Assembly (NCBI GenBank): GCA_026415975.1
Contig: JAOAFZ010000004.1
Coordinates: 55,757 to 119,756, forward strand
Direction: 5' to 3'
Length of the DNA stretch: 64,000 bases
From: Patescibacteria group bacterium
Lineage (GTDB): Bacteria > Patescibacteriota > Microgenomatia > UBA1406 > GWC2-37-13
In this document: piece after piece, positions 1 through 64,000 of the stretch
How positions within the stretch are numbered: the stretch's first letter is position 1
Layout: each line of letters begins with the position of its first letter
Notes under the pieces: generated by a model
The model's input: only the letters and a program-made list of their open reading frames with translations
What the model was told of the DNA's origin: nothing
The model's database searches: none
Made by a program: the position numbers and the translations under genes

Positions 1-494
1 TGTGGTGATTTAAGGAACTTTTTCCGTGCCGGGAGACCGGAAAAGAGATCATCCACAATAATGCTGCTCCCTTCAGGCATACCGACTGTCCGCGTTTCAA
101 GGTGTTTGCCACGATCCACTATTATTTCACTTCCGCTCGAGCTCCCGCGTCTTCGGGAACGAATACGTACCCGGGATACCGTTGCAATGCTGTGTAACGC
201 TTCACCCCGGAAACCGAGCGTTTGAATGGAGGAAAAATCACTCTCGGAAGAGATTTTACTGGTGGTATGGGCCATCCAGCAGAGTGAAAGATCTTCCTTG
301 GTCATTCCGATTCCATTATCATGAACAGCAATCCGCCGTATACCACCATGCTCAAGCAGGATATCGATCTGGGTTGATTTTGCATCCAGTGCATTTTCCA
401 GAAGCTCTTTTACCGCGTACGCAGGTCGTTCGATCACCTCTCCCGCGGCAATTTTGTGTATTACTTCGGGTGAAAGGGGCGCTATCTTGTTCAT
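1..494 (-). CDS. mutL: DNA mismatch repair protein MutL, N-terminal part (cut by window edge)
   Basis: This is the first ~164 residues of the MutL GHKL ATPase, which couples MutS mismatch recognition to downstream repair. Translation from the ATG at 494 gives MNKIAPLSPEV followed by the ATP-binding landmarks IAAGEVIERP, ELLENALDA (motif I Glu/Asn), HDNGIGM (motif II) and GFRGEALHSIA (motif III), in the expected order. The frame stays open to base 1, so the rest of the ATPase domain and the C-terminal dimerisation domain lie outside the window. It is transcribed in the same direction as mutS, with one glycosyltransferase gene between them. No convincing ribosome binding site or close -10 box is seen at its start, so it may have a short leader. 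Confidence 0.93.
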   Translation of the reverse strand, partial: MNKIAPLSPEVIHKIAAGEVIERPAYAVKELLENALDAKSTQIDILLEHGGIRRIAVHDNGIGMTKEDLSLCWMAHTTSKISSESDFSSIQTLGFRGEALHSIATVSRVRIRSRRRGSSSGSEIIVDRGKHLETRTVGMPEGSSIIVDDLFSGLPARKKFLKSP

Positions 495-518
495 GTGAGG
501 CCTGATAAAACAGTCATT

Positions 519-1190
519 CTACGAAATAAGGTAGCTGAGGAGTATTTTCGACGGGTATTCAATGTAAAACGACAGAGGATTTCTGCTTCTCCGGCGTCCA
601 GATGTAATTGCCTGCATAGAATGGTCACGTAGTATTGTCCCCCCCCTTTTCCGTATGGCAATTGAAAGATGAATGTCTTCCATAACCAGTTCAGCAAAAC
701 TCATATCAAGGGTTTTCCGGATGGAGTTCCAGGTGGACTTTCGCAATGCAAAGTTTGAACCGGACATTACTGGTGTGTTGTTGTTGATATACTTGGCAAC
801 TCGGTGATATGTAGTGTACAGTGAATCAAAGTCTTTTGAGAAAGTATCGTAATTGTTTTTCCCGGCAATCGCATCTACAGAGCTTTTTGTAAAGTGTGTT
901 TCCGCTTTCTGGATCCAGTCAGGAAATAAGCGGGTGTCAGCATCTACCCGTACAATAATATCTCCTGTTGCGGAATTGAATCCCGTGTTCCGCGTCCAGG
1001 CAATGCCTTTATTTTTTTCTTTGATTACCCTGGCGCCATATTTACGAGCGATCGCCGGCGTGGCATCAGTAGAGTTGTTGTCAACAACGATTACTTCATC
1101 GGGTTGCCTGATCTGATTCCGTATACCAGCAAGACACTCAGGCAAGTATGCCTCTTCGTTGTACGCGGGAATAACTACTGAAATTTTCAC
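519..1190 (-). CDS. Family 2 glycosyltransferase
   Basis: A 223-residue GT-A fold glycosyltransferase, probably acting at the cytoplasmic face of the membrane on a surface glycan or lipid; the substrate cannot be read from sequence. The N-terminus ISVVIPAYNEE is the nucleotide-sugar binding start of family 2, VDADT near residue 87 is the metal-binding DXD-type motif, and MEDIHLS near residue 170 is the usual acidic catalytic-base (ED) motif. There are no strong membrane helices. The start is GTG at 1190, chosen because it opens directly into the conserved beta strand and because TAAAAT lies 5 nt upstream over the mutS stop codon. It lies 8 nt after mutS and ends 24 nt before mutL, so it sits inside a mutS-mutL transcription unit. 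Confidence 0.85.
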   Translation of the reverse strand: MKISVVIPAYNEEAYLPECLAGIRNQIRQPDEVIVVDNNSTDATPAIARKYGARVIKEKNKGIAWTRNTGFNSATGDIIVRVDADTRLFPDWIQKAETHFTKSSVDAIAGKNNYDTFSKDFDSLYTTYHRVAKYINNNTPVMSGSNFALRKSTWNSIRKTLDMSFAELVMEDIHLSIAIRKRGGTILRDHSMQAITSGRRRSRNPLSFYIEYPSKILLSYLIS

Positions 1191-1198
1191 ACCCTATT

Positions 1199-3838
1199 TT
1201 ACCGGATCAGCTCGATAATTTTTGTAAGGAGGTGAAAAGACTCGAGGGGAGTGAGCGTATTTATATCGACGTCTTTGAGGAGAGAGTGGATTGTTTTGGT
1301 TTTCTGATCATTCTTTTCATTCCCCACTTTATTACATTTAACGACGTCTTGCTCGCTCCTCTTCTCTAATCTTGAAACAAGCTTCGCTGCACGCTGTGTT
1401 ACGGCAGCCGGTACACCAGCCATCTCGGCAACCGCAATCCCAAAACTATGTGACGCACCGCCAGGTGTAAGCGTGTGCAGAAAGACCGGTTTACCGCCTT
1501 CACGCCGGATCGCCATGTGCATATTCCTGATCCGGCCGGGGAAGTGACGCTCCAAATCCTGAAGCTCATGGTAGTGGGTGGCGAAGAGAGTCATCGCCGC
1601 AACAGCAGGATTTGTAACAAGGTGTTCAGCCACTGCCCAGGCGATACCGATACCATCGAAGGTGCTGGTGCCACGACCTATTTCGTCCATTACAATCAAA
1701 CTACGGGCAGTAGCAGTATTCAGGATAAACGATGTCTCGGTCATCTCGACCATAAAAGTGGAGAGACCGCGACTGATTACATCCGAGGCACCGGAACGGA
1801 CAAAGATCCGGTCGACCAAACCGAGTTTGGCTTTCTCGGCTGGCACAAACGAGCCGATCTGGTTCATGAGCACAATCAGCGCAACTTGCCGGACATAGAC
1901 CGACTTCCCGGCCATGTTGGGTCCCGTAAGCAACACCATCTGTGGAGCTCCGTTTTTTGCTGCCTCGAGACCGGAGGAGAGGAGTGCCGGATTAGGCACA
2001 AACCGGTCATCTGTAAGCAGGCGTTCTACGACTGGATGACGTCCATTCTCGATGGCTATGGATTGATATTTAACGACGTCTGGCCGAGTGTAGCGATGGC
2101 GTTCGGCAATCTCGGCAAATGTCAGTAAACAATCGATTTCCGCGATACAATCTGCCGTACGCTGAAGTTCAGCGGTATATCTGAGTACCTCGGCAACAGT
2201 GTCCTGGAATATCCGGTACTCAAGATCGTTCATGCTCTGTTCGGCTGTTAGTATGGTTTCTTCTTTGCGTTTCAACTCGGGCGTGGTAAATCGTTCTCCA
2301 TTGACGAGTGTCTGTTTGCGGATATACTCAGCAGGTACATTTGCTGCCTGCGTCCGGCTTACCTCGATATAGAAACCAAAGACCTTGTTAAACCGGACCT
2401 TCAGAGTAGATATCCCGGTCCGCTCACGTTCCCGCTGTTCAAAGTCAATAATCCAGTCATGTCCGCCTTTTACCGTTGCACGAAATGCATCAAGTTCAGA
2501 GTTGACCCCTTTTGCAATAATATTTCCGTTTTTCGGGTCAAACGCCGGATCCGGCAGGATCCAGCGGTCGATGAAATCATGCAACTTCCCTACTATTGCC
2601 GAAATCCCTGCTGCCAGCTCCCCCGCCAGGGGAGAGGGGAGAGGTGCTACCCTATCCCGGATCTCCCCTGCTTGCTTCAAAGAATGTTTTAAAGCTATCA
2701 GGTCTTTTGGATTTCCGATTTTTGTAGAAAGACGTGCTACAATGCGCTCAATATCATTTACCTCCCCCATCCCCTGCCGGAGCTGTTCACGCAGTGCACG
2801 ATTATCAAGAAACGACTGTACCAGCTGGTGGCGTGCTAGAATCTTCTCGCGATCTATTAATGGTTTCATCAGCCAGCGACGAAGCATCCGTCCTCCCATT
2901 GGGGTAATGGTGTCATCAAGTACAGAAAGCAGCGACCCCCGTCGCTCCCCTTCCCTGACGGTTGTAAACAGCTCCAGATTTGCAATAGTAGAACGGTCGA
3001 GCTGCATGGTATCATCGGTACAGTATCGAGTTATCTTCCGTAAATGGCCCACATTCCCCTTCTGGGTATCGTTCAGGTATCCTGCAAGCGCTGCACAGGC
3101 TCGCTGAGCAGATTCCATACCATCGATATCGAATGCTGAGAGCGATGCGACGCGAAAAAAATTCCTTAAATATGAATCGGGACGCGCTGTGTACCGTTCC
3201 CAGTTTGGAGCGGGAAACACATTCATATCTGCGGCCCGGGAAAGAATCTTAAGTATGTCCGCATTATTATAATCTGCATCCGATACCACACACTCAGCAG
3301 GGCTTAGCCGGGCAAGCTCATCCTCAAGGGTGGAAAGTGCCCGTATGCCGATCCATTCCGCCGCCTGAAACAGTCCCGTCGAGATGTCCGCGATCGCCAG
3401 CCCGATTTTTCGAAAACCACCCTCTCGCGGGCCTTCAAAGGACACAGCTACGATATAGTTGTTCTTGTTTCGATCAAGGGCATGTTCGTCCAGGAGCGTC
3501 CCGGGTGTAACGACGCGAATCACGTCGCGTTCTACCAGTCCCCTGTCGTCTGGTTCGGAGACCTGTTCGCAGATGGCAACCTTGTATCCGGCTTTCACGA
3601 AACGCATTAGGTAGGTATCCACTGCATGATAGGGTACTCCGGCCATAGGCACCTTGCCATCACGACCACGAGAGCGGGACGTAAGGGTAATGTCAAGCAC
3701 TTTTGCACCCAATACCGCATCTTCCATGAACATCTCGTAAAAATCGCCCATACGGAAGAACAGGATACAATCAGCATATTGACGCTTAATATCAATATAC
3801 TGCTTCATCATAGGAGTGGTAAATTCAGACAATGACAT
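1199..3838 (-). CDS. mutS: DNA mismatch repair protein MutS
   Basis: Full-length MutS (879 residues from the chosen start), the mismatch-recognition ATPase. The N-terminal mismatch-binding domain carries the canonical Phe-x-Glu in FFRMGDFYEMF. The core and clamp domains follow, and the ATPase has Walker A GPNMAGKS, the Walker B-like VMDEIGRGTS and the helix-turn-helix dimer region near the C-terminus. An in-frame ATG 66 nt upstream exists, but the family normally starts about 10-20 residues before the FYEMF motif. A TAGTAT hexamer ends 7 nt before the ATG at 3838, which agrees with the leaderless promoters seen elsewhere here. The C-terminal ~60 residues are Lys/Asn/Thr-rich and divergent. 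It heads a unit with the glycosyltransferase and mutL. Confidence 0.95.
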   Translation of the reverse strand: MSLSEFTTPMMKQYIDIKRQYADCILFFRMGDFYEMFMEDAVLGAKVLDITLTSRSRGRDGKVPMAGVPYHAVDTYLMRFVKAGYKVAICEQVSEPDDRGLVERDVIRVVTPGTLLDEHALDRNKNNYIVAVSFEGPREGGFRKIGLAIADISTGLFQAAEWIGIRALSTLEDELARLSPAECVVSDADYNNADILKILSRAADMNVFPAPNWERYTARPDSYLRNFFRVASLSAFDIDGMESAQRACAALAGYLNDTQKGNVGHLRKITRYCTDDTMQLDRSTIANLELFTTVREGERRGSLLSVLDDTITPMGGRMLRRWLMKPLIDREKILARHQLVQSFLDNRALREQLRQGMGEVNDIERIVARLSTKIGNPKDLIALKHSLKQAGEIRDRVAPLPSPLAGELAAGISAIVGKLHDFIDRWILPDPAFDPKNGNIIAKGVNSELDAFRATVKGGHDWIIDFEQRERERTGISTLKVRFNKVFGFYIEVSRTQAANVPAEYIRKQTLVNGERFTTPELKRKEETILTAEQSMNDLEYRIFQDTVAEVLRYTAELQRTADCIAEIDCLLTFAEIAERHRYTRPDVVKYQSIAIENGRHPVVERLLTDDRFVPNPALLSSGLEAAKNGAPQMVLLTGPNMAGKSVYVRQVALIVLMNQIGSFVPAEKAKLGLVDRIFVRSGASDVISRGLSTFMVEMTETSFILNTATARSLIVMDEIGRGTSTFDGIGIAWAVAEHLVTNPAVAAMTLFATHYHELQDLERHFPGRIRNMHMAIRREGGKPVFLHTLTPGGASHSFGIAVAEMAGVPAAVTQRAAKLVSRLEKRSEQDVVKCNKVGNEKNDQKTKTIHSLLKDVDINTLTPLESFHLLTKIIELIR

Positions 3839-3969
3839 GGAGTATATACTAGCAGGTTTGAAGACATTTGCGGTACAGCCAGGCATCGTGAAGTGAAGCT
3901 CCATTCGAGAGTGATTTCCAAAGTGATTCTGCTTCCAGGAGTGAAGTTATCCGGCGATAGGTGTACATG

Positions 3970-4935
3970 TTAATGACTTGCTCGGTAAAATTCGATCAGC
4001 TTCTCGAGTGGAATTGTACCACGATAATCTCTGGTAGACCGCAGCCCATCAAGTGATATTTTGCCCGTGAATGACGTCCAGCGTTGATGTTCTGTAAGTT
4101 GCCGGATTCGTTGCTCCTGATAAAAGTACATCGCCGGCTTGAAAATATCACCAAGCAGTCCTGTGTCACAAAATCAGAACATATGTCGGGCCGCACGCTG
4201 CCCCATGCAAGTTTTCGGCTGAATCCTATGGAACGGAAGAAATCAAAGATATCCCGCAGTGACTCCACCATACCGATACTGCTTGTCACGTACTTTGCAG
4301 CATGTTGAAAAAGGGATTTTTCCCCTTCGAGTCCGTGATAATCCTGCATGTAGCTTGCAAACCCCTCTTCTGTAGATGGGTAACCGGATGACGGCTCAAT
4401 ATCATTGAACGCGGAATTTACAGACCGAACGCGACATGGGTAACCTCATGTTTGAGTGCTCCATCAAGGGAAAAAACGATAATTCCACGTGTTCACTAAT
4501 AACAAATTCCTTCCTCCGATGGTTGGGGCGGAAGAAAAAACCATCCATATGTGAAATTGTAACGTCGTATCCCAGACCAAGATCTTCAAATGCCTTTACA
4601 AATGCAGCTGCAATCTCTGCTACCTGTGGTTTTTACCTTTTTTCAGGTATTATAGAGACAATACCTTTCGCAAGCTCAAGCACCTCGGGTAAAACTTTGA
4701 CATGAAAATACCGCTCTGCCTCGGCGTGAATCAGGAATCAGGTCGGGCTCCTGGTTAAGGATCGCCTCTACGAATGATTTCGGGAGTTTGTGCTGCTGTT
4801 TTTTAAGCTTAAGCAGGTGCTCTTGCCCATTCCACCGGTAGCGGAACTGCGGCTGGTACTCTGTGAGGATGCCAAAAAATGCTCGCGCTCTTCGTGAAGA
4901 TTGACGGGTGTGATAATGGAGAGAAGAGTTGGCAT
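3970..4935 (-). pseudogene. Decayed DUF1704 (QEGLA/MatCAP-like) metallopeptidase
   Basis: No single frame is open, but reading the minus strand across frames gives one continuous protein. It starts MPTLLSIITPVNLHEERE, then EYQPQFRYRWNGQEH, FVEAILNQEPD, AEAERYFHVKVLPEVLELAKG, LGYDVTISHMDGFFFRPNH, GALKHEVTHVAFG, STEEGFASYMQDY, FKPAMYFYQEQ and a C-terminus ending EKLIEFYRASH. HEVTH and STEEGFA correspond to the zinc HExxH-type and (Q/T)E-EGLA motifs of the DUF1704 peptidase family. At least six frameshifts occur (near 4870, 4728, 4635, 4488, 4410 and 4165). Neighbouring genes are clean, which argues for decay rather than poor sequence. The start codon lies 5 nt after the ATP-grasp stop codon, so it was the third gene of the 7TM/ATP-grasp operon. 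Confidence 0.8.
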
Positions 4936-4940
4936 AGATA

Positions 4941-6260
4941 TTACGACGTATAGCCCGACAGCTCCTCCTGGTCGTTGTCGGAGTAATTGTTCCAGAGGAC
5001 GGGTTTTATAAGAAATCCCCCAAGGTCTTTGCGGCCGATAATAACGGGAAACTTCATTTTCCTCCGGTCAGTTACGGAAGCAAGTGAGTTTATCTTCCTC
5101 CCGGAGAGAAGAATGTTTGCTCTGACAAGCGGTCGTTCCCCTTGACCACTTGCGGATGTTACGTGGACGGTCTCACCGGTATACGGGAGTCCCAGCTCGT
5201 TGACAAGCCTGCGATCAATCGAGGTACGATATGCCCCGGTATCGAGCTTAGCCTCGACCTGGATAGAACGGTTTCCCCAGGAAACGGTGACCGGCTGGAT
5301 CACGGTAAGAATCTTTGTTTCAGGCTGCACTTTTTCGGAAAACGCCTGGGCAAAGAGGGATTTGGCGACTTCAACTCCCCGCTCTGGTGAGGGAATCGGA
5401 ATATTTTCAATTCGTTCAAGCCGGGTACGAAGTGAGTCTAAGTTGGCATTCTGTATCGCCAAACCCGGACGCGCATTCACTTCCAGAATGTTCGGGTTTC
5501 CCTCACGATCCAGTACAACATCTATCCCTGCGTATCCCAATCCGCTCGCCTGCTGAGTACGGGCAGCAAGAAGCAGTATCTGATCCCAGTTCGGAATTTT
5601 TATTCCACGGGTTTTCACTTTTGTACTGGGTATTACTTTGACCATGCCTTTCTTACTGTATGCAGCTGTGGTGATTCCGGTACGCATGTCGATTCCAAAT
5701 GCGATTGCACCTAGCGAAAGATTTGCTTTTCCCCCCGATTCCTCGGTGGGAAACCGGAGCATTGCCATAACCGGAATGTGATGGAAGACGATGACCCGGA
5801 TATCCGGAACACCAATTGCTCCCAGTTTGCGAAACATCGGGTAGGGCACCAGCCGTTCCTCAATAAAACATTTATCCGGCAAATACTGGAGTGAAAAACC
5901 ACCGTCGAGCACATCAAATGCGTGAGACTGTATCTGATCAATAGTATACTGTTCGCCTACAACTGACGTGGCAATACCGTTTTTAAATTTCCGGAAGGCG
6001 ATTATTCCCCCGCCTGCATACCCCCTCGCCGGTTTAATAACAAACCCCCTTTCCGGCAGGCTTGACCAGTCGAATTCCTGAATTTGCTTACGATTTTCGA
6101 ACTGGGCATACATTGCCGGGGTGGCAATGCCGTTTTTGAGAAGCATTGATTTTGTCGCAAGTTTATCATCCGCACGCCGCTTTGCCTCCCCAGTATTATA
6201 TGGGTAAATATATAAATAGTTCCGAGCGTTCATGCCCAGTGGGGCTTTATTTACCGGCAT
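4941..6260 (-). CDS. ATP-grasp (alpha-L-glutamate-ligase-like) protein fused to a retropepsin-like domain
   Basis: 439 residues in two domains. Residues ~1-290 are an ATP-grasp of the sugar-transglutaminase-associated type, with KPARGYAGGGI for the ATP-binding lysine/glycine loop, SLGAIAFGIDM, GIDVVLDREGNP and EVNARPGLAIQ for the metal-binding Glu/Asn. Residues ~320-425 are a RimB/retropepsin-like aspartic peptidase domain with the active-site AKLDTGAYRTS and a late VIIGRKDLGGF flap/partner strand. ATP-grasp ligases of this group join amino acids to peptides, and the peptidase domain may trim or recycle the product (family knowledge; substrate unknown). It overlaps the upstream 7TM gene by 14 nt and is followed 5 nt later by the DUF1704 relic. 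A second in-frame ATG at 6233 is a possible alternative start. Confidence 0.85.
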   Translation of the reverse strand: MPVNKAPLGMNARNYLYIYPYNTGEAKRRADDKLATKSMLLKNGIATPAMYAQFENRKQIQEFDWSSLPERGFVIKPARGYAGGGIIAFRKFKNGIATSVVGEQYTIDQIQSHAFDVLDGGFSLQYLPDKCFIEERLVPYPMFRKLGAIGVPDIRVIVFHHIPVMAMLRFPTEESGGKANLSLGAIAFGIDMRTGITTAAYSKKGMVKVIPSTKVKTRGIKIPNWDQILLLAARTQQASGLGYAGIDVVLDREGNPNILEVNARPGLAIQNANLDSLRTRLERIENIPIPSPERGVEVAKSLFAQAFSEKVQPETKILTVIQPVTVSWGNRSIQVEAKLDTGAYRTSIDRRLVNELGLPYTGETVHVTSASGQGERPLVRANILLSGRKINSLASVTDRRKMKFPVIIGRKDLGGFLIKPVLWNNYSDNDQEELSGYTS

Positions 6261-7203
6261 TCCGGAGCGGAGTAAATCGGTAATATTCTGTCAGGCGCAA
6301 ACCAAAATAGCGCCCGATGAGGATATTCGCCGGTATCAGCAGGAACACCAGCTCGGGGTAGAGCAATACAGTACGCTGGAAAACCTCATTTGTCAGGATT
6401 AGATAACCGATAGTTCCTAATGCCACGGTGATTCCCGTAATTATAAATGTTTCCTTGAGCGTTCGCTCCAGTTGCAACTCAACCACGCGCTCGCTTAATA
6501 GAATCAGGAGGAGTATCGGAAAGATAGAAAGCTGTTTAACGACCAGTATTCCTGCCTGGGCGCTCATCATCAAGGTAAGAAAAATGACAAGTGAAACCAT
6601 AAACATCGAAAGGGCAACTTTGGGAAGTTGCATAATTCGTACCCGCTTAAGTATTAGTTTCGCTATAGTTGCCGCAATGATAATCGCGGAAAGTAAAATC
6701 AACCCGGCCGTAACTCCGGTGGAAACCAGCGTGATCGACAAAGCAATAGGCACATAGAGCCCCAGTGTGGGGAGCCCGACCACATGCCTGACAAAGGCCA
6801 CGAGGGTAGCAAGGAGCGGTAACAGCAGAACCAGGTAGATGGTATTTGCCGGTACTCCTACCTTAAACGCATGCTGAACACCATAGGCAAAAAAGTTGCT
6901 GAGATTGACATTCTTCACTGGACGTTGTTCAAAGAGCAGGGTGATCTCGTCGCGGGCTGCCGGAGGTTCCGGACGGGTAACATCTCCTTTCTGGATTTTT
7001 TCGATTTCCTCCTGTATTCGCGCGGCCGCAGATGCCTCTGCTTCCCTGGTTGCAAGTTCTGGGGTATCAGTAGCCTCCTTCACAATTTGTTCTTCGATTG
7101 TCGTCTGCGATTCCAACTCAGGAATAAACTCCTGAGCGAAAATACCATGGGGAATCATCGCGACCAGAGCAGCACAAACGAACGATAGGAATACCTTTTT
7201 CAT
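6247..7203 (-). CDS. 7TM membrane protein of the inactive-transglutaminase/7TM family
   Basis: 318 residues. An N-terminal signal peptide (cleavage near AQE, residue ~24) is followed by a ~75-residue Glu-rich extracytoplasmic region and about seven membrane helices (residues ~105-300), including an NTIYLVLLLPLLATLVAF stretch and a conserved GLPTLGLYVPI loop. Family members usually have a degenerate transglutaminase domain before the 7TM block; here that region is short, so the domain may be missing or reduced. The gene always travels with the ATP-grasp ligase that follows and overlaps it, which suggests the ligase works on or with this membrane protein. A TATAAT at 7210-7215 ends 6 nt before the ATG, so the operon mRNA is probably leaderless. 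Confidence 0.8.
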   Translation of the reverse strand: MKKVFLSFVCAALVAMIPHGIFAQEFIPELESQTTIEEQIVKEATDTPELATREAEASAAARIQEEIEKIQKGDVTRPEPPAARDEITLLFEQRPVKNVNLSNFFAYGVQHAFKVGVPANTIYLVLLLPLLATLVAFVRHVVGLPTLGLYVPIALSITLVSTGVTAGLILLSAIIIAATIAKLILKRVRIMQLPKVALSMFMVSLVIFLTLMMSAQAGILVVKQLSIFPILLLILLSERVVELQLERTLKETFIITGITVALGTIGYLILTNEVFQRTVLLYPELVFLLIPANILIGRYFGLRLTEYYRFTPLRNAGK

Positions 7204-7209
7204 GTGTAT

Positions 7210-7215
7210 ATTATA
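7210..7215 (-). promoter_or_regulatory. -10 hexamer TATAAT of the 7TM/ATP-grasp operon
   Basis: A consensus -10 box reads on the minus strand and ends 6 nt before the ATG at 7203, so transcription should start at or next to the start codon. It is one of the cleanest examples of the leaderless pattern of this window. Confidence 0.7.
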
Positions 7216-7240
7216 TCAAACGATATTACAGTAATTCAGC

Positions 7241-8035
7241 TCATTCAGAATATCCATATTGCACAAGAGACTTCCGGAAGACAAGCCGGCCCTCCGTTTC
7301 TTCCACAAGACGGTACCCGTCGCGATCGTATGCGCGGACTACCGCCAGATCCATACCCTGTGTTTCAGCAAGATACTGGATCATGCTGCCGCGTCCCCGT
7401 TTGGCAAAGAGGCCGTAATTGAAGATCTTCCCCTCTTTTTCTTGGGTAAAAACCACCTCGGTTACCGGGATAGTAAGAAGTTTCCGGTCTATGGCATTGG
7501 CGCACTCATCTGAAGCGAGGTTCAGAAGTATTGTATGGCCATTCTGCTTAGCTGTCTCGTTTAGTGCCTTCGTAATGTCGTGACGCCAAAACGCATACAG
7601 ATTTGCGGCTGTACCGATTGTCAACGGTGTTTTCATTTCCAGGCGATACGGCTGTATCAGATCGTACGGGCGGAGCAGGCCGTAGAGGCCAGAAAGTATA
7701 CGGAGTGAGTTCTGGAGGTATTTCTGTTGTGGCTCCGTATAGTGGTGAGCCCTCAATTGCCGGTAGATATCACCACTATAGGCAAGTATGGCTGGACGGG
7801 AGTTGGCCGGAGTGTGTCTGGGGATGAAAGTTGCGTACTGCGCTGCGTTCACGGCGGCAAGCTTGTCGCTGAGGTGCATAAGGGCTCCGAGTTTTTCCGG
7901 ACTGTAAGAGCGCAGTATCGCAGCTATCTCGCAGGCTTTCCGGATGAAAGCCGGTTCGGTAACCGGTATATTGACCGCTGCCCTCCAGTCAGAGCTGAAA
8001 TCAAGCGTTTTGGCAGGTGAAGTTACGATCAGCAT
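7241..8035 (-). CDS. yaaA: Peroxide stress protein YaaA (UPF0246)
   Basis: 264 residues of the YaaA/DUF328 family, DNA-binding proteins that in E. coli lower free iron and limit Fenton damage under peroxide stress. The start MLIVTSPAKTLDF closely parallels the E. coli YaaA start. Later landmarks are LYGLLRPYDLIQPYRLEM, SDECANAIDR and a C-terminal RAYDRDGYRL segment. An ATG three codons upstream is in frame, but the ATG at 8035 matches the family start and lies 7 nt after a TATAAT at 8043-8048. The gene is monocistronic and divergent from the acyltransferase gene. Confidence 0.92.
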   Translation of the reverse strand: MLIVTSPAKTLDFSSDWRAAVNIPVTEPAFIRKACEIAAILRSYSPEKLGALMHLSDKLAAVNAAQYATFIPRHTPANSRPAILAYSGDIYRQLRAHHYTEPQQKYLQNSLRILSGLYGLLRPYDLIQPYRLEMKTPLTIGTAANLYAFWRHDITKALNETAKQNGHTILLNLASDECANAIDRKLLTIPVTEVVFTQEKEGKIFNYGLFAKRGRGSMIQYLAETQGMDLAVVRAYDRDGYRLVEETEGRLVFRKSLVQYGYSE

Positions 8036-8074
8036 ATAGGCCATTATACTATCCTGTTCTGGTACTATATCCCC
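8036..8074. promoter_or_regulatory. 39-bp divergent promoter region yaaA / acyltransferase
   Basis: Two -10 boxes lie back to back: TATAAT on the minus strand (8043-8048, 7 nt before the yaaA ATG) and TACTAT on the plus strand (8063-8068, 6 nt before the acyltransferase ATG at 8075). The whole intergenic space is 39 bp, so both transcripts are probably leaderless and their -35 regions interleave. Confidence 0.6.
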
Positions 8075-9079
8075 ATGACAATTCCATCAACGCCGGTGCG
8101 CCACGCGTTTATCGATATTCTGCGTGGTATCAGTATGATTGCCGTCCTGAGCATTCATGCAATGGCAAATTACCTGGGAGATCCGTTTGTGCTACGAATA
8201 TGGGATTTACAGCAGTTTGCAGTTCAGATCTTTGTATTTTGTTCCGCGTATCTGTTTTTCGGGAGACCGCCTACGGTGCACTTGAGTAGCCTGGGTGCGT
8301 ATCTGGGAAAGCGGGTGTGGCGGCTGTATTCCCCGTTTCTGGTCTTTGCAGCATGCTACTTTCTGCTTGTTGCGATGCTTCGGCCCGAAGACCTTACTAT
8401 CGGGTTCATAGGGGAAACCCTCCTCCTGGTCGGGGGGGTAGATCTTACCTGGCTGGTGTTGCTGTTTATTCAGTTGATGGTATCTTTTCAGCTACTGTCG
8501 TATCTGCACCGGCACAATGTGTTTCTGTTCCGGCTCGCCGCGGCAATAATTATTCTTTCTGCGATTCTCCTTTATTTTTTCCCCTTCCCCTATAACTGGA
8601 AGCTTATCATGTGGCTCCCATGGAGTGCGATGGGTCTTTTTGCACTCTGGATGCGGCACGTTGCACATCATCGTAACATTGTGCGCATCACCTACATTCT
8701 TTCTGCACTTCTTTTTCTAGTGTTTATCGGACTGCAGTGGATGGAGACCGGGAAGATAATGATATATCCGAATAAATACCCGCCAAATGTAATTGTGCTC
8801 TTGTATGGCTGTGTCTGGATAGGGATATTCGACGTGCTGCACCGGCGAAAGGTTTTTGAGCGGCTTCGCCTCATAGCACCAATCGAGTTCTTCAGTAAAA
8901 ACTCGTATTCGCTGTTTTTTCTTCACCATATTGTCATGTATGCTATGAACAACGCCTTTGGATTGCACAAAACCCTGCCCTGGTGGGGGTATGTGGTGGT
9001 GCTTTTCCTAGTTACGATGCCGGCGCAGCTGATGGTGAATCAGGTCTTTTCGATATTGAAGAACGCAAAACCCGCCTGA
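8075..9079 (+). CDS. Acyltransferase family 3 membrane protein (OafA/YrhL-like)
   Basis: 334 residues, about ten membrane helices. The N-terminus has the family signature RHAFIDILRGISMIAVLSIH, with the Arg and His of the catalytic/acyl-binding region, followed by FVFCSAYLFFGRP. Such proteins O-acylate cell-surface sugars or peptidoglycan using cytoplasmic acyl donors; the acceptor here is unknown. The start is fixed by a TACTAT hexamer 6 nt upstream. The last 40 nt overlap the 3' end of the convergent SpoIID/LytB-type gene, so the two coding regions share sequence tail to tail. Confidence 0.82.
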   Translation: MTIPSTPVRHAFIDILRGISMIAVLSIHAMANYLGDPFVLRIWDLQQFAVQIFVFCSAYLFFGRPPTVHLSSLGAYLGKRVWRLYSPFLVFAACYFLLVAMLRPEDLTIGFIGETLLLVGGVDLTWLVLLFIQLMVSFQLLSYLHRHNVFLFRLAAAIIILSAILLYFFPFPYNWKLIMWLPWSAMGLFALWMRHVAHHRNIVRITYILSALLFLVFIGLQWMETGKIMIYPNKYPPNVIVLLYGCVWIGIFDVLHRRKVFERLRLIAPIEFFSKNSYSLFFLHHIVMYAMNNAFGLHKTLPWWGYVVVLFLVTMPAQLMVNQVFSILKNAKPA

Positions 9080-10779
9080 GGAATTGCAATGTAACCCGGC
9101 GCTCGTATATTAAAGGTTTCCTTAAACTCTCCCCCCGGTATCGTAATAGTCCCGCGATTGGTCTCGAAACGTACCTGGGTTGTCTGGCCGTTATTGTTGT
9201 TAAGAACAGTAACGCCGGAGATGCTGGTAACAGCACCGCCGGACTTTTCGGCAAGCTCGCGCAACTCGCTCATGGAATACGGGCTTCCGGATGCACCGCC
9301 AATAGGGCAACTGCCGATGGTAACCGGCAGAATTCGGTTGGCATCTGCGCCATTCGGGTTTTTGCGTACGATCCAGGCGTTTACGATATCCGCCATCTCT
9401 TCCTGCGACAGCCACGGATGCGATCGTCCGCAGCTATCCGAATCATCGCGGTAACCACGGCGATACCAGGCGCGATAAAACCAAGGAGAGCCTTCGATAC
9501 TTTCGTACGCGCGGCTTGTCCAGGCACCATCGCCGGAGTTGTCGGTGGTATCCCAGCCACTTGTATTTAGGTAACCACCGGCAGTGGACGAGTACTGGGT
9601 GATTACCGGCTCGCCGTTATTCGTAAGCACCATGCCCCGTGTTGCTTGAACCGCCTGGCGCCAGGCATCGGGTGGGTTATCTGCCTTGCTTGCCAGATAC
9701 ACCTGGCACGCTTCTGTGGCACAGATACTCCCGTTTGCCCGAACCCGGCGCCAGGCATACGTTCGGGCCGCAACTGCCTGCGCCTTAAGTGCTTCCGGAT
9801 GCCAGCTGGAGGGCATCTCCGCAATTCCCAGCAGGTACCGGTCTTCGAACGGCATCGAGCCGTGGCCGTCAACAGAGATATCGCTGGGAAGATCGCTACG
9901 CTGTTCCAAATTCGCGGACGGATAATATTTCTTTAGGATATCCTGATAGCTCTGGCCGGCCTTGGCTCGGGCGTTGGCACCGTACTGACTCATGCCGTTT
10001 CTGTGGGTGTGTGCCCCGAACGAAAACACGGCGAAGCTATTGGCGGGTGCCCGCGATTTAAAGGCAATCGTGGCAGCCTCATCTCCGACTGTTGGGACGT
10101 TTCCAACACTGGTTACACCCCCACCGGAGCGGGCGCTTAAGATCGCTTTCTGCTTTTCGGACAACTCCTGGATCTTTGTCTTTAGCTCCCCTTCGTAGTT
10201 ATTTGCTTTCTCGATTTCACGTGCCAGGAACAACGACTGCTTATTTAGCTCGTCCTTTATCGGCTGAAGCCGGGCACGATCACTGCGGAGCTCGTCCCGA
10301 AGGTCTTCCAGTTTGTTTATATAACTCACGATCCTGACGATATTCCGCTTATCTTCATCAAGAAATTTCTTTTGGTAAAAGAAGTCGCGAAGCGAATCCC
10401 CCAGATTTTCGCTGGTAAGTACCATCATAAGCATATCGGTGTGTTTGCCGGAGTTTTTGTAATAAGACACAACCCGTTCGTCAAGAAGATTCTTCTGGCG
10501 AACCAGTGCGCTTTCCCCCTGGCGGAGTTGCTTTTCCTTGCGGGTAATTGCAATTTCCAGCGCAGTTACCTCTTGCTTTATCTTGTCAATCCGCGAGTTC
10601 ACCGATTCCAGGGTTTTCTTGTTGTTCTCGTTTGCCTGTTGTAATGATTCAAGTGCCTTTTTCGTATCCTCAAGTTGCCGGGAAATAGCCTCAAGATCGT
10701 CTGCCCACACCAGAGCAGGCTGAAATGCCAGCGCTACGCAAAAAAAGAGTACGACGATCTTTGTTACAACCCCTTTCAT
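9040..10779 (-). CDS. Secreted SpoIID/LytB-domain protein with N-terminal coiled coil
   Basis: 579 residues. A signal peptide (residues ~1-27, ending LVWADD) is followed by a long coiled coil (~30-215, heptads rich in Leu/Lys/Glu, like the EnvC/peptidoglycan-hydrolase-activator type) and a SpoIID/LytB domain (~250-480). The latter is recognised by EALKAQAVAARTYAWRR, a Cys pair in SICATEACQVY and TQYSSTAGGYL. SpoIID-like domains cleave or bind peptidoglycan glycan strands; the coiled coil suggests docking to a division or envelope complex. The C-terminal ~100 residues form an extra beta-rich segment. The ATG at 10779 was preferred over an in-frame upstream start because it opens the signal peptide and follows TATAAT by 6 nt. 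Confidence 0.85.
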   Translation of the reverse strand: MKGVVTKIVVLFFCVALAFQPALVWADDLEAISRQLEDTKKALESLQQANENNKKTLESVNSRIDKIKQEVTALEIAITRKEKQLRQGESALVRQKNLLDERVVSYYKNSGKHTDMLMMVLTSENLGDSLRDFFYQKKFLDEDKRNIVRIVSYINKLEDLRDELRSDRARLQPIKDELNKQSLFLAREIEKANNYEGELKTKIQELSEKQKAILSARSGGGVTSVGNVPTVGDEAATIAFKSRAPANSFAVFSFGAHTHRNGMSQYGANARAKAGQSYQDILKKYYPSANLEQRSDLPSDISVDGHGSMPFEDRYLLGIAEMPSSWHPEALKAQAVAARTYAWRRVRANGSICATEACQVYLASKADNPPDAWRQAVQATRGMVLTNNGEPVITQYSSTAGGYLNTSGWDTTDNSGDGAWTSRAYESIEGSPWFYRAWYRRGYRDDSDSCGRSHPWLSQEEMADIVNAWIVRKNPNGADANRILPVTIGSCPIGGASGSPYSMSELRELAEKSGGAVTSISGVTVLNNNNGQTTQVRFETNRGTITIPGGEFKETFNIRAPGYIAIPQAGFAFFNIEKT

Positions 10780-10813
10780 ACTATCATTATACGCGCTTTG
10801 ATATACTGAATGC
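10780..10813. promoter_or_regulatory. 34-bp divergent promoter region, SpoIID-like gene / T4SS-pilin-like gene
   Basis: TATAAT on the minus strand (10786-10791) and TATACT on the plus strand (10802-10807) each end exactly 6 nt before their ATG. Both genes encode exported envelope proteins, so co-expression from this tiny shared region is likely. Confidence 0.6.
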
Positions 10814-11470
10814 ATGAGGCGTCTCATTCCGCTTTTTGCCGGTATCGTGTTGTTGTGTGTCGTATTTTTTGCGACTCCAGCAACAAATGCTCAAAGCGCT
10901 CCGAGCGCTCCAAACTGTATTCCTGGTAAAACTGACACCAAGCGCTACGCTGACTGCGATGTGTGCGGCTACTGCCGGATCCGGCGCCAGGCAGTAGAGG
11001 GGGAACCCACGCCGGTGCAGGTGCCTGGCAACTGGCGGGAATGTGTGCGTTGCATTTACCCAAGCATTCCACCGGACGCGGAGGCAACCGATAACCTAAC
11101 ACTTCGGGTGTGCAACGACCCTAACAGTCCTTATTATAACGTAGCGGTGACTCCGAAAGCAGGAGCATATTACACCCAGCTTGGCTGTATTCTAACCGAT
11201 TATCGCGACTTTACCCGGCGGGGCGCAGCGGGAAATGTGGTAAATATTCTGCTTCGCAACATCTTTACGATCGCCGGTGGGGTTGCCTTCCTATACCTTA
11301 TATTCGGTGCCTATGTGATTATGACCGCAAAGGGAGATCCGATGGCTCTAAACCGCGGAAGAAGCATTGTCTATGGTGCAATTGTGGGACTGCTGTTCAT
11401 CCTCCTGGTTACGGTAATTCTGAACTTTATTGGTGGAGGAATTCTTCGGATCCCCGGATTTGGAGGGTGA
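10814..11470 (+). CDS. Exported Cys-rich protein with C-terminal T4SS-pilin-like (VirB2/TrbC type) two-helix domain
   Basis: 218 residues. A signal peptide ends near TNAQS. Residues ~28-115 hold a Cys-rich region with eight cysteines, including CDVCGYC and CVRC pairs. Residues ~130-215 contain two long membrane helices separated by a short polar loop (AKGDPMALNRGRS), the topology of VirB2/TrbC-like pilins and of the T4SS_pilin family common in CPR genomes. Its role may be an envelope-embedded oligomer, but no other type IV secretion gene is in the window. The Cys-rich head could bind metal or form disulfides. The start is fixed by TATACT 6 nt upstream, shared back to back with the SpoIID-like gene. 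Confidence 0.65.
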   Translation: MRRLIPLFAGIVLLCVVFFATPATNAQSAPSAPNCIPGKTDTKRYADCDVCGYCRIRRQAVEGEPTPVQVPGNWRECVRCIYPSIPPDAEATDNLTLRVCNDPNSPYYNVAVTPKAGAYYTQLGCILTDYRDFTRRGAAGNVVNILLRNIFTIAGGVAFLYLIFGAYVIMTAKGDPMALNRGRSIVYGAIVGLLFILLVTVILNFIGGGILRIPGFGG

Positions 11471-11517
11471 AGAAGTGATGAGATGCACAAATCCTGATGG
11501 CGGCGAAGCTAGTGACG

Positions 11518-11931
11518 TCACAGACCTGGAGTGCACATCTGATTGCACGGATCGACAAAAAGATGGTGATCTTTTCCCGCTGTAAAGCACTCGATGAGGG
11601 AGCGTACCGATGGTGCATCAAGACAATTCAAACCAGCCCTATATAAAGCTGGCGCATACTCCTGCAGGATGAACCAGACCGCAAAGTGAAAGAGGATCAT
11701 ATATACAAGTGTGGCCAGCATCCAGCGGTTCCGCATCCCTTCAAATGTACCCATAAGATACCAGCCGAAGATCGATATATACAGTGCGACCAGGTGATAG
11801 AGCCCAAAGTCAACAATCGGGTTGATAAGGTATTCTTCCGGAATCAGCATCCCGGAGATCGCTGTTAGAAACAGCGCAAGAAAGTGGGCCGTTCCCCCGA
11901 TCACCAGGGAGGCGACCAGTGCGGTGATCAT
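11518..11931 (-). CDS. Small membrane protein of unknown function
   Basis: 137 residues with four hydrophobic helices (residues ~1-25, ~38-60, ~70-92 and a weaker one) and a hydrophilic Cys-containing tail (CTAGKDHHLFVDPCNQMC). I do not recognise a family. Its ATG overlaps the stop codon of the upstream IPKTG protein by one base (TAATG), so the two are translationally coupled and probably functionally linked, perhaps at the cell surface. It ends 47 nt from the convergent T4SS-pilin-like gene. Confidence 0.6.
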   Translation of the reverse strand: MITALVASLVIGGTAHFLALFLTAISGMLIPEEYLINPIVDFGLYHLVALYISIFGWYLMGTFEGMRNRWMLATLVYMILFHFAVWFILQEYAPALYRAGLNCLDAPSVRSLIECFTAGKDHHLFVDPCNQMCTPGL

Positions 11932-12428
11932 TACTTGCGGCGGCGCAGGTACGTGCCAAGCATCAGACCTGCAGCGGCTATTGGCAGCACGAGGGTGGGG
12001 GTTCCTGTTTTCGGAATGGACTGCACGTTATTCAAAGCCTGCTGCTGACCGGTAGGCGCCGGCATCGGGTTTCCCTGGGCGTCGCGGACCACATTGCCGG
12101 ACTGGTCAGTCATCACCCCACCGACGGTACCTGTGGTCTGCTCCATCTGCTGTGCGAACGTCAGCGTGGGGGTGGGGGTCGGGGTTGGTGTGTTGCGCCT
12201 GAAGAGGCCAAAAAAGTCGAAACCTCGCTTCGCGGGTGTCGGCGACGGACCGCTGGTTATGACTGCAATCGTAGCGGGACCGGGGGTTAGTGCCACCGTG
12301 GGGGTCGGAGTCGCGCTAATGTTTGCACGGTTGCGATTTGCGTTAAAGCGGTTCGCGATGAGAACGAATAAAAGAATGAGGACGATGAGTCCAATTACAA
12401 ATGAGATAAATCTTGATACTCCGTTCAT
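11931..12428 (-). CDS. Surface protein with Pro/Thr-rich linker and IPKTG sorting-like C-terminus
   Basis: 165 residues. An N-terminal membrane helix (residues ~5-25) is followed by two low-complexity Pro/Thr tracts (TPTPTVALTPGP and TPTPTPTPTLT), a short polar domain (~95-135), then IPKTG, a ~17-residue hydrophobic helix and a final RRRK. The last part has the exact layout of a sortase sorting signal (LPxTG variant, helix, positive tail). With both an N-terminal helix and a sorting signal it could be an LPxTG-anchored protein with an uncleaved signal. TATACT ends 9 nt before the ATG, slightly farther than the usual 6-8. It is coupled to the small membrane protein that follows. The function is unknown. 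Confidence 0.65.
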   Translation of the reverse strand: MNGVSRFISFVIGLIVLILLFVLIANRFNANRNRANISATPTPTVALTPGPATIAVITSGPSPTPAKRGFDFFGLFRRNTPTPTPTPTLTFAQQMEQTTGTVGGVMTDQSGNVVRDAQGNPMPAPTGQQQALNNVQSIPKTGTPTLVLPIAAAGLMLGTYLRRRK

Positions 12429-12510
12429 ACTAAAAGGAGTATATCATAGTAATAGAACGAAAACAAGGCGGCCGTATTTTTTCTTACATTCCCCCCCCGT
12501 GTCGCCAGTA

Positions 12511-13185
12511 TCAATCCCGCGCCAGGCACCACACGTACACTGCCTCCGCTCCCGCCTTCTTCAAGGTCCGTGCAGCCTCTTTGACGGTACTACCGGTTGT
12601 TACCACGTCATCAACGAGGAGAATCCCCCGGCAGGGGAGTGAGGTAGATACGGAAAATGCTCCTCTCATGTTCAGGATACGAGCTACCCGGGAGGTGGTA
12701 CCCGCCTGAGCACTGGTACTTTTGTTGCGTACAAGTACGTTAACCGCAGCCATGCCAGTTAGTCGCACCAGCATGCGGGCAAGCAGTGCCGCCTGATTAA
12801 ACCCCCGTTCTCTCATGCGGGAAGGATGGAGTGGTACCGGTTGAATCCCTAATGGACCGGTGTGGCGTAAGAGTTTTCCCAGATTTGCAAGCGCTAGCGG
12901 CGAGAGCCCCCAGAAAACCTCCGGCACCGCAGCGTATGCGCCGCCATACTTGATGCTATGTATTACCTTTCGTATTGTCTCCGAATACCAGACGGCTGCC
13001 AACAATCCATCAATCTCTCCATGTCGCACACAGCGCGTGTGCACCTGCCCCCACGGGGTTTTCTTCTCGCAATAGAAACACGCGGTGTCTTTTATGTGCT
13101 CCAGCCGGTCCCGACATCTTCCACACAGGAACAGCCCTGGAAATCCACACGAAAGACATAGACGGGGAAAGACGATATCAATCAT
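12511..13185 (-). CDS. comF: ComF family phosphoribosyltransferase-like protein
   Basis: 224 residues. The N-terminal double zinc ribbon has four CxxC pairs in CLSC, CGRC, CFYC and the partner Cys of HTRC. The type I phosphoribosyltransferase fold follows, with RERGFNQA and the PRPP loop LLVDDVVTTGST near residue 190. ComF proteins take part in natural DNA uptake and bind ssDNA-translocation partners; many bacteria keep the gene even when competence is unproven. The prepilin genes elsewhere in the window fit a competence-type pilus. TATAAT ends 7 nt before the ATG. The gene is divergent from dnaA. Confidence 0.9.
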   Translation of the reverse strand: MIDIVFPRLCLSCGFPGLFLCGRCRDRLEHIKDTACFYCEKKTPWGQVHTRCVRHGEIDGLLAAVWYSETIRKVIHSIKYGGAYAAVPEVFWGLSPLALANLGKLLRHTGPLGIQPVPLHPSRMRERGFNQAALLARMLVRLTGMAAVNVLVRNKSTSAQAGTTSRVARILNMRGAFSVSTSLPCRGILLVDDVVTTGSTVKEAARTLKKAGAEAVYVWCLARD

Positions 13186-13251
13186 TTATACTATTATATC
13201 AATAATTATACATCTTACCGCTTGATTTCTCATGTGAACATGTTTATTATC

Positions 13252-13270
13252 TGTGGATAAGTTATCCACA
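13252..13270. promoter_or_regulatory. Palindromic pair of perfect DnaA boxes in the dnaA promoter
   Basis: TGTGGATAA at 13252-13260 and TTATCCACA at 13262-13270 form a 19-bp inverted repeat around a single G; each is a perfect match to the DnaA-box consensus. It ends 3 bp before the dnaA -10 box TATAAT (13274-13279), so a bound DnaA would cover the -35 region. This supports autoregulation of dnaA and a possible replication-origin function of the comF-dnaA gap. Confidence 0.8.
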
Positions 13271-13286
13271 ATGTATAATGAGCTTT

Positions 13287-14621
13287 ATGCTAGGTTCCGT
13301 CTGGAATGATTTCCTGAGATTCTCTGAAGAAACCAATGCTGTTTCTCCAATGTTGCTCTCTTTGTTGAAGCAGGTAAAACCTGAATCAATCACAGAATCT
13401 GAAGTAATTGTCGGGTGCGAGAATGTGGGTGCGCGTATATTTCTGGAAAAACGGTCCGACGAAATCAGCGCTGCGATATCAGGGTTTCTTCAGAAGAAAA
13501 CGAGGGTTACTTTTGTGGTCGTTGAAAAAAAAACCAGAAAACAACCTGATGAACCGCTTTTTTCATTTAAACCCAGCCATGATGACATTGCCTCCCGCGC
13601 CGGCCTGAACCGGAAGTACACTTTTGATAATTTTGCAGTCGCAAGCAGCAACAGCGTCGCATTTGCAGCGGCGCAGAGTGTCGCTCAATCTCCGGGTGAG
13701 TCGTATAATCCCCTCTTTCTATATGGAGGAGTGGGAAACGGAAAAACCCATTTAGCGCAATCTACCGCACGCGCAATTCTTGACAGAAATCCAGATAAAA
13801 AAGTTCTTTTCAGCCCCGGAGATATGTTTATTAATGAGTTAATTGACGCCATAAGGGATAAAAACACCCTGAGGTTCCGCAAAAAATACCGCGCCGTTGA
13901 TGTCTTAATTGTAGATGATATTCAATTTATCGCAGGAAAACAGACAGTGCAGGAAGAGTTTTTTCATACATTTAATGCAATCGTTCAGGCCGGCGGACAG
14001 GTTATTCTGACTTCTGACCGGCCGCCGGGAGAGATAAAAAACCTCGAGGATCGGCTTCGCTCACGGTTTTCCCAGGGTCTTATTGTTGATATACAGCCTC
14101 CCGACTTCGAACTGCGGACGGCAATCCTGATAATTAAAGCGGAAGAAAAAAATATAATGATCGACATGGAAGCGGCCAAGCGCATTGCGGAACACGTGGA
14201 AGATACCCGCGCGCTGGAAGGGACGCTTCTTACAATTTATGCCAAGATTGCAGGGAAACAGGAAACGATTGATGTCTCCGCGGTGGAAGATCATTTTCAC
14301 AGCACCATAACCGAGCGGGTTAGCAAGAAGATTGACCCGAACGATGTAATCCGCACCGTGTGTTCATACTACAATGTAAAACAGACGCACATTAAAAGCA
14401 GCACGCGTACCAGCACCATTGCGCTCCCGCGACAAATCATTATGTACCTCTTGCGCAACGAACTGAAACTTAAACTTGAAGATATCGCATATATTCTAAA
14501 AAGAAAAGACCATACGACGGTGATGCATGGGGTAGAAAAGATCTCACGCGAGGTGATGCGGGATCCGGTAATGAAGGAAGATGTTGACAGGATAATCTCA
14601 TCGTTGCGGCAATCCCCATGA
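13287..14621 (+). CDS. dnaA: Chromosomal replication initiator DnaA
   Basis: 444 residues from the chosen start. The N-terminal domain I starts SVWNDFLRF. The AAA+ domain has Walker A GGVGNGKTHL (Asn where Leu is usual), Walker B VLIVDDIQFIAGK and sensor TSDRPP. The C-terminal DNA-binding domain ends with the DnaA signature around KDHTTVMHGVEKI. An ATG three codons upstream (13278) overlaps the -10 box; TATAAT at 13274-13279 ends 7 nt before the ATG at 13287, so the latter is chosen and the mRNA is probably leaderless. dnaN follows after 239 bp. DnaA itself probably binds the palindromic box pair just upstream. Confidence 0.95.
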   Translation: MLGSVWNDFLRFSEETNAVSPMLLSLLKQVKPESITESEVIVGCENVGARIFLEKRSDEISAAISGFLQKKTRVTFVVVEKKTRKQPDEPLFSFKPSHDDIASRAGLNRKYTFDNFAVASSNSVAFAAAQSVAQSPGESYNPLFLYGGVGNGKTHLAQSTARAILDRNPDKKVLFSPGDMFINELIDAIRDKNTLRFRKKYRAVDVLIVDDIQFIAGKQTVQEEFFHTFNAIVQAGGQVILTSDRPPGEIKNLEDRLRSRFSQGLIVDIQPPDFELRTAILIIKAEEKNIMIDMEAAKRIAEHVEDTRALEGTLLTIYAKIAGKQETIDVSAVEDHFHSTITERVSKKIDPNDVIRTVCSYYNVKQTHIKSSTRTSTIALPRQIIMYLLRNELKLKLEDIAYILKRKDHTTVMHGVEKISREVMRDPVMKEDVDRIISSLRQSP

Positions 14622-14860
14622 TTCACACATGAAGCCCACGCGATTTTTTTTCGGCCCGGCTGTTCAGAAAAAGGAAAAGCATAAAGTTTCCCACAAATCC
14701 ACAGATTCTATTACTACTGTTTTGTATTAACTAAAAACTCAAGAGAGCATTTTCGCATTCATCATACCCCTCCCTTTCCTTCGGAAGACATATACTGGAG
14801 AAACACTTCGGAAAGGGTAAAAAGGCTTCTATCTTTTAATTGATCGGGTATACTAGCGGT
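14622..14860. other. dnaA-dnaN intergenic region with a possible hairpin
   Basis: 239 bp, AT-rich at its ends. It contains CCCTTTCC and GGAAAGGG arms around 14770-14820 that could pair around a ~30-nt loop, and the dnaN -10 box TATACT (14849-14854). Only weak DnaA-box-like sequences (two mismatches) are present, so this gap is a poorer origin candidate than the comF-dnaA gap. Confidence 0.4.
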
Positions 14861-15958
14861 ATGACGTTCACAATAGATAAAGATATCTTCACCAATCTCC
14901 TGGGTATGGCTTCCCGGTTTACATCGAACCGGTTGTCATCTATAACCAGTCTGCAGGGAATTTTGCTTAGATCGGAAAAAGATACTCTTAACCTCTATGC
15001 AACCAATCTGACCACGTTTTTCCGGACCAGTATTCAGATTCCCGGTCTTGAGAAAACCGAGGTAGTCATTGAACCGAAAAAGATGCTTGAGTTTCTGACG
15101 TTCTTGCCGTCCGGTGAGCTCGCTGTGGAGATAAAGGATAAGCAGATTATATTAAAAATGAAAAAAACCCGGGGAAACTTCCCCCTGATTATTGCACCGG
15201 ACTTTCCCCTCCCCCCCGGTTTTCCTCATGCTGCCAAGCCGATTGATACAGATGTGTTTTCAAAAGAACTCCCCCTGGTACTATTCTCCGCATCGAGTGA
15301 CGATACACGTCCCGTTCTGACGGGTATTAACTTTCACACCGCGGATGGTGAGCTTAAGCTAGTTGCAACCGATGGTTTCCGGCTGAGTGTAGTGCAGGAC
15401 AAAAACCTGGGGACGTTTCCCTCGATGATTGTGCCGGCTGATTTTTTGAACGAGGTATTACGGTACATGAAAGAAGCAAAAGAGGTAAAGTTTAATCATT
15501 TCCCTGACGAAAAAATAGTGTCGTTTGAGGCGGACTCACATGTGTTCTATTCCCGCTTAATCGAGGGCGATTATCCCCCGTTCGCCCGTGTGATTCCCAC
15601 CGAGGTCAAGACCACCATTGTGACCAATCGCAACGAGCTGCAGCGCAACATTAAGTTAATTTCGGTATTTGCCCGCGATTTTTCTAATGTGGTAGTAATG
15701 GAGGTCTCCCCCGACGGCCTTACCCTGAGGCCGAAAAAAGAGGGGAACGCTGAGAATACAGCCTTCCAGGAAGCTGAAATTGATGGTGAGAGTATGGCAG
15801 TGGCGTTCAACTTCAAGTTCGTGCTTGATGTGCTGAATCATATTGAAGGAGACGATGTGATAATAGAACTGCTGCGACCGGACGCTCCAGCAGTCTTTAA
15901 GACGAAGAAAAACTCCGGTTTCCTTCATGTGATCATGCCGGTGCGGATTCAGGAGTAA
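14861..15958 (+). CDS. dnaN: DNA polymerase III subunit beta (sliding clamp)
   Basis: 365 residues, the usual length for the beta clamp, a dimeric ring that tethers replicative polymerase and repair proteins to DNA. It starts MTFTIDKDIFTNLL and shows the three-fold clamp layout with SSDDTRPVLTGI at the start of domain 2/3 and LVATDGFRLSV typical of the family. The C-terminus HVIMPVRIQE fits the conserved P-M-R end. An upstream TTG in frame was rejected: TATACT at 14849-14854 ends 6 nt before the ATG at 14861. No recF follows, and the next gene is on the opposite strand. Confidence 0.95.
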   Translation: MTFTIDKDIFTNLLGMASRFTSNRLSSITSLQGILLRSEKDTLNLYATNLTTFFRTSIQIPGLEKTEVVIEPKKMLEFLTFLPSGELAVEIKDKQIILKMKKTRGNFPLIIAPDFPLPPGFPHAAKPIDTDVFSKELPLVLFSASSDDTRPVLTGINFHTADGELKLVATDGFRLSVVQDKNLGTFPSMIVPADFLNEVLRYMKEAKEVKFNHFPDEKIVSFEADSHVFYSRLIEGDYPPFARVIPTEVKTTIVTNRNELQRNIKLISVFARDFSNVVVMEVSPDGLTLRPKKEGNAENTAFQEAEIDGESMAVAFNFKFVLDVLNHIEGDDVIIELLRPDAPAVFKTKKNSGFLHVIMPVRIQE

Positions 15959-16126
15959 TTCTTCCTGTAGTGGAAGATCAACCCCGTTAAATATCCTATA
16001 GAGTTTAAGTATTTAAAAAGGCTTTTATATCAATATTTATTAATAATCCCATAATAAATAAATGGATGTTTTTACTGGTCTCCTCTCCCCAATCGTCCTT
16101 TGATTTCTTGCCACAAGCTATTTATC

Positions 16127-16549
16127 TCATCGCCCCAAAGCCTGTTTTACCAGCTTGTCCGCCTCGGCGTTTTTTTCACGGAGAATATGGGTGTAGACTA
16201 TCGGAACGCCAAGTTCGTTTTCTTTCATGCGGACCTGCATAAGGAGATCGCGCATGTCTGAATGCTTGACTTTGTACAGGCCGTTGATCTGTTTGATCAT
16301 AAGTTCCGAATCGGCGAATACCTGGATCGACTCGAGATCTTTTATGGTCCCCTGAGCCCTCAGATTCGCGATTTCGGCCAGGGCAGTGATGAGTGCGGTA
16401 TACTCGGCAACGTTATTGCTTGCAACGCCGATCGCCCTGCCTGCGGAATGGATGAGCTCTGATTTATCTTGGGTGTAGATGAGGTATCCGATGGCAGCCT
16501 GTCCGGGATTGGACAGCGAGCCACCGTCGGTATGGACAACGAGTTTCAT
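16127..16549 (-). CDS. rnhA: Ribonuclease HI family protein
   Basis: 140 residues with the complete catalytic set of RNase HI: Asp in HTDGGS (start), Glu in VAEYTAL, Asp in FADSEL and the last Asp in KNAEADKL. It degrades the RNA strand of RNA-DNA hybrids, helping to remove primers and R-loops. It resembles the short 'reverse-transcriptase-like' RNase H group lacking the basic handle. TACAAT ends 6 nt before the ATG. It lies downstream of the recombinase-like gene, separated by a terminator-like hairpin, so it is likely its own transcription unit near the presumed origin. Confidence 0.88.
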   Translation of the reverse strand: MKLVVHTDGGSLSNPGQAAIGYLIYTQDKSELIHSAGRAIGVASNNVAEYTALITALAEIANLRAQGTIKDLESIQVFADSELMIKQINGLYKVKHSDMRDLLMQVRMKENELGVPIVYTHILREKNAEADKLVKQALGR

Positions 16550-16594
16550 AGGCAGATTGTACTATACGTGATTCCGTTTATTATCACCTACCCT

Positions 16595-16618
16595 AAAACC
16601 CGGCCAGAGGCGGGTTTT
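16595..16618 (-). terminator. Bidirectional intrinsic terminator between recombinase-like gene and rnhA
   Basis: AAAACCCG and CGGGTTTT form an 8-bp stem around a 7-nt loop, with T runs on both strands. It lies 20 bp after the recombinase-like stop codon and would end that transcript before rnhA. Confidence 0.6.
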
Positions 16619-16638
16619 TTACGGATTTTTCGGTTAGA

Positions 16639-17499
16639 TTAGAGCTCGCCGAGCTTTTCCTTGCGTTCGGCCTCTTCCTTGACCAAGTTGAGGAACCGTT
16701 CCGTGGAAGAAAGGCGGCGGTGACCGACTATCTTGGCGATATATTCAAGGGACGCGCCGTTCATGAGCTGGTGAGCGATAAAGGTGTTCCGGAGATCATT
16801 TACGGTTGCCGATTCAATCTCCACTTCCTTAAAGCACCGGTCGATGATCTGGCGGATGTTGCGGATCAGAAGCGGTTGTCCGGTACGGGTAACAAAAACG
16901 TGGTCGTCTTTTGTCTCGCAACGAACTTTCAAGTACTCCTGAATCCCCTTTTTGGCTGCATTGTTCAGCGGGACCTCACGCTCAATATTTTTTCCGTAAG
17001 AACGGATATGTATGGAGTTTTCCTTAATATCATCCAGACGGAGTTCTGCCAGCTCGCCAATCTTGATACCGGTTTGGAGAAGTACCTCTACAAGGGCATA
17101 GGTGCGGACATCTTCTTTTGCAATATCGCGAAGCGCACGATACTCCAGTTTGGAAAGAATTCGCGGTGGAGACTGGGTGAATTTCGGATGCGAGATCTCA
17201 ACCGACGGATTCTGCTCTACGATTTCCTCTTTCTTTAGGTAGCGGAAGAATGTGCGAATTGAATTCAGTTTGCGACTGGCCGACTTTTTCGTATAGTTGT
17301 CGGCGATCAGTTTGTTGATGAAATTCTCGATATATTCCTGCTTTACATCGCGGATATCCTGCACATCGTTGCTTGCCAGAAAGCCCACGAACTGTTCGAG
17401 ATCCTTTTTGTAGGCCACAATCGTGAAACGCGACTTTCCTTGCTTCTGCAGGTAATCGACAAACTTTTCAAGCAACGTTGGGATGGTATGATTGTTCAT
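16639..17499 (-). CDS. XerC/D-type tyrosine recombinase homologue lacking catalytic residues
   Basis: 286 residues with the full two-domain architecture: SAM-like core-binding domain (~1-95, TIPTLLEKFVDYLQ) and a catalytic-domain fold (~110-280). The catalytic set is broken. Arg I is Lys146 (TGIKIGEL instead of TGLRxSEL), the HxLR His is Asn234 (NDLRNTF), Arg II (Arg237) and the GH His (His260) remain, and the nucleophilic Tyr position, nine residues after His260, is Phe269 (STERFLN). Without the Tyr it cannot form the covalent DNA link, so strand exchange is not expected; it could bind DNA as an accessory or architectural protein. Start: the upstream TTG was rejected in favour of the ATG at 17499. 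It lies beside an AT-rich gap near dnaA. Confidence 0.85.
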   Translation of the reverse strand: MNNHTIPTLLEKFVDYLQKQGKSRFTIVAYKKDLEQFVGFLASNDVQDIRDVKQEYIENFINKLIADNYTKKSASRKLNSIRTFFRYLKKEEIVEQNPSVEISHPKFTQSPPRILSKLEYRALRDIAKEDVRTYALVEVLLQTGIKIGELAELRLDDIKENSIHIRSYGKNIEREVPLNNAAKKGIQEYLKVRCETKDDHVFVTRTGQPLLIRNIRQIIDRCFKEVEIESATVNDLRNTFIAHQLMNGASLEYIAKIVGHRRLSSTERFLNLVKEEAERKEKLGEL

Positions 17500-17958
17500 T
17501 TCGTCCTGTAATATATCACACACTTCACCGAAATACAAGTTTATTTTCAGTGCTATGTACTATTAAAAATCAATAATAAAAGTATTATAATAGTCTTTAC
17601 AACTAGTATCTTTTTTGATCCCCCCATTATATCGGATACTTTTTAAGTTCAAAAGTACTGTTTCTTAATAAATACACACACGATATATACACTTATAGTA
17701 TTTCTGCGAAAAACAAAGTAGTTTTTGGTTATGGGATGGTTTTTATAGAATACTACCTCGATACCATGAAAAGATAAAACTGTGTGGAAACCATAGAACA
17801 ATTTCAGCCTAAAACAAAGAAACACTTAAGCCATTAGTCGCGGGAGATACTTATGTGGATTACTACAACAATCCAAGTAAAAAAGTATGCTTGCTTTGTT
17901 GACTCGGAATCATTTCTGCGGTAAAATACGGTTATTATCTATTATCCACTATACCAGT
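17500..17958. other. AT-rich 459-bp non-coding gap with DnaA-box-like sites
   Basis: No gene-like frame is seen between the recombinase-like gene and thioredoxin. The stretch is strongly AT-rich with many short A and T runs. TGTGGATTA (17854-17862) and TTATCCACT (17942-17950) each differ from the DnaA-box consensus by one base. Together with dnaA/dnaN 2-4 kb away it is a secondary origin candidate. Promoters for the flanking genes must also lie here, since thioredoxin lacks a clean 6-8 nt -10 box. Confidence 0.4.
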
Positions 17959-18279
17959 ATGGCGACCATAGTTACCAAGGACTCGTTTCAGGCAGAAGTT
18001 GTCAACAAAAAAGGACTGGTCCTTGTTGACTTTTTTGCCGAGTGGTGTGGTCCGTGCAAAATGGTGGGGCCGATTATTGATGAACTTTCAAAAGAGATGC
18101 CGGATGTAACTTTCGTCAAGGTAAATGTGGATAATGATCCGGAACTTGCTTCCGAGTATAACGTTACTTCAGTTCCGTCTTTTTTTATCTTCAAAGACGG
18201 TAAGGTTATCTCTCAGTTTGTGGGGGCAATGGGAAAAGAGGGTTTCAGAGAAAAACTGAGTCAGGTAAAAGCAATGTAA
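17959..18279 (+). CDS. trxA: Thioredoxin
   Basis: 106 residues, a standard cytoplasmic thioredoxin with the WCGPCKM active site near residue 30 and the cis-Pro in VTSVPSFFIFKDG. It reduces protein disulfides. In this window the obvious client is the class II ribonucleotide reductase, whose C-terminal Cys pair needs external reductant. A longer reading from 17887 adds 24 residues with no family support, so the ATG at 17959 is used. Confidence 0.95.
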   Translation: MATIVTKDSFQAEVVNKKGLVLVDFFAEWCGPCKMVGPIIDELSKEMPDVTFVKVNVDNDPELASEYNVTSVPSFFIFKDGKVISQFVGAMGKEGFREKLSQVKAM

Positions 18280-18290
18280 AAAGGTGCCGC

Positions 18291-18782
18291 CTATTTTTTT
18301 TGCACAATCCGGATTGTTTTCCCCCGAACCTTCTTAATAGAGATATGCGCCTGCCAGAGTAAAAACTTCGCATATTCAGCAAGCCAGCGCATTGAGTCCG
18401 ATATCGGCTGTTTTATACCCTCGAGCACCTGATCATCGGAGATCGGGATCTTCACATTCTGATACGCAGGAAAGTTTGTATGGGTGACCGCTTTGAGTCC
18501 GTGGGAAGCAAGATCGGGTGAAAGTCGGATATTCTCCCTTTTTGACTGTATAAATTGTGCCACTTCGGCATCGTGAATTTCGTGCTCAACTGCTTCCTGC
18601 ATCGGGAGCTCTTCATGCTGGAGTGCATGTTCGCTGGGTGTATGTACCGGTGCCGCTTCCGGTGTTGGAGAAAACGAAGCGGGCGGTCTTATCGAGGTCG
18701 GATTGGCAGTACCGGTCTGAAGCAACGGCACATTCGCTGGTCCATTGCGGAGTCCGGGAAGCGGTGTATGATTGTCAGCCAT
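18291..18782 (-). CDS. Hypothetical protein with Pro-rich N-terminus
   Basis: 163 residues; no family recognised. The first ~80 residues are Pro/Thr/His-rich and probably disordered. Residues ~85-163 are more regular, with Glu/His-rich helices, KIPISDDQVLEGIKQPI, an amphipathic SDSMRWLAEYAKFLLWQAH helix and a very basic tail (KKVRGKTIRIVQKK). No signal peptide. The ATG at 18782 follows TACAAT by 7 nt, so upstream in-frame starts were rejected. It is convergent with thioredoxin (11 nt apart) and lies downstream of the B12-riboswitch gene. Confidence 0.6.
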   Translation of the reverse strand: MADNHTPLPGLRNGPANVPLLQTGTANPTSIRPPASFSPTPEAAPVHTPSEHALQHEELPMQEAVEHEIHDAEVAQFIQSKRENIRLSPDLASHGLKAVTHTNFPAYQNVKIPISDDQVLEGIKQPISDSMRWLAEYAKFLLWQAHISIKKVRGKTIRIVQKK

Positions 18783-18866
18783 AGGATTCATTGTAGCAGT
18801 CCTGCAACCAACAGGGTACAATAGATCGGTGCTCCACCTGTTCCGGCTGGTATTACAGTCTATTGA

Positions 18867-20033
18867 TTAACACCTATATGGAGCGGATGCCTTGCAACGG
18901 GGGCAGGATATAGTGCCATTTTTGATGATCGCCTTCACTTTTATGCGGTGACCTGCTTTCTTGGAACAGAACGGACAACACATTTCCTGACGGCGTTCAC
19001 GGGAGCTCCGATCTGAGAGAGCACGACCGACACTTGAAAACGGCCCAGCGTACCAGCCCGGTAACCCGAAACCACCTCCCAGATTCAGGGAATCATCTAG
19101 AACCAGTCCGTCAAGCTTTTGACGGGTGATCTCTGCACCACCGCAGGAACCAGCAAGAGAGAGCCTTTGCAAGCCATAGCGATCCATGTAGGTGCGCACA
19201 GCCCCCAAATATGCATCACGAATAATATTTTTGTTGATCCTGCCTTCGCGAATGGCACGACGGGTCGATTCATCGAGCTGATACTCGGGACTGCGCGCAC
19301 CGGCGAAGGTCGATTTCAGATCACGCATAACCTGTGCAAGTCGGTGCTCTGTACCGTCTTTGCCAATATATACTGTTTCGTTGCCGTAATCGCGGGAAAG
19401 GAAGTCATCAATCTGCAGTCCGGTGAGTATCGGGTGATTCAGGTATGTAGCGATCCGTTCTCGGATATCCGGAATGGCTTCCACCTGATCCACAAATTCG
19501 GGCGGAAAAAAGTGCCTGATCCCGTTTGCACCCATCACTTTCACAGCTACTGCGTGCGTTTGCGTCCCGTCAAAGTACATGACGTAGAGCTGACCGTCTT
19601 CGTACTGGATATCCCGAAACACATTGTCGGGATTATCATCGAGCGCAGCCGGACCGGGCGGGGAGTACAGAAGAACCACCGTTCCGGGGTTCTCGCGCGC
19701 TATCCTAAGGCTGGTTAGCGTGCTGTAACGCGGCAGGTCCCCCCGTTCGTGAGGGTGGAAGAACGATTCGGTATCGATATCGTACTGCGGTTTGCAGGAA
19801 GGGTGGGTATAGATACGGTTTTCGCAATACCAGTAGCCGTACCGGTTGGAGACTGGTTGATCGGCGACAACTTCTAAGGAGTAAGAGCCGACCTGTTGCT
19901 CCAGCTCGGCAATAGCTTCGTCGGGGCTTAGCGAGCGTAGGCGTTCGCTTTCTTGGATTGAGGATATGCCATAAGCACACAATTCCGCGGCGGTTGTGCG
20001 CGGCGGTGCCGTACACGTTTCGTACGATGCCAT
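18867..20033 (-). CDS. Uncharacterised zinc-ribbon protein controlled by a cobalamin riboswitch
   Basis: 388 residues; no family recognised. It lacks a signal peptide and membrane helices, so it is probably cytoplasmic. Visible parts are an N-terminal region with scattered cysteines, a central region containing LLYSPPGPAALDDNP and AVAVKVMGANGIRHFFPPEF, a Gly-rich LNLGGGFGLPGWYAG segment (~325), and a C-terminal zinc ribbon (CPFC near 353 and CPRC near 380). A canonical cobalamin riboswitch lies 28-200 nt upstream on the same strand with no gene between, so expression should fall when B12 is plentiful. Candidate roles are B12 salvage or handling, or a B12-sparing substitute; neither can be decided from sequence. 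The leader has AGGG 7 nt before the ATG, a possible weak ribosome binding site. Confidence 0.6.
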   Translation of the reverse strand: MASYETCTAPPRTTAAELCAYGISSIQESERLRSLSPDEAIAELEQQVGSYSLEVVADQPVSNRYGYWYCENRIYTHPSCKPQYDIDTESFFHPHERGDLPRYSTLTSLRIARENPGTVVLLYSPPGPAALDDNPDNVFRDIQYEDGQLYVMYFDGTQTHAVAVKVMGANGIRHFFPPEFVDQVEAIPDIRERIATYLNHPILTGLQIDDFLSRDYGNETVYIGKDGTEHRLAQVMRDLKSTFAGARSPEYQLDESTRRAIREGRINKNIIRDAYLGAVRTYMDRYGLQRLSLAGSCGGAEITRQKLDGLVLDDSLNLGGGFGLPGWYAGPFSSVGRALSDRSSRERRQEMCCPFCSKKAGHRIKVKAIIKNGTISCPRCKASAPYRC

Positions 20034-20060
20034 ATATGGTCCCTGCTCGGGGAAAAACGA

Positions 20061-20232
20061 GGTTCGATTGGTATTCGGACTTCCAGCAATCGCCGGTTAC
20101 CGCTGCGGCACAGTCACGGAGTTTCACCGTGTTCCCGAAGTCGGCAGCACGCATAAACCTTGTGGTAAATCACACGAAAAAACGTCCTGCCGCGGTCTTC
20201 CCGCCTGAAAAGGCAGTGACCGGAATCGAACC
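20061..20232 (-). promoter_or_regulatory. Cobalamin (B12) riboswitch
   Basis: Read on the minus strand, the stretch has the conserved core in order: GGGAA, ACGGTGAAACTCCGT, GACTGTGCCGC, AGCGGTAACCGG and GGAAGTCCGAATACC (about 20070-20140 on the plus strand). The element is closed by a perfect 9-bp P1 helix (GGTTCGATT from 20224-20232 with AATCGAACC from 20061-20069). This is the adenosylcobalamin/cobalamin riboswitch fold. The platform is only ~27 nt with no T run, which suggests control of translation initiation of the gene starting at 20033. Confidence 0.92.
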
Positions 20233-20289
20233 GAAATAACAATAGGGTTATGGCCATTATACACCTGAATTGAGCGTATGTGGTATGGT

Positions 20290-20751
20290 TTAAAATCTTT
20301 TTATCTCCCAGACAATTCGGTCGTTGGGTTTTACGTACACCTCTTCCGGATTCCGGTCTGCGGGAGTGCCATTCACGGAAAACGACCAGTATTCGTTACG
20401 GGCAGGGTTTGCTGAGGTGCCATTTATCGAGTAAACATACATCCGGCCGGCCTCACCACTGGCTATGATGGTATGGGTGGCATCGAGAAGATCCAGCACA
20501 GAGCTTTGAGGCTGTAACTTCGCCTCTATGGTTGCAGGAGGGGTTCCGGGAATCAGGAGCGTTATCTGTGCGCTCCCGGCTTGTGCATGAGGAGACGGAG
20601 AAGCTGGCGGGTTTTCTGAACTGAAATTTTCGGCATAATACCATTTATTCAGGTAATAGAGTCCGATATTTCCAGCAACACTGATTATCAGCAAAATAAC
20701 CAGGAGTTCAATCCGATAGCGGGTTGGCTTGTCGAGGAGAGGTTTTTTCAT
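20290..20751 (-). CDS. Membrane-anchored DUF4430 (transcobalamin-like) protein
   Basis: 153 residues. An N-terminal membrane anchor (residues ~13-35) is followed by a Pro/Ser-rich linker (~42-58) and a DUF4430 domain (~60-153) with SVLDLLDA, a central YVYSINGT strand, NEYWSFSVNGTPA and the closing VKPNDRIVWEIK. The same domain forms the C-terminal half of animal transcobalamin/intrinsic factor and appears in bacterial surface proteins involved in cobamide capture (family knowledge). The location between a B12 riboswitch and a cobalamin adenosyltransferase strengthens a role in binding corrinoid outside the membrane. TATAAT ends 9 nt before the ATG. Confidence 0.8.
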   Translation of the reverse strand: MKKPLLDKPTRYRIELLVILLIISVAGNIGLYYLNKWYYAENFSSENPPASPSPHAQAGSAQITLLIPGTPPATIEAKLQPQSSVLDLLDATHTIIASGEAGRMYVYSINGTSANPARNEYWSFSVNGTPADRNPEEVYVKPNDRIVWEIKRF

Positions 20752-20829
20752 TCCAGATCCATTATACTGGAACTATCCTATACTTCGTTGTGCCATATTG
20801 CTCTCTGTGGTGATAGGGGAAGTGGCTGA

Positions 20830-21363
20830 TCAGGTAACTGCCTCATTGCCGCCGCTGTGTTTGCGGGCCATCATAAAAAACAGATCAGAGAGCCGGTTCA
20901 GGTACTTCATCATAATCCGCTGTGAGTCGTCGTTTATTGTGTGTGGGATGTCGCTGGTAAAGAATGCAACTACTTCCCGTTCGGCGCGGCGGCAGGTGGC
21001 ACGGAGCACGTGAAACCAACCCGCCAGCACCGAGCCTCCGGGCAGGATGAAGCGGGTTAGTTTGGGAAGCGTGCGGTCTAGTGCGTCGATCCGGCGTTCA
21101 AACTCGTCGATTTGCCTATCTAACGCGGTTATCGGAGTGTTTGCGCCCGCCATAATGCCCATCATTTTGTATAGATCACCCTGCACAGTAGTCAGAAACT
21201 CACGCTCCTCCACTTCTTCCACCAGGGCAGCAACCAGTCCGATAAAGCTGGTGAGTTCGTCTATGGTGCCGTAGGAGTTTACTTGCGGATGCGCTTTGGA
21301 AACCCGCCCGCCGCCGAAAATTGCTGTAGTTCCTTTATCGCCGGTTTTAGTGTAAATTGGCAT
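20830..21363 (-). CDS. Cob(I)alamin adenosyltransferase, PduO type
   Basis: 177 residues. It matches the PduO/CobO2 (MMAB-like) trimeric adenosyltransferases that attach the adenosyl group of ATP to cob(I)alamin. It starts MPIYTKTGDKGTTAIFGG (ATP loop), and also has SYGTIDELTSFIG, FILPGGS and a late RATCRRAERE helix and YLNRLSDLFFMMAR, all family landmarks. Its product, adenosylcobalamin, is the cofactor of the class II ribonucleotide reductase encoded 1.1 kb away and the likely riboswitch ligand. Start: TATACT ends 7 nt before the ATG at 21363; the longer frame upstream is rejected. Confidence 0.95.
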   Translation of the reverse strand: MPIYTKTGDKGTTAIFGGGRVSKAHPQVNSYGTIDELTSFIGLVAALVEEVEEREFLTTVQGDLYKMMGIMAGANTPITALDRQIDEFERRIDALDRTLPKLTRFILPGGSVLAGWFHVLRATCRRAEREVVAFFTSDIPHTINDDSQRIMMKYLNRLSDLFFMMARKHSGGNEAVT

Positions 21364-21431
21364 AAGAGGGAGTATAGCAGACTGTTCATTAGGATACACT
21401 GTTTTCGATAAATCCGCCAAGAAAAATGTCC

Positions 21432-21447
21432 TATAATTTGATATAAT
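21432..21447 (+). promoter_or_regulatory. Tandem TATAAT -10 boxes in front of the large structured RNA
   Basis: Two perfect TATAAT hexamers lie at 21432-21437 and 21442-21447 on the plus strand. The second predicts a transcript start near 21454, just ahead of the first hairpin module. No consensus -35 is evident. The pduO promoter lies ~60 bp away on the other strand. Confidence 0.6.
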
Positions 21448-21819
21448 TGTCAATTAGATTCCGGTACTAAAATTATCGAAAGCGCACTTTGAGTGCGCAT
21501 GTTTCCCGCAGGTGCGGGAAAGTACCGGAAAAAAAATTAAAAATGCACTGCAGTTCCTTCCCAGGACATTCTGCAGTGCGGCTATCGACAGGGCGGGTAA
21601 CCGTAAAAGCTGTCGAGGGATACCATCGGATCCCGGAAGCCGATGGAGTGCAAATTCCGGTACGGTTGGGGAAAAAGCTTCCCCATACCAGTGCCCGTTG
21701 GAGGCGGGCTGGTACCGGAGCATTAGCCGCGAAGTGGATCCATCACGCCGGATGGAACCACTTTGGATGGGGTGGAACAAACCGCCCCCGGCGGGAAAGG
21801 CGCTCCGAAAGGAGGGGTT

Positions 21820-22278
21820 GTGACCCGGAGGATGGTCCCCCCCCTGCTGCTAGCCCTCGCAGGGCTAGTGGCGGTGGTGGTATCCCCACCTGCGTACGCG
21901 CAGGTGGGGATATATACCACCCGGATCGACCCGGGGGTAGTGTACATCATCGCGCGTGGACTGGACCACGCGCGGATAGAGTACCACCCCCCGGTCAGTC
22001 CGGACTGGGGCATCCATGTTGGGTCCGATCGGCCGGAGGTGCTTGTAAATTGCACCCACCGGCCGATTTGGATCCAATCGGGCCTATTCACCCGGGAAGT
22101 CCGGTTAAACATTGACGGTGGCCCGAGAGGGCCTACCGCATGGATAACCGGGCAGAAGCAGGGTGAGTTCAATCTCCACCTAATTGACTTTGGGGTCGGC
22201 CCAGCCGACCCAAGGCAATGGGTGGTGATTCACCCTGTGCCCGGGGCGACAGGCCCCCCCCAAACCTGCTTCCCATGA
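21820..22278 (+). CDS. Possible small secreted protein embedded in the structured RNA (uncertain)
   Basis: A GTG at 21820 preceded by AAGGAGG (4 nt between GGAGG and GTG) opens a 152-residue frame. The start VTRRMVPPLLLALAGLVAVV followed by SPPAYAQ looks like a signal peptide with a signal-peptidase site. The mature part (~125 residues) is Pro/Gly-rich with beta-like stretches and no recognised domain, and it ends at 22278 inside a hairpin. For: the ribosome binding site plus export signal. Against: nearly every base also lies in a perfect stem, long frames are open in other frames and on the other strand here, and the organism rarely uses such sites. It may be a structured mRNA, a dual-function RNA, or chance. 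Confidence 0.3.
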   Translation: MTRRMVPPLLLALAGLVAVVVSPPAYAQVGIYTTRIDPGVVYIIARGLDHARIEYHPPVSPDWGIHVGSDRPEVLVNCTHRPIWIQSGLFTREVRLNIDGGPRGPTAWITGQKQGEFNLHLIDFGVGPADPRQWVVIHPVPGATGPPQTCFP

Positions 22279-22296
22279 GGTAAGCAGGTAAGGGGT

Positions 22297-22364
22297 GCGG
22301 ACGGAACCTGCAAAACGGTCATGGTTGGCGACCATGGCGCGTTGCGGGTTCCGTCCGCTTTTTT
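22297..22364 (+). terminator. Intrinsic terminator of the large structured RNA
   Basis: A 12-bp stem (GCGGACGGAACC at 22297-22308 with GGTTCCGTCCGC at 22347-22358) carries an inner hairpin (CATGGT/ACCATG) and is followed directly by six T. It ends the plus-strand transcript. Confidence 0.85.
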
Positions 22365-22392
22365 CCTAACTACTCGTGCTGTATACGACAAA

Positions 22393-22431
22393 GCCCCCCG
22401 TAACTACTCTTTGCGGAGTCGATCAGGGGGC
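22393..22431 (-). terminator. Possible terminator downstream of nrdJ
   Basis: On the minus strand GCCCCC and GGGGGC pair around a ~26-nt loop, followed by only three T. It is weak as a rho-independent terminator but correctly placed 60 bp after the nrdJ stop. Confidence 0.4.
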
Positions 22432-22490
22432 CCTGCCGATTGGCATTCCTCACTTATAACAAGTAAGGATCGTTATTGGTTTGTGTACGG

Positions 22491-24935
22491 TCAGCAGGCT
22501 GAATAGCCGCACCCGTAGCATTTCTTACACCCTTCCTCGTGTGCTAGAAGGGCCTGTCCGCAGTCCGGACAGATGTCGAACACTGCTTTACTGGTAACTT
22601 CTTTTTTTGCTACCACTTCCTGCATCAGCACGGGCTGTACCGTCTCTGAGGTGAGCACAGGTTGACCTGCCGAAGCAAGTGCCGCTGCCGGAGTATCGTC
22701 GGTCAGTGCCGCACCGTTGGCCGGTGTCGCTGTGGCTTCGGCTGCGTGCAGCTTCTTCTCCTCTTCCTGCTTCTTGAAGTGCATCGAAAGCACCTTCGCG
22801 ATCGCATCTGGGAGGCTCTTGACGCGATCCTTGCCGAACCCGAGCGCGTTGCCGCCTCCAATTCCCTGGAGGTCGTCGATGATCTTCTTGACACGCTCTG
22901 TGGGCGGGAGTGATGAATTTACCCGCAGGAACAGCGAGATCACGCGGCCTAGCCCTTCGGCCATGGCGTAAACGTCGGTCCCGGCTTTGCCGAGGTTGAT
23001 GAAGACCTCGATTGGCTCACCTTCCTCGTTCGAGTTAATTGTGATGTACGCGGTGCCGACCGGCGTGTGCATACGGTAGGTAGCACCATGCACCACCATC
23101 GGTCGAGGCACGACCACCGGTTGCGGTTTGGCCTCAACAGGCTTCTCCTCTTTTTTCGGCTCTTCCTTGCGGGAAAGTACTCCCATACGGGAGCCGTCAC
23201 GCATATAGGCAATACCTTTAAGGCCGTTGTCGTACGCCAGCGTGTACAGGCGTTTTACATCTTCCACGGTATGGGTACTCGGAGCGTTTACGGTCTTGGA
23301 GATCGAGGCGTCGACATATTTCTGGATGGTCGCCTGGATCATGACGTGATCCTCCGGTGACAGGTCGTTTGCCGAGCAGAAGAATTCCGGGCGCTTGATC
23401 CTGCCGGCATCGTAGGCCTCTTTGTTGGCCTGGTACCATTCTTCCCAGAGATGGTGACGGATTACATGCTCGCCCAGGCGGTCTCTTCGGATGAACTCGA
23501 ACTCATATACCGGCTCGATGCCTGAGGTGGTGTTGGCCATGAGCGAGGTTGATCCGGTTGGTGCCTGCATCAGGATTACCGAGTTGCGGATACCGTTCTT
23601 CTTAATCTGCTCGCGGATCTCCTTAGGGAAGGTCTTCATGAATCCCGACTTGGTGAATTTGTCGCCGTCGAACATGCCGAAGGAGCCTTTTTCCATGGCA
23701 ATTTTCATGGAGGCGAGGTACGCTTCGTGAGCGATCGTCTTGTAGACTTTTTCCACGAACTCCATCGCTTCCGGCGAACCATAGCGTAGGTGAAGCTTGA
23801 TGAGCGTGTCGCCGAGACCCATGGTGCCGAGACCGATGCGGCGCTCGCCCTCAAGCTGCGTCTTGCGGATGCCCGGGAAGATGTACGGATCCATGTCGAT
23901 AACATTATCCTGGAACCGGACCGCTATCGGCACGAGCTTCCGGAGGGCCTCGAAATCGAACTCGGCGGGTTTGGTGATGTCGTTGCCCTTGACCAGCGCG
24001 CTCAGGTTGATCGAGCCCAGGTTGCAGACGCCCCAGGGCGGCAGGCCTTCCTCGCCGCACGGATTGACGCAGTTGATACGGTTCCAGTAGTAGTTATTGT
24101 GCATCTTGTTGTAGCGCTCCATGAAGACAAGTCCCGGTTCGGCTGAGCGCCAGGCTGCTTTGGCAATAAGATCCCAGATCTCGGCTGCCTTCACGACCTT
24201 GTGAACAATGACTTTCTTACCTTTCTGCTTCCAGACATCAATATCACCGTCCCAGAATTCGTCATAGTCTGGATCTTCGATGTCGGGAAAGACCAGGGGC
24301 CAGTCTGCGTTTGCCTTGACTGCCTCCATGAACTTATCTGAGACGCACACGGAGAGATTGGCACCGTTAATGCGAGAAAGATCCTCTTTTACGGTAATAA
24401 ATTCCTCAACGTCCGGATGCCAGTCCCAGAGCATGAGCATGAGAGCGCCGCGGCGGGTTCCCCCCTGCTGGATAATATCTTTCGTTGCCAGCGAGAACAT
24501 CTCGGCCCAGTTACACGGACCCGACGAGAAGCCGTTTACTTTGCGGACTCGGGCACCGCGCGGCCGCAACGAGGATAGGTTGATTCCTACTCCGCCGCCG
24601 CGCGCCATAATCTCGATCATGTTGCGCAGGGAATCCAGGATGCCGCCGCGCGAATCCTTGGGCGAAGGGATGACGAAACAGTTGTAGTACGTGACATTGA
24701 ACCCCGTCCCGGCTCCGGCGAGGATACGGCCCCCCGGAATATACTTGAAGTCTTCCATTATCTCATAGAAGGCGCGCTCCCATTTTTTGCGGGAGGTCTT
24801 TTTTTCCTGTCCAGCAACTGCTTTTGCAACACGGGCCCACATTTCCTCGGGGCTCTTTTCGATAGCTTTGCCTTCTTTGTTCTTTAATGCGTACCGATCC
24901 AGGAAGACCTTCTGGGAGACGCCAGAGAGTTTCAT
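22491..24935 (-). CDS. nrdJ: Vitamin B12-dependent (class II) ribonucleotide reductase
   Basis: 814 residues. It reduces ribonucleotides to deoxyribonucleotides using a thiyl radical made from adenosylcobalamin. Landmarks: the substrate/Cys region YYNCFVIPSP, GGGVGINLSSLR, GGTRRGALM, the catalytic loop NPCGEEGLPPWGVCNLGSIN (radical Cys and partners), QAPTGSTSLMANTTSGIEP, a C-terminal TSCPD domain (~640-730) and a zinc/redox tail with CPDC, CKKC and the final GCGYSAC. The tail cysteines shuttle electrons from thioredoxin. No class I or III enzyme is seen here. It lies in the B12 region with pduO and is followed upstream by nrdR on the same strand; its ~255-nt leader is structured. Confidence 0.95.
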   Translation of the reverse strand: MKLSGVSQKVFLDRYALKNKEGKAIEKSPEEMWARVAKAVAGQEKKTSRKKWERAFYEIMEDFKYIPGGRILAGAGTGFNVTYYNCFVIPSPKDSRGGILDSLRNMIEIMARGGGVGINLSSLRPRGARVRKVNGFSSGPCNWAEMFSLATKDIIQQGGTRRGALMLMLWDWHPDVEEFITVKEDLSRINGANLSVCVSDKFMEAVKANADWPLVFPDIEDPDYDEFWDGDIDVWKQKGKKVIVHKVVKAAEIWDLIAKAAWRSAEPGLVFMERYNKMHNNYYWNRINCVNPCGEEGLPPWGVCNLGSINLSALVKGNDITKPAEFDFEALRKLVPIAVRFQDNVIDMDPYIFPGIRKTQLEGERRIGLGTMGLGDTLIKLHLRYGSPEAMEFVEKVYKTIAHEAYLASMKIAMEKGSFGMFDGDKFTKSGFMKTFPKEIREQIKKNGIRNSVILMQAPTGSTSLMANTTSGIEPVYEFEFIRRDRLGEHVIRHHLWEEWYQANKEAYDAGRIKRPEFFCSANDLSPEDHVMIQATIQKYVDASISKTVNAPSTHTVEDVKRLYTLAYDNGLKGIAYMRDGSRMGVLSRKEEPKKEEKPVEAKPQPVVVPRPMVVHGATYRMHTPVGTAYITINSNEEGEPIEVFINLGKAGTDVYAMAEGLGRVISLFLRVNSSLPPTERVKKIIDDLQGIGGGNALGFGKDRVKSLPDAIAKVLSMHFKKQEEEKKLHAAEATATPANGAALTDDTPAAALASAGQPVLTSETVQPVLMQEVVAKKEVTSKAVFDICPDCGQALLAHEEGCKKCYGCGYSAC

Positions 24936-24979
24936 AAGTTCTATTCTGAAATGAATAATTGATATGGTGGCGATTCTGA

Positions 24980-25098
24980 GATAGGCAGGTGCTTTCGTCC
25001 CCTATCCGGCAGAACCTGTGTAAATCTCACCTCGCCAACTGTCAGTCGCGATGGCGGCTGCATACACACGCGCAAGGCGGGCATCCTTGCGTGCGCGC
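24980..25098 (-). promoter_or_regulatory. Structured leader in front of nrdJ
   Basis: Three hairpins lie in the nrdR-nrdJ gap: GATAGG/CCTATC at 24980-25006, CGCCA/TGGCG at 25033-25056, and a long stem at 25064-25098 (CGCAAGG/CCTTGCG, extended by G-U pairs, 7-nt loop). Conserved cobalamin-riboswitch core sequences are absent. The leader could be a different regulatory RNA for nrdJ, or part of the nrdR terminator region. I see no NrdR-box pair. Confidence 0.45.
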
Positions 25099-25200
25099 GT
25101 CAACCTCTATCCCTGTTTCCTGTGTCGTCCGGTCTCCCACTCTACGCTCTTTCTTTCCTGTTTTCAATATTGACCTTTCAGGCTTAATAGTGCCGTCCTG

Positions 25201-25647
25201 TCACAATAGCTTTTTTAATTCCTTCTCGAATTCTTCAACGTCTACAAACCGCCGGAACACCGATGAAAACCGGATATATGCCACCTTGTCGATTGTTTTC
25301 AGTTGTTGAGCTACCATAGCGCCGATATCCTCGCTTTTAATCTCTTGTTTTGCGTCACCGAGGAGCTTGCTGTAGACATCCGAAACAATCCCATCTACCT
25401 GCTCCGCAGTTACGGTGGTCTTTCCGACTGCCTTTATGATGCCGTTTCTCAGTTTTCCCATATCAAACCGTTCACGGCGACCGTCCCGCTTGATCACCAG
25501 AATCGGGATATCCTCCACCCGTTCGTAAGTGGTAAAGCGCTTTCTACAGGCGGGGCACTCGCGGCGTCGGCGAATTGCATTGCCGTCTTCCTGCACTCGT
25601 GTCTCGATAACATCGGTGTTCTGGTGACGGCAAAAAATGCATCTCAT
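25201..25647 (-). CDS. nrdR: Transcriptional repressor NrdR
   Basis: 148 residues, the standard size. The N-terminal zinc ribbon has CIFC and CPAC pairs and the RRRREC/RFTTYERVE stretch typical of NrdR; the ATP-cone follows (~50-140) with IKRDGRRERFDMGKLRNGI. NrdR binds ATP/dATP and represses ribonucleotide reductase genes. It precedes nrdJ by 265 bp on the same strand, the expected partner, but I could not identify an NrdR-box pair in either leader. Confidence 0.95.
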   Translation of the reverse strand: MRCIFCRHQNTDVIETRVQEDGNAIRRRRECPACRKRFTTYERVEDIPILVIKRDGRRERFDMGKLRNGIIKAVGKTTVTAEQVDGIVSDVYSKLLGDAKQEIKSEDIGAMVAQQLKTIDKVAYIRFSSVFRRFVDVEEFEKELKKLL

Positions 25648-25809
25648 ATATTTAGGGTGCTTTATTAATATATGACACTACTCTTAGTAGGTCAACATAT
25701 CATATTGTATCATTTTTCACACCATTTTAAAAGGGCGCGTCCGGATGATATATGAAGAAACGGGTACGAAAATATGCGGGGAAAATTGTTGAACAGGTAT
25801 AATACTCTC

Positions 25810-26427
25810 ATGTCCCATGCCTATATTCTCGATACCAACCTTTTTTTCAATATGGAGGCCGGGCTTGGTATGGGTCGCAAGAGCGAAGAGGTAATCCGCA
25901 CCATGACCGATGCAATTCGGAAGCAGAAACCAAAGGGTATTACGTTTTACATGCCGCCGCGGATCGTAGAAGAATTTCTGAGCTTTTTCGAGGATACAAA
26001 GCAGCCGTTTTTGCAGGAGTTCCTGGCAGAAGTAATCATCAAGTCTCCCTCACTTCATGAAATCACCCTAGGCGCGAACATATTTTATAAGCTCATAAAC
26101 GAGATCCGGAACCGCAGCTATCGCGGGATGGACATAGGCGAAGAGGAGATCAAAAAAGGAGCACAGCTGTTTGTCGGCAAAGAGCACATGGATCGCAAGG
26201 GTTTTGAGATGACAGTGGGTCCGGTGATCAAGACCTTTCGGGAACGGTATCGCACTGCCACCCGGGTCGGCTTTCTGGACAGTGTTGCAGATTTAGACCT
26301 TATCATGCTTGCCAAAGAGACCGGTGGAACCGTAGTATCGGCCGATGAGGGTGTACTCAAGTGGGGACGCATCTTCGGGGTTACGGAGATGCCAGCAGCG
26401 GTATTTGGGCAGCTTATGCTCCGCTAA
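25810..26427 (+). CDS. Protein-only RNase P, HARP family (PIN nuclease)
   Basis: 205 residues, near the size of Aquifex Aq_880 (191). It removes the 5' leader of pre-tRNA without an RNA subunit. The PIN domain starts YILDTNLFF (Asp8) and ends with GFLDSVADLDLIMLAKE and VVSADEGVLKWG (Asp157, 161, 163, 179), closely following the Aquifex order of GILDSKEDVDVILLA and VLVSADEGLRTW. The helical insertion near residues 60-150, with VIIKSPSLHEITL and EEEIKKGAQ, is the family's oligomerisation hairpin. Older databases call it RNA-ligase-partner/UPF0278. TATAAT ends 6 nt before the ATG at 25810. The last 14 nt overlap the convergent gene. Confidence 0.88.
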   Translation: MSHAYILDTNLFFNMEAGLGMGRKSEEVIRTMTDAIRKQKPKGITFYMPPRIVEEFLSFFEDTKQPFLQEFLAEVIIKSPSLHEITLGANIFYKLINEIRNRSYRGMDIGEEEIKKGAQLFVGKEHMDRKGFEMTVGPVIKTFRERYRTATRVGFLDSVADLDLIMLAKETGGTVVSADEGVLKWGRIFGVTEMPAAVFGQLMLR

Positions 26428-26995
26428 CTTGCACTCCGGGAGCTTTTACCGGGCGGGTGGGGTGCGGTTCATCGTCGTCATCCGGGACCAGATGGGCAAA
26501 GAGGTCAATCAGCTTATCGGTAATGCTCCGGCGCGGGCGTGGCTCAAAGACTATATGTTCTCCCAGGATCGAGGCAATCTTCCGCTTCAAGTCACTTTCA
26601 GGCACTACTAAATATGCCTGCAGCCGGTACGGCGCATGGGTAACGATTGTCAGGATGTCAAAGCCCCAGCGTTGTGAAAAATAAAAATAATCCAGGAGTT
26701 CCCAGCGAAGCAGAATCCCATTCGTTTCCACTCCAAACCGGGTGATTTTATTCTCAATTGCAGGAGGAGGGGTGATCGTAAGGATATAAAACAGAAAGAG
26801 TACCGCCCAGATCGGGAGCAGGAGAATCGGGTCTCCAAAAAAGAAAACGATAACCGAGAGGAGAAATGCCAGCATCAGGAAAAAGCGCATTGTTTTCTTT
26901 CCCTTTCGTTTATATGGCCGCATAGGAGCCTTCCAGGAGAGGATCGTCTGCGAGTCGCTGACCCATTCATGGATGTCGGTATAGTTATCAGCCAT
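26414..26995 (-). CDS. Conserved-looking membrane protein of unknown function
   Basis: 193 residues. A cytoplasmic N-terminus with a basic stretch (RPYKRKGKKTMR) precedes two close membrane helices (~35-75) and a soluble beta-rich domain (~80-160, ITRFGVETNGILLRWELLDYFYF and APYRLQAYLVVPE), then a DDDDE-containing Pro-rich tail. The layout resembles small two-helix PH-like/DUF membrane proteins that recur in CPR genomes, but I cannot name the family. It overlaps the RNase P gene by 14 nt, tail to tail. Confidence 0.6.
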   Translation of the reverse strand: MADNYTDIHEWVSDSQTILSWKAPMRPYKRKGKKTMRFFLMLAFLLSVIVFFFGDPILLLPIWAVLFLFYILTITPPPAIENKITRFGVETNGILLRWELLDYFYFSQRWGFDILTIVTHAPYRLQAYLVVPESDLKRKIASILGEHIVFEPRPRRSITDKLIDLFAHLVPDDDDEPHPTRPVKAPGVQVSGA

Positions 26996-27062
26996 AGTAT
27001 ATTGTTCCTGTTCCGGGGCAAAAAGTCAAACCGAAGGCAGAGGTATGTGGCATAATTGAGGT

Positions 27063-28082
27063 ATGACACGGAAGATAGAGATATCGGAGCGGAGTGTTGT
27101 TTTTGCAATCCTGTTTCCCCTTGCACTCGCCTTTTTGTGGGTAATCCGGGAGCTGTTGTTTTCCCTATTGATCGCATTTATTGTGATGAGTGCTCTGCGG
27201 CCGTTTGTTACCGCTATTATGCAACGGGGGCTGCCCCGGCGTTTGGCGGTGATGATCGTGTACTTTGTCTTTCTGGGGGTGATCGGGTTGATCGCCTCAC
27301 TGATTGTCCCGCCGATCGTATCGGAGACAACTGCTTTTGTACGGAATTTTCCGACCATTCTGGGCTCCGTAAACCCCGATCTGAAAGATCAGTTCGGCCT
27401 CCAGAATCTGACGCAGTACCTGCCGAACGTTACCGAGAACGTCTTTTCATTGCTGGGCGGGATGTTCTCGAATCTGTTTTTTGTACTGACGACGCTGTTC
27501 TTTTCTCTGTATTTTCTACTGGAAGAAAACCTGATGCGGCGGATATTAAATCCATATCTTTCCGATTCGCGGATTCGGCACTATGAGCGGGTAACTGCAA
27601 AAGTAGAGGATCGTCTGACTGCCTGGTTCTGGGGGCAACTGACTCTGATGACGGTGATTGGGGTCGTGACGTTTATCATCTTGAGTCTGCTGGGTGTACG
27701 GTATGCGCTGCCGTTAGCACTCCTTGCGGGAATTTTGGAGGTGGTCCCGAATATCGGTCCGATTCTTGCCTCAATTCCGGCTATTACAATCGGAGTGGCA
27801 GACTCGTATTTTACCGGCTTTTCGGTAGCAATTGCCTATTTTGTGATTCAGCAGCTGGAAAACGCATTTATCGTTCCGGTGATTATGCGTCGTGCCGTCG
27901 GGGTAAATCCGATTACCACACTCGTTTCACTGATCGTCGGCGGGAAGATTGGCGGGGTGCTGGGAGTTCTCCTGGCAATCCCAATTCTAATTATTGTTGA
28001 GACCGTTATTGCCGAGATGATGCAAGCATGGAAGTTGAATCGCGGGAAAGAACTATTCCGAGATGCGGAAGAAGTGCGGTGA
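27063..28082 (+). CDS. AI-2E family transporter (PerM/UPF0118)
   Basis: 339 residues with about eight membrane helices in the AI-2E/PerM arrangement: two N-terminal helices (FPLALAFLWVIRELLFSLLI), a long soluble segment (~95-150), then a helix block containing LGVRYALPLALLAGILEVVPNIGP and the family signature PNIGP...AIPAI. Members export small molecules or act as Na+/H+ antiporters; the substrate here is unknown. CATAAT ends 6 nt before the ATG. The Nudix gene follows 24 nt later and probably shares the transcript. Confidence 0.88.
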   Translation: MTRKIEISERSVVFAILFPLALAFLWVIRELLFSLLIAFIVMSALRPFVTAIMQRGLPRRLAVMIVYFVFLGVIGLIASLIVPPIVSETTAFVRNFPTILGSVNPDLKDQFGLQNLTQYLPNVTENVFSLLGGMFSNLFFVLTTLFFSLYFLLEENLMRRILNPYLSDSRIRHYERVTAKVEDRLTAWFWGQLTLMTVIGVVTFIILSLLGVRYALPLALLAGILEVVPNIGPILASIPAITIGVADSYFTGFSVAIAYFVIQQLENAFIVPVIMRRAVGVNPITTLVSLIVGGKIGGVLGVLLAIPILIIVETVIAEMMQAWKLNRGKELFRDAEEVR

Positions 28083-28106
28083 AAATGCGGAAATAATAAA
28101 AAAGGG

Positions 28107-28643
28107 ATGTATAAAATACTAAAATCACTCGGTTCCTGGAACTTCGGAAATCGCTTTACCGTCGAAAAACTGCTGGTCGAGAGCTCGAACGGGCTTCAGG
28201 GGGAGTTTTATATGCGTTCCAGCTCTGATTTTGCTATTGTGATGCCACTTCTTGATGCGGAGACTTTGGTGATGGTAGAACAGCCCCGGCTGGGAATAGA
28301 GGGGCTATCGCTCGAGTTTCCGATGGGCCAGGTTGCGGGAAAGTCCGACGATGACATTGCGACCATCGAACTCAAAGAAGAAACCGGCTATACCGCCGGG
28401 AAACTCACGCTGTTACAGCGGTCCTATCCCTCTCCCGGCTGGAGTAAACAACGCGCGCTTATCTACGTTGCCGAAGACCTGGTTGCTGGCTCTGCCGAAC
28501 CGGAACCAATGGAGATGATTACCGTGCGGGAAGTAGGGATCCCCGAGTTGGAGGGTCTTATTCGCGCGGGTCGTATTTATAGCTTACACTCAATTGCGGC
28601 TTTCTATCTGCTGAAGGACTATCTTGCGGGAAAGTTGCGGTGA
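28107..28643 (+). CDS. Nudix hydrolase (ADP-ribose pyrophosphatase-like)
   Basis: 178 residues. A Nudix fold with VMPLLDAETLVMVEQPR leading into the box (GQVAGKSDDD...IELKEETGY). The EExG metal-binding core is intact, but the usual Arg before Glu (REL) is Ile (IEL) and the first Glu of the box is Asp. Substrates of this ADP-ribose/NDP-sugar subgroup are nucleoside diphosphates linked to another group. Likely co-transcribed with the transporter before it and the oxidoreductase after it (35 nt). Confidence 0.8.
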   Translation: MYKILKSLGSWNFGNRFTVEKLLVESSNGLQGEFYMRSSSDFAIVMPLLDAETLVMVEQPRLGIEGLSLEFPMGQVAGKSDDDIATIELKEETGYTAGKLTLLQRSYPSPGWSKQRALIYVAEDLVAGSAEPEPMEMITVREVGIPELEGLIRAGRIYSLHSIAAFYLLKDYLAGKLR

Positions 28644-28678
28644 ATATGCGGGGATTCGATTTGCTATACTAAGCAGAC

Positions 28679-29971
28679 ATGCACATAGCAATCCTCGGCG
28701 GCGGCTTTACCGGCCTGACCGCTGCGTATCGTCTCCGCGTTCGCGGTTACAAAGTAACCGTTCTGGAACGCGAGCTGCTTGCGGGCGGTCTGGCGAGCGG
28801 TTTTAAGGCGGAGGGCTGGGACTGGTATCTGGAGCGGGCGTACCATCATATCTTTGCTAACGACGCGGAAATTCTCGGCCTGGCTGCGGATTCGGGCTTT
28901 GCCGACTTCTTCTTTGCTTCTCCCGAAACAGCATCGTTGTACCAGGTGAACGACACACTACGGGTCTGCAAGCTGGATACCCCGATAGATCTGTTAACTT
29001 TCCCGCTCCTCTCCCCCGTTGAACGCATTCGCGCAGGTGCGGTACTGGCCGGATTGAAACTGTCGCCTTTTCTGCCGCTTTACGAGAAGTACAGCGCTGA
29101 AACGTTTCTATCCGCAACCATGGGAGAACATGCCTACGACGTCCTATTTGGCGAGTTGTTCCGGAAAAAGTTCGGGAAATATGCGGAAAATATTCTCTCT
29201 TCTTTTATTTGGACCCGAATCAACAAACGCACGAGGAATCTTGGCTACGTGAACGGCGGGTTTCAGCGGTTCATTGACCACCTTATTACAAAAATCCGGA
29301 AAAGTGGAGGAGTAGTACGTACCGGCGCCACGGTACGGGAGATTTCCCGCAACGGCAACAGATTTACTGTAACGGTAACCACGGGGAAGAAAACAGAGAT
29401 ACTTGATGCCGATCGAGTTATCAGCACACTTCCGACGCCGATCCTGACCCGGCTGAGTGCGCGGGTTTTACCAAAGGAGTATTTGAAACAGCTTACTGGT
29501 GTAAGGTACCTGAATGCCGCCTGCCTGATCCTGGAATCAAAACAGAAGGTTCTGCCATCAACCTACTGGCTGAGCGTCTGTGTACCGGAGATGCCGATGA
29601 TGGTGATCCTCCAGCACACCAACATGGTCGATCCGAAGCATTATGGCGGGCGTGAGATCCTGTATGTTGCCAACTACATCGACGATGGCCACAAACTACT
29701 CTCGATGGATGCCGAGGCCGCCCTAGAATACTATGCACCGGCCCTGGACCGGATTAATCCGGCTTACCGGAAAACAATTACTGGAAAGCACTTCTTTAAA
29801 GCACCTTACGCCCAGCCGATCTTTGATGCAGACTTTTTAACCCGTAAGCCGGACTTACAGACACCCACCCCGGGCTTGCTGATTGCCAACCTGGACATGA
29901 CCTACCCCTATGATCGCGGTACCAACTACGCGGTAAAATTGGGAAACGAGGTTTCCGCACAAATCGGTTGA
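28679..29971 (+). CDS. NAD(P)/FAD-dependent amine-oxidase-type oxidoreductase
   Basis: 430 residues of the protoporphyrinogen-oxidase/phytoene-desaturase superfamily. The N-terminal Rossmann FAD motif GGGFTGLTAAYRL is followed by ERELLAGGLASG, and the C-terminal FAD contact is in NLDMTYPYDRGTNYAV. CPR and archaeal relatives are usually found with glycan or isoprenoid genes and annotated only generally. No membrane helix. TATACT ends 8 nt before the ATG. The substrate cannot be inferred. Confidence 0.85.
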   Translation: MHIAILGGGFTGLTAAYRLRVRGYKVTVLERELLAGGLASGFKAEGWDWYLERAYHHIFANDAEILGLAADSGFADFFFASPETASLYQVNDTLRVCKLDTPIDLLTFPLLSPVERIRAGAVLAGLKLSPFLPLYEKYSAETFLSATMGEHAYDVLFGELFRKKFGKYAENILSSFIWTRINKRTRNLGYVNGGFQRFIDHLITKIRKSGGVVRTGATVREISRNGNRFTVTVTTGKKTEILDADRVISTLPTPILTRLSARVLPKEYLKQLTGVRYLNAACLILESKQKVLPSTYWLSVCVPEMPMMVILQHTNMVDPKHYGGREILYVANYIDDGHKLLSMDAEAALEYYAPALDRINPAYRKTITGKHFFKAPYAQPIFDADFLTRKPDLQTPTPGLLIANLDMTYPYDRGTNYAVKLGNEVSAQIG

Positions 29972-30033
29972 TGTTTACGCTTAGGGATAAGGTCTCTTGT
30001 TGCGTTTTCACCTCCAGCCTGTATAATTAGCGC

Positions 30034-30687
30034 ATGCTGAAACGCCTCGGGGTTGCCAAGATGGATCTGCTTCTTGCCATCTATATATTTTGCATCCTGT
30101 CTTCGGAAACAATGGGTTCAAAAACATTTCCCGTTGCGGATCTCGGGTTTATGCAGCTCAATGCCAGCGTGGCGATTTTTCTTTTTCCGCTGGTGTACCT
30201 GATTAACGACATCGTCTATGAAGTCCATGGCCGGGAGCGGGTCCGAAGCATGGTCCGTTCCAGCTGGGTGATTGTATTCCTTCTCTTTCTCTTTACGCTC
30301 CTTGCAACTGCATTGCCTCCCTCCACACGGTTTGCCGGGTCGGAGTCGGCGTATGATCTGATCTTCGGCAAATCCGCCCGCTTTGCCGCCGCCAGTCTGA
30401 TCGCGCTTGCCGTTGCCGATCTTCTGGATATCTTCGTTTTCTCGAAACTCCGTGAACGACTGGGCAAAAAAGCCCTGTGGTTTCGCTCCGGAACATCCAA
30501 TGTCCTCTCGCAGTTCGTGGATACCATTGTGTTTATGACGCTGGCGTTCTGGGCGCTAGACCGGTCGGTTGTTGATAATGTTACGTTTCTGACAGGGCTT
30601 ATTCTGCCGTACTGGGGAGTCAAATCGGCAATGTCATTGATCCAGACACCGCTGGTATATGCCGGTGTCAGATGGCTGAAAGGCTGA
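30034..30687 (+). CDS. yhhQ: Queuosine precursor transporter (YhhQ/VUT family)
   Basis: 217 residues, six membrane helices. Family landmarks are SSETMGSKTF (N-terminal), FPLVYLINDIVYEVHGRER, DLLDIFVFSKLRER and FRSGTSNVLSQFVDTIVF. YhhQ imports queuine-pathway precursors (preQ0/preQ1) used to modify tRNA anticodons, implying salvage rather than synthesis here. No preQ1 riboswitch is possible because TATAAT ends 6 nt before the ATG. The promoter of the downstream regulator lies on top of its stop codon. Confidence 0.9.
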   Translation: MLKRLGVAKMDLLLAIYIFCILSSETMGSKTFPVADLGFMQLNASVAIFLFPLVYLINDIVYEVHGRERVRSMVRSSWVIVFLLFLFTLLATALPPSTRFAGSESAYDLIFGKSARFAAASLIALAVADLLDIFVFSKLRERLGKKALWFRSGTSNVLSQFVDTIVFMTLAFWALDRSVVDNVTFLTGLILPYWGVKSAMSLIQTPLVYAGVRWLKG

Positions 30688-30701
30688 TATACTACTGGTT
30701 C

Positions 30702-31442
30702 ATGGAAGCTGTGTCAAGGAAATCAAAGAAACCGGAACCAATCTCTTCTTCTCGTGCAGATGCGCCGTCGCCGGTTGCCATTCTCCATGCGCTTGCCGAT
30801 TTGATGGTTTTTAAGGCGCTCAGCTTTGATGCGTTCCTGAAAAAGCTTATTTCCCTGTTGAATACGGTGATTCCCGTAGATTCTTGTCTCATTTATTTTT
30901 TTGACCGTGAAAAGAAAGTCCTGACGCTCTGTGCATCAAAAAAAACACACAAGGATCTTATGGGTCGGATTACGCTGGAGAAAGGGGAGGGGATTACTGG
31001 ATGGGTGGCCGAGCACCGGAAAACCGTAGTTCTTGCCGAAAAAGCTTACGCGGACGAACGGTTTAAGGTGTTTAAAGAATTACCCGAGGATCGCTACGAG
31101 GCGTTTCTGTCTGTTCCGATTATTGACCGGGAGGGGGTAGTAGGGGTAATAAACCTGCAACACCGGAAACCATTTTCCTTCAGTAAGGATGATGTACTAC
31201 TGGTAGAGGCGATTGTGAAAATTATTGCCTCTGCATTCGAGCAGGTTGTGCTGAAGCGTAAAGTGGACGATCTGGAAGAAAAGCTTCAGGAGCGCAAGAT
31301 TGTGGAACGTGCCAAAGGTCTCCTAATGAAACGTGATAAAATGACCGAGAAGAAGGCCTACGATATGATCCGCACGGAGGCTATGAAAAAGCGGAAGACG
31401 ATGCGGGAGATCGCTGAGGCAATTGTTTTGCTATACGGGTAA
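30702..31442 (+). CDS. GAF-ANTAR RNA-binding antitermination regulator
   Basis: 246 residues in two parts. An N-terminal GAF sensor domain (~35-182; SCLIYFFDRE, GEGITGWVAEH, FLSVPIIDREGVVGVINLQH) is joined by a coiled coil (~183-200) to a C-terminal ANTAR domain (~198-246; IVERAKGLLMKRDKMTEKKAYDM... and the closing MREIAEAIV). ANTAR proteins dimerise and bind pairs of hairpins with hexanucleotide loops (A1, G4), stopping formation of a terminator in target leaders. A leader of that design precedes glnA at 36593, 5.2 kb downstream, so nitrogen control is the likely job; the GAF ligand is unknown. TATACT ends 8 nt before the ATG at 30702. Confidence 0.92.
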   Translation: MEAVSRKSKKPEPISSSRADAPSPVAILHALADLMVFKALSFDAFLKKLISLLNTVIPVDSCLIYFFDREKKVLTLCASKKTHKDLMGRITLEKGEGITGWVAEHRKTVVLAEKAYADERFKVFKELPEDRYEAFLSVPIIDREGVVGVINLQHRKPFSFSKDDVLLVEAIVKIIASAFEQVVLKRKVDDLEEKLQERKIVERAKGLLMKRDKMTEKKAYDMIRTEAMKKRKTMREIAEAIVLLYG

Positions 31443-31447
31443 AGACA

Positions 31448-31918
31448 ATGAGAAAGGAAAGAGGAGTTCTCAGCGGGCTGGAGATTTATCTGCTGTACCA
31501 GCAACCTAAATTGGAAAACGGTTCCCGTGAGTCGTCGATTTTCATTCCTCCTCGATGGCTCCGGAATCCTATCCTGCTGCGTGCTATTCCTGCCCGATAT
31601 TCCCGTGTCCGCACCGGCACACAAATTAAGGAGTATCTCTTAGGCGGAAAGAGAGTAACCAGAGTAGTCCCGGTATGGGAGGAAATCTTTCCGGTTTTTT
31701 CGTCGCTTTATGCAGGGCCGGGCGGGGCAAAGGTACAGGTTTGGACACTGAACAATCCCGATTTTTCCGAGCACCTCGTCTACTGGGGATGGTATATGAA
31801 AACGCCACTTATTGTTGCGGCAGATGTGGCAGTAGGTGAAGACTTGTACGGCGACCTCGAGATTCCAGAAGTATGCTGGAGGCGGCTTGTATTCCCGCAG
31901 CACGATGATATGCTTTGA
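31448..31918 (+). CDS. Hypothetical protein
   Basis: 156 residues; no family recognised. It is a soluble alpha/beta protein with no signal peptide or helix long enough to span a membrane. A basic middle (RAIPARYSRVRTGTQIKEYLLGGKRVTR) precedes a Trp/Val-rich part (VQVWTLNNPDFSEHLVYWGW) and a C-terminus that reads cleanly to the stop. It starts 5 nt after the ANTAR gene stop, so it is probably in the same transcript. The next gene downstream is decayed. Confidence 0.5.
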   Translation: MRKERGVLSGLEIYLLYQQPKLENGSRESSIFIPPRWLRNPILLRAIPARYSRVRTGTQIKEYLLGGKRVTRVVPVWEEIFPVFSSLYAGPGGAKVQVWTLNNPDFSEHLVYWGWYMKTPLIVAADVAVGEDLYGDLEIPEVCWRRLVFPQHDDML

Positions 31919-31924
31919 ACCTTT

Positions 31925-32788
31925 ATGTCCAAGGAAACACAACATTCGTTATCATTGCTGATAAAGGAATACCGCGCCAGTAAAGAAGCGAAAATTGAGG
32001 ACCCACTTCTCCAGCGGCTCATTAACTCGGCCTTCGAGATCCGGCCGCTTATGGATTGTGCAAAAAACCGTAAGTACGATCACCCCCCCTTCGGGTTGGT
32101 CCGGCGGGATATACGTTCTCCATTGCAGTATAGTAACTTTAACCCATACCGGATTACTGCCGAAAATCCATATGTGCCTCTTCCGGAAATCTATACCCTC
32201 TTTCTGGATCAGACAGCCATTGCACTGCTACATACGCTAGAGCGAGAAATGGAACGAGTGTCGAGAGATCTCTCAAGGCGGTTATTGACGAATTAAAATC
32301 GAACACGGATCTAATCCATGCGGTTTCGGACCAGCTGGGATCTCCATGTACGGCTGTATGGCGAACCACCTCCTCTGGTTTACCTGCGCATGATCGCGGC
32401 ACAAAACAAGCCTTTCCTGGACAAGCTTGTCCGAATGTATGAGCCACAGATGACCGCACTGGTATATGCCCTGCGGCCCGAACGCCCGCCTGCATCACCT
32501 ACCAATCCGTCGGTAGGTCCGTTTTCACTTGATATCCTTGTAATAGATCGGGATGCACTCCGTTTTTCGCTCCCCCCGGAATGGCATTTACTCAAAGGAC
32601 CGTGCGGTATGGCAATTCGTAATATCCCTGTCCAGCATCTGGTAACCGGGCGTCCATCAGCAGTTAGTAGGCAGGTAATGGAACCTGAGGCGACCACAAA
32701 ACCAGTGTCATTGATGAGTGCTGGATGTGGTATTTGGATACAGTTGCGCCGGAACCGTAGGTGCAGCCTGTGCGCCGGCGTGTTTTAA
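31925..32788 (+). pseudogene. Decayed gene of unknown family (at least three frameshifts)
   Basis: Coding-like sequence continues across frames. It opens MSKETQHSLSLLIKEYRASK..., runs in one frame to ~32270 (HTLEREMERVSR), switches frame for KAVIDELKSNTDLIHAVSDQL, returns to the first frame for EPPPLVYLRMIAAQNKPFLD and WHLLKGPCGM, and appears to finish in the other frame with GDHKTSVIDECWMWYLDTV at 32760. Helical, protein-like text in each segment supports one ancestral ~280-residue protein. No domain recognised. It follows the hypothetical gene by 6 nt, so the operon behind the ANTAR regulator has partly degenerated. Confidence 0.5.
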
Positions 32789-32812
32789 TAAACTATACTA
32801 TACTTTACACTT

Positions 32813-33541
32813 ATGAAGTTGAAGCTTCTTACCTATAACCTCTTCTTTGACAAAGCAATAGCAGACGCCCGGCGGGTGATGGAAGAAGAGCAACCCGATA
32901 TCCTGTGTGTGCAGGAGCTCCTAACCGACTACAAGGCACTCACTCGTCTGGAAAAGAAACCGTGGAAACTTGCCGGCTGGAGTAATTCATTCGTGAATTT
33001 CTGGAATATCTACGGGATTGCCACCTACATTAACACGGAAAAATGGCGGGTGCTGGGAGGGAGGGATGACAGCCTTCCTTCCAGCACCTACGATCTATGG
33101 ATTTGGCTCACACGGGGGATGCATATGTCACGGCGATACATGCAAATCAGGATTCAGCACAGGAAGTCGAAACATGAGGTGGTTGTGTACAATACTCACC
33201 TGACCCATCTGAGTTTTGCCGACTTCCGGCTTGCACAGTTACGGACAATATTTAACGATATGGAAAAAGCGAGCTCACGGCATACCCCGGTTCTTATCTG
33301 CGGAGATTTTAACCTCTATAACGGGAAGACAGAGCTGGAAGCGATGCTCTTGCAGTATAAGCTGAAAGAGGCTACAACCAATCTTGCATATACTTTTACC
33401 CGCCACTGGTGGTTCGGAGAATTAAAGATGAAGCTGGATTATATTCTGTACCGGAATCTCGAGGTGCTTGAGACTCGGCGCCTGCCGCATTACTCATCTG
33501 ATCACCATCCGGTCGTCTCCGAGTTCAAGCTGGGCTCCTGA
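32813..33541 (+). CDS. Endonuclease/exonuclease/phosphatase family protein
   Basis: 242 residues with the DNase I-like EEP fold. Landmarks in order: LLTYNLFFDK, the metal-binding Glu in ILCVQELLT, VVYNTHLTHL, ICGDFNLYNG (catalytic Asp/Asn), KLDYILYRN and SSDHHPVVSEF (catalytic Asp-His). Members cleave phosphodiester bonds in DNA, lipids or inositol phosphates; the substrate is not deducible. No signal peptide. TATACT ends 8 nt before the ATG. The last 40 nt overlap the convergent surface-protein gene. Confidence 0.88.
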   Translation: MKLKLLTYNLFFDKAIADARRVMEEEQPDILCVQELLTDYKALTRLEKKPWKLAGWSNSFVNFWNIYGIATYINTEKWRVLGGRDDSLPSSTYDLWIWLTRGMHMSRRYMQIRIQHRKSKHEVVVYNTHLTHLSFADFRLAQLRTIFNDMEKASSRHTPVLICGDFNLYNGKTELEAMLLQYKLKEATTNLAYTFTRHWWFGELKMKLDYILYRNLEVLETRRLPHYSSDHHPVVSEFKLGS

Positions 33542-35193
33542 GGTTGTTGCGGGGGTTCTGGTGTGAGAGATGGTGGTGGGGGTGTGGCCAGAGGCAGAAA
33601 AGGTTTCGAAGCAACGTCGCCGCTGGCACGGAGTCCTTCTTCGGCAGCCTGTATCTGATTCCGGTGGCCTTCGCAATAAGGTGGTGAGTTTGCTCCAAAA
33701 CCGCGCAACAAGGCGCACAGCGATGCCAGATGTGGAGGGACATCCTGTGCGCCATCGGCCAGAGTCATGGCGTTACGGATAGCATCTGCGTCATCGGGAG
33801 TATCTGCCTCGAGCCCCAGTCGGTAGAGCGCATATGCCTGTCCCATGATAGCGCGTTCATAGCCCTCAACAGGCTGGAGTGCCGGAAGAAAATCATCGGC
33901 GTAGGTGGCGAATCCATTAGGTGCGGATTCGGCCTCGCTAACAAACCATGCTTTCTCCCGGGCATTAGGCGTACGAGACGATCCATCGGGTGCAATCCGG
34001 GCGTACAACAGAAACCGGCCACGATCGAGGATGGTGCGCTCTTCCCGGTCGAGTGCTGTCGCGATACTGGCGACCTGGGTAGCAAAACGGGCAAGAAGCG
34101 CATCTCGTATGGTGGGTTCGTCGAGGATACCCAGGAGAGCCGCCTGATTGGCATGAGAAGCAATCCGCCCTTCATCTTCCTCGGGGACTCCGACCGATTG
34201 TGCAAGAGCTCGCATACGGAATACTGCTGATCCGGTGCAGGAGAGCTGAAGATCGGAGTAACCCAGCCGGGCGGCGGTGACTCCGGCGGTATGGATCTCA
34301 GCCGGAGTGTATCCCTGCCCTGCACAGATTGCGACTAGGTCTTCACGCTTGAGAGAGAGATCCAATTTAAGAACGGTAGAAATAGCAGCAGCAGCATCGA
34401 GGGCGAACGGATCAAATTCTTTTGTGTCGAGAATGGTTTCAATCGCCCGGGTAACACTAGTGAGTTCGCCCGGCGACAAACTGTTGCCGTTTCCTATCAG
34501 GAACGATCCTGCTTCGAGAACACGATACGTGTCCGGTGCCGGCTCGGCGAGCGTCAGGCGGGCAAGAGCCTCCCGACGACTGCTCTTGAGCGAAACACCG
34601 TAGATTCCACCTCCTGTAATCCGGATCGGAATCGTTGTTGGTGATTCCAGACTACGCACAATCATCTGGAGTTCCATTATGCCCCGTCTTGGCTGTAGGC
34701 GGTATGCGGTTGCCGGACCGGTAACCGGAAGAGTCTCTGGCGTAGGATTGCTTTTGGGTTTAGTACCGGATTCCCGCCGGTAGGTCACCAGTACGGGTTT
34801 GCGAAAAACCAGATCACCCGGAGTAATAGAAAAACCGGTGTCCAGGGTAGCCGGATCTTCATCGGGAAATAACGGGGTCAGCTGTACAGTGGTATCTCTT
34901 GCCAGCGCTCCGGCGGGGATGTCTAGTACTAGCCTCCAGCCGTCAGAGGTATGGACAGAGAGCGTCCCGCCTTCATGTGCTTTCACCACACGCTGGCGGC
35001 CATGTATTCCGTCGTAGCGCGGCTGTGTCAGCTTCAGATCATCAGGATCGCCGGGAACATTCCTGATTGATGTTTTTGCAGCGAGCGCAAGAGGTGTTTG
35101 ATTCCGGCGGTACAGAATGTATGCGCCGTAAAAACTCGCTGCAAGAAGCAGCAGAATGAACAGCCCGATAATGTACTTTCGCACAATTGTCAT
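33502..35193 (-). CDS. Large membrane-anchored extracytoplasmic protein with ZU5-like domain
   Basis: 563 residues. An N-terminal uncleaved anchor (residues ~5-28) is followed by an extracytoplasmic part. Residues ~60-150 look like a ZU5-type beta sandwich (HTSDGWRLVLDIPAGALARD, then TPLFPDEDP). Residues ~230-500 are helical repeats rich in Ala/Asp/Arg with four cysteines. The last 45 residues are Pro-rich (PPPPSLTPEPPQQPQEP). Probably an envelope scaffold; no enzyme motif seen. The ATG at 35193 is used (a TTG two codons upstream is rejected); TATAGT ends 5 nt before it. Overlaps the EEP gene by 40 nt. Confidence 0.6.
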   Translation of the reverse strand: MTIVRKYIIGLFILLLLAASFYGAYILYRRNQTPLALAAKTSIRNVPGDPDDLKLTQPRYDGIHGRQRVVKAHEGGTLSVHTSDGWRLVLDIPAGALARDTTVQLTPLFPDEDPATLDTGFSITPGDLVFRKPVLVTYRRESGTKPKSNPTPETLPVTGPATAYRLQPRRGIMELQMIVRSLESPTTIPIRITGGGIYGVSLKSSRREALARLTLAEPAPDTYRVLEAGSFLIGNGNSLSPGELTSVTRAIETILDTKEFDPFALDAAAAISTVLKLDLSLKREDLVAICAGQGYTPAEIHTAGVTAARLGYSDLQLSCTGSAVFRMRALAQSVGVPEEDEGRIASHANQAALLGILDEPTIRDALLARFATQVASIATALDREERTILDRGRFLLYARIAPDGSSRTPNAREKAWFVSEAESAPNGFATYADDFLPALQPVEGYERAIMGQAYALYRLGLEADTPDDADAIRNAMTLADGAQDVPPHLASLCALLRGFGANSPPYCEGHRNQIQAAEEGLRASGDVASKPFLPLATPPPPSLTPEPPQQPQEPSLNSETTGW

Positions 35194-35252
35194 AGCCAAC
35201 TATAGCCAACGTTTCTGGAGAGTGTCAACCCGGGTACTGTATACTGGGAGCA

Positions 35253-36464
35253 ATGGAACGAAAACCCACCATATTTGTTTTTGCGATGCCATTTTACGGG
35301 CATGTAAATCCAGTTCTTACCCTGTTGCAGGCACTCGTGAACGACGGTTTTCGGGTAGTAGTGTTCGACACCGATGAATTTGCGGAAATGCTCACTGCCA
35401 CCGGCGCAGAGTTCCGCAGTACCTCTCCTTTTTACCGTGAATTTACACCCGAAATGGGCCATAATCTGTATCAGCTGGCAGAGCTGGTACTGGATATTAC
35501 CGAAGACGTGATGCCCGAGCTGATACGAATTCTTACTGAGGAACAGCCGAATCTCATTCTGCACGATTCCTACTGTTTATGGGCAAAACTTGCCGCGGCG
35601 CACGTTCGGATTCCCGCCGCCTCGTATGTAACCACCCTGGCGTTTGATTATTATGTCTTCATGTCGTATCCGAAGGTGGCGGCGCCCCAGATGGCAAAAC
35701 TTCTGCTGAACCCCGAGAAGCTGGCGCGGGTGATTCTTCGCCACCGCTCCATGGTGGCTAAATACGGCGCGTCGTATATCGAGCCCGCCGATCTTTTTTA
35801 CAACCGGGAACAGTTGAATATCGTCTTCACCTCACGCTATTTCCAACCCTGGGATGATCGGTTCGGCGACGATTTTGCCTTTATCGGGCCGAGTATACGG
35901 GCTCGAAAGGAATTGCCGCCGGAACCGCTTCCGTTCCCGTCACAGAGACCGGTAGTGTATGTTTCTTTCGGCACGATATACAACCAGGATGTCTCTTTTT
36001 ACCGTCTTGCGGTAGATGCGCTGGCGGATGTTGGTTGTAATTTACTGCTTTCGATTGGGAAAAATAATAAGGTTGAGGATATCGGCCGGGTACCACCGAA
36101 TGTAATCGTGCGGCAGTTTGTTAACCAGATTTCTGTATTGGAACAGTCTAGTGGTTTTGTGAGCCATGGTGGTATGAATAGCATTAACGAATCCATGTAT
36201 TATGGTGTTCCAATGGTTTTGTTTCCGGTAGTACAGGAACAGGGCTTTAATGCCGAACGCGTAGGACAGCTGGGTGCCGGGATCGTGATGGACCGGTCGT
36301 CCGTGTCGGCAGATAAACTTCGGGATTCCGTGGTGAAGATACTTTCCGACCGTTCCTACAAGGAGCAGGCGCAGAAGATCCGGAAGACTCTTCTTGCGGC
36401 CGGCGGTGAACAGGAAGCAGTGCGCCGCATCCGGGAGCTTCTTAGGCAAGAGCAGGGGCGCTGA
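35253..36464 (+). CDS. GT1 (UGT/macrolide type) glycosyltransferase
   Basis: 403 residues in the GT-B fold. The N-terminal acceptor domain starts IFVFAMPFYGHVNPVLTLLQAL. The C-terminal nucleotide-sugar domain has VYVSFGTIYN and the UGT/MGT signature FVSHGGMNSINESMYYGVPMV with the conserved HGG and final E/Q region (VVQEQGFNAERV). It transfers a sugar to a small or lipid acceptor in the cytoplasm; MGT-type enzymes in other bacteria glycosylate macrolides or lipids. TATACT ends 7 nt before the ATG. Its stop lies in a 20-bp tandem duplication upstream of glnA. Confidence 0.88.
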   Translation: MERKPTIFVFAMPFYGHVNPVLTLLQALVNDGFRVVVFDTDEFAEMLTATGAEFRSTSPFYREFTPEMGHNLYQLAELVLDITEDVMPELIRILTEEQPNLILHDSYCLWAKLAAAHVRIPAASYVTTLAFDYYVFMSYPKVAAPQMAKLLLNPEKLARVILRHRSMVAKYGASYIEPADLFYNREQLNIVFTSRYFQPWDDRFGDDFAFIGPSIRARKELPPEPLPFPSQRPVVYVSFGTIYNQDVSFYRLAVDALADVGCNLLLSIGKNNKVEDIGRVPPNVIVRQFVNQISVLEQSSGFVSHGGMNSINESMYYGVPMVLFPVVQEQGFNAERVGQLGAGIVMDRSSVSADKLRDSVVKILSDRSYKEQAQKIRKTLLAAGGEQEAVRRIRELLRQEQGR

Positions 36465-36500
36465 AGTAAAGCCGGAAGCCCTGAAGTAAAGCCGGGAGGG
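36461..36500 (+). repeat. 20-bp tandem duplication at the 3' end of the glycosyltransferase gene
   Basis: CTGAAGTAAAGCCGG occurs at 36461-36475 and again at 36481-36495, a 20-bp period with slight divergence after the shared 15 bp. The first copy carries the glycosyltransferase stop codon. It looks like a recent slippage duplication of no evident function. Confidence 0.7.
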
Positions 36501-36580
36501 GCGACAGTACGAAGTTACGCGACCGCGGAACTTGATCCAACAGCTGAACGATTCTGCTTGCATTCCGGTAGTTTTTCCCC

Positions 36581-36586
36581 TATAAT
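36581..36586 (+). promoter_or_regulatory. -10 box TATAAT of glnA
   Basis: Consensus TATAAT placed 106 bp before the glnA ATG, predicting a start near 36593, exactly where the first regulatory hairpin begins. Unlike most genes here, glnA therefore has a ~100-nt leader. Confidence 0.7.
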
Positions 36587-36592
36587 TGCTGT

Positions 36593-36628
36593 TGTCTCAT
36601 TGTCGAGATACTCCCCACATCGTAGTGG
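36593..36628 (+). promoter_or_regulatory. ANTAR-type tandem hexaloop element in the glnA leader
   Basis: Hairpin 1 (36593-36610): TGTCTC, loop ATTGTC, GAGATA (6 bp with one G-U). Hairpin 2 (36615-36628): CCAC, loop ATCGTA, GTGG. Both loops have six bases with A at position 1 and G at position 4, the recognised ANTAR target rule. The linker is only 4 nt, shorter than I would expect. Hairpin 2 uses the same bases as the 5' arm of the following terminator, so the two structures exclude each other. The only ANTAR protein in the window is encoded at 30702-31442. Confidence 0.75.
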
Positions 36629-36684
36629 CGGTGCATATGCCTTCCGTCATCGTCCGACAAGGCGCCATTACGAATCATTTTTTT
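36620..36684 (+). terminator. Regulated intrinsic terminator in the glnA leader
   Basis: TCGTAGTGGCG (36620-36630) pairs with CGCCATTACGA (36663-36673), 11 bp with one G-U, an inner CCTT/AAGG helix, then ATCA and seven T (36678-36684). It ends 7 nt before the glnA ATG. Formation is incompatible with hexaloop hairpin 2, as in ANTAR antitermination. Confidence 0.75.
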
Positions 36685-36691
36685 CACTCCC

Positions 36692-38104
36692 ATGATAGAC
36701 GCTAAATCCGTTTTTTCCCTCATTAAGTCCGGCGAGATCAAGTTCGTCGATGTCCGTTTTACCGATTTGCGCGGTACCTGGCAGCATTTTACCGTGAGCG
36801 CAAAAGCCTTCGATACCGATGCCGTTGAACGCGGCCTGGGTTTTGATGGCTCTTCGATCCGGGGCTTCCAGCAGATCTACGAGTCCGATATGCTCCTGAA
36901 GCCGGACATGGATACCTGCTTTATGGACCCGTTCCACGATAAAACCCTCATTGTGATCTGTGATGTGTTTGATCCAGTGACGGGTAAGGCCTTCGAAAAG
37001 TGCCCGCGCGCCGTTGCCAGGAAAGCCGAGGCCTACCTGAAAAAATCGGGGTTCGGTGACGTATCGTACTGGGGGCCAGAAATTGAGTTCTTCCTTTTCG
37101 ACACCGTGAATGTCCGGCTTACCCCGATGGAATCGGGGATCGAGCTCCGTTCATCGGAGATCCAGAACCAGCTTTTACGCGATGATGACGAAGAAGAACA
37201 CTACAAGCTGACCACCAAGGCTGGCTATTTTCCGGCGCCGCCGTTTGATAAGCTGCAGGATTTCCGTTCCGAGGCCACTTCGATCCTCGAGTCGGTGGGG
37301 ATCGATGTTGAGGTGCATCACCATGAGGTTGCCTCTGCAGGCCAGTGTGAGGTGGATATGAAGTATGACTCGTTGCTTTCCATGGCTGATAAGATCATGA
37401 AGTACAAGTATGTGATCCGCATGCTGGCCAAACAGTACGGGATGACGGCGATCTTCCTGCCAAAGCCAATTTTCGGGGACAATGGATCGGGTATGCACAC
37501 ACACCAGTCGATCTTTAAGGGTGGAAAGAATGTGTTCTTCGATCCGAAGGGCAGGTATGTCAAGCTATCTGAAGGCGCTCTGTCATATGCCGCAGGTCTG
37601 CTGACGCATATCTATGCTGTACTTGGATTTACCAACTCGACGCTGAACTCGTACCGCCGTCTGGTTCCGCATTTTGAGGCTCCTACTGCGGTAGCGTTCT
37701 CCGCGCGAAACCGGAGTGCCGCCATCCGCATCCCGATGTACTTCCCGGATGATGAAAAGGCCAAGCGTCTCGAGTTCCGCTGTCCGGATCCGACTGCCAA
37801 TCCGTACCTGGCGTTGTCAGCTATGCTGGTTGCCGGTTTGGATGGCATGAAAAAGAAGATGGATCCGACTAAGCTCGGATTCGGTCCGTATGACGAAAAC
37901 ATCTGGGAGAAGGGAAGCGTCAAGCAAACTCCTGGTGATCTCTTTACCTCTCTGCAGGCACTGGAGGACTGTTCCATCTTTGTAGATTCCGGTGTGTTTT
38001 CGAAAGAGATTATCGAGAGCTACCTGGAGGTAAAGCGAACCGAGGCAATCAATGTCTTGCAGTATCCGACCCCCGGAGATTTTCATGTGTACGGTGATTT
38101 GTGA
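36692..38104 (+). CDS. glnA: Glutamine synthetase, type I
   Basis: 470 residues, the standard length of the dodecameric GSI enzyme that makes glutamine from glutamate, ammonia and ATP. Landmarks: GLGFDGSSIRGFQ, WGPEIEFFLFD (metal-binding Glu), GSGMHTHQSIF, TNSTLNSYRRLVP (Asn and flap region) and SARNRSAAIRIP. The canonical GlnE adenylylation loop is not obvious, so control may be transcriptional; the leader with hexaloop hairpins and terminator supports control by the GAF-ANTAR protein. Glutamine made here would feed PurF. The gene is followed by a convergent pilin gene. Confidence 0.96.
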   Translation: MIDAKSVFSLIKSGEIKFVDVRFTDLRGTWQHFTVSAKAFDTDAVERGLGFDGSSIRGFQQIYESDMLLKPDMDTCFMDPFHDKTLIVICDVFDPVTGKAFEKCPRAVARKAEAYLKKSGFGDVSYWGPEIEFFLFDTVNVRLTPMESGIELRSSEIQNQLLRDDDEEEHYKLTTKAGYFPAPPFDKLQDFRSEATSILESVGIDVEVHHHEVASAGQCEVDMKYDSLLSMADKIMKYKYVIRMLAKQYGMTAIFLPKPIFGDNGSGMHTHQSIFKGGKNVFFDPKGRYVKLSEGALSYAAGLLTHIYAVLGFTNSTLNSYRRLVPHFEAPTAVAFSARNRSAAIRIPMYFPDDEKAKRLEFRCPDPTANPYLALSAMLVAGLDGMKKKMDPTKLGFGPYDENIWEKGSVKQTPGDLFTSLQALEDCSIFVDSGVFSKEIIESYLEVKRTEAINVLQYPTPGDFHVYGDL

Positions 38105-38226
38105 GCTATGACCCAGTGACGTACCAAGGGTAGGTGGCGCGGAGATACCTCGTGCTTACGGTGCTATTCATGCTGATGGTTGTTGTATGTCTTGCTTGAT
38201 TGTAGGCGCATAACTCGAGCACCCTG

Positions 38227-39135
38227 TCATGGGAAGATGACATCCACCGGAGTTTGCTTGCCCGTGGTTGTACCGTCGCCAAGCTGACCATAAAGATTAC
38301 CCCCCCAGCATTTGACCCCGCCCGTGGTGGTCAGCACGCATGTGTGATAGCCGCCGTTGCTCACAGCCGCTACCCCCGAGCCGAGACCAACCACATTAAC
38401 CGGGGTGAGCTTGTTTTCGGTTGTACCGTCACCAAGCTTTCCACTAAAATTATTCCCCCAGCATTTGACCCCGCCCGCGGTGGTCAGCGCACACGTGTGA
38501 ACATCGCCGCTGCTCACAAGTGTTATTCTTATGATAGTCGGGGTGGGCGTCCGGGTTGGAGTTGGAGTTGGAGTACGCGTCGGCGTCGGGGTGATGGTCG
38601 CAGCTCCCGGAATGGTCGGCGTTGGAGAACGAGTTGGTCGGGGTGTATTAGACGGAATCTGGGGATTGTTTACCCGCAAGGTCGGAGAAGCGGGTAATCC
38701 TGATCCGGGACTGACCCGAAGGGTCGCAAGACCAGCAGGTGATACAACATAGTACGAGCTATCACCGTTTTCAAGACGGGCGATGAGCCGGTATGATGTC
38801 CCATTTTCACTTGCTTCATACAAATAGCCATAGGTAAGACCCGTCTCTCCGGGTACTCCACGACCATGGTACGGGTCTAGAGGCAACTCTACCAAATATC
38901 CTCCCGCTACGAGATCATTCTGCCAGCTTTCGTTTGCCGGGTAGGTACCGGTATTTGCTTTGTACTGTTCCATCGCTGATTGAATCTGACCCAAATCCTG
39001 CTTTCGTTTGAGATCGCGGGAGGTTTTTAGGTGGTTTGAGTAAGCGACAACAGGAAGGATAATCAGAACCGCCATAATAGCCAATGCTATGAGGATTTCG
39101 GTGAGCGTAAACCCTGACTCACGGGATCGGTGCAT
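38227..39135 (-). CDS. Prepilin fused through a Pro/Thr linker to two RCC1-type repeats
   Basis: 302 residues. The prepilin leader MHRSRESG is cut before Phe9 (FTLTE, Glu at +5), followed by the hydrophobic helix and a pilin head (~35-125; [37 protein letters not shown]). A ~75-residue Pro/Thr/Arg linker ends in [11 protein letters not shown] repeats. Residues ~205-302 hold two RCC1-like repeats ([15 protein letters not shown]...[12 protein letters not shown] and [15 protein letters not shown]...[12 protein letters not shown]). A full RCC1 propeller needs about seven, so this is truncated or assembles with others. TATACT ends 6 nt before the ATG at 39135. A likely surface-display minor pilin. 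Confidence 0.82.
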
Positions 39136-39174
39136 TTTCTCAGTATACACAAAATTTGCGAACCGGCAAAGATA

Positions 39175-39699
39175 TCATCTCAGATATTTCTCCATAATGT
39201 ACACATCCTTGAAACCCTCCGCGGTTTTTAGCTCCTCTTTCGAGATTCCTACGATCTCGAAACCGTGATTTTTATATACAGTAACGGCCATCTGCCCGGT
39301 GGTGACTGAGTAATTCTTGATTTTTTTGATTGCCGGATTGCGCTTGATCTTTTCGATCAGCTCGTTTGCCAGATCGGTGGCAATGCCTTGCTTCCGGAAC
39401 TCAGGCTTTACATATACTCCCCAAATGGTGGCGATATGCGAGAACTTGGGATTCTCCTCGTAATAGGCGCCGATCATTCCCACCAGCTGGTTGTCTACCT
39501 GCGCGAAGACCATGACCGCCGTTGTTTCGCGGAGCACTTCCTCCAGTCGTTCCCGCCAAATCTCGTCGGGCACTTTTGCCTGAGTGTCATAATCCGCGGC
39601 GAATGCTTCCGGGGTTTCACGGAGGGCCTCCAGCCACAGGTCACGGTACTCTTGCCACCGGGAGACATCGATTGGGTCAAGGGAAAAAGTCCGAGTCAT
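39175..39699 (-). CDS. GNAT family N-acetyltransferase
   Basis: 174 residues of the GNAT fold. Motif A, the acetyl-CoA pyrophosphate loop, is in VKPEFRKQGIATDLANELIEK (Q/RxxGxA type) near residue 115, preceded by VGMIGAYYEE and followed by motif B NHGFEIVGI. The substrate is unknown; similar proteins acetylate ribosomal proteins, polyamines or antibiotics. The ATG at 39699 is chosen because TAGAAT ends 7 nt upstream; the longer frame would run into the next gene. It follows the LmbE-type gene by 13 nt on the same strand. Confidence 0.82.
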   Translation of the reverse strand: MTRTFSLDPIDVSRWQEYRDLWLEALRETPEAFAADYDTQAKVPDEIWRERLEEVLRETTAVMVFAQVDNQLVGMIGAYYEENPKFSHIATIWGVYVKPEFRKQGIATDLANELIEKIKRNPAIKKIKNYSVTTGQMAVTVYKNHGFEIVGISKEELKTAEGFKDVYIMEKYLR

Positions 39700-39712
39700 G
39701 GGATGTATTCTA

Positions 39713-40360
39713 TCACTTTCGGCGGATGGTGTACCACTCTTCTTTAGGGAACATCTCAAGTTTCCGGAGGTGTTCACTAGCATCTGAGGTCTGTGATTTA
39801 TGGCAAAGGATTGCCTTTCGCTTGCGCTCCCAGACGTCGGTAATGTCTTCGATGTGATCTACCTTATCGCGGGTTATTCCCGGTGGCATGTATACAAAGT
39901 AATTATCCTCCTGTAGCTCAGCAGGGATTGTCAGGTAGAGTATTTCTTTAAGATACTCCTTTTTGGCAAAGAGGTAATCTACGACACTGGTAACGACTAT
40001 GTGATCAATATGTCCGGAAATACCACGGGGGTCGAAGGTGACTACTGTCTCCGGGCGGAGCCGGTCTAGCTCTGTACCAATGGAATCGGCGAGTGCATGA
40101 TACTGGTTGTTGCAGAGTGTTCCATCCTCGAAATGGAGAGTTATGGTAGATGTGTAGCCGATGATATCGCAAGCCTCGGCGAGTTCCGCGCGGCGGGCTT
40201 TGATATCGGGTTCATGACGATACCGTCGGGAATGGGCACCGTCTGTTGCAATCAGCAGGTGGCAAGGACGGCCTTGGCTGGCGTAGTGCATAATCAGGCC
40301 GGCCGGACCAAACGATTCATCATCGGGGTGAGCTAAAACGGTGAGTACAGGCGGTTTCAT
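39713..40360 (-). CDS. PIG-L/LmbE family deacetylase
   Basis: 215 residues with the zinc-binding AHPDDE motif near the N-terminus, DGAHSRRYR, TFDPRGISGHIDH (second zinc His pair) and a family-typical C-terminus. PIG-L enzymes remove N-acetyl groups from GlcNAc-type sugars (for example in thiol cofactor or glycan synthesis). No signal peptide. Divergent from ppcA, and probably co-transcribed with the downstream GNAT acetyltransferase, an interesting acetyl/deacetyl pair. Confidence 0.88.
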   Translation of the reverse strand: MKPPVLTVLAHPDDESFGPAGLIMHYASQGRPCHLLIATDGAHSRRYRHEPDIKARRAELAEACDIIGYTSTITLHFEDGTLCNNQYHALADSIGTELDRLRPETVVTFDPRGISGHIDHIVVTSVVDYLFAKKEYLKEILYLTIPAELQEDNYFVYMPPGITRDKVDHIEDITDVWERKRKAILCHKSQTSDASEHLRKLEMFPKEEWYTIRRK

Positions 40361-40458
40361 AGGAAATAGGGAAAAAAATGGAAAAGGGGTTTGAGTTTAA
40401 ACGGAGAGTCAACAGCAATAGCGGATGAAACGCATAGAATTTAGTATACTACACGAAG

Positions 40459-41958
40459 ATGAGAAAAATCCCCGCAACGATGGTGTCGCAGCATCCCGAT
40501 CATGCCAGGAAGCCCTACTGGCACAGCGACGCCTTCATCCGTAACCAGGAGGAAATACTTGAGGCCCACAGCTCCTTTTTTGATCTGGGGGTTTCTGAAT
40601 ACAAGTGGGACTGGGAGGGAAAGTTCGTTGATGAGGCAGTGGTGGAACGGCTTTTATCGGAGTACTACGAAGACTTCCGTAAAGCCCCGCTGGGGAAAGA
40701 GAAGTTTCTTACGTTCCGCCTGCCGAATCCCAAGGTAGAGTCCGAGTTCCGGCTGGGGCGCGCGTTTATGGGTATTTTAGGGGCTACCGGGCTTGCTGAG
40801 ATGGCAAACATGTACACACCACCCCTCTTCGAGGTAATCCTTCCCATGTGCGAATCCACGCAGGAAATGGCGGCAATCCAGGAGGCGTTCCAGGAGATTT
40901 CATCGCTCAAGCATCCGCTCTTAAAGATTCAAGGTGCCAGCAGGCTACAGGAAATAGAGATTATTCCGCTCTTTGAACAGATAGAGGTAATCGTAAACTC
41001 GCCGGAGATCGTGCGACAATACATCGACTACTTCTCGGTTCGCTTTGGCAGGAAACCGGAGTACCTTCGGCCCTATGTGGCACGCTCTGACCCTGCTCTC
41101 AATGCAGGGCTTGTGCCTACGGTGCTGGCGATCAAGCTGGCACTTTCAGGGTATAAGCTGCTGGCTGAACGAACCGGAGTGGAGTTGTATCCTATCATCG
41201 GGTCTGCCTGCTTGCCGTTTCGCGGGGGGCTTACGCCATATTCGGTGGCACAATTTGTCAACGAGTACAAGGGAATCCGCACCGCGTTATTGCAGAGTGC
41301 ATTCCGCTATGACTACCCGCTGGAAGATGTCCGTATGGCTATTGCCCAGCTCGAAAAAGATCTGCCGCGTACCGAAGCGGTTTCAATTGCGGAAGATGAT
41401 GCACAAGAGCTTCAGAAAGTAATGGCGGTTTTTAAGCGGGAGTATGCCTCGGTGATTGAACCGGTAGCCCCCATAATCAATTCTGTGGCTGCAGTTTTAC
41501 CAAAGCGAAGAGAAAGAGTGCAGCACACCGGCCTCTTTGGATACTCCCGCGGGGTGGGCTCGGTTAAGTTACCGCGTGCGATCGGCTTTACGGCCGCGCT
41601 GTACTCGGTAGGGGTGCCGCCGGAGATCATTGGCACCGGCCGCGGCTTACAGAAGACTGGCGCAGTGGAGCTTGTGAAGCGGCATTTCGTATCGATGAAA
41701 GCGGAACTGCAGCGGGCGGCCCGGTATGTGAATATGGCTAACCTGGAGTCATTTGCCAAAAAGGACCCGGCATGGGCGGCGATCCGGGAGGATGTAACAG
41801 CTCTGGAAAAGATTCTGGAAATAGATTTCGCGCCGCAGACCGACGAAGAGAACGAACATCTGAAACTCACTTCAGAGATTTTCCGCGAGCTCTCGCACCA
41901 TAGCGTGTCAGGAAAGACAGTGGAAGAGGCCGCCCTGTTGCGCAAGAGTCTGGGGTGA
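40459..41958 (+). CDS. ppcA: Phosphoenolpyruvate carboxylase, archaeal type
   Basis: 499 residues, the size of archaeal-type PEPC and about half of the bacterial enzyme. It starts RKIPATMVSQHPDHA, the hallmark (I-P-x-T-M-S-x-Q-H-P-D) of the archaeal family, and has RPYVARSDPALNAG, PFRGGLTPY (catalytic region) and FGYSRGVGSVKLPRAIGFTAA. It carboxylates PEP to oxaloacetate, supplying aspartate and hence pyrimidines, for which pyrC and pyrD are present in the window. TATACT ends 8 nt before the ATG. Found in archaea and scattered bacteria, which suggests transfer. Confidence 0.95.
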   Translation: MRKIPATMVSQHPDHARKPYWHSDAFIRNQEEILEAHSSFFDLGVSEYKWDWEGKFVDEAVVERLLSEYYEDFRKAPLGKEKFLTFRLPNPKVESEFRLGRAFMGILGATGLAEMANMYTPPLFEVILPMCESTQEMAAIQEAFQEISSLKHPLLKIQGASRLQEIEIIPLFEQIEVIVNSPEIVRQYIDYFSVRFGRKPEYLRPYVARSDPALNAGLVPTVLAIKLALSGYKLLAERTGVELYPIIGSACLPFRGGLTPYSVAQFVNEYKGIRTALLQSAFRYDYPLEDVRMAIAQLEKDLPRTEAVSIAEDDAQELQKVMAVFKREYASVIEPVAPIINSVAAVLPKRRERVQHTGLFGYSRGVGSVKLPRAIGFTAALYSVGVPPEIIGTGRGLQKTGAVELVKRHFVSMKAELQRAARYVNMANLESFAKKDPAWAAIREDVTALEKILEIDFAPQTDEENEHLKLTSEIFRELSHHSVSGKTVEEAALLRKSLG

Positions 41959-42015
41959 CGAAAATAGAGCTCCCCGGAGAGCCAGAGCGGTGATGGGGCG
42001 GTCATCAGTCTACAC

Positions 42016-43734
42016 TTACATCTTCTCTACAGTCTTGATTCCCAGGAGCCGCAGACCGTCTTTTATTAGCACCGATACAGCTCGGGTCAGGGTAAGCCGG
42101 TATGCAACCATTTCAGCTTCAGCTTTGAGGATCGGCTGTTTCTGGTACAGCAGGTTAAAATCCGAAGCAAGGTTATACAGGAAATTTGCTAGCAGGTTGG
42201 GAGACAGGGTCCGGGTGGCCACTTCGACGATTTCGGGATAGCGATAGAAAGCCCGGAGGAGAGCGGCGTCTTCGGGTGCGGGGGCAATTGCCGCTGCTGC
42301 ATCCGGTGTCAGTTCGTCTACAACTCCGCTTTCTTCCGCTTTCTTCAGGACGCTTCGGGCACGGACATAGGTGTAGAGCAGGTATGGTCCGGAGTTGCCG
42401 GTAATACTTACAGATTCGCCAATATCAAACTCAACTTTCGTTTGAAGTGCGTTTTTAAGGAACGCGTATTTGATTGCCGCTACCGCCAGTGTTTCTGCTA
42501 CAGATGGATCAGTTTCGGCATAATTTGCCAGGATCGTCTTCTTCGTTTCGTTCAGTAGCCATTCGCCCTCTACCACATTCCCTTTCCGGGAGGACATTTT
42601 CTGGCCTTTCACATCTACCCAGCCGTAGGTCTGGTGCATCTGGCCGCCCGCGGGCACAATGCCCATGAGCTCCTGTGCCTTAAATGCGGCAGCAAAGTAG
42701 CTGCTCTGTTCGGCAGTTACCAGATGAATGCACTTGTCTATTATGCCATGTTCGCTGAACTCCCGCTCCGCAAGGCCCATTTCTTTCCCTTCGTAGGTGG
42801 GGAGCCCCAGACTGTTGACGAATACTCTCCGGTCCACACCATAACGCTCGCCGGGAATGATTACAGCACCGTCGTCTTTGATCAGGATACCCTTTTCCAC
42901 TGCCTGCATCGAAAGTTCCACACCGCGTTTTGCCATCTGGCTTTCGAAGTAGTAGGAATCGAAATGTGAATAGACGCGGGTGTAGATTTCCTGAAAATAG
43001 TCCAGACTCCACTGGCGCGTTTCGGTCCAGAGCGGCATGATGGCCGGGTCTTCGGCATAGATCTGCTTGTTTATGGCGATGATTTCCTGTTTCGAGGCCT
43101 CGTCCGATTCGAAAGCCGCGTTTCCTGCTGCGTAGGCTTTACCGATCAGCGCGATCCGCTCGTGAAGCGGCGCATCTCGGAAGGTATTCAGCTCGCCGGC
43201 TTCGTCCATTTTTCGGAGCTCCCAGAGCGTCTTGGCGATGTGCATTCCTACATCACCCTGATAATTGGCGCGGATAACCGTGTTATGGCTCGCCTCGAAG
43301 AGCCGTACGAGGGACTCCCCGGTAATGATGTTCCGGAGATGCCCGATGTGGAAGAGCTTGAGCGTGTTCGGGTGGGCGAACTCGATCATGAGCTTTTTTT
43401 GTTTGCCCAGATGATACGGTAGGTAGGTGATCTTACCTGCGGCAACCTGCTGTAAGGAGTTTACTTTCGCCTGAGCTGTCAGAAAGATATTTATAAAACC
43501 CGGCCGCACCGCCCGCACCTGAGCAATAGTCTCATCGGGAGATATTGCGGTAGCTATCCGTTCTGCGATTTCCACCGGGTTGGATTTTAAAGGTTTGGCA
43601 AGCCGCATGGCGATATTAGTGGCGTAGTCGCCGTGCTTCGGATTGTCGGTGTGGGTGAATGCCAAGCCGTCAGCTGGCGCATCCAGAGTGGTGAGTGCAT
43701 TGCGGAACACGGTCGTCAGGTGATCGGGGATCAT
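42016..43734 (-). CDS. argS: Arginine-tRNA ligase
   Basis: 572 residues, class I synthetase. The N-terminal Add-1 domain contains NPKHGDYATNIAMRLAK. The catalytic HIGH motif is in KLFHIGHLRN, and KMSSRKGN (KMSKS-type) lies near residue 375. The DALR anticodon domain makes up the C-terminal ~110 residues and ends LRLLGIKTVEKM, the conserved LGI end. The start at 43734 is used (TACAAT 9 nt upstream); a longer frame adds 32 unsupported residues. It follows purF on the same strand after 137 bp. Confidence 0.95.
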   Translation of the reverse strand: MIPDHLTTVFRNALTTLDAPADGLAFTHTDNPKHGDYATNIAMRLAKPLKSNPVEIAERIATAISPDETIAQVRAVRPGFINIFLTAQAKVNSLQQVAAGKITYLPYHLGKQKKLMIEFAHPNTLKLFHIGHLRNIITGESLVRLFEASHNTVIRANYQGDVGMHIAKTLWELRKMDEAGELNTFRDAPLHERIALIGKAYAAGNAAFESDEASKQEIIAINKQIYAEDPAIMPLWTETRQWSLDYFQEIYTRVYSHFDSYYFESQMAKRGVELSMQAVEKGILIKDDGAVIIPGERYGVDRRVFVNSLGLPTYEGKEMGLAEREFSEHGIIDKCIHLVTAEQSSYFAAAFKAQELMGIVPAGGQMHQTYGWVDVKGQKMSSRKGNVVEGEWLLNETKKTILANYAETDPSVAETLAVAAIKYAFLKNALQTKVEFDIGESVSITGNSGPYLLYTYVRARSVLKKAEESGVVDELTPDAAAAIAPAPEDAALLRAFYRYPEIVEVATRTLSPNLLANFLYNLASDFNLLYQKQPILKAEAEMVAYRLTLTRAVSVLIKDGLRLLGIKTVEKM

Positions 43735-43871
43735 AATCCTGGTATTGTACCACTCTCTATGCATGAGGGGAAGAGGACTGCCGGAACAGGCAGGAAGACG
43801 CACGAAAGCCCCGGTGGTTACTGCGGGCAAAGCAGAGGCAAACCCCAGGCAACTTATTCCACAGCTATGAG

Positions 43872-45473
43872 CTAGTCGCTCGGTATAACCAGTGATCCGC
43901 TAGTACTTCCTCCTGCATAGTAGATATTCCGATTGCCTTGCATATCTGCCGGGTGCTCGCCCGTAATGCAGCCGCCACACCAGCCGTTCGCCAGAAAGAT
44001 AAATTTTTGTTCATTGGGTGTAACGATTTCCCCCCGGCTTTCATCATGTAGTGCTCGGACTACCATTTCATAGGTCGGGAATCTGATAGAGTCTGCGCCG
44101 ATTCCCTGGGCAATAGCTGCCCAGTCCCGGTTGTGTATGCGCGCAAGCATGTTTTTACCTCCTTTTAAGTTGGCACCCAGATGACAGTCATCAATTATCT
44201 CGGACAGGCCGAAAAACCAGTGGACTTCTAACGCTCCTAGATCCCGTAGTTTCTGCGTGATCCGGCGGGTGGTATTACCTTTTACCAGAGTATCGTCAAC
44301 AATCAGTAAGCGTCTTCCCCGAATCATCGGTCCAATAAACGCGAATTTCTTGTCGATCTCATCCATGGTTTCCTGATCGCCCGCATTCATGGTAAATGTG
44401 CGGATTGGTCTTTTCTTAATTATTACCGATGTGCACTCCCCACCGGACGCATTCGCGACTCCCTGGGCAAAAAAATTCCCGGAATCCGGGACAGCGGTAA
44501 TGTTGTCAATATTTAATTGTGATAAATAGGCCTTTGCCATCATCTGTCCTATCCTGTATCGGCCCACGGCAATCCGCGGCCATGTATTTGGATCATCCCC
44601 TGATTCTTCCAGGGAGTCGGGTCGCATAAAGTAGACACGCTCGAAGAGACACCGGGCGGTGCCTTCTCCGGCATACTCCAGTCCCTTATTTAATACCGTT
44701 ATCCCGTTTTTGTCGATTCTGCCAAACTCGCCCCGCCGCACCTGCCGTAGCGGTTTTGCGCCGATTTCGTCGAAGGCACAGGTTTCCGAAGCCAGTATAA
44801 TCATGTCGTCTCCTAATTTTCCGATCGAGAGCGGGTGCAGCTCAAACTGGTCCCGAGCATACAACACCCTGATGTTTGCTGCCATGTCGCCTGCTATAAC
44901 GACCATGCAATATGCGGAGTTTTTCACGACGTTCTGATCTAGAAGCCATTGCATTTTTTCTTCAAGAGTTGATCTGGGTGCCGTAGCCAGAGCGTGCGCC
45001 AAAACCACGGTATCGCTGATATCCTCGGGCAGCATGTATCCGATTCCGTCGAGCAGTTCGCGAAAGCCTGGAGTATTACCATTCACATACATCTGAAACG
45101 TTTCCCCTTCTGGAGTCTTGCACAAAATGGGCTGGATATTTTGCCGGGTATTGCCCCCTTCTGTTGCCCAGCGTGTATGAATACCAATAGCGTCCACCTC
45201 ACCGTCTATTTGCTGGAGAAGAGGACTATCGAGCCCCTCGAGAAGGGGACCAAAGCCACCAATGACATGCATCCTTCCCGGTGATGCAATCCCGATACCG
45301 GTGCTTTGTGGGCCCCGGTGCTCGAGGCTTTTACCCATCTGGAGAGCTAAATATCGCATATCCTGTGGTCTCTTAGAGTGGATACACGCGATACCGCACT
45401 TTTCCTGGATGGGTGTTTCTTCTTCTGAGGGGGGGGGTTCGGCACCCGAAAACATACCAGCTTCTACGAGCAT
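43872..45473 (-). CDS. purF: Amidophosphoribosyltransferase (PurF)
   Basis: 533 residues. Catalyses the first step of purine synthesis, making phosphoribosylamine from PRPP and glutamine. The Ntn glutaminase nucleophile is Cys26 in EKCGIACIHSK, so the first ~25 residues would be a propeptide that must be removed; this extension is longer than usual. Also visible are HRGPQSTGIGI, HTRWAT, the PRPP loop LLIVDDTLVKGNTTRRI and a C-terminal Cys cluster GWCGGC. TAATAT ends 6 nt before the ATG. It depends on glutamine from GlnA. Confidence 0.95.
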   Translation of the reverse strand: MLVEAGMFSGAEPPPSEEETPIQEKCGIACIHSKRPQDMRYLALQMGKSLEHRGPQSTGIGIASPGRMHVIGGFGPLLEGLDSPLLQQIDGEVDAIGIHTRWATEGGNTRQNIQPILCKTPEGETFQMYVNGNTPGFRELLDGIGYMLPEDISDTVVLAHALATAPRSTLEEKMQWLLDQNVVKNSAYCMVVIAGDMAANIRVLYARDQFELHPLSIGKLGDDMIILASETCAFDEIGAKPLRQVRRGEFGRIDKNGITVLNKGLEYAGEGTARCLFERVYFMRPDSLEESGDDPNTWPRIAVGRYRIGQMMAKAYLSQLNIDNITAVPDSGNFFAQGVANASGGECTSVIIKKRPIRTFTMNAGDQETMDEIDKKFAFIGPMIRGRRLLIVDDTLVKGNTTRRITQKLRDLGALEVHWFFGLSEIIDDCHLGANLKGGKNMLARIHNRDWAAIAQGIGADSIRFPTYEMVVRALHDESRGEIVTPNEQKFIFLANGWCGGCITGEHPADMQGNRNIYYAGGSTSGSLVIPSD

Positions 45474-45550
45474 TTTGCTATATTACCAGGACACTCAGAG
45501 GGTGTATACCTCCCGCTGGAAGTTTTTGAGTAACAAGTATGTATGTATCT

Positions 45551-46867
45551 CTACACACCCCTCAGAATCCGTTTCGTCTCCACTTTATACAGCTCCACAT
45601 GGGGCTGATCGAAGGTGTTTACGTTGAGGAGTTTCCCCAAATACATCATCTCGATCATCTTGAACTGAAGGAATTCACCGAGCGCGGCTTCGTCCACGGT
45701 ATCCAGGATGACCTCGGTAAAGGGCTGTTGTTGCTTTGTGTAGGCTATTTTGACGCCTTCTTTGATTGCATCCATGATCTGTGATGCTCGTTTGCCCGCA
45801 ATAAGATCCACAAGGGGAAACTGGAGCGTTTCCGGAAGTCGTGCTTCGTACCGGGAGGTTGCCGCAGAGACAAACGTGGTGATCTTATCCCGAGGGCCGC
45901 CCAGATAGAGCTGTCCTACAGAATGCAGGTCTGTTGAACCGAGTGAGACGGTGGGGGTGATGCCGGTGTGTACCTTGCGGCCGTCCAGATCGGTGTCTTT
46001 CCCGATACTTTCGCCCATAAGCTGCCGGTACCACTTCCCGAGCGATTCCAGCTGCGGCAGGAAGAAAAAGTTGTCGTTGATGTTTTTGCCGTTCCGGTAG
46101 TGCAGGTAAAGAATAGCCGCCGATACGAGGGCAGGATTCTGTGCAGGGTCCGGGGATACACAGCGGGTGCGCATGGCCACTGCGGCCTCCAGGATCGCTG
46201 CTGTGTTTATACCACAAGCTTCCAGGGGGAAGAGTCCTACCGCGGACAGTACCGAGAACCGCCCTCCCACCTGTTTCGGCAGAGTGAGCACGTACACACC
46301 CTTTTTATGCGCTATGTCCCAGAGGGCGGAACCCTCATCGGTGGTGATCACGATCCGGTCAAGGGATCCGGGGAAGCGTTTGTCCATGGCGGCCAGAACG
46401 ATTTCCAAGTTAGCGATCGTCTCGGTGGTGCCGCCGGACTTGGAGATGGCGTTGATAACCACGTCTTCTTTTTTTTGCAGCTTGCCGATAAAGGTTACCA
46501 GCTTTGCCAGAAACGCCTCTTCACAGGTATCCACGAAGATCATCCTGCTGGCAGATTCGCGCTCTTCTTCGAGCATGTCATAGGCGCCGAAGAAGGCATC
46601 GTAGATTGCCTTGGTTCCCAGGTTCGAGCCACCAATGCCAATGTTGATAACATATTTCGGTCTGGCGGGGCACACTTTTTCTTTCAGGTCTTTCACCTTT
46701 TTCAGGATACCGGTATCAGAGGGCAGGTTAATCGAGCTTTCAGCGGCATCATAGGTTCCTGCATCAATCACGGATTGCAGATGGGATACATAGGGAAGTA
46801 GTTTCTGCGCGGTTGCGGTAATCATGGTTTCCGGCAAGAGCGCTGTATCGGTATAGATGAATTTCAT
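45551..46867 (-). CDS. pgi: Glucose-6-phosphate isomerase
   Basis: 438 residues, the short bacterial/Thermotoga-like PGI type. Landmarks: IGIGGSNLGTKAI, NAISKSGGTTETIA (phosphate loop), VGGRFSVLSAVGLFP (catalytic Arg/Glu region) and GSTDLHSVGQLYLGG with the conserved His. Interconverts glucose-6-P and fructose-6-P. The ATG at 46867 (MKFIYTDTALL) is used; upstream extension is unsupported. A mannose-6-P isomerase-like cupin gene lies 64 nt upstream on the same strand, so hexose-phosphate genes are grouped. Confidence 0.95.
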   Translation of the reverse strand: MKFIYTDTALLPETMITATAQKLLPYVSHLQSVIDAGTYDAAESSINLPSDTGILKKVKDLKEKVCPARPKYVINIGIGGSNLGTKAIYDAFFGAYDMLEEERESASRMIFVDTCEEAFLAKLVTFIGKLQKKEDVVINAISKSGGTTETIANLEIVLAAMDKRFPGSLDRIVITTDEGSALWDIAHKKGVYVLTLPKQVGGRFSVLSAVGLFPLEACGINTAAILEAAVAMRTRCVSPDPAQNPALVSAAILYLHYRNGKNINDNFFFLPQLESLGKWYRQLMGESIGKDTDLDGRKVHTGITPTVSLGSTDLHSVGQLYLGGPRDKITTFVSAATSRYEARLPETLQFPLVDLIAGKRASQIMDAIKEGVKIAYTKQQQPFTEVILDTVDEAALGEFLQFKMIEMMYLGKLLNVNTFDQPHVELYKVETKRILRGV

Positions 46868-46931
46868 GGGGAATGTGCGGTGAATAATAAGTAATACATG
46901 GCAAGGCAACTGGTGTTGGTGTCTCCGTATC

Positions 46932-47378
46932 TCATTTGCTTCCGGACCAGCCGCGATTTTCACTTTTTCGCATTTCTTCGGTTTCTGTAGGGCGGTTGGC
47001 GTCATCCTGGAGGCGATAGGTGTTGCCGGTCTCCGGGGTGGAGGTTTCCAGGAATACGCAATCGGTTACCGCAATCAGACGATGAATCTGGCCGGGTTGC
47101 ACAAAGTATCCTTTATACGGTTCCATGTCGTACTCCTTTTCGACGCCGTCGGCACCGGTGAGTACGATGCGGCCACGACCTTTTATAAGACACATCGTCT
47201 CGATCTTCTCGTCGTGATACTGCAGACTGAGACGTTTCCCTGCCATTACATGGAGGATCTTGCCTGTGGAGGGGGCATGATCCGGTGAGTAAATAATCTC
47301 GTATCCCCAGGGTTTTTCTACCCGCTTCTGGAACGGAGTAACCGAGAAGTTTGTAGTATCGAAACCGTTTTTGATCAT
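46932..47378 (-). CDS. Cupin, mannose-6-phosphate isomerase type II-like
   Basis: 148 residues of single cupin domain similar to the isomerase half of ManA/ManC type II proteins: VEKPWGYEIIY, HVMAGKRLSLQYHDEKIE (metal His residues), GRGRIVLTG and VQPGQIHRLIAVTD. It probably isomerises mannose-6-P or a related sugar phosphate for glycan precursors; pgi follows. The C-terminal 25 residues are polar and poorly conserved. The ATG at 47378 is preferred over earlier in-frame starts. Confidence 0.82.
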   Translation of the reverse strand: MIKNGFDTTNFSVTPFQKRVEKPWGYEIIYSPDHAPSTGKILHVMAGKRLSLQYHDEKIETMCLIKGRGRIVLTGADGVEKEYDMEPYKGYFVQPGQIHRLIAVTDCVFLETSTPETGNTYRLQDDANRPTETEEMRKSENRGWSGSK

Positions 47379-47443
47379 ATATAGCCCCACTATAGTCAAC
47401 AGCATTCGTTTTTTCAATATGGATCATGCTATAATTGCAACCG

Positions 47444-48349
47444 ATGAAGGATATTGTTCTTCTCTACGCCCGGACTCTGCGGGTGAATCAGTGGATCAAG
47501 AACCTGGTGGTTTTTACGGCGATCCTGTTCTCCGGCAACCTGCTGGTGCCAAATCTGTTTCTGAACTCGCTCTACGCGTTCTTCATCTTCTGTCTGCTTT
47601 CGTCTACTTCGTATCTGTTGAACGATGTTCTGGATTACCAGTACGATAAAAAGCACCCGGTAAAGCGGAACCGTCCGATTGCTTCCGGTCTGATCTCGAT
47701 TCCCCAGGCGACATTTCTGGTGTTCGTGCTGTCCCTCGTTTCACTGCTTCTGGCACTTTTGTTTAGCGTGCAGCTGTTTGTGGTTGCCTTTGCGTTTATC
47801 CTGCTCCATTTTTTCTACTCGCTGTTTCTCAAGAAGTATCCGATCATCGATATCTTCACTATCTCCTTTTCTTTTATGATCCGCACCTTTGCCGGAGAGG
47901 TGGTTTCCGGTTTCCACATCCCGATCTGGCTGTTTCTTACGATTTTCTTCATCTCCCTATTCATGGCTACCGTTAAGCGGCACGCCGAACTGGTACGGCA
48001 GGGGAAAGAGACCCGTCTTGCCCTTCTAAACTATTCCGACCATCTGCTGTTATTTATGACAAATACGTTTGCTACGGCAACGATTCTAGTGTATTCACTT
48101 TACACGTATCTGGAACAGCCCCCGTTAATTCAGACACCATTATCCCAGTTCTACCCGCGCTTCGAGGGCCGGAAATGGCTTATGGTCACGATTCCGTTTG
48201 TCGTGTACGGCATTGCGCGCTATGCGCAGCTTTTGTACCAACGCGAAGAAGGAGAACGCCCAGAGAAGATAATCACAACAGACAAGCCGCTCATACTGTC
48301 TATACTGCTCTGGGGCATAATTGCAATCTCGTTGATCTACCTGTTTTAA
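47444..48349 (+). CDS. UbiA family prenyltransferase (decaprenyl-phosphate phosphoribosyltransferase-like)
   Basis: 301 residues, eight to nine membrane helices. The diagnostic pair of Asp motifs is NDVLDYQYDKKHPVKRNRP and, in the second half, a degenerate counterpart near TVKRHAELVRQ. The first motif closely follows the DPPR synthase type (NDxxDxxxDxxHPxKRxRPIASG), which links PRPP to a polyprenyl phosphate to make lipid-linked pentose for cell-wall glycans. TATAAT ends 8 nt before the ATG at 47444; a TTG three codons earlier is rejected. Confidence 0.85.
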   Translation: MKDIVLLYARTLRVNQWIKNLVVFTAILFSGNLLVPNLFLNSLYAFFIFCLLSSTSYLLNDVLDYQYDKKHPVKRNRPIASGLISIPQATFLVFVLSLVSLLLALLFSVQLFVVAFAFILLHFFYSLFLKKYPIIDIFTISFSFMIRTFAGEVVSGFHIPIWLFLTIFFISLFMATVKRHAELVRQGKETRLALLNYSDHLLLFMTNTFATATILVYSLYTYLEQPPLIQTPLSQFYPRFEGRKWLMVTIPFVVYGIARYAQLLYQREEGERPEKIITTDKPLILSILLWGIIAISLIYLF

Positions 48350-48497
48350 CCGGTTTACCTATAACTTATCGGAGACAGTTGAATGCTGTGTGAATTGGAT
48401 GCTGCGCCAGCAGTACTCAGCCGACTCTTAAGCTTCTGTTTTACCGAAATTGTGCAGTTGACATAAAACTTATTCAATGATATAAAATAAACAGCTC

Positions 48498-48546
48498 TTT
48501 ACAAATTGTAAGTATCATGTACAATGTTCAGTGAACAATCGTTCAC
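48498..48546 (+). promoter_or_regulatory. recA promoter with LexA/SOS-like operator
   Basis: TTTACA (48498-48503), a 16-bp spacer and TACAAT (48520-48525) form a good sigma-70-type promoter. At the expected transcript start lies GTGAACAATCGTTCAC (48531-48546), a palindrome with 6-bp arms containing GAAC-N4-GTTC, the core of Gram-positive-type LexA boxes. The remaining leader to the recA ATG is ~85 nt. Confidence 0.65.
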
Positions 48547-48629
48547 AATCTCCGACGCGATCTTGTTAAGAGTCTAAGACGGCAGTGGGGGGCAGCGATT
48601 GAGGTTATTTATTTAAATTTAAAACAGAT

Positions 48630-49733
48630 ATGGCAAAACAGGATACAGGGAAACAACCGGTTACTGCGCCGGCTGCAGCAAGCGGAAAGGCGATGGCTAT
48701 CAGTGCGGCACTGGAGCAGATTCAGCGCCAGTACGGGAAAGGCTCGATTATGAGGATGGGTGAGCATACCACAATGCCGATTGAGGGTGTCTCCACCGGG
48801 GTTATGCCGCTTGATATCGCCCTCGGTGGCAAGGGGATTCCCAAAGGACGTATTGTAGAAATCTATGGCCCGGAATCATCAGGAAAGACGACACTATGTT
48901 TGTCTTTGATTGCGGAAGTACAACGCGGCGGAGGCACCTGTGCATTTATCGATGCGGAACACGCACTTGATCCGCAGTGGGCAGAGACGATAGGTGTGAA
49001 AGTTGATGACCTCTTGATTTCGCAGCCGGACAACGGCGAACAGGCGCTAGAGATCTGCGAGACGCTTGTCCGTTCCGGAGCAATCGATATGATCGTCGTT
49101 GACTCGGTAGCGGCACTGGTGCCACGTGCGGAGATTGAGGGCGACATGGGCGATGCTCAGATGGGACTGCATGCACGGCTCATGTCTCAGGCGCTGCGCA
49201 AGCTCACCGGCGTGGTAAATAAGTCGAAGACGATTATTCTCTTTACCAATCAGCTCCGCCTCAAGATCGGCGTAATGTTCGGGAATCCTGAGACTACCAC
49301 GGGTGGTATGGCACTCAAGTTCTACGCATCGGTCCGTATGGATGTGCGGAAGATCGAGACAATGAAGAAGAACAATGAGGTTGTCGGAACCCGGGTGCGG
49401 GTAAAGATCGTAAAAAACAAGATAGCACCTCCCTTCCGGGAAGCTGAATTTGTAATCAATTCGCGGGGGATTGACCGGCTTGAGGCACTTATTGAGTCGG
49501 CGGTAAATGCGGGCATCCTTACCAGAAGCGGCTCGTTCCTGAAGTATGGCGATAGGGTTCTTGGCCAGGGTCGTGATCAGGTAAAGGATGTTCTTGCCCA
49601 GGATGATAAGCTCCGGCAGGAGATACTCAAAGGGGTTCGGGAAAAGTACGGGAATCCGATTCCAGGCGCCCCCGCACCTGCACGGCGTGCATCTGCTGAA
49701 GATGCGGATAGTCCGGAAGAGACGGAATCGTAA
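48630..49733 (+). CDS. recA: Recombinase RecA
   Basis: 367 residues. The central homologous-recombination ATPase: Walker [14 protein letters not shown]-binding loops containing [13 protein letters not shown] and the L2 stretch [22 protein letters not shown], and the [13 protein letters not shown] signature. The acidic C-terminal tail ([12 protein letters not shown]) modulates activity. recX follows 65 bp downstream. The leader is long for this genome and carries an SOS-like operator. Confidence 0.97.
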
Positions 49734-49798
49734 TATATTCACCCGCAGATGACTGAGATCCGTGCCGGTGTGAGGGTTGGCATTTATAAACGATTTGT

Positions 49799-50263
49799 AT
49801 GGAAAAAGCCATGAATGTAGCTTTCTTCTACCTGAAGTTCCGGCCTCGTTCTGTATGGGAACTCAGGCAGTATATGGAAAAGAAATCGGAAAAACACGGA
49901 TTTACATCGGCGATTATAGATGCTGTTGTAGCCAGACTCATTGAACTAAGGTACCTTGATGACCGAGAGTTTGTACGGTGGTTTATAGATCAGAGACAGC
50001 GTGTTAAGCCCCGGAGCAGATTACACCTGGTGGCAGAGTTAAAAAAACACGGAATAACAGCTCCGGTTCTAGAGGAATATTTTCTGGAGCACGCAGTCAA
50101 TGAGTCTGCATCTGCTTATGATCTACTTCTCCGGAAAGCAGCTTCTTTTGCCCGTTTTTCAGCCCGGGAGCGAAATCGGCGAATCATGAATTACCTGTCC
50201 CGTCGGGGTTTCTCTTATGAAGTGATCAAGAAAACTATTGCCAGATGGGAGTCAGGAGAGTAG
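49799..50263 (+). CDS. recX: Regulatory protein RecX
   Basis: 154 residues of three tandem three-helix repeats typical of RecX: FRPRSVWELRQYMEKK (repeat 1), LIELRYLDDREFVRWFIDQR (the family-defining Leu-Asp-Asp-x-Phe) with KPRSRLHLVAELKKHGI, and SRRGFSYEVIKKTI at the end. RecX caps RecA filaments and limits recombination. It follows recA by 65 bp, and the two are probably co-transcribed. An ATG five codons in is an alternative start. Confidence 0.92.
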   Translation: MEKAMNVAFFYLKFRPRSVWELRQYMEKKSEKHGFTSAIIDAVVARLIELRYLDDREFVRWFIDQRQRVKPRSRLHLVAELKKHGITAPVLEEYFLEHAVNESASAYDLLLRKAASFARFSARERNRRIMNYLSRRGFSYEVIKKTIARWESGE

Positions 50264-50471
50264 AATAGTCTTAAGCAAATTATTATTTTGCCCAGTCGGA
50301 AGATAAACCCGCCACAAACGTTATGTCGATTCCAACCAATAATACAGATTGCCCCAACAAGCTGAAACGTTTTGCATCAGTGTAACAGGGGATTGCTGCG
50401 CGTCGCTTAAACGCTGCAGGGGTCGATATAGCTCTTGACGTTTTTTCCTTCTTCTGGGCACCATTAGTCCT

Positions 50472-51926
50472 ATGTTACAGAATATTCTCCAAAAGATTTT
50501 TCCCAAGCAATTTGGGGACGAACTGCTGAAAGAGAACGAACAGAAGGCCAAAGAAATCCTCCTAAAGGCAGAGGAGGAAGCATTGCGCATTAAACAGGAA
50601 GCCGCTGCCGAAGCCCGTAAAACGGTGAAAGAGGCTCTGGAAATTGAGAAGCGTCTGGCAAAAAAGGAAGAAGAGCTCCAGCAGCAACAGAGTAGCATTA
50701 ACCGTGATCGCGGGATCATAGAGAATTCTCGCCGCCAGATCGATCAGATAAGAAAAGAACTGGAAACAAAGCGCGATGAAATCCTGCAGCAGCTTGAAAA
50801 AGTCGCCGGCATGAGCAAGGATGAAGCAAGAGAAGAAATACTTCGAGGCTGGGAGGACAAGCTGAAAGGCGATATCGCCAGGCGGATAAAGGCCGCAGAA
50901 GAAGAGATCAAGCAGAAAGCCGATGAGAAAGCGAAGGAGCTATTGCTTGATTCGATGCGCTATGGTGCAACCGATTACGTTGCCGAGTTTACGCTATCGG
51001 TGATCAATTTACCTTCCGAAGACTACAAAGGCCGCATTATCGGAAAAGAAGGCCGGAACATTCGTGCATTTGAGCTGGCAACCGGGGTAGATGTTGATCT
51101 TGAAGAAGAAGGCATCATCCGCCTTTCTTCGTTTGATGCAATCCGGCGCGAGATTGCCCGCCGCTCTCTTGAACAGCTGATTAAAGACGGCCGTATTCAA
51201 CCACAGCGAATTGAAGAGATCGTGAATAAGCAAAAGTCAGAGGTTGATAAGATAATTTACCGGGCAGGTGAGGATCTTGCTCACCGTGTCGGGATCTATA
51301 ATCTACCCCAGGAAATCGTCAAGTATCTGGGGAAGTTCAAGTTCCGCTATTCCTATGGTCAGAACATGATCGTCCATACCCTGGAAGAGACCCGTATCGG
51401 TGTCTCACTAGCCCAGGAGCTGAAAGCAGATGTTAATACCGTGAAGCTTGGCTGTCTGTTGCATGACATCGGTAAAGTCGTTAGCGATAAGGAGGGATCA
51501 CACGTCGATCTTGGTGTGGAGCTTCTGAAGAAGTACCACTTCCCGCAGCGGGTTATCAATACCGTTGCTGAACATCATGAGGATCAGCCGTTTTCATCGA
51601 TTGAGTCGCTGATTGTGTACATTGCCGATGCTGTGTCCGGAGGTCGCCCGGGTGCGCGGCATGAGGATCTGGAAGATTACATGCAACGTATAAAAACAAT
51701 TGAAGATACTGCCAAGGCCCACAAAGGTGTCAGGGAAGTGTATGCCTTGGAGGCGGGCCGAGAATTACGCGTAATTGTCCGTCCTGACGAAGTGAATGAT
51801 GATGCGGCCGTACTTCTTGCTGCGAAACTGAAAGAAGAACTGGAATCCAAGTTTGATGTGTTCCCGGGACAGATCAAGATTACTGTTTTGCGGGAGTTCC
51901 GGGCTGAGAGCGTGGCAAAAATCTGA
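50472..51926 (+). CDS. rny: Ribonuclease Y lacking the N-terminal membrane anchor
   Basis: 484 residues. A long charged coiled coil (~15-180) precedes the KH domain (GRIIGKEGRNIRAFE, ~205) and the HD phosphohydrolase domain (MIVHTLEE, CLLHDIGKVVSDKEG, AEHHEDQPFSS), with a conserved C-terminal domain ending FPGQIKITVLRE. This is the endoribonuclease starting bulk mRNA decay. Bacillus-type RNase Y is ~520 residues with an N-terminal membrane helix; here the protein starts MLQNILQKIFPKQFG and has none, so it may be cytosolic or bound through partners. No closer upstream start would add a helix. Confidence 0.93.
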   Translation: MLQNILQKIFPKQFGDELLKENEQKAKEILLKAEEEALRIKQEAAAEARKTVKEALEIEKRLAKKEEELQQQQSSINRDRGIIENSRRQIDQIRKELETKRDEILQQLEKVAGMSKDEAREEILRGWEDKLKGDIARRIKAAEEEIKQKADEKAKELLLDSMRYGATDYVAEFTLSVINLPSEDYKGRIIGKEGRNIRAFELATGVDVDLEEEGIIRLSSFDAIRREIARRSLEQLIKDGRIQPQRIEEIVNKQKSEVDKIIYRAGEDLAHRVGIYNLPQEIVKYLGKFKFRYSYGQNMIVHTLEETRIGVSLAQELKADVNTVKLGCLLHDIGKVVSDKEGSHVDLGVELLKKYHFPQRVINTVAEHHEDQPFSSIESLIVYIADAVSGGRPGARHEDLEDYMQRIKTIEDTAKAHKGVREVYALEAGRELRVIVRPDEVNDDAAVLLAAKLKEELESKFDVFPGQIKITVLREFRAESVAKI

Positions 51927-52016
51927 AGCCAAATATGCTGCCAGTTCCCGGGACGGCTCCGCGCCAGAACCCGAGACGGCGGGTCCGGCGATTTCTTATA
52001 AGTTACAATCGCAACA

Positions 52017-53828
52017 ATGAGTGATGTATCTAGTCAGGTACAGCCCACATGGAATCTGAATGATCTTTTTACCTCAGATACAGATCCCCTGATGGCGCAA
52101 CGCCGGAAAGAGATTGGAGAAAAAACCTGTGCCTTTGCGAGAAAGTGGAAAGAACGAACCGATTATCTGGAGGTTCCTTCTGTTCTGCGTGAAGCACTGG
52201 ATGAATACGAGCAATGGTCCCGGACAGATGGTTTTGCCGCCGGTGAAGCATACTACTTTTCGCTTCGGTTTGCCCAAGATCAGACAGACCCGGCAATAAA
52301 AGCAAAAATGAATCTTGCTGAGGAGTTCGGCAAGAAGCTTCAAAATGAGATCCGGTTCTTTGAACATTCGATCGCAATGATTCCGGAAGAGCGACAGAAA
52401 AAACTTCTGGAAGCAGAGGAACTTAAGCCATACCGACACTTCCTTGAAATGACTTTTGCGAAAGCAAAGTATTTGCTCACTGAGCCTGAAGAGAAAATTC
52501 TTTCAATGCTTGGTACCACTTCCTACGGCAACTGGATTGATATGGTGGAGGGTTTTCTGAATCGCGAAGAGCGGGAGGTGCTTGATCACGACGGGAAACT
52601 GGTAAGAAAACCTTTTAACGAGATTTTCAGCCTGTTGAAGTCGCGGCAGAAAGAAGTTCGCGATAGTGCAGCTACAGGAATTAACAGTGTATTGGCGCAA
52701 TATGCGGATGTTGCAGAGGCAGAGATAAACTCGGTAATCAACTTTAGAAAAACCGTAGACCAACTCCGGAATGTAGACCGACCCGATAGAACACGTCATA
52801 TTGCCGACGACATGGATACCGAAGTCGTGGATGCTGCTCTGGCTGCTGTGGAGCGGCGTTTTCAGATTGCCCACCGTTATTATGCGCTGAAAGCAAAGCT
52901 TATCGGTGTCGACAGGCTGGCGTACCATGAACGCAATGTAGAAGTTGGTGAGGTACATGGTTCGTATACCTGGGATGACTCAAAAGCACTGATCAGGAAG
53001 GTATTCGGCCGCTTGGATGATGAGTTTCTGGCAGTATTTAATGCATTTGAGTCGGAGGGCCGATTTGATGTGTTCCCTCGGAAGGGCAAGGCGGGCGGGG
53101 CATTTTGTGCACATTATTTGATCACCTACCCGACTTATATTCTTCTGAATCATACCAATCAGCTCTATGACGTGCTGGTGATTGCCCATGAAGTTGGCCA
53201 CGGGATAAATAACGAGCTGATCAAAAAGAAACAAAATTCGCTTCACTTTGGTACGCCGGCTTCGACTGCGGAAGTTGCAAGTACGTTTATGGAAGACTTC
53301 GTATTTGACGAACTGCTGCATTCTGCTGATGAAGAAACCCGCCTGGCGCTTTTAATGCTGAAGATGGACGAAGAGATTTCCACGATATTCCGCCAGGTTG
53401 CCTGCTACCGCTTCGAGCAGGCACTCCATGAGCGTATCCGGTCTGAAGGGTATCTGTCAAAAGAGGATATCGGAAAGCTCTTTCAGGAAAATATGGCCGC
53501 ATATATGGGCCCGTCTGTTGAACAGTCTCCCGGTTCTGAGAACTGGTGGATCTACTGGTCGCATATTCGCAAGTTTTTCTATGTGTATTCGTATGCAACC
53601 GGACTTCTGATTTCCAAGTCGCTGCAGGCGAGGGTAAAAGCCGATGCAAATGAAATCGGGAAGGTGAAGGAATTCCTTGCCGCCGGACGATCCGCTTCAC
53701 CAAAAGACATTTTTGCCGCTATGGGCATAGATATTACCAAAGCCTCTTTCTGGGATGCGGGTCTGCAAAAAGTAGAAGACGAGTTGGAAAAGGCGGATGA
53801 ACTGGCGAAGCAGTTAGGAAAGATCTGA
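52017..53828 (+). CDS. pepF: Oligoendopeptidase F (M3 family metallopeptidase)
   Basis: 603 residues, the standard M3B length. The zinc motif HEVGHG lies near residue 390 with the third ligand Glu ~28 residues later (ASTAEVASTFMEDF). The N-terminal oligoF domain starts WNLNDLFTSDTDP as in PepF. It degrades cytoplasmic oligopeptides of about 7-17 residues. TACAAT ends 7 nt before the ATG. Monocistronic; convergent with pyrD across 42 bp. Confidence 0.95.
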   Translation: MSDVSSQVQPTWNLNDLFTSDTDPLMAQRRKEIGEKTCAFARKWKERTDYLEVPSVLREALDEYEQWSRTDGFAAGEAYYFSLRFAQDQTDPAIKAKMNLAEEFGKKLQNEIRFFEHSIAMIPEERQKKLLEAEELKPYRHFLEMTFAKAKYLLTEPEEKILSMLGTTSYGNWIDMVEGFLNREEREVLDHDGKLVRKPFNEIFSLLKSRQKEVRDSAATGINSVLAQYADVAEAEINSVINFRKTVDQLRNVDRPDRTRHIADDMDTEVVDAALAAVERRFQIAHRYYALKAKLIGVDRLAYHERNVEVGEVHGSYTWDDSKALIRKVFGRLDDEFLAVFNAFESEGRFDVFPRKGKAGGAFCAHYLITYPTYILLNHTNQLYDVLVIAHEVGHGINNELIKKKQNSLHFGTPASTAEVASTFMEDFVFDELLHSADEETRLALLMLKMDEEISTIFRQVACYRFEQALHERIRSEGYLSKEDIGKLFQENMAAYMGPSVEQSPGSENWWIYWSHIRKFFYVYSYATGLLISKSLQARVKADANEIGKVKEFLAAGRSASPKDIFAAMGIDITKASFWDAGLQKVEDELEKADELAKQLGKI

Positions 53829-53870
53829 CGTATGAACCGTTGTGACCGGCAACCTTCCCGGCACACCTGT

Positions 53871-54953
53871 TCACTGTATCCCGTGTTTTTTTACGTACTC
53901 TTGCGTCTCTTTCGCGAGGTAGGGGTTCCACATGGCGCCGGTAGCACTCATGACGGCGTCTGCTCCTGCCGCACGGTACTCAGCATAGTCTTCGGGCTTC
54001 GTGACTCCGCCGGTTCCAACGATTGCGTACGAATAGCCGAGTTCTTCCCGGAGTGCCTTTAGGCGTTGCACCATATCTATTCCGGCCCACTTAATGGGGG
54101 CGCCGCAGATGCCGCTAACCAGACGACCTTCGCCGGGAAGCGCCTGTGAGCCGTCTTTATTGCGGACGGCAGCACCAATGGTGTTGATTGCAGCAAAACC
54201 GTCCACGATCTTTCCCAGGCGCCTTACCATATCCCTCAGGTGCTCCTGGCTCTCGAAGTAAGCAAGCTTAATAAGAAGCGGAGTGTTGCCGATCTCATCC
54301 TTAATTCGCGCCGAGATCCGTTCGATGCGGTCGGTGTCGTAGCAGAGCAGGTTTGTGGTGCCTTCGTTTGGACAGCTGTAGTTTACCTCAAGAATCTGCG
54401 CACCGGTTTCTTTTACCAGCCGGGCACCCAGAACGTAATCCCCCACAAACGCATCAACACCCTCCCCCCGGTTGGTGCCCTGAAAGCTGGCTATCAAAAC
54501 CTGCCCTTTCCCGGCAGCCTGGACTGCCTCTCTCATATCTTCCTGCCAGAAGGAGGGATCGGAAGATGGTACGCCAAACGAGTTCGTGATAGCCAGTGGC
54601 TCACGGAAGTCATCGGCAACAACTAGACCTTTGTCGCGTTTTTCCAGGGTAAGGTCACCATCGACCTCTACCGGGAGTACGTTTGGCCAAGGGTGCGATC
54701 TCAGTTCACGGGTGCGTACTGTTTTATACACCGGCAGGTCGAAGCCCTTTTCGAAGGCTGCTTTTGCAAAACGGGCGGTAGGCAAGGGACCCGCCGGAAT
54801 ACCAAAGGGGAGATACACCGGAAAGCCCAGAAACCGGTGTTGTGGCTCACCCTCGCGCAGGAACACTTCTCCGTCTGCAAAAGCGTTAAAAGGGCCATGC
54901 AGGACATTCTCTTCAAAACTGCGTCCGGTATCAAAGAAAGGAGGATGAATCAT
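53871..54953 (-). CDS. pyrD: Dihydroorotate dehydrogenase
   Basis: 360 residues. FMN enzyme oxidising dihydroorotate to orotate in pyrimidine synthesis. FGIPAGPLP at the N-terminal FMN site, KTVRTRE, NSFGVPS, the catalytic Cys in VNYSCPNEG (a class 1-type Cys rather than Ser), LIKLAYFES and the phosphate-binding IVGTGGVTKPED/GADAVMSATGAM. The long N-terminus and insertions resemble the larger DHOD-like proteins of anaerobic bacteria, so electron acceptor and exact subclass are uncertain. TATAAT ends 6 nt before the ATG. Divergent from pyrC. Confidence 0.88.
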   Translation of the reverse strand: MIHPPFFDTGRSFEENVLHGPFNAFADGEVFLREGEPQHRFLGFPVYLPFGIPAGPLPTARFAKAAFEKGFDLPVYKTVRTRELRSHPWPNVLPVEVDGDLTLEKRDKGLVVADDFREPLAITNSFGVPSSDPSFWQEDMREAVQAAGKGQVLIASFQGTNRGEGVDAFVGDYVLGARLVKETGAQILEVNYSCPNEGTTNLLCYDTDRIERISARIKDEIGNTPLLIKLAYFESQEHLRDMVRRLGKIVDGFAAINTIGAAVRNKDGSQALPGEGRLVSGICGAPIKWAGIDMVQRLKALREELGYSYAIVGTGGVTKPEDYAEYRAAGADAVMSATGAMWNPYLAKETQEYVKKHGIQ

Positions 54954-54959
54954 ACCACT

Positions 54960-54975
54960 ATTATACTGTTATAAT
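54960..54975. promoter_or_regulatory. Back-to-back -10 boxes of pyrD and pyrC
   Basis: TATAAT on the minus strand (54960-54965) and TATAAT on the plus strand (54970-54975) are separated by only 4 bp in a 29-bp intergenic space, 6 and 7 nt from their ATGs. RNA polymerase cannot occupy both at once, so pyrD and pyrC expression should compete. Confidence 0.7.
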
Positions 54976-54982
54976 AAGCAAA

Positions 54983-56335
54983 ATGCAGTCTATCCTTTTA
55001 AAGCAGGGGACAGTAATCGGCAGTTCTGGCCGGTCTGTTGCAGACGTGCTTATCGAAGGTGATACTATTAGTCGTGTCGCTCCTTCGCTCTCCGTACGTG
55101 CCGATCGTGAAATTGACTGTGAAGGGAAACTGATCTTTCCGGGTATGATCGACACACACGTCCATTTTCGTGATCCCGGCCTGACAGCAAAGGGCGATGC
55201 GCTGACAGAAAGCCGTGCAGCCGTTGCCGGCGGGGTAACCACGGTCTGCGACATGCCGAATACAGTTCCGAATACGACATCTTTGGCGCTGGTCAAACAG
55301 AAGCAGGCCATATACGCAAAGAAATGCCTGTGTAACTTTGGGATATATATCGGCGCCACTCGCGATAACTTGGATGAACTGAAGGAAGCAGACCTGGATC
55401 CTACGATCCCGGCGATCAAGATTTTTATGGCAGAGAGCACCGGGGAGATGACCATTCCCGATGATGAGTCCCTGGAACCAATCTTCCGGGAAACAACGAA
55501 GCTTATTGCAGTACACGCTGAAAATGAGTTCCGCCGCCTGGAGCGCCTTGACGCTCTGGCAAACGGGAAGCTCCCCGAGGTTGTAGGACTGGCGGCAGAC
55601 GACCCGTATCTGCATGCGGTAGTCCGGGATAATCAGACCGCAGCAGAGGGCACTGCAAAAGCGGTTGCGCTTGCTACTGCGTATCTGCATCGCACGCATA
55701 TTTTGCATATGTCGGCAAAGGAAGAGCTGCCATTTCTGGAAAAAGGTGTGGATTCAGGCCTGGTTACCGGTGAAACATGCCCGCATTACCTTCTGTTCGA
55801 CCGGGAGGACCTGAAAACGAAAGGTACGGCCGTGCTTATGAATCCGGCTCTAAAGGGAGCAGAAGATCGTGAAGCCCTCTGGCAGGCTCTCCGGGATGGT
55901 TTGATCTCGCAGGTTGCCACTGATCATGCGCCCCATCTGCGTGAAGAGAAGGCCCGTCCGTATCCGGATGCTCCTGCGGGCCTTCCCGGTGTGCAGTTTG
56001 CACTACCACTCCTGTTGCATGCTGTTTTTGAGCGCCGTCTGCGTTTTGAGGATATTGCCCGGCTGTATGCCGAAGCACCGGCACGCAACTATGCTATTGC
56101 AGATAAAGGATATGTACGCGAAGGCTTCGATGCCGATATTACCATCGTTGATCCGACAGCGTTTATGGAAATATCGGATGCGATGGTAGAGTCACGGTGC
56201 GGCTGGACTCCGTATGCTGGTATGCGTCTTGAAGGCGGCAGTGTCTGGATGACGATTGTGAACGGAAGGGTGGTATTCGAGAACGGAAAAGTACGTGAAA
56301 CCGGTTTTGGAACCTCGATACGAATAGAGGGATAA
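54983..56335 (+). CDS. pyrC: Dihydroorotase
   Basis: 450 residues of type I amidohydrolase-fold dihydroorotase, which closes carbamoyl-aspartate to dihydroorotate. Metal-binding DTHVHFRDPG near residue 58, NTVPNTTS, HAENE, HILHMSAKEE and the catalytic ATDHAPH near residue 313, followed by GLPGVQFALPLL. TATAAT ends 7 nt before the ATG. Its partner pyrD is divergent, and aspartate supply may come from PpcA oxaloacetate. Confidence 0.95.
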   Translation: MQSILLKQGTVIGSSGRSVADVLIEGDTISRVAPSLSVRADREIDCEGKLIFPGMIDTHVHFRDPGLTAKGDALTESRAAVAGGVTTVCDMPNTVPNTTSLALVKQKQAIYAKKCLCNFGIYIGATRDNLDELKEADLDPTIPAIKIFMAESTGEMTIPDDESLEPIFRETTKLIAVHAENEFRRLERLDALANGKLPEVVGLAADDPYLHAVVRDNQTAAEGTAKAVALATAYLHRTHILHMSAKEELPFLEKGVDSGLVTGETCPHYLLFDREDLKTKGTAVLMNPALKGAEDREALWQALRDGLISQVATDHAPHLREEKARPYPDAPAGLPGVQFALPLLLHAVFERRLRFEDIARLYAEAPARNYAIADKGYVREGFDADITIVDPTAFMEISDAMVESRCGWTPYAGMRLEGGSVWMTIVNGRVVFENGKVRETGFGTSIRIEG

Positions 56336-56370
56336 CCTTTGGGAACCGTAGCTTAAGTAAGGATGCTGTC

Positions 56371-57909
56371 TCAATCTGCCGGACGTTTCGAGGGATCTTG
56401 AGTACTTTCAACAGAAACGGTACTGAAGGTATATAGATAGGCGTTTTCCCGGATAGGATATGACTCACGAAGTACAAGCCCTTCCGTTGCTCGGAACTCC
56501 CAGCGGTTATCGCGGTACACGGTCTCAAGATCGGGCGAAAAAACATACAAAGTGTCAAGATTTGCGTACTGCGTTACGTCCTGCGGTTTTGGAATAGAGG
56601 GGTCGCGCTCCAGGAAAAACCGGAGCGCAGTGGCACGGGCATCGCCAACAAAGTGTTCGGTAATGTTGTATGCCCCTTCGGGTTGATCGTTTCGTATTTT
56701 TTCCGCTGCCCGTTCAAAATCGATAATGCTAGGGTAAGGAGCATCGGGACGGGCGATGCCATGAATACGGAATGTCACAAGCTGCGACGAAACCAGTAGT
56801 ATCACCAGAAAGGAAGCCGCACCCGCTACCCGGAACCGCGAGAAGAGATCTGCTAAAAGAAGGAAAAGCAAGGGAAGCGATACAAAAAAATAGCGAATAT
56901 AGAGATCCTCTTGTGAAAACAGTCCGGTTACCACAGCTGCCAGGCCCAGAAAAATGAGAATATCGGTTCTTCCTGTCAGGCGGGCACGATTTGCTAGTAA
57001 GCCCATTACCGCAATCCCTGTTATCACCACAACCGGAGAGGGAAGCTGAACCAGTAATGGCAGTCGGGTTACCTCATGATCAAGGCCCAGGGTAACAGGT
57101 ATAATCCGGAAGACATCGAATATTTTTCTGTACCAGGGCGTTCCCGCGACTCCCGCATAGGATTCTCCACGAAACACATTGAACAGCACCGCCTGTGTCA
57201 GATACAGGTTGTTTTTCAGCTCAAATGCTAGGAGAGGCAGACTGGCGAGCAAAAGCCCGAAAAGATAGAATCCGGCACTCTGCTTTTTATTCTGTGCAAA
57301 GAGTGCTGCAGCCGCAGCGCAGACAACTGGTGCGGCAAAGTAATGGAGATTGATAATCATTCCGCCGGCCAGTCCGGCAATGGCGGCGGCGGCAAAAGCC
57401 TGCCGGCCCGAGTGATCGCGGGCCAGTTCATAGCCAAGCCAGAGTACCGGTGCAAGGCTCAGGATAAAGTTCGGGTTCCAGTAGAACCGGAGATGGGCCA
57501 CTACGACGGGGGAAAACGCGTATAATGCCAGTGCGGTCAGCGCCAGCCACTCAGACTTGAGGTATCGCCGCGCAAGAATCCAGAAGGCGGTTAGTCCGGC
57601 GAGCATAAGCACGCTGTTGATGTATACTGGTCCCAGCGGATCAAGTCGAAAGAGCGCAAGTCCGGCTGCGCCAAAGTAGTAACTCAACGAGCCAAAGTAA
57701 ATCTCCCGGGTGCCATACTGACCGAAGGATAACGGCGGACCGATAAGCGTAATATCACGGTTCTGGAGGATACGGAGGGAAGCCAGGGTATCCCGTGCCA
57801 TGTCTGCGGCAAACCAGTACGTGTCCCGAAGATTCAAGGTGGAAAAGAGCAGCCCGATTCCAATGATTCCCGTTGCACAGAAAACAGATCTGGGTGACGG
57901 ATACTGCAT
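56371..57909 (-). CDS. Polytopic membrane glycosyltransferase-like protein (GT39/ArnT type)
   Basis: 512 residues with about ten to twelve membrane helices over residues 1-370 and a ~110-residue extracytoplasmic C-terminal domain. The first large loop has acidic residues (FAADMARDTLASL, with the GT-C Asp) and GTREIYFGSLSYYFGAA, as in dolichol/polyprenyl-phosphate-sugar transferases of the PMT/ArnT group. Likely moves a lipid-linked sugar onto a surface acceptor; the UbiA-type gene could supply lipid-linked sugar. The ATG at 57909 is chosen because TAGAAT ends 7 nt upstream. Confidence 0.75.
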   Translation of the reverse strand: MQYPSPRSVFCATGIIGIGLLFSTLNLRDTYWFAADMARDTLASLRILQNRDITLIGPPLSFGQYGTREIYFGSLSYYFGAAGLALFRLDPLGPVYINSVLMLAGLTAFWILARRYLKSEWLALTALALYAFSPVVVAHLRFYWNPNFILSLAPVLWLGYELARDHSGRQAFAAAAIAGLAGGMIINLHYFAAPVVCAAAAALFAQNKKQSAGFYLFGLLLASLPLLAFELKNNLYLTQAVLFNVFRGESYAGVAGTPWYRKIFDVFRIIPVTLGLDHEVTRLPLLVQLPSPVVVITGIAVMGLLANRARLTGRTDILIFLGLAAVVTGLFSQEDLYIRYFFVSLPLLFLLLADLFSRFRVAGAASFLVILLVSSQLVTFRIHGIARPDAPYPSIIDFERAAEKIRNDQPEGAYNITEHFVGDARATALRFFLERDPSIPKPQDVTQYANLDTLYVFSPDLETVYRDNRWEFRATEGLVLRESYPIRENAYLYTFSTVSVESTQDPSKRPAD

Positions 57910-58035
57910 CGGTATTATTCTACCATTGCTCCGAAGCCCCGGAAAATACATACCCGATGAGTGGAATGTAAATGCGTTTTGTTCCGACAAGCTGTATTGA
58001 TACAGATTGCTACAATGCGACTTACTTTATTTGTA

Positions 58036-58064
58036 TTGACAGGAAGCCAGAAAATGGATACCCT
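58036..58064 (+). promoter_or_regulatory. Promoter of the HU gene
   Basis: TTGACA (58036-58041), 17-bp spacer, TACCCT (58059-58064). The predicted start near 58071 gives a ~50-nt leader containing GCGAGGTG about 13 nt before the ATG. One of the few canonical -35 boxes in the window. Confidence 0.6.
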
Positions 58065-58121
58065 ATGCGTTATGATTTATTACTATTTATTTCTATCTGA
58101 AAGCGAGGTGTCCGAGAAAAC

Positions 58122-58394
58122 ATGACAAAAGCTGATCTTATCGCACAAGTTGCAAAAAAAGCAGGGCTTACTTCCAAGGCTGCAAAAGATGCCGTTAACG
58201 TGATCTTTACCACCATCTCCGACGCGATGAAGCGTGGAGAGAAGGTCGTTGTTACCGGCTTCGGTACGTTCCTGGTCCGCAAGCGTGCATCCCGGAAGGG
58301 TCGCAATCCGCAGACCGGTGCCGAAATCAAGATTCCCGCCACCAAGACTCCGGGCTTTACCGCAGGTAAATCCCTCAAGAGACTGGTTAAGTAA
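58122..58394 (+). CDS. hup: DNA-binding protein HU
   Basis: 90 residues, standard HU/IHF family. Starts MTKADLIAQVAKKAGLTSKAA, with the DNA-binding arm around GFGTFLVRKRASRKGRNPQTG and the C-terminal FTAGKSLKRLVK. Abundant nucleoid protein bending DNA without strong sequence preference. It has its own leader, a consensus promoter and a strong terminator, as expected for a highly expressed single gene. Confidence 0.97.
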   Translation: MTKADLIAQVAKKAGLTSKAAKDAVNVIFTTISDAMKRGEKVVVTGFGTFLVRKRASRKGRNPQTGAEIKIPATKTPGFTAGKSLKRLVK

Positions 58395-58411
58395 TTGCGA
58401 ACCGTAAACCG

Positions 58412-58451
58412 AACCCCGCGGTTGTCAAGCACAGCCGCGGGGTTGATTTTT
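58412..58451 (+). terminator. Intrinsic terminator of the HU gene
   Basis: AACCCCGCGG (58412-58421) and CCGCGGGGTT (58435-58444), a perfect 10-bp stem with a 13-nt loop, followed by GA and five T. It lies 17 bp after the HU stop codon. Confidence 0.9.
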
Positions 58452-58478
58452 AAGCCCCAAAACGGTATAATTCTCTTA

Positions 58479-59021
58479 ATGAGATCAATGATCCTCATAG
58501 TGTGCTTGGTGCTAGTGTTTGCAAAAGCTTCTCTTCCTGTGTCCGCGCAGACGATCACTTCTTTTCAGGATGAAAAGGTAATTGACTACCAACTTCCGTA
58601 CCCGGGTATCCTTCCCGACAACCCGTTATTCTTTCTTAAAAGGATTCGCGATTCCATCCAACTTGCCACGGTGTCGTCCCCTCTCGAAAAGGCCTGCATT
58701 AATCTACAGCTTGCCGACAAGGATATGGCTGCCGGTGTTGAGCTGAGCAGGAAGGGGAAGCACAAGCTTGCAGAAGAGCGTATGACGGTTGCTCAGGATC
58801 GGGTTGAACAGGCATCTCAGGTGATAATAGAAAATTCCAAGGATATAACCCCTAAGGATTCAAAAGAATTTGCTATAACACTCGAGAAAGCAAACCGGAA
58901 GCATCTTGAGATAATTGAGCTTTTACTAAAATCCGCTCCTCAAGGTCAGATTCAGGTTCTGGAGCGATTACACGCGCGAAATGGTGAACTGGCAAAAATA
59001 ATCTCTCCTCTTCTTGAGTAA
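58479..59021 (+). CDS. Secreted DUF5667-type protein
   Basis: 180 residues. A signal peptide (cut near SAQT, residue ~24) precedes a DUF5667-like domain starting YQLPYPGILPDNPLFFLKRIRD, the family hallmark (PYPGxLPDxPLY-FLK), and a helical stretch of ~110 residues (KACINLQLADKDMAAG, then heptad-like Glu/Lys/Leu). Such proteins are common in CPR and some Gram-positives; the function is unknown, with surface or envelope binding likely. TATAAT ends 7 nt before the ATG at 58479. It starts the surface-protein cluster that runs to the window end. Confidence 0.8.
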   Translation: MRSMILIVCLVLVFAKASLPVSAQTITSFQDEKVIDYQLPYPGILPDNPLFFLKRIRDSIQLATVSSPLEKACINLQLADKDMAAGVELSRKGKHKLAEERMTVAQDRVEQASQVIIENSKDITPKDSKEFAITLEKANRKHLEIIELLLKSAPQGQIQVLERLHARNGELAKIISPLLE

Positions 59022-59139
59022 AGTACTAAAAGACACTCCTTTTCCCTCAATTATGTTTTTGCTGTCTGGTGCCTGAGCGTTATCAATCCTGTGTTATTTT
59101 CTCTTGCAATTTGATTCTTGATCGTACTACAATCTTTTT

Positions 59140-61080
59140 ATGCGGCACCGATTCACTCTAGCCCTCTCTGTTATTTTGGTTGTATCTGCCATTCTTCTTA
59201 AGGATCCTATTCTTGATGAGCTCGCAGCCCGGTTCCCCAACCAGGCGACTTTGTGCCTTCGTGATACGTTAACCAGAGCAGTACATGCGCAGTCCTGTTA
59301 TACTCCTGCAGGCATAGTCAACTCATTTTCTGCGTGGCAGTCTGATGGTAAGTTGAGGGGTACTAATCTTTTCCACGATACTGTCAACAATCGTGTCGGC
59401 GTTGGTACCAGCGCACCCTGGAATACGTTTCATGTTAACGGGACAATGCGTACGACAGGCCGGTATTACTCCAACGAATGGATCGAGTTCCCTAATGCAA
59501 CAGGTCTTTACTCCCCTAACAACAGCGCGCACTTCTATCCGAACAATGGTAGCTATGGTAGTTGGCGGGTGATCGGACAACGGGGGGGCTGGTACGGGCT
59601 TGAGTTTGATACCGCTGCGGGGCAGACCAGCTTTTTGGTTGGCACCACCAGTCAGGGCTGGGGAAGCCAGCAGACAGGGTTTCATAACAACTCACAAGGC
59701 TGGATATGGCGATTTGATCACGGAACACTTGCCGTTGGAAGCGTCCCGTGGGCGCGGCTTTCTTCGTTGCCTTCGTTTGCTGCAAATGCAAATAACGGAC
59801 GGGTGCGGATGGCCGAGGTAGGCTGTGCCGGTTGGTGGGGAAGCTCCTGTGACGGAAATAATAACGGCTATGTGGATTATGCAGATCAAGCAGGCTCTGC
59901 AGGAAGCGCAGGCAATTCTGGACGTTGTGATATAGATGGTGTTTGTGAAGTACACAATGTCTATTTTAACAATGCTTATTATGTTGGCAATAAAAGTGTC
60001 TCGACAATTGCCCCCTCGACCTTGTCAAATTTTATGACAATAAACAACTATACCGGTGGCTATAATGGCGTTGTACACGTATCGAATGCAGGAATAGTGT
60101 TCTGTCAGGACTATACCTGCAACTATGGGCCGGTCCTACATTCGGGTGAAAACCTCAGTATCAATACCCTTGTTCTGAGTAATATCAATAATAGTGGGAC
60201 TGCCTATCTATTGATCGAAGGAGGTTTGGGCGTCAGCGGAAGTGTAAATTTTTACGGGGATTCTAATTCTATTAAAACACCGCGGTTCACTGAAGTAAGT
60301 GCGACGGGAGTGCAATTCAAGCACAGCTCGGCTGGTCTGGATAACTGGTTGCGAATTGTGAAAGGTAATGAACCAGGACAGTACCACGATCTTGCGGTGG
60401 GACAGTTTTATGCTAACGGAGCAGTGCGATTTGATCTTGCGGAGGTTACTCCGGTAGATCCTGCAGAGAACCTAAAGATAGGCGAGCTTGTCAGCTATGA
60501 TCCGAAAGGAAACGTTCGGGTGTTACGGGCAGGAGGAGAGCGGGCAAATGATGCTTTTGGTGTTGTTTCCCACGGACTGACTGCTTCGATGGTAATCGGA
60601 GGAGGTACCTCGCCTGAGAAACTATCACAGGCGAAAGACAAGCGTCCGATCGCACTTGCCGGCCGTGTTGTAACGCTTGTTAACACGGAGCACGGGGCTA
60701 TACTACCGGGAGATCCTATTACCGCTTCCCGGGTAAAGGGATATGGTGCAAAACTAGTCTCCGATGGCTACTATGTGGGGCGCGCAATGGAGGCATTTGA
60801 CGGTTCGCGTGTTAACTCGCCCGGTGTTGAGGAAATAGTAAGTAGGCTTATTACGGAATCATCAGATCCGGCGCTCACCGAGGACGAAAAGAACGAATAC
60901 CGGGATCTGATCGATCAGCTAACCGAAGAGCTCCCTCCGGGGAGTGGGCGAATAATCACCTTTGTTGGTAGTGGTTATTCGGGTGAACATACGGTTGCCG
61001 AGTTACAGAATAAAGTTGATAAGCTTCAGGATGAGGTGAAAGAAATGAAGAAGCTATTACAAAAAATTCTTGAAAAATAA
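59140..61080 (+). CDS. Large secreted fibre-like surface protein
   Basis: 646 residues. An N-terminal signal/anchor helix (~5-22) is followed by a long Asn/Gly/Ser/Tyr-rich beta region (~60-400) with tail-fibre-like text (FHVNGTMRTTGRYYSNEW, YGSWRVIGQRGGWYGLEFD), a CDGNNNGYVDYADQAGSAGSAG Asp/Asn-rich metal-loop-like spot, a folded domain (~430-570, LKIGELVSYDPKGNVRVL, GRVVTLVNTEHGAILPGDPITAS) and a C-terminal coiled coil (~615-646). The arrangement suggests a trimeric surface fibre or pilus-tip adhesin. TACAAT ends 6 nt before the ATG. The next gene starts 4 nt after its stop. Confidence 0.65.
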   Translation: MRHRFTLALSVILVVSAILLKDPILDELAARFPNQATLCLRDTLTRAVHAQSCYTPAGIVNSFSAWQSDGKLRGTNLFHDTVNNRVGVGTSAPWNTFHVNGTMRTTGRYYSNEWIEFPNATGLYSPNNSAHFYPNNGSYGSWRVIGQRGGWYGLEFDTAAGQTSFLVGTTSQGWGSQQTGFHNNSQGWIWRFDHGTLAVGSVPWARLSSLPSFAANANNGRVRMAEVGCAGWWGSSCDGNNNGYVDYADQAGSAGSAGNSGRCDIDGVCEVHNVYFNNAYYVGNKSVSTIAPSTLSNFMTINNYTGGYNGVVHVSNAGIVFCQDYTCNYGPVLHSGENLSINTLVLSNINNSGTAYLLIEGGLGVSGSVNFYGDSNSIKTPRFTEVSATGVQFKHSSAGLDNWLRIVKGNEPGQYHDLAVGQFYANGAVRFDLAEVTPVDPAENLKIGELVSYDPKGNVRVLRAGGERANDAFGVVSHGLTASMVIGGGTSPEKLSQAKDKRPIALAGRVVTLVNTEHGAILPGDPITASRVKGYGAKLVSDGYYVGRAMEAFDGSRVNSPGVEEIVSRLITESSDPALTEDEKNEYRDLIDQLTEELPPGSGRIITFVGSGYSGEHTVAELQNKVDKLQDEVKEMKKLLQKILEK

Positions 61081-61084
61081 CATA

Positions 61085-61996
61085 ATGAAAACAGCAAAAC
61101 GCTTTACGCTTTTCGGAATTGTTCTGATCCTGGTAGTTGTGGCAGTTACAGGAGCTGTGGCTTTTCTATACCCTCGATTGCAGTCGAGATCGGCACGATC
61201 TCCTCTTACTACTGCAAAGCCAGCAGATCACATCCTCGCAGTTACGCAGCCGGTATTCACTCTAACAGGGACAATAGCTTCGCTATCGGAAACGCAGATA
61301 ACTCTGAAGGTAAACGAGGCTGACAAAGAAATCCCATTCCAGCTTCTTAAAGAAACCCGTTATTCACGCCTGTTTGATCCGAGGCTGCAAGCTCTCATGG
61401 GGGTTGCACCAAATGCCTTACCAGTTGCGGCGCAGCGCTCTGATCTCCAGAAAGGAATGGTGTTACGGGTCACGTCTGCAACCGATATGCGGCTTGCAGG
61501 AGAGCTTCAGGCACAAGAGATTCAACTTCCGGCAGACATACAGTCAATTTCGGCACGAGTTGCCAGTGGTTCGGGTCGCTCTTTTAAGATAATTATTCCT
61601 CAGCCACAAAACGGTGATGTAAAGGAACACTTGGTCCAGCTTGCTGCGGATACACGTATTCTGGTTTCGAAACCGGGGATAGTTCCAGGCTTAAACCCGT
61701 TCAATGTGCTAGATGACTATAAAACGGGCACTGCTTCGGACATTACCACAGGTAGCTTAGTTGAAATTGTATACAAGGGAGCACTAACGAGTACAATCCA
61801 GCCAAAGCTTGTGATTATTAACATTCCGCCAGCTCCCCCCAGTCAGAATTCCTTGAATAATTCGCGCTCAGCGCCGGCAGCACCAGGTGCTGTAGGATCG
61901 CCGACACCCGTCGAAGCGGAGGCGCCTTTGTCCGTACCGACGGTAAGCGCCGTTTCTGAATCGAACGCTGCCTCACCTGCTGCTGCGACACAGTGA
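61085..61996 (+). CDS. Membrane-anchored exported protein of unknown function
   Basis: 303 residues from the ATG. An N-terminal membrane helix (~8-30) is followed by an extracytoplasmic beta-rich region (~60-235) with an OB/DUF5666-like look (FTLTGTIASLSETQITLKV, KGMVLRVTSATDM) and a Ser/Pro/Ala-rich disordered tail (~245-303). No enzyme motif. It begins 4 nt after the fibre gene stop and ends 19 nt before the prepilin gene, so the three are likely one operon; it may be an assembly or anchoring partner. A TTG five codons upstream is a possible start. Confidence 0.6.
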   Translation: MKTAKRFTLFGIVLILVVVAVTGAVAFLYPRLQSRSARSPLTTAKPADHILAVTQPVFTLTGTIASLSETQITLKVNEADKEIPFQLLKETRYSRLFDPRLQALMGVAPNALPVAAQRSDLQKGMVLRVTSATDMRLAGELQAQEIQLPADIQSISARVASGSGRSFKIIIPQPQNGDVKEHLVQLAADTRILVSKPGIVPGLNPFNVLDDYKTGTASDITTGSLVEIVYKGALTSTIQPKLVIINIPPAPPSQNSLNNSRSAPAAPGAVGSPTPVEAEAPLSVPTVSAVSESNAASPAAATQ

Positions 61997-62015
61997 GGAC
62001 TCGTTTTTGCCATAC

Positions 62016-63197
62016 ATGAAATCAGTTCATTCCCATAGGAATTCGCATCACCGCCGCACGAGATCGAGAGCATACTCTCTTACCGAGATACTCATCGCGA
62101 TAGCGATTATTCTTCTTTTTCTGCTATTACCAATACTCGCTTACACGCAGTGGTCAAAGCGGGCAAGAGACGATAAGAGGCGAACAGATCTGTTAAAAAT
62201 TAGTCAGGCATTAGAGCAATACAAAGCGGAGAAAGGAGTGTACCCCCCGGACCTTGAAACACTTGTCGCGGAAGGATATCTGCCCGAACTTCCCCTTGAT
62301 CCCCGCCATGGAAAACTGATTCCAGGGGAGGAGGGGATAACCTATGGTTACAGTTATCAGACAGATGGGGTAAGTTATACGTTAACCTCGCGCATGGAAG
62401 GAAACGCACGCGGCGTAAGAGGCGGCAGGGGTTCTGGCACACTTGATCCCGGCAATATCTCCGGCAGGTTTCTGGGAATCGGCGAAGGCAGTGTGACGGG
62501 AGCTTTTACCGTGTCAGGGAGTGTAGCGGGTGGGGTGCTCAATGCAAATTTCAACGGTACCGTTACCGGCTCGACGGCATCGGGCGGAATTGAAGGAACA
62601 CTTACGGGAACAGTTACCGGCACGATTTCAGGGAGTGTGACCGGCGATTGTACATTAGATTCCGGAACGGTAACCGGTAATTCCTTTACCGGAACTTATT
62701 CCAGCTGTACCCTATCACCAGTGCCAGGATCGCCATCTGGTCCGGGCGTTATTGTTATTCGTTCGGGCAACCCCTTGCCCGAAGAGATTCCCATTGCCCG
62801 TCTTACGGATTTGTATCTTACGCCAACTGCCGTTATTCCCACCAACACTCCATATCGAACCCCTACTCCCTCTCCTGCTGGAACCGGCGGCCCTGTTGTG
62901 CCTTGCACCCAGACACCCGTCTGTACCGGGTCCTGTGAGAAAGTAGGTAGGTGTGGAAGTTACTCTTCTACGCGTGGTCAATGCCAGTTTACTACCAGGC
63001 CCAACTTCGCAACATGCACCCCTGTGGAAGCTCCGGATCAGCCGTGTAATGTAACAGGGCAGGTTTGCCCCAATGGAGAAGCGTGTGAAGCCACCTACTG
63101 TTATGACTTCACTGGTCCACCCTATTGTTCGCAGGAAACAATTCCCGTGTACTGTGCACAAAACTCTTTAGCGACCTGGTGTGCGCAGGATTTGTGA
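62016..63197 (+). CDS. Prepilin with Gly/Thr beta-repeat and Cys-rich C-terminal domain
   Basis: 393 residues. The prepilin leader is long and His/Arg-rich; cleavage is expected after Ala19 (RSRA before YSLTE, Glu at +5), then the hydrophobic helix and a pilin head (ISQALEQYKAEKGVYPPD, LPLDPRHGKLIPGEEGITYGY) clearly paralogous to the pilin at 38227. Residues ~150-235 are short Gly/Thr/Ser repeats (GTLTGTVTGTISGSVTG) like a beta-solenoid, followed by a TP-rich linker and a ~115-residue Cys-rich tail (about 18 Cys, with small spaced Cys pairs). It would be a secreted pilus-displayed module. The ATG at 62016 follows the upstream stop by 19 nt. Confidence 0.75.
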   Translation: MKSVHSHRNSHHRRTRSRAYSLTEILIAIAIILLFLLLPILAYTQWSKRARDDKRRTDLLKISQALEQYKAEKGVYPPDLETLVAEGYLPELPLDPRHGKLIPGEEGITYGYSYQTDGVSYTLTSRMEGNARGVRGGRGSGTLDPGNISGRFLGIGEGSVTGAFTVSGSVAGGVLNANFNGTVTGSTASGGIEGTLTGTVTGTISGSVTGDCTLDSGTVTGNSFTGTYSSCTLSPVPGSPSGPGVIVIRSGNPLPEEIPIARLTDLYLTPTAVIPTNTPYRTPTPSPAGTGGPVVPCTQTPVCTGSCEKVGRCGSYSSTRGQCQFTTRPNFATCTPVEAPDQPCNVTGQVCPNGEACEATYCYDFTGPPYCSQETIPVYCAQNSLATWCAQDL

Positions 63198-63245
63198 TTC
63201 GGGAGTAGATCGTATTTGCAACATCAAAACGGCTAGTAAAAAAAA

Positions 63246-63829
63246 CGCGGCTATTCGCTGACAGAGATTCTTATTGCGCTTGCTATTGTTATCCTGTTTC
63301 TTACACTGCCGATTATTGCCTACACTCAGTTTAGTAAACGTAGCCGGAATGATAAGCGGAGGAATGATTTACTCAAACTTAGCCAGGCTTTAGAACAGTA
63401 TCGTGCCGAGAAAAGGGTTAATTCCGGGGGAGACCGGAATCTACTATGGTTATTCGTACAAAACGGATGGTCGGACATATACACTTAATGACTTTGCAGG
63501 AAGCGCCTGCCGTGCAGAACAGCATACCGGCGGATGTTCTTGTGGGAGACCCCATCTACGCAACACGTGGTGTCTTTGCTGAGGCAGGTAAGCCCCTCGT
63601 ATGGAAAAATGACACACCGGAATCAGTGACAATAATAAGTAGTGTAGACGATCTGCCAAAGCAGGTGGGTTCATAAGAAACTCTCGCTCTTATCTTTCCG
63701 GAACCGGGAAGCTACACGGTTTAAATTATCGGGTCGTTGCAGGTGATACACCAGGTTAGTGTTGCACCTCCCCGGGGTGCTCCACGCGCTCCTACCGTAC
63801 CTGAAACGGAGCTTCAAAAAAACGACTAG
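63246..63829 (+). pseudogene. Relic of a third prepilin with cupredoxin-like tail
   Basis: The relic opens, without a start codon and after in-frame stops, as [20 protein letters not shown] followed by a pilin helix (QFSKRSRNDKRRNDLLKLSQALEQYRAEK). The segment expected next (PPDLET...LPLDPRHG) is missing. A frameshift is then needed to read GLIPGETGIYYGYSYKTDGRTYTL, matching its neighbour. A shift to another frame gives a cupredoxin-like tail (DPIYATRGVFAEAGKPLVWKND, then FPEPGSYTV), interrupted by stops at 63676 and after SYTV. No intact gene remains. Confidence 0.78.
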
Positions 63830-63891
63830 CTCCCCCCTTTTCTATACTTCGGACACTGAACGCATGTATACTGAATGCAATTGCCACTCGT

Positions 63892-64000
63892 ATGAAGAAA
63901 AAATCACTAGGTGTCCATCAGCGTGCTTTTTCATTAATGGAGGTAATGATAGCGATATCTATTGTTGCGGTATTCATAACGTTACCGGTAGTAGCGTTTC
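63892..64000 (+). CDS. Prepilin, N-terminal part (cut by window edge)
   Basis: The first 36 residues read MKKKSLGVHQRAFSLMEVMIA and on to the window end. The leader peptide ends HQRA, and the mature start FSLME (Glu at +5) is followed by a hydrophobic helix ending VVAF, the canonical type IV pilin N-terminus and a close match to the pilins upstream. The rest lies outside the window. It is at least the fourth member of this pilin set in the window. Confidence 0.8.
   Translation, partial: MKKKSLGVHQRAFSLMEVMIAISIVAVFITLPVVAF

Follow-up and report, generated by a model that had tools for sequence, protein, structure and literature searches.

The window analysed here is a 64-kb stretch of DNA from a genome of 1.31 Mb (10 contigs, 96.6 % complete). 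Near its first third the genes for a B12-dependent ribonucleotide reductase (nrdJ) and a pduO-type cobalamin adenosyltransferase lie on the same strand, and the gap between them holds a unit packed with hairpins and oriented against both. The unit consists of a structured leader, an ORF with a predicted signal peptide and an intrinsic terminator, the coordinates of which are given in Table 1. The start of pduO was set at the ATG at 21363 because the alignments of its relatives begin there.

Table 1. Features of the nrdJ-pduO region, in coordinates of the 64-kb window
Feature	Position	Strand	Description
pduO-type cobalamin adenosyltransferase	20830-21363	-	Divergent neighbour; Pfam PF01923, E 3.4e-50
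Two TATAAT hexamers	21432-21437, 21442-21447	+	Putative -10 elements, by eye; upstream of the unit, divergent from pduO
Hairpin-packed unit	21454-22364	+	In the 1127-nt gap between nrdJ and pduO
Structured leader	21454-21819	+	366 nt; from folding; non-coding by the codon-phase test
Leader domain A	21459-21530	+	Stem TTCCGGTACT/AGTACCGGAA around two hairpins; closing-stem sequence recurs in domain B
Leader multi-branched domain	21580-21728	+	Closed by GGCTA/TAGCC; GTAA tetraloop; contains domain B
Leader domain B	21656-21719	+	Stem TCCGGTAC/GTACCGGA around two hairpins
GAAA-capped Shine-Dalgarno hairpin	21798-21819	+	Loop and 3' arm hold AAAGGAGG (21808-21815); start codon adjoins
ORF, predicted secreted protein precursor	21820-22278 (with stop)	+	152 codons (21820-22275), GTG start, TGA stop
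Predicted signal peptide	21820-21900	+	VTRRMVPPLLLALAGLVAVVVSPPAYA; by eye; cleavage before Q, QVG follows
Longest uninterrupted stem in the ORF	21874-21920	+	Unbroken run of 14 Watson-Crick pairs, 21 pairs in total, loop TACG
Stop-codon hairpin	22264-22289	+	ACCTGCTTCCC-ATGA-GGTAAGCAGGT; TGA of the ORF in the apical loop
Intrinsic terminator	22297-22364	+	Interrupted 28-pair hairpin in the minimum free energy structure, then T6
nrdJ, B12-dependent ribonucleotide reductase	22491-24935	-	Convergent neighbour; Pfam PF02867, PF00317, PF12637

A pduO gene was found in 68 of the 72 genomes of the family, the host's own included, and the DNA flanking it was examined at 67 loci of relatives; fragmentary second matches in two genomes were set aside, as was a genome in which a fragment of 63 residues was the only match. 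Both nrdJ and pduO were found, on the same strand, at 65 of these loci (64 genomes), the other two being cut by contig ends. The gap between the two genes measures -25 to 171 nt at 55 of the 65 loci and 450-1584 nt at 10, and seven of the ten long gaps contain a gene on the opposite strand (loci L079, L082, L088, L090, L091, L093 and L105). These seven genes resemble the unit in their slot, in their orientation and, as judged by eye, in an N-terminal hydrophobic segment that would act as a secretion signal or anchor; they differ from it in encoding 326-390 aa with a Cys-rich domain and a Thr/Pro-rich stalk (also by eye), in the ordinary folding energies of their gaps and in having no sequence similarity to the unit's gap. 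The slot thus repeatedly houses genes whose products are predicted to be exported, in keeping with a coding reading of the unit. The unit itself was not observed at any of the relatives' loci examined and therefore seems to have been acquired locally rather than to be a conserved companion of nrdJ. We note that at one further locus (L102, genome G003) the slot seems, by eye, to contain a pair of helix-turn-helix and PIN-like type, perhaps a toxin-antitoxin system.

The only Rfam match above its gathering score in the window is a cobalamin riboswitch outside the unit (20070-20136, - strand, 39 bits), located directly upstream of a gene for a 388-aa protein (18867-20033, - strand). This protein has weak zinc-ribbon matches at its C-terminus only, and relatives of it are found near pduO at loci L027, L029 and L039; it is likely to be the product of a B12-controlled gene of unknown function. 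Adjoining pduO is a gene for a DUF4430 protein (20290-20751, - strand), which is also seen near pduO at 8 of 29 relatives' loci examined. DUF4430 is linked to transcobalamin-like proteins, and this one is perhaps part of B12 uptake. An AdoCbl-II riboswitch on L041 (17138-17208) gives this 1.3-Mb genome two classes of B12 riboswitch. Just after nrdJ, on the - strand, a hairpin with arms formed by a G-run and a C-run can be discerned by eye at about 22394-22431, followed by TTTG; it is perhaps nrdJ's own terminator.

The predicted fold of the unit is extreme. The minimum free energy (MFE) of 21454-22364 on the + strand is -534.2 kcal/mol, compared with -372 +/- 8 kcal/mol in 20 dinucleotide shuffles (z -19), and 100 further shuffles gave -371 +/- 9 kcal/mol. 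In energy density the unit reaches -0.586 kcal/nt, against -0.396 kcal/nt in the lowest of 104 non-overlapping 911-nt control windows from the same genome. The fold is also predicted to be far tighter than that of the 16S rRNA of the same cell, a 16S segment of equal length having a z of -5.8 and the two 911-nt ends of the molecule -0.384 and -0.355 kcal/nt. When 200-nt sliding windows are taken over the 64-kb window the unit is the strongest outlier, and the seven most extreme such windows in about 304 kb of the genome (the 64-kb window plus 13 sampled stretches) all lie inside it.

The original prediction had described this stretch as G/C-rich, with many hairpins on long perfect stems, GNRA loops, G-U pairs, three-way junctions and an intrinsic terminator behind, and all of these are recovered: the MFE structure shows 18 hairpin loops, of which 10 cap an uninterrupted stem of at least 7 bp (G-U allowed), together with GTAA, GAAA and GAGA tetraloops, three-way junctions, 26 G-U pairs among 340 and the terminator listed in Table 1, and the GC content is 0.59 against a control-window mean of 0.49. 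In the control windows the mean is 17.3 for hairpin loops and 1.7 for uninterrupted stems of this length, the latter count never exceeding 9. The number of hairpins in the unit is therefore ordinary for this host; it is the length of their stems that is exceptional. The control window with nine long stems (L043 6001) sits on an ordinary-looking ORF of 272 aa. The same prediction had placed tandem TATAAT boxes in front of the unit, and here the outcome is divided, since the two hexamers are plain to the eye but a promoter consensus scan found one site against a shuffle mean of 0.8, no excess over chance.

Both strands of the unit fold strongly (-534 and -497 kcal/mol). The + fold contains 26 G-U pairs and the - fold 9, a lean that is also seen in the 911-nt ends of the host 16S rRNA (39 vs 18 and 41 vs 22) and is lacking in the host tmRNA (9 vs 11), which is encoded elsewhere in the genome (L042 2406-2804). 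A G-U difference as large as that of the unit was reached in 8 of 100 shuffles and its energy difference in 2 of 100. The asymmetry thus modestly favours, and does not prove, an RNA read from the + strand. On both strands G-U pairs are fewer than in the shuffles (26 vs 36 and 9 vs 30).

The leader and the ORF were compared by a codon-phase GC test against structure-preserving permutations, in which base pairs are exchanged only with other base pairs and unpaired letters only with other unpaired letters, such that the exact secondary structure is kept; the best of three frames is taken in the data and in the null alike. No bias is evident in the leader, its value being reached in 8127 of 10,000 permutations, and these 366 nt behave as a non-coding structured RNA. 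Its domains A and B are closed by the same ATTCCGGTAC/GTACCGGA stem, with two hairpins in each, and are likely to represent an internal duplication. A search pattern, CCGGTACN{30,60}GTACCGG, was found in 5 of the 72 family genomes, the host's own included; it was discarded as a recurrent motif, a third copy in the host genome having, by eye, no hairpins between the arms. At the 3' end of the leader the pairing probability is 0.7-1.0 over the GGAG (21811-21814) of the Shine-Dalgarno hairpin, 0-0.2 over its GAAA loop (21807-21810) and 0.1-0.2 over the GTG start codon of the ORF.

This GTG follows four bases after an AAGGAGG Shine-Dalgarno sequence, and the ORF that it opens, with its coding signals, went unnoticed in the original prediction. 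The predicted signal peptide has a segment with a mean Kyte-Doolittle hydrophobicity of 3.08 over 12 residues. The combination of Shine-Dalgarno sequence and signal-peptide pattern arose in 5 of 20,000 structure-preserving permutations, and a Shine-Dalgarno-preceded start of equal Kyte-Doolittle hydrophobicity in 1 of 20,000, both criteria having been fixed only once the ORF had been seen. The codon-phase test is independent of the signal peptide. GC at codon positions one, two and three of the ORF is.684,.493 and.717, respectively; the dip at position two was reached in none of 10,000 permutations, and for residues 29-152 alone, behind the signal peptide, in 14 of 10,000. Codon-phase bias thus marks the ORF and is missing from the leader.

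Other measures of coding capacity are less telling. ORFs of at least 150 codons arise in 5 % of the structure-preserving permutations, so the length of this one is by itself uninformative. When scored by host codon usage the frame of the ORF is the best of six, yet it reaches -0.10 bits per codon, and all 25 host-gene slices shown, which belonged to the training set, score above it (0.01 to 0.37 bits per codon). Its amino-acid composition (-0.053) barely exceeds the 95th percentile of chance ORFs (-0.062). A single-sequence AF2 model, of low confidence (pLDDT 38.7), shows a helix at 8-20 followed by eight strands, and that of an overlapping control frame four three-residue strands and no helix (pLDDT 36.9). 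From its Shine-Dalgarno sequence, predicted signal peptide and codon-phase GC bias, the segment 21820-22275 is likely to be protein-coding and its product to be secreted.

The hairpins continue through this segment. In 300 synonymous-codon shuffles, which retain the amino acids and the codon set, the mean folding energy is -202.5 kcal/mol, compared with -282.8 kcal/mol for the ORF itself (a mean loss of 80 kcal/mol; z -10.8), and none is as low. The same test on five slices of host genes gave z values of +0.8 to -3.5, two of the slices also beating their own shuffles (z -2.3 and -3.5). The hairpins of the ORF are thus unexplained by GC content and protein sequence, and they exceed what the protein requires. 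Of the 171 pairs in the ORF, 94 share one pairing register (one-sided p 0.02, uncorrected for the three registers); this bias was dropped as too weak.

No relatives of the unit were recovered. A search of 21454-22364 against Rfam 15 (4227 families), which presumably includes models of OLE, ROOL and GOLLD, gave no match at the gathering cut-off; relaxing the limit to E 10 gives thirteen matches, each falling far short of its gathering score and at the level of chance, with none of those three families among them. One of the candidates, mir-1010 (E 0.007, 25.5 bits against a 70-bit cut-off), falls on the terminator hairpin and was likewise put down to chance. No Rfam family of self-splicing introns, RNase P or ribozymes matches the unit, nor does any tmRNA or tRNA model (ARAGORN, Rfam), and ARAGORN finds no tRNA in the window.

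At the nucleotide level, BLASTN against 57 genomes including the host's own returned the unit alone, two minor matches being its own inverted repeats. Among 372 genomes of the class and 379 of the phylum (own genome included, two candidates per genome scored), five and seven others, respectively, gave chance-like matches of 20-30 nt (E 1.6e-4 to 0.0096), of which seven of twelve fall within query positions 68-111, around an A-rich linker. BLASTN gave no match in plasmids or phages. A covariance model of the multi-branched domain (R1, 21580-21728), which as a single-sequence model is insensitive and was run with stricter filters above 40 genomes, found only itself in the 72 genomes of the family and the 372 of the class. 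The 57 relatives' and 72 family genomes searched yielded no second genome from this genus. There is no second copy of the unit in its own genome, and for that reason we dropped the idea of an accumulation of repeated palindromes. A match of 12 identical nt to one relative's spacer (L015; score 24, against a null with mean 18.8 and maximum 26 in 200) was considered insignificant because 29 spacers had been inspected.

Searches with the protein were similar in outcome. By tblastn the ORF matches one of the 72 family genomes, which is its own; no match was confirmed in viral and genome contigs, none was found in phages and only four, at E 2-5, in plasmids, and DNA seeds taken from other frames gave no confirmed match in the viral or genome contigs. 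Among 172 word-sharing candidates in a protein database none reached E <= 10, although this database did not return the product of the ORF either, such that the genome's proteins are absent from it or the ORF was not called. The ORF has no match in Pfam, PHROGs, NCBIfam or the PDB.

The codon-phase signal and the extreme fold coincide on the same 456 nt. An extreme fold with a likely coding second half suggests an mRNA that is likely to be folded in the manner of a structural RNA, and we think it probable, if well short of certain, that 21454-22364 is one compact gene, a hairpin-packed mRNA with a structured leader that encodes a secreted precursor of 152 residues. In such a gene transcription would begin a short way past the TATAAT boxes and proceed away from pduO, and the leader would fold into two junction domains on their common stem. 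Since the Shine-Dalgarno sequence sits in the predicted GAAA-capped hairpin, ribosome entry would be gated by the folding of the leader. It counts against the gene reading that strong structure around a start normally reduces translation, according to the available part of a study of E. coli mRNA structure (PMC4619774). The hairpins of the ORF may shield the message from ribonucleases and could slow elongation during export of the signal peptide, and transcription would end at the terminator. The RNA may have a role beyond that of a message. It is a tentative extension, and one we hold with considerable doubt, that leader, coding region and tail have together been shaped into one ornate RNA with a function of its own, the secreted protein being written in the same letters.

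The original prediction regarded the whole unit as a non-coding RNA of no recognised class. That no known class fits is borne out by the Rfam results, and the non-coding assignment is in part borne out for the leader but is unsupported, in silico, for 21820-22275, the half of the unit in which Shine-Dalgarno sequence, predicted signal peptide and codon-phase GC are found. It also proposed looking for homologues in related genomes, and BLASTN, the covariance model and tblastn disclosed none. If the unit were nevertheless a new class of large ornate non-coding RNA, and the ORF a chance open frame in GC-rich sequence, the strength of the fold over its entire length, leader and 3' hairpins included, would be accounted for, as would the GNRA loops, the duplicated junction domain, the poor host codon score and the failure to find a protein relative in the collections searched. 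A bias present in the ORF and lacking in the leader (0 against 8127 of 10,000 permutations) is difficult to reconcile with such a class, as are the Shine-Dalgarno sequence and signal peptide with which the ORF begins; and large RNA classes are usually recognised through conservation, of which the searches for homologues revealed no trace. We regard this explanation as unlikely.

The 1127-nt spacer, long against the -25 to 171 nt at most relatives' loci, could also denote a mobile or foreign insert between nrdJ and pduO, the hairpins of which act as DNA or are relics of an RNA or single-stranded replicon. The raised GC content, the strong folding of both strands and the paucity of G-U pairs on each are consistent with this. 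Comparison of its edges (21364-21470 vs 22330-22493), however, disclosed neither a direct repeat of at least 6 nt nor an inverted repeat exceeding 6 nt, and the lack of a second copy in the genome, of a phage or plasmid DNA match, of a confirmed match in viral contigs (with only the four plasmid tblastn matches at E 2-5), of a Pfam or PHROGs family for the ORF and of a ribozyme family all weigh against an insert, as does the lean of the G-U pairs towards a + strand RNA; we consider it improbable. Least credible, and very improbable in our estimation, is a long riboswitch-like or attenuator leader before an ordinary gene whose hairpins are a by-product of high GC, for although the Shine-Dalgarno sequence does lie within a predicted hairpin and B12 genes and a cobalamin riboswitch are nearby, the leader matches no Rfam aptamer family, cobalamin included, and the synonymous shuffles show the folding of the ORF to go far beyond its composition. 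Should the reading as a compact, hairpin-packed protein-coding gene be confirmed, it would offer a compact and testable case of selection for RNA structure within bacterial coding sequence, and would caution against taking very strong folding alone as a sign that a sequence is non-coding.

Bacterial RNAs that are both coding and regulatory are exemplified by RNAIII and SgrS, and the unit is like these in combining many hairpins and an ORF in one structured RNA; it is unlike them in that its ORF is much longer (152 codons), is itself heavily structured and has a predicted secreted product. Single-stranded RNA viruses have RNAs with ordered structure on the scale of the genome, and they share with the unit long stems that run through a coding region beyond the needs of the protein, although the unit is a single chromosomal gene of 0.9 kb. 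In the accessible portions of the literature on structured RNAs of CPR/Patescibacteria, highly structured mRNAs and dual-function RNAs of secreted proteins we found nothing alike. As far as the available text of a recent account goes, OLE is 577 nt long and GOLLD often more than 800 nt, the latter being often near tRNA islands in phages (PMC12286853). The unit resembles OLE, ROOL and GOLLD, as there described, in size class and dense helices, and departs from them in that half of it appears, in silico, to be coding and that no conserved family was found; from GOLLD it differs further in the absence of tRNAs from its window. Obelisks, in the available part of their description, are circular rod-like RNAs that encode Oblin-1 (PMC13096302). 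Like the unit, they are very stable RNAs of about 1 kb with a reading frame; the unit, in contrast, is chromosomal, possesses a terminator of its own and has a predicted secreted product, and in place of the rod reported for Obelisks its linear MFE structure strings together hairpins and multi-branched domains.
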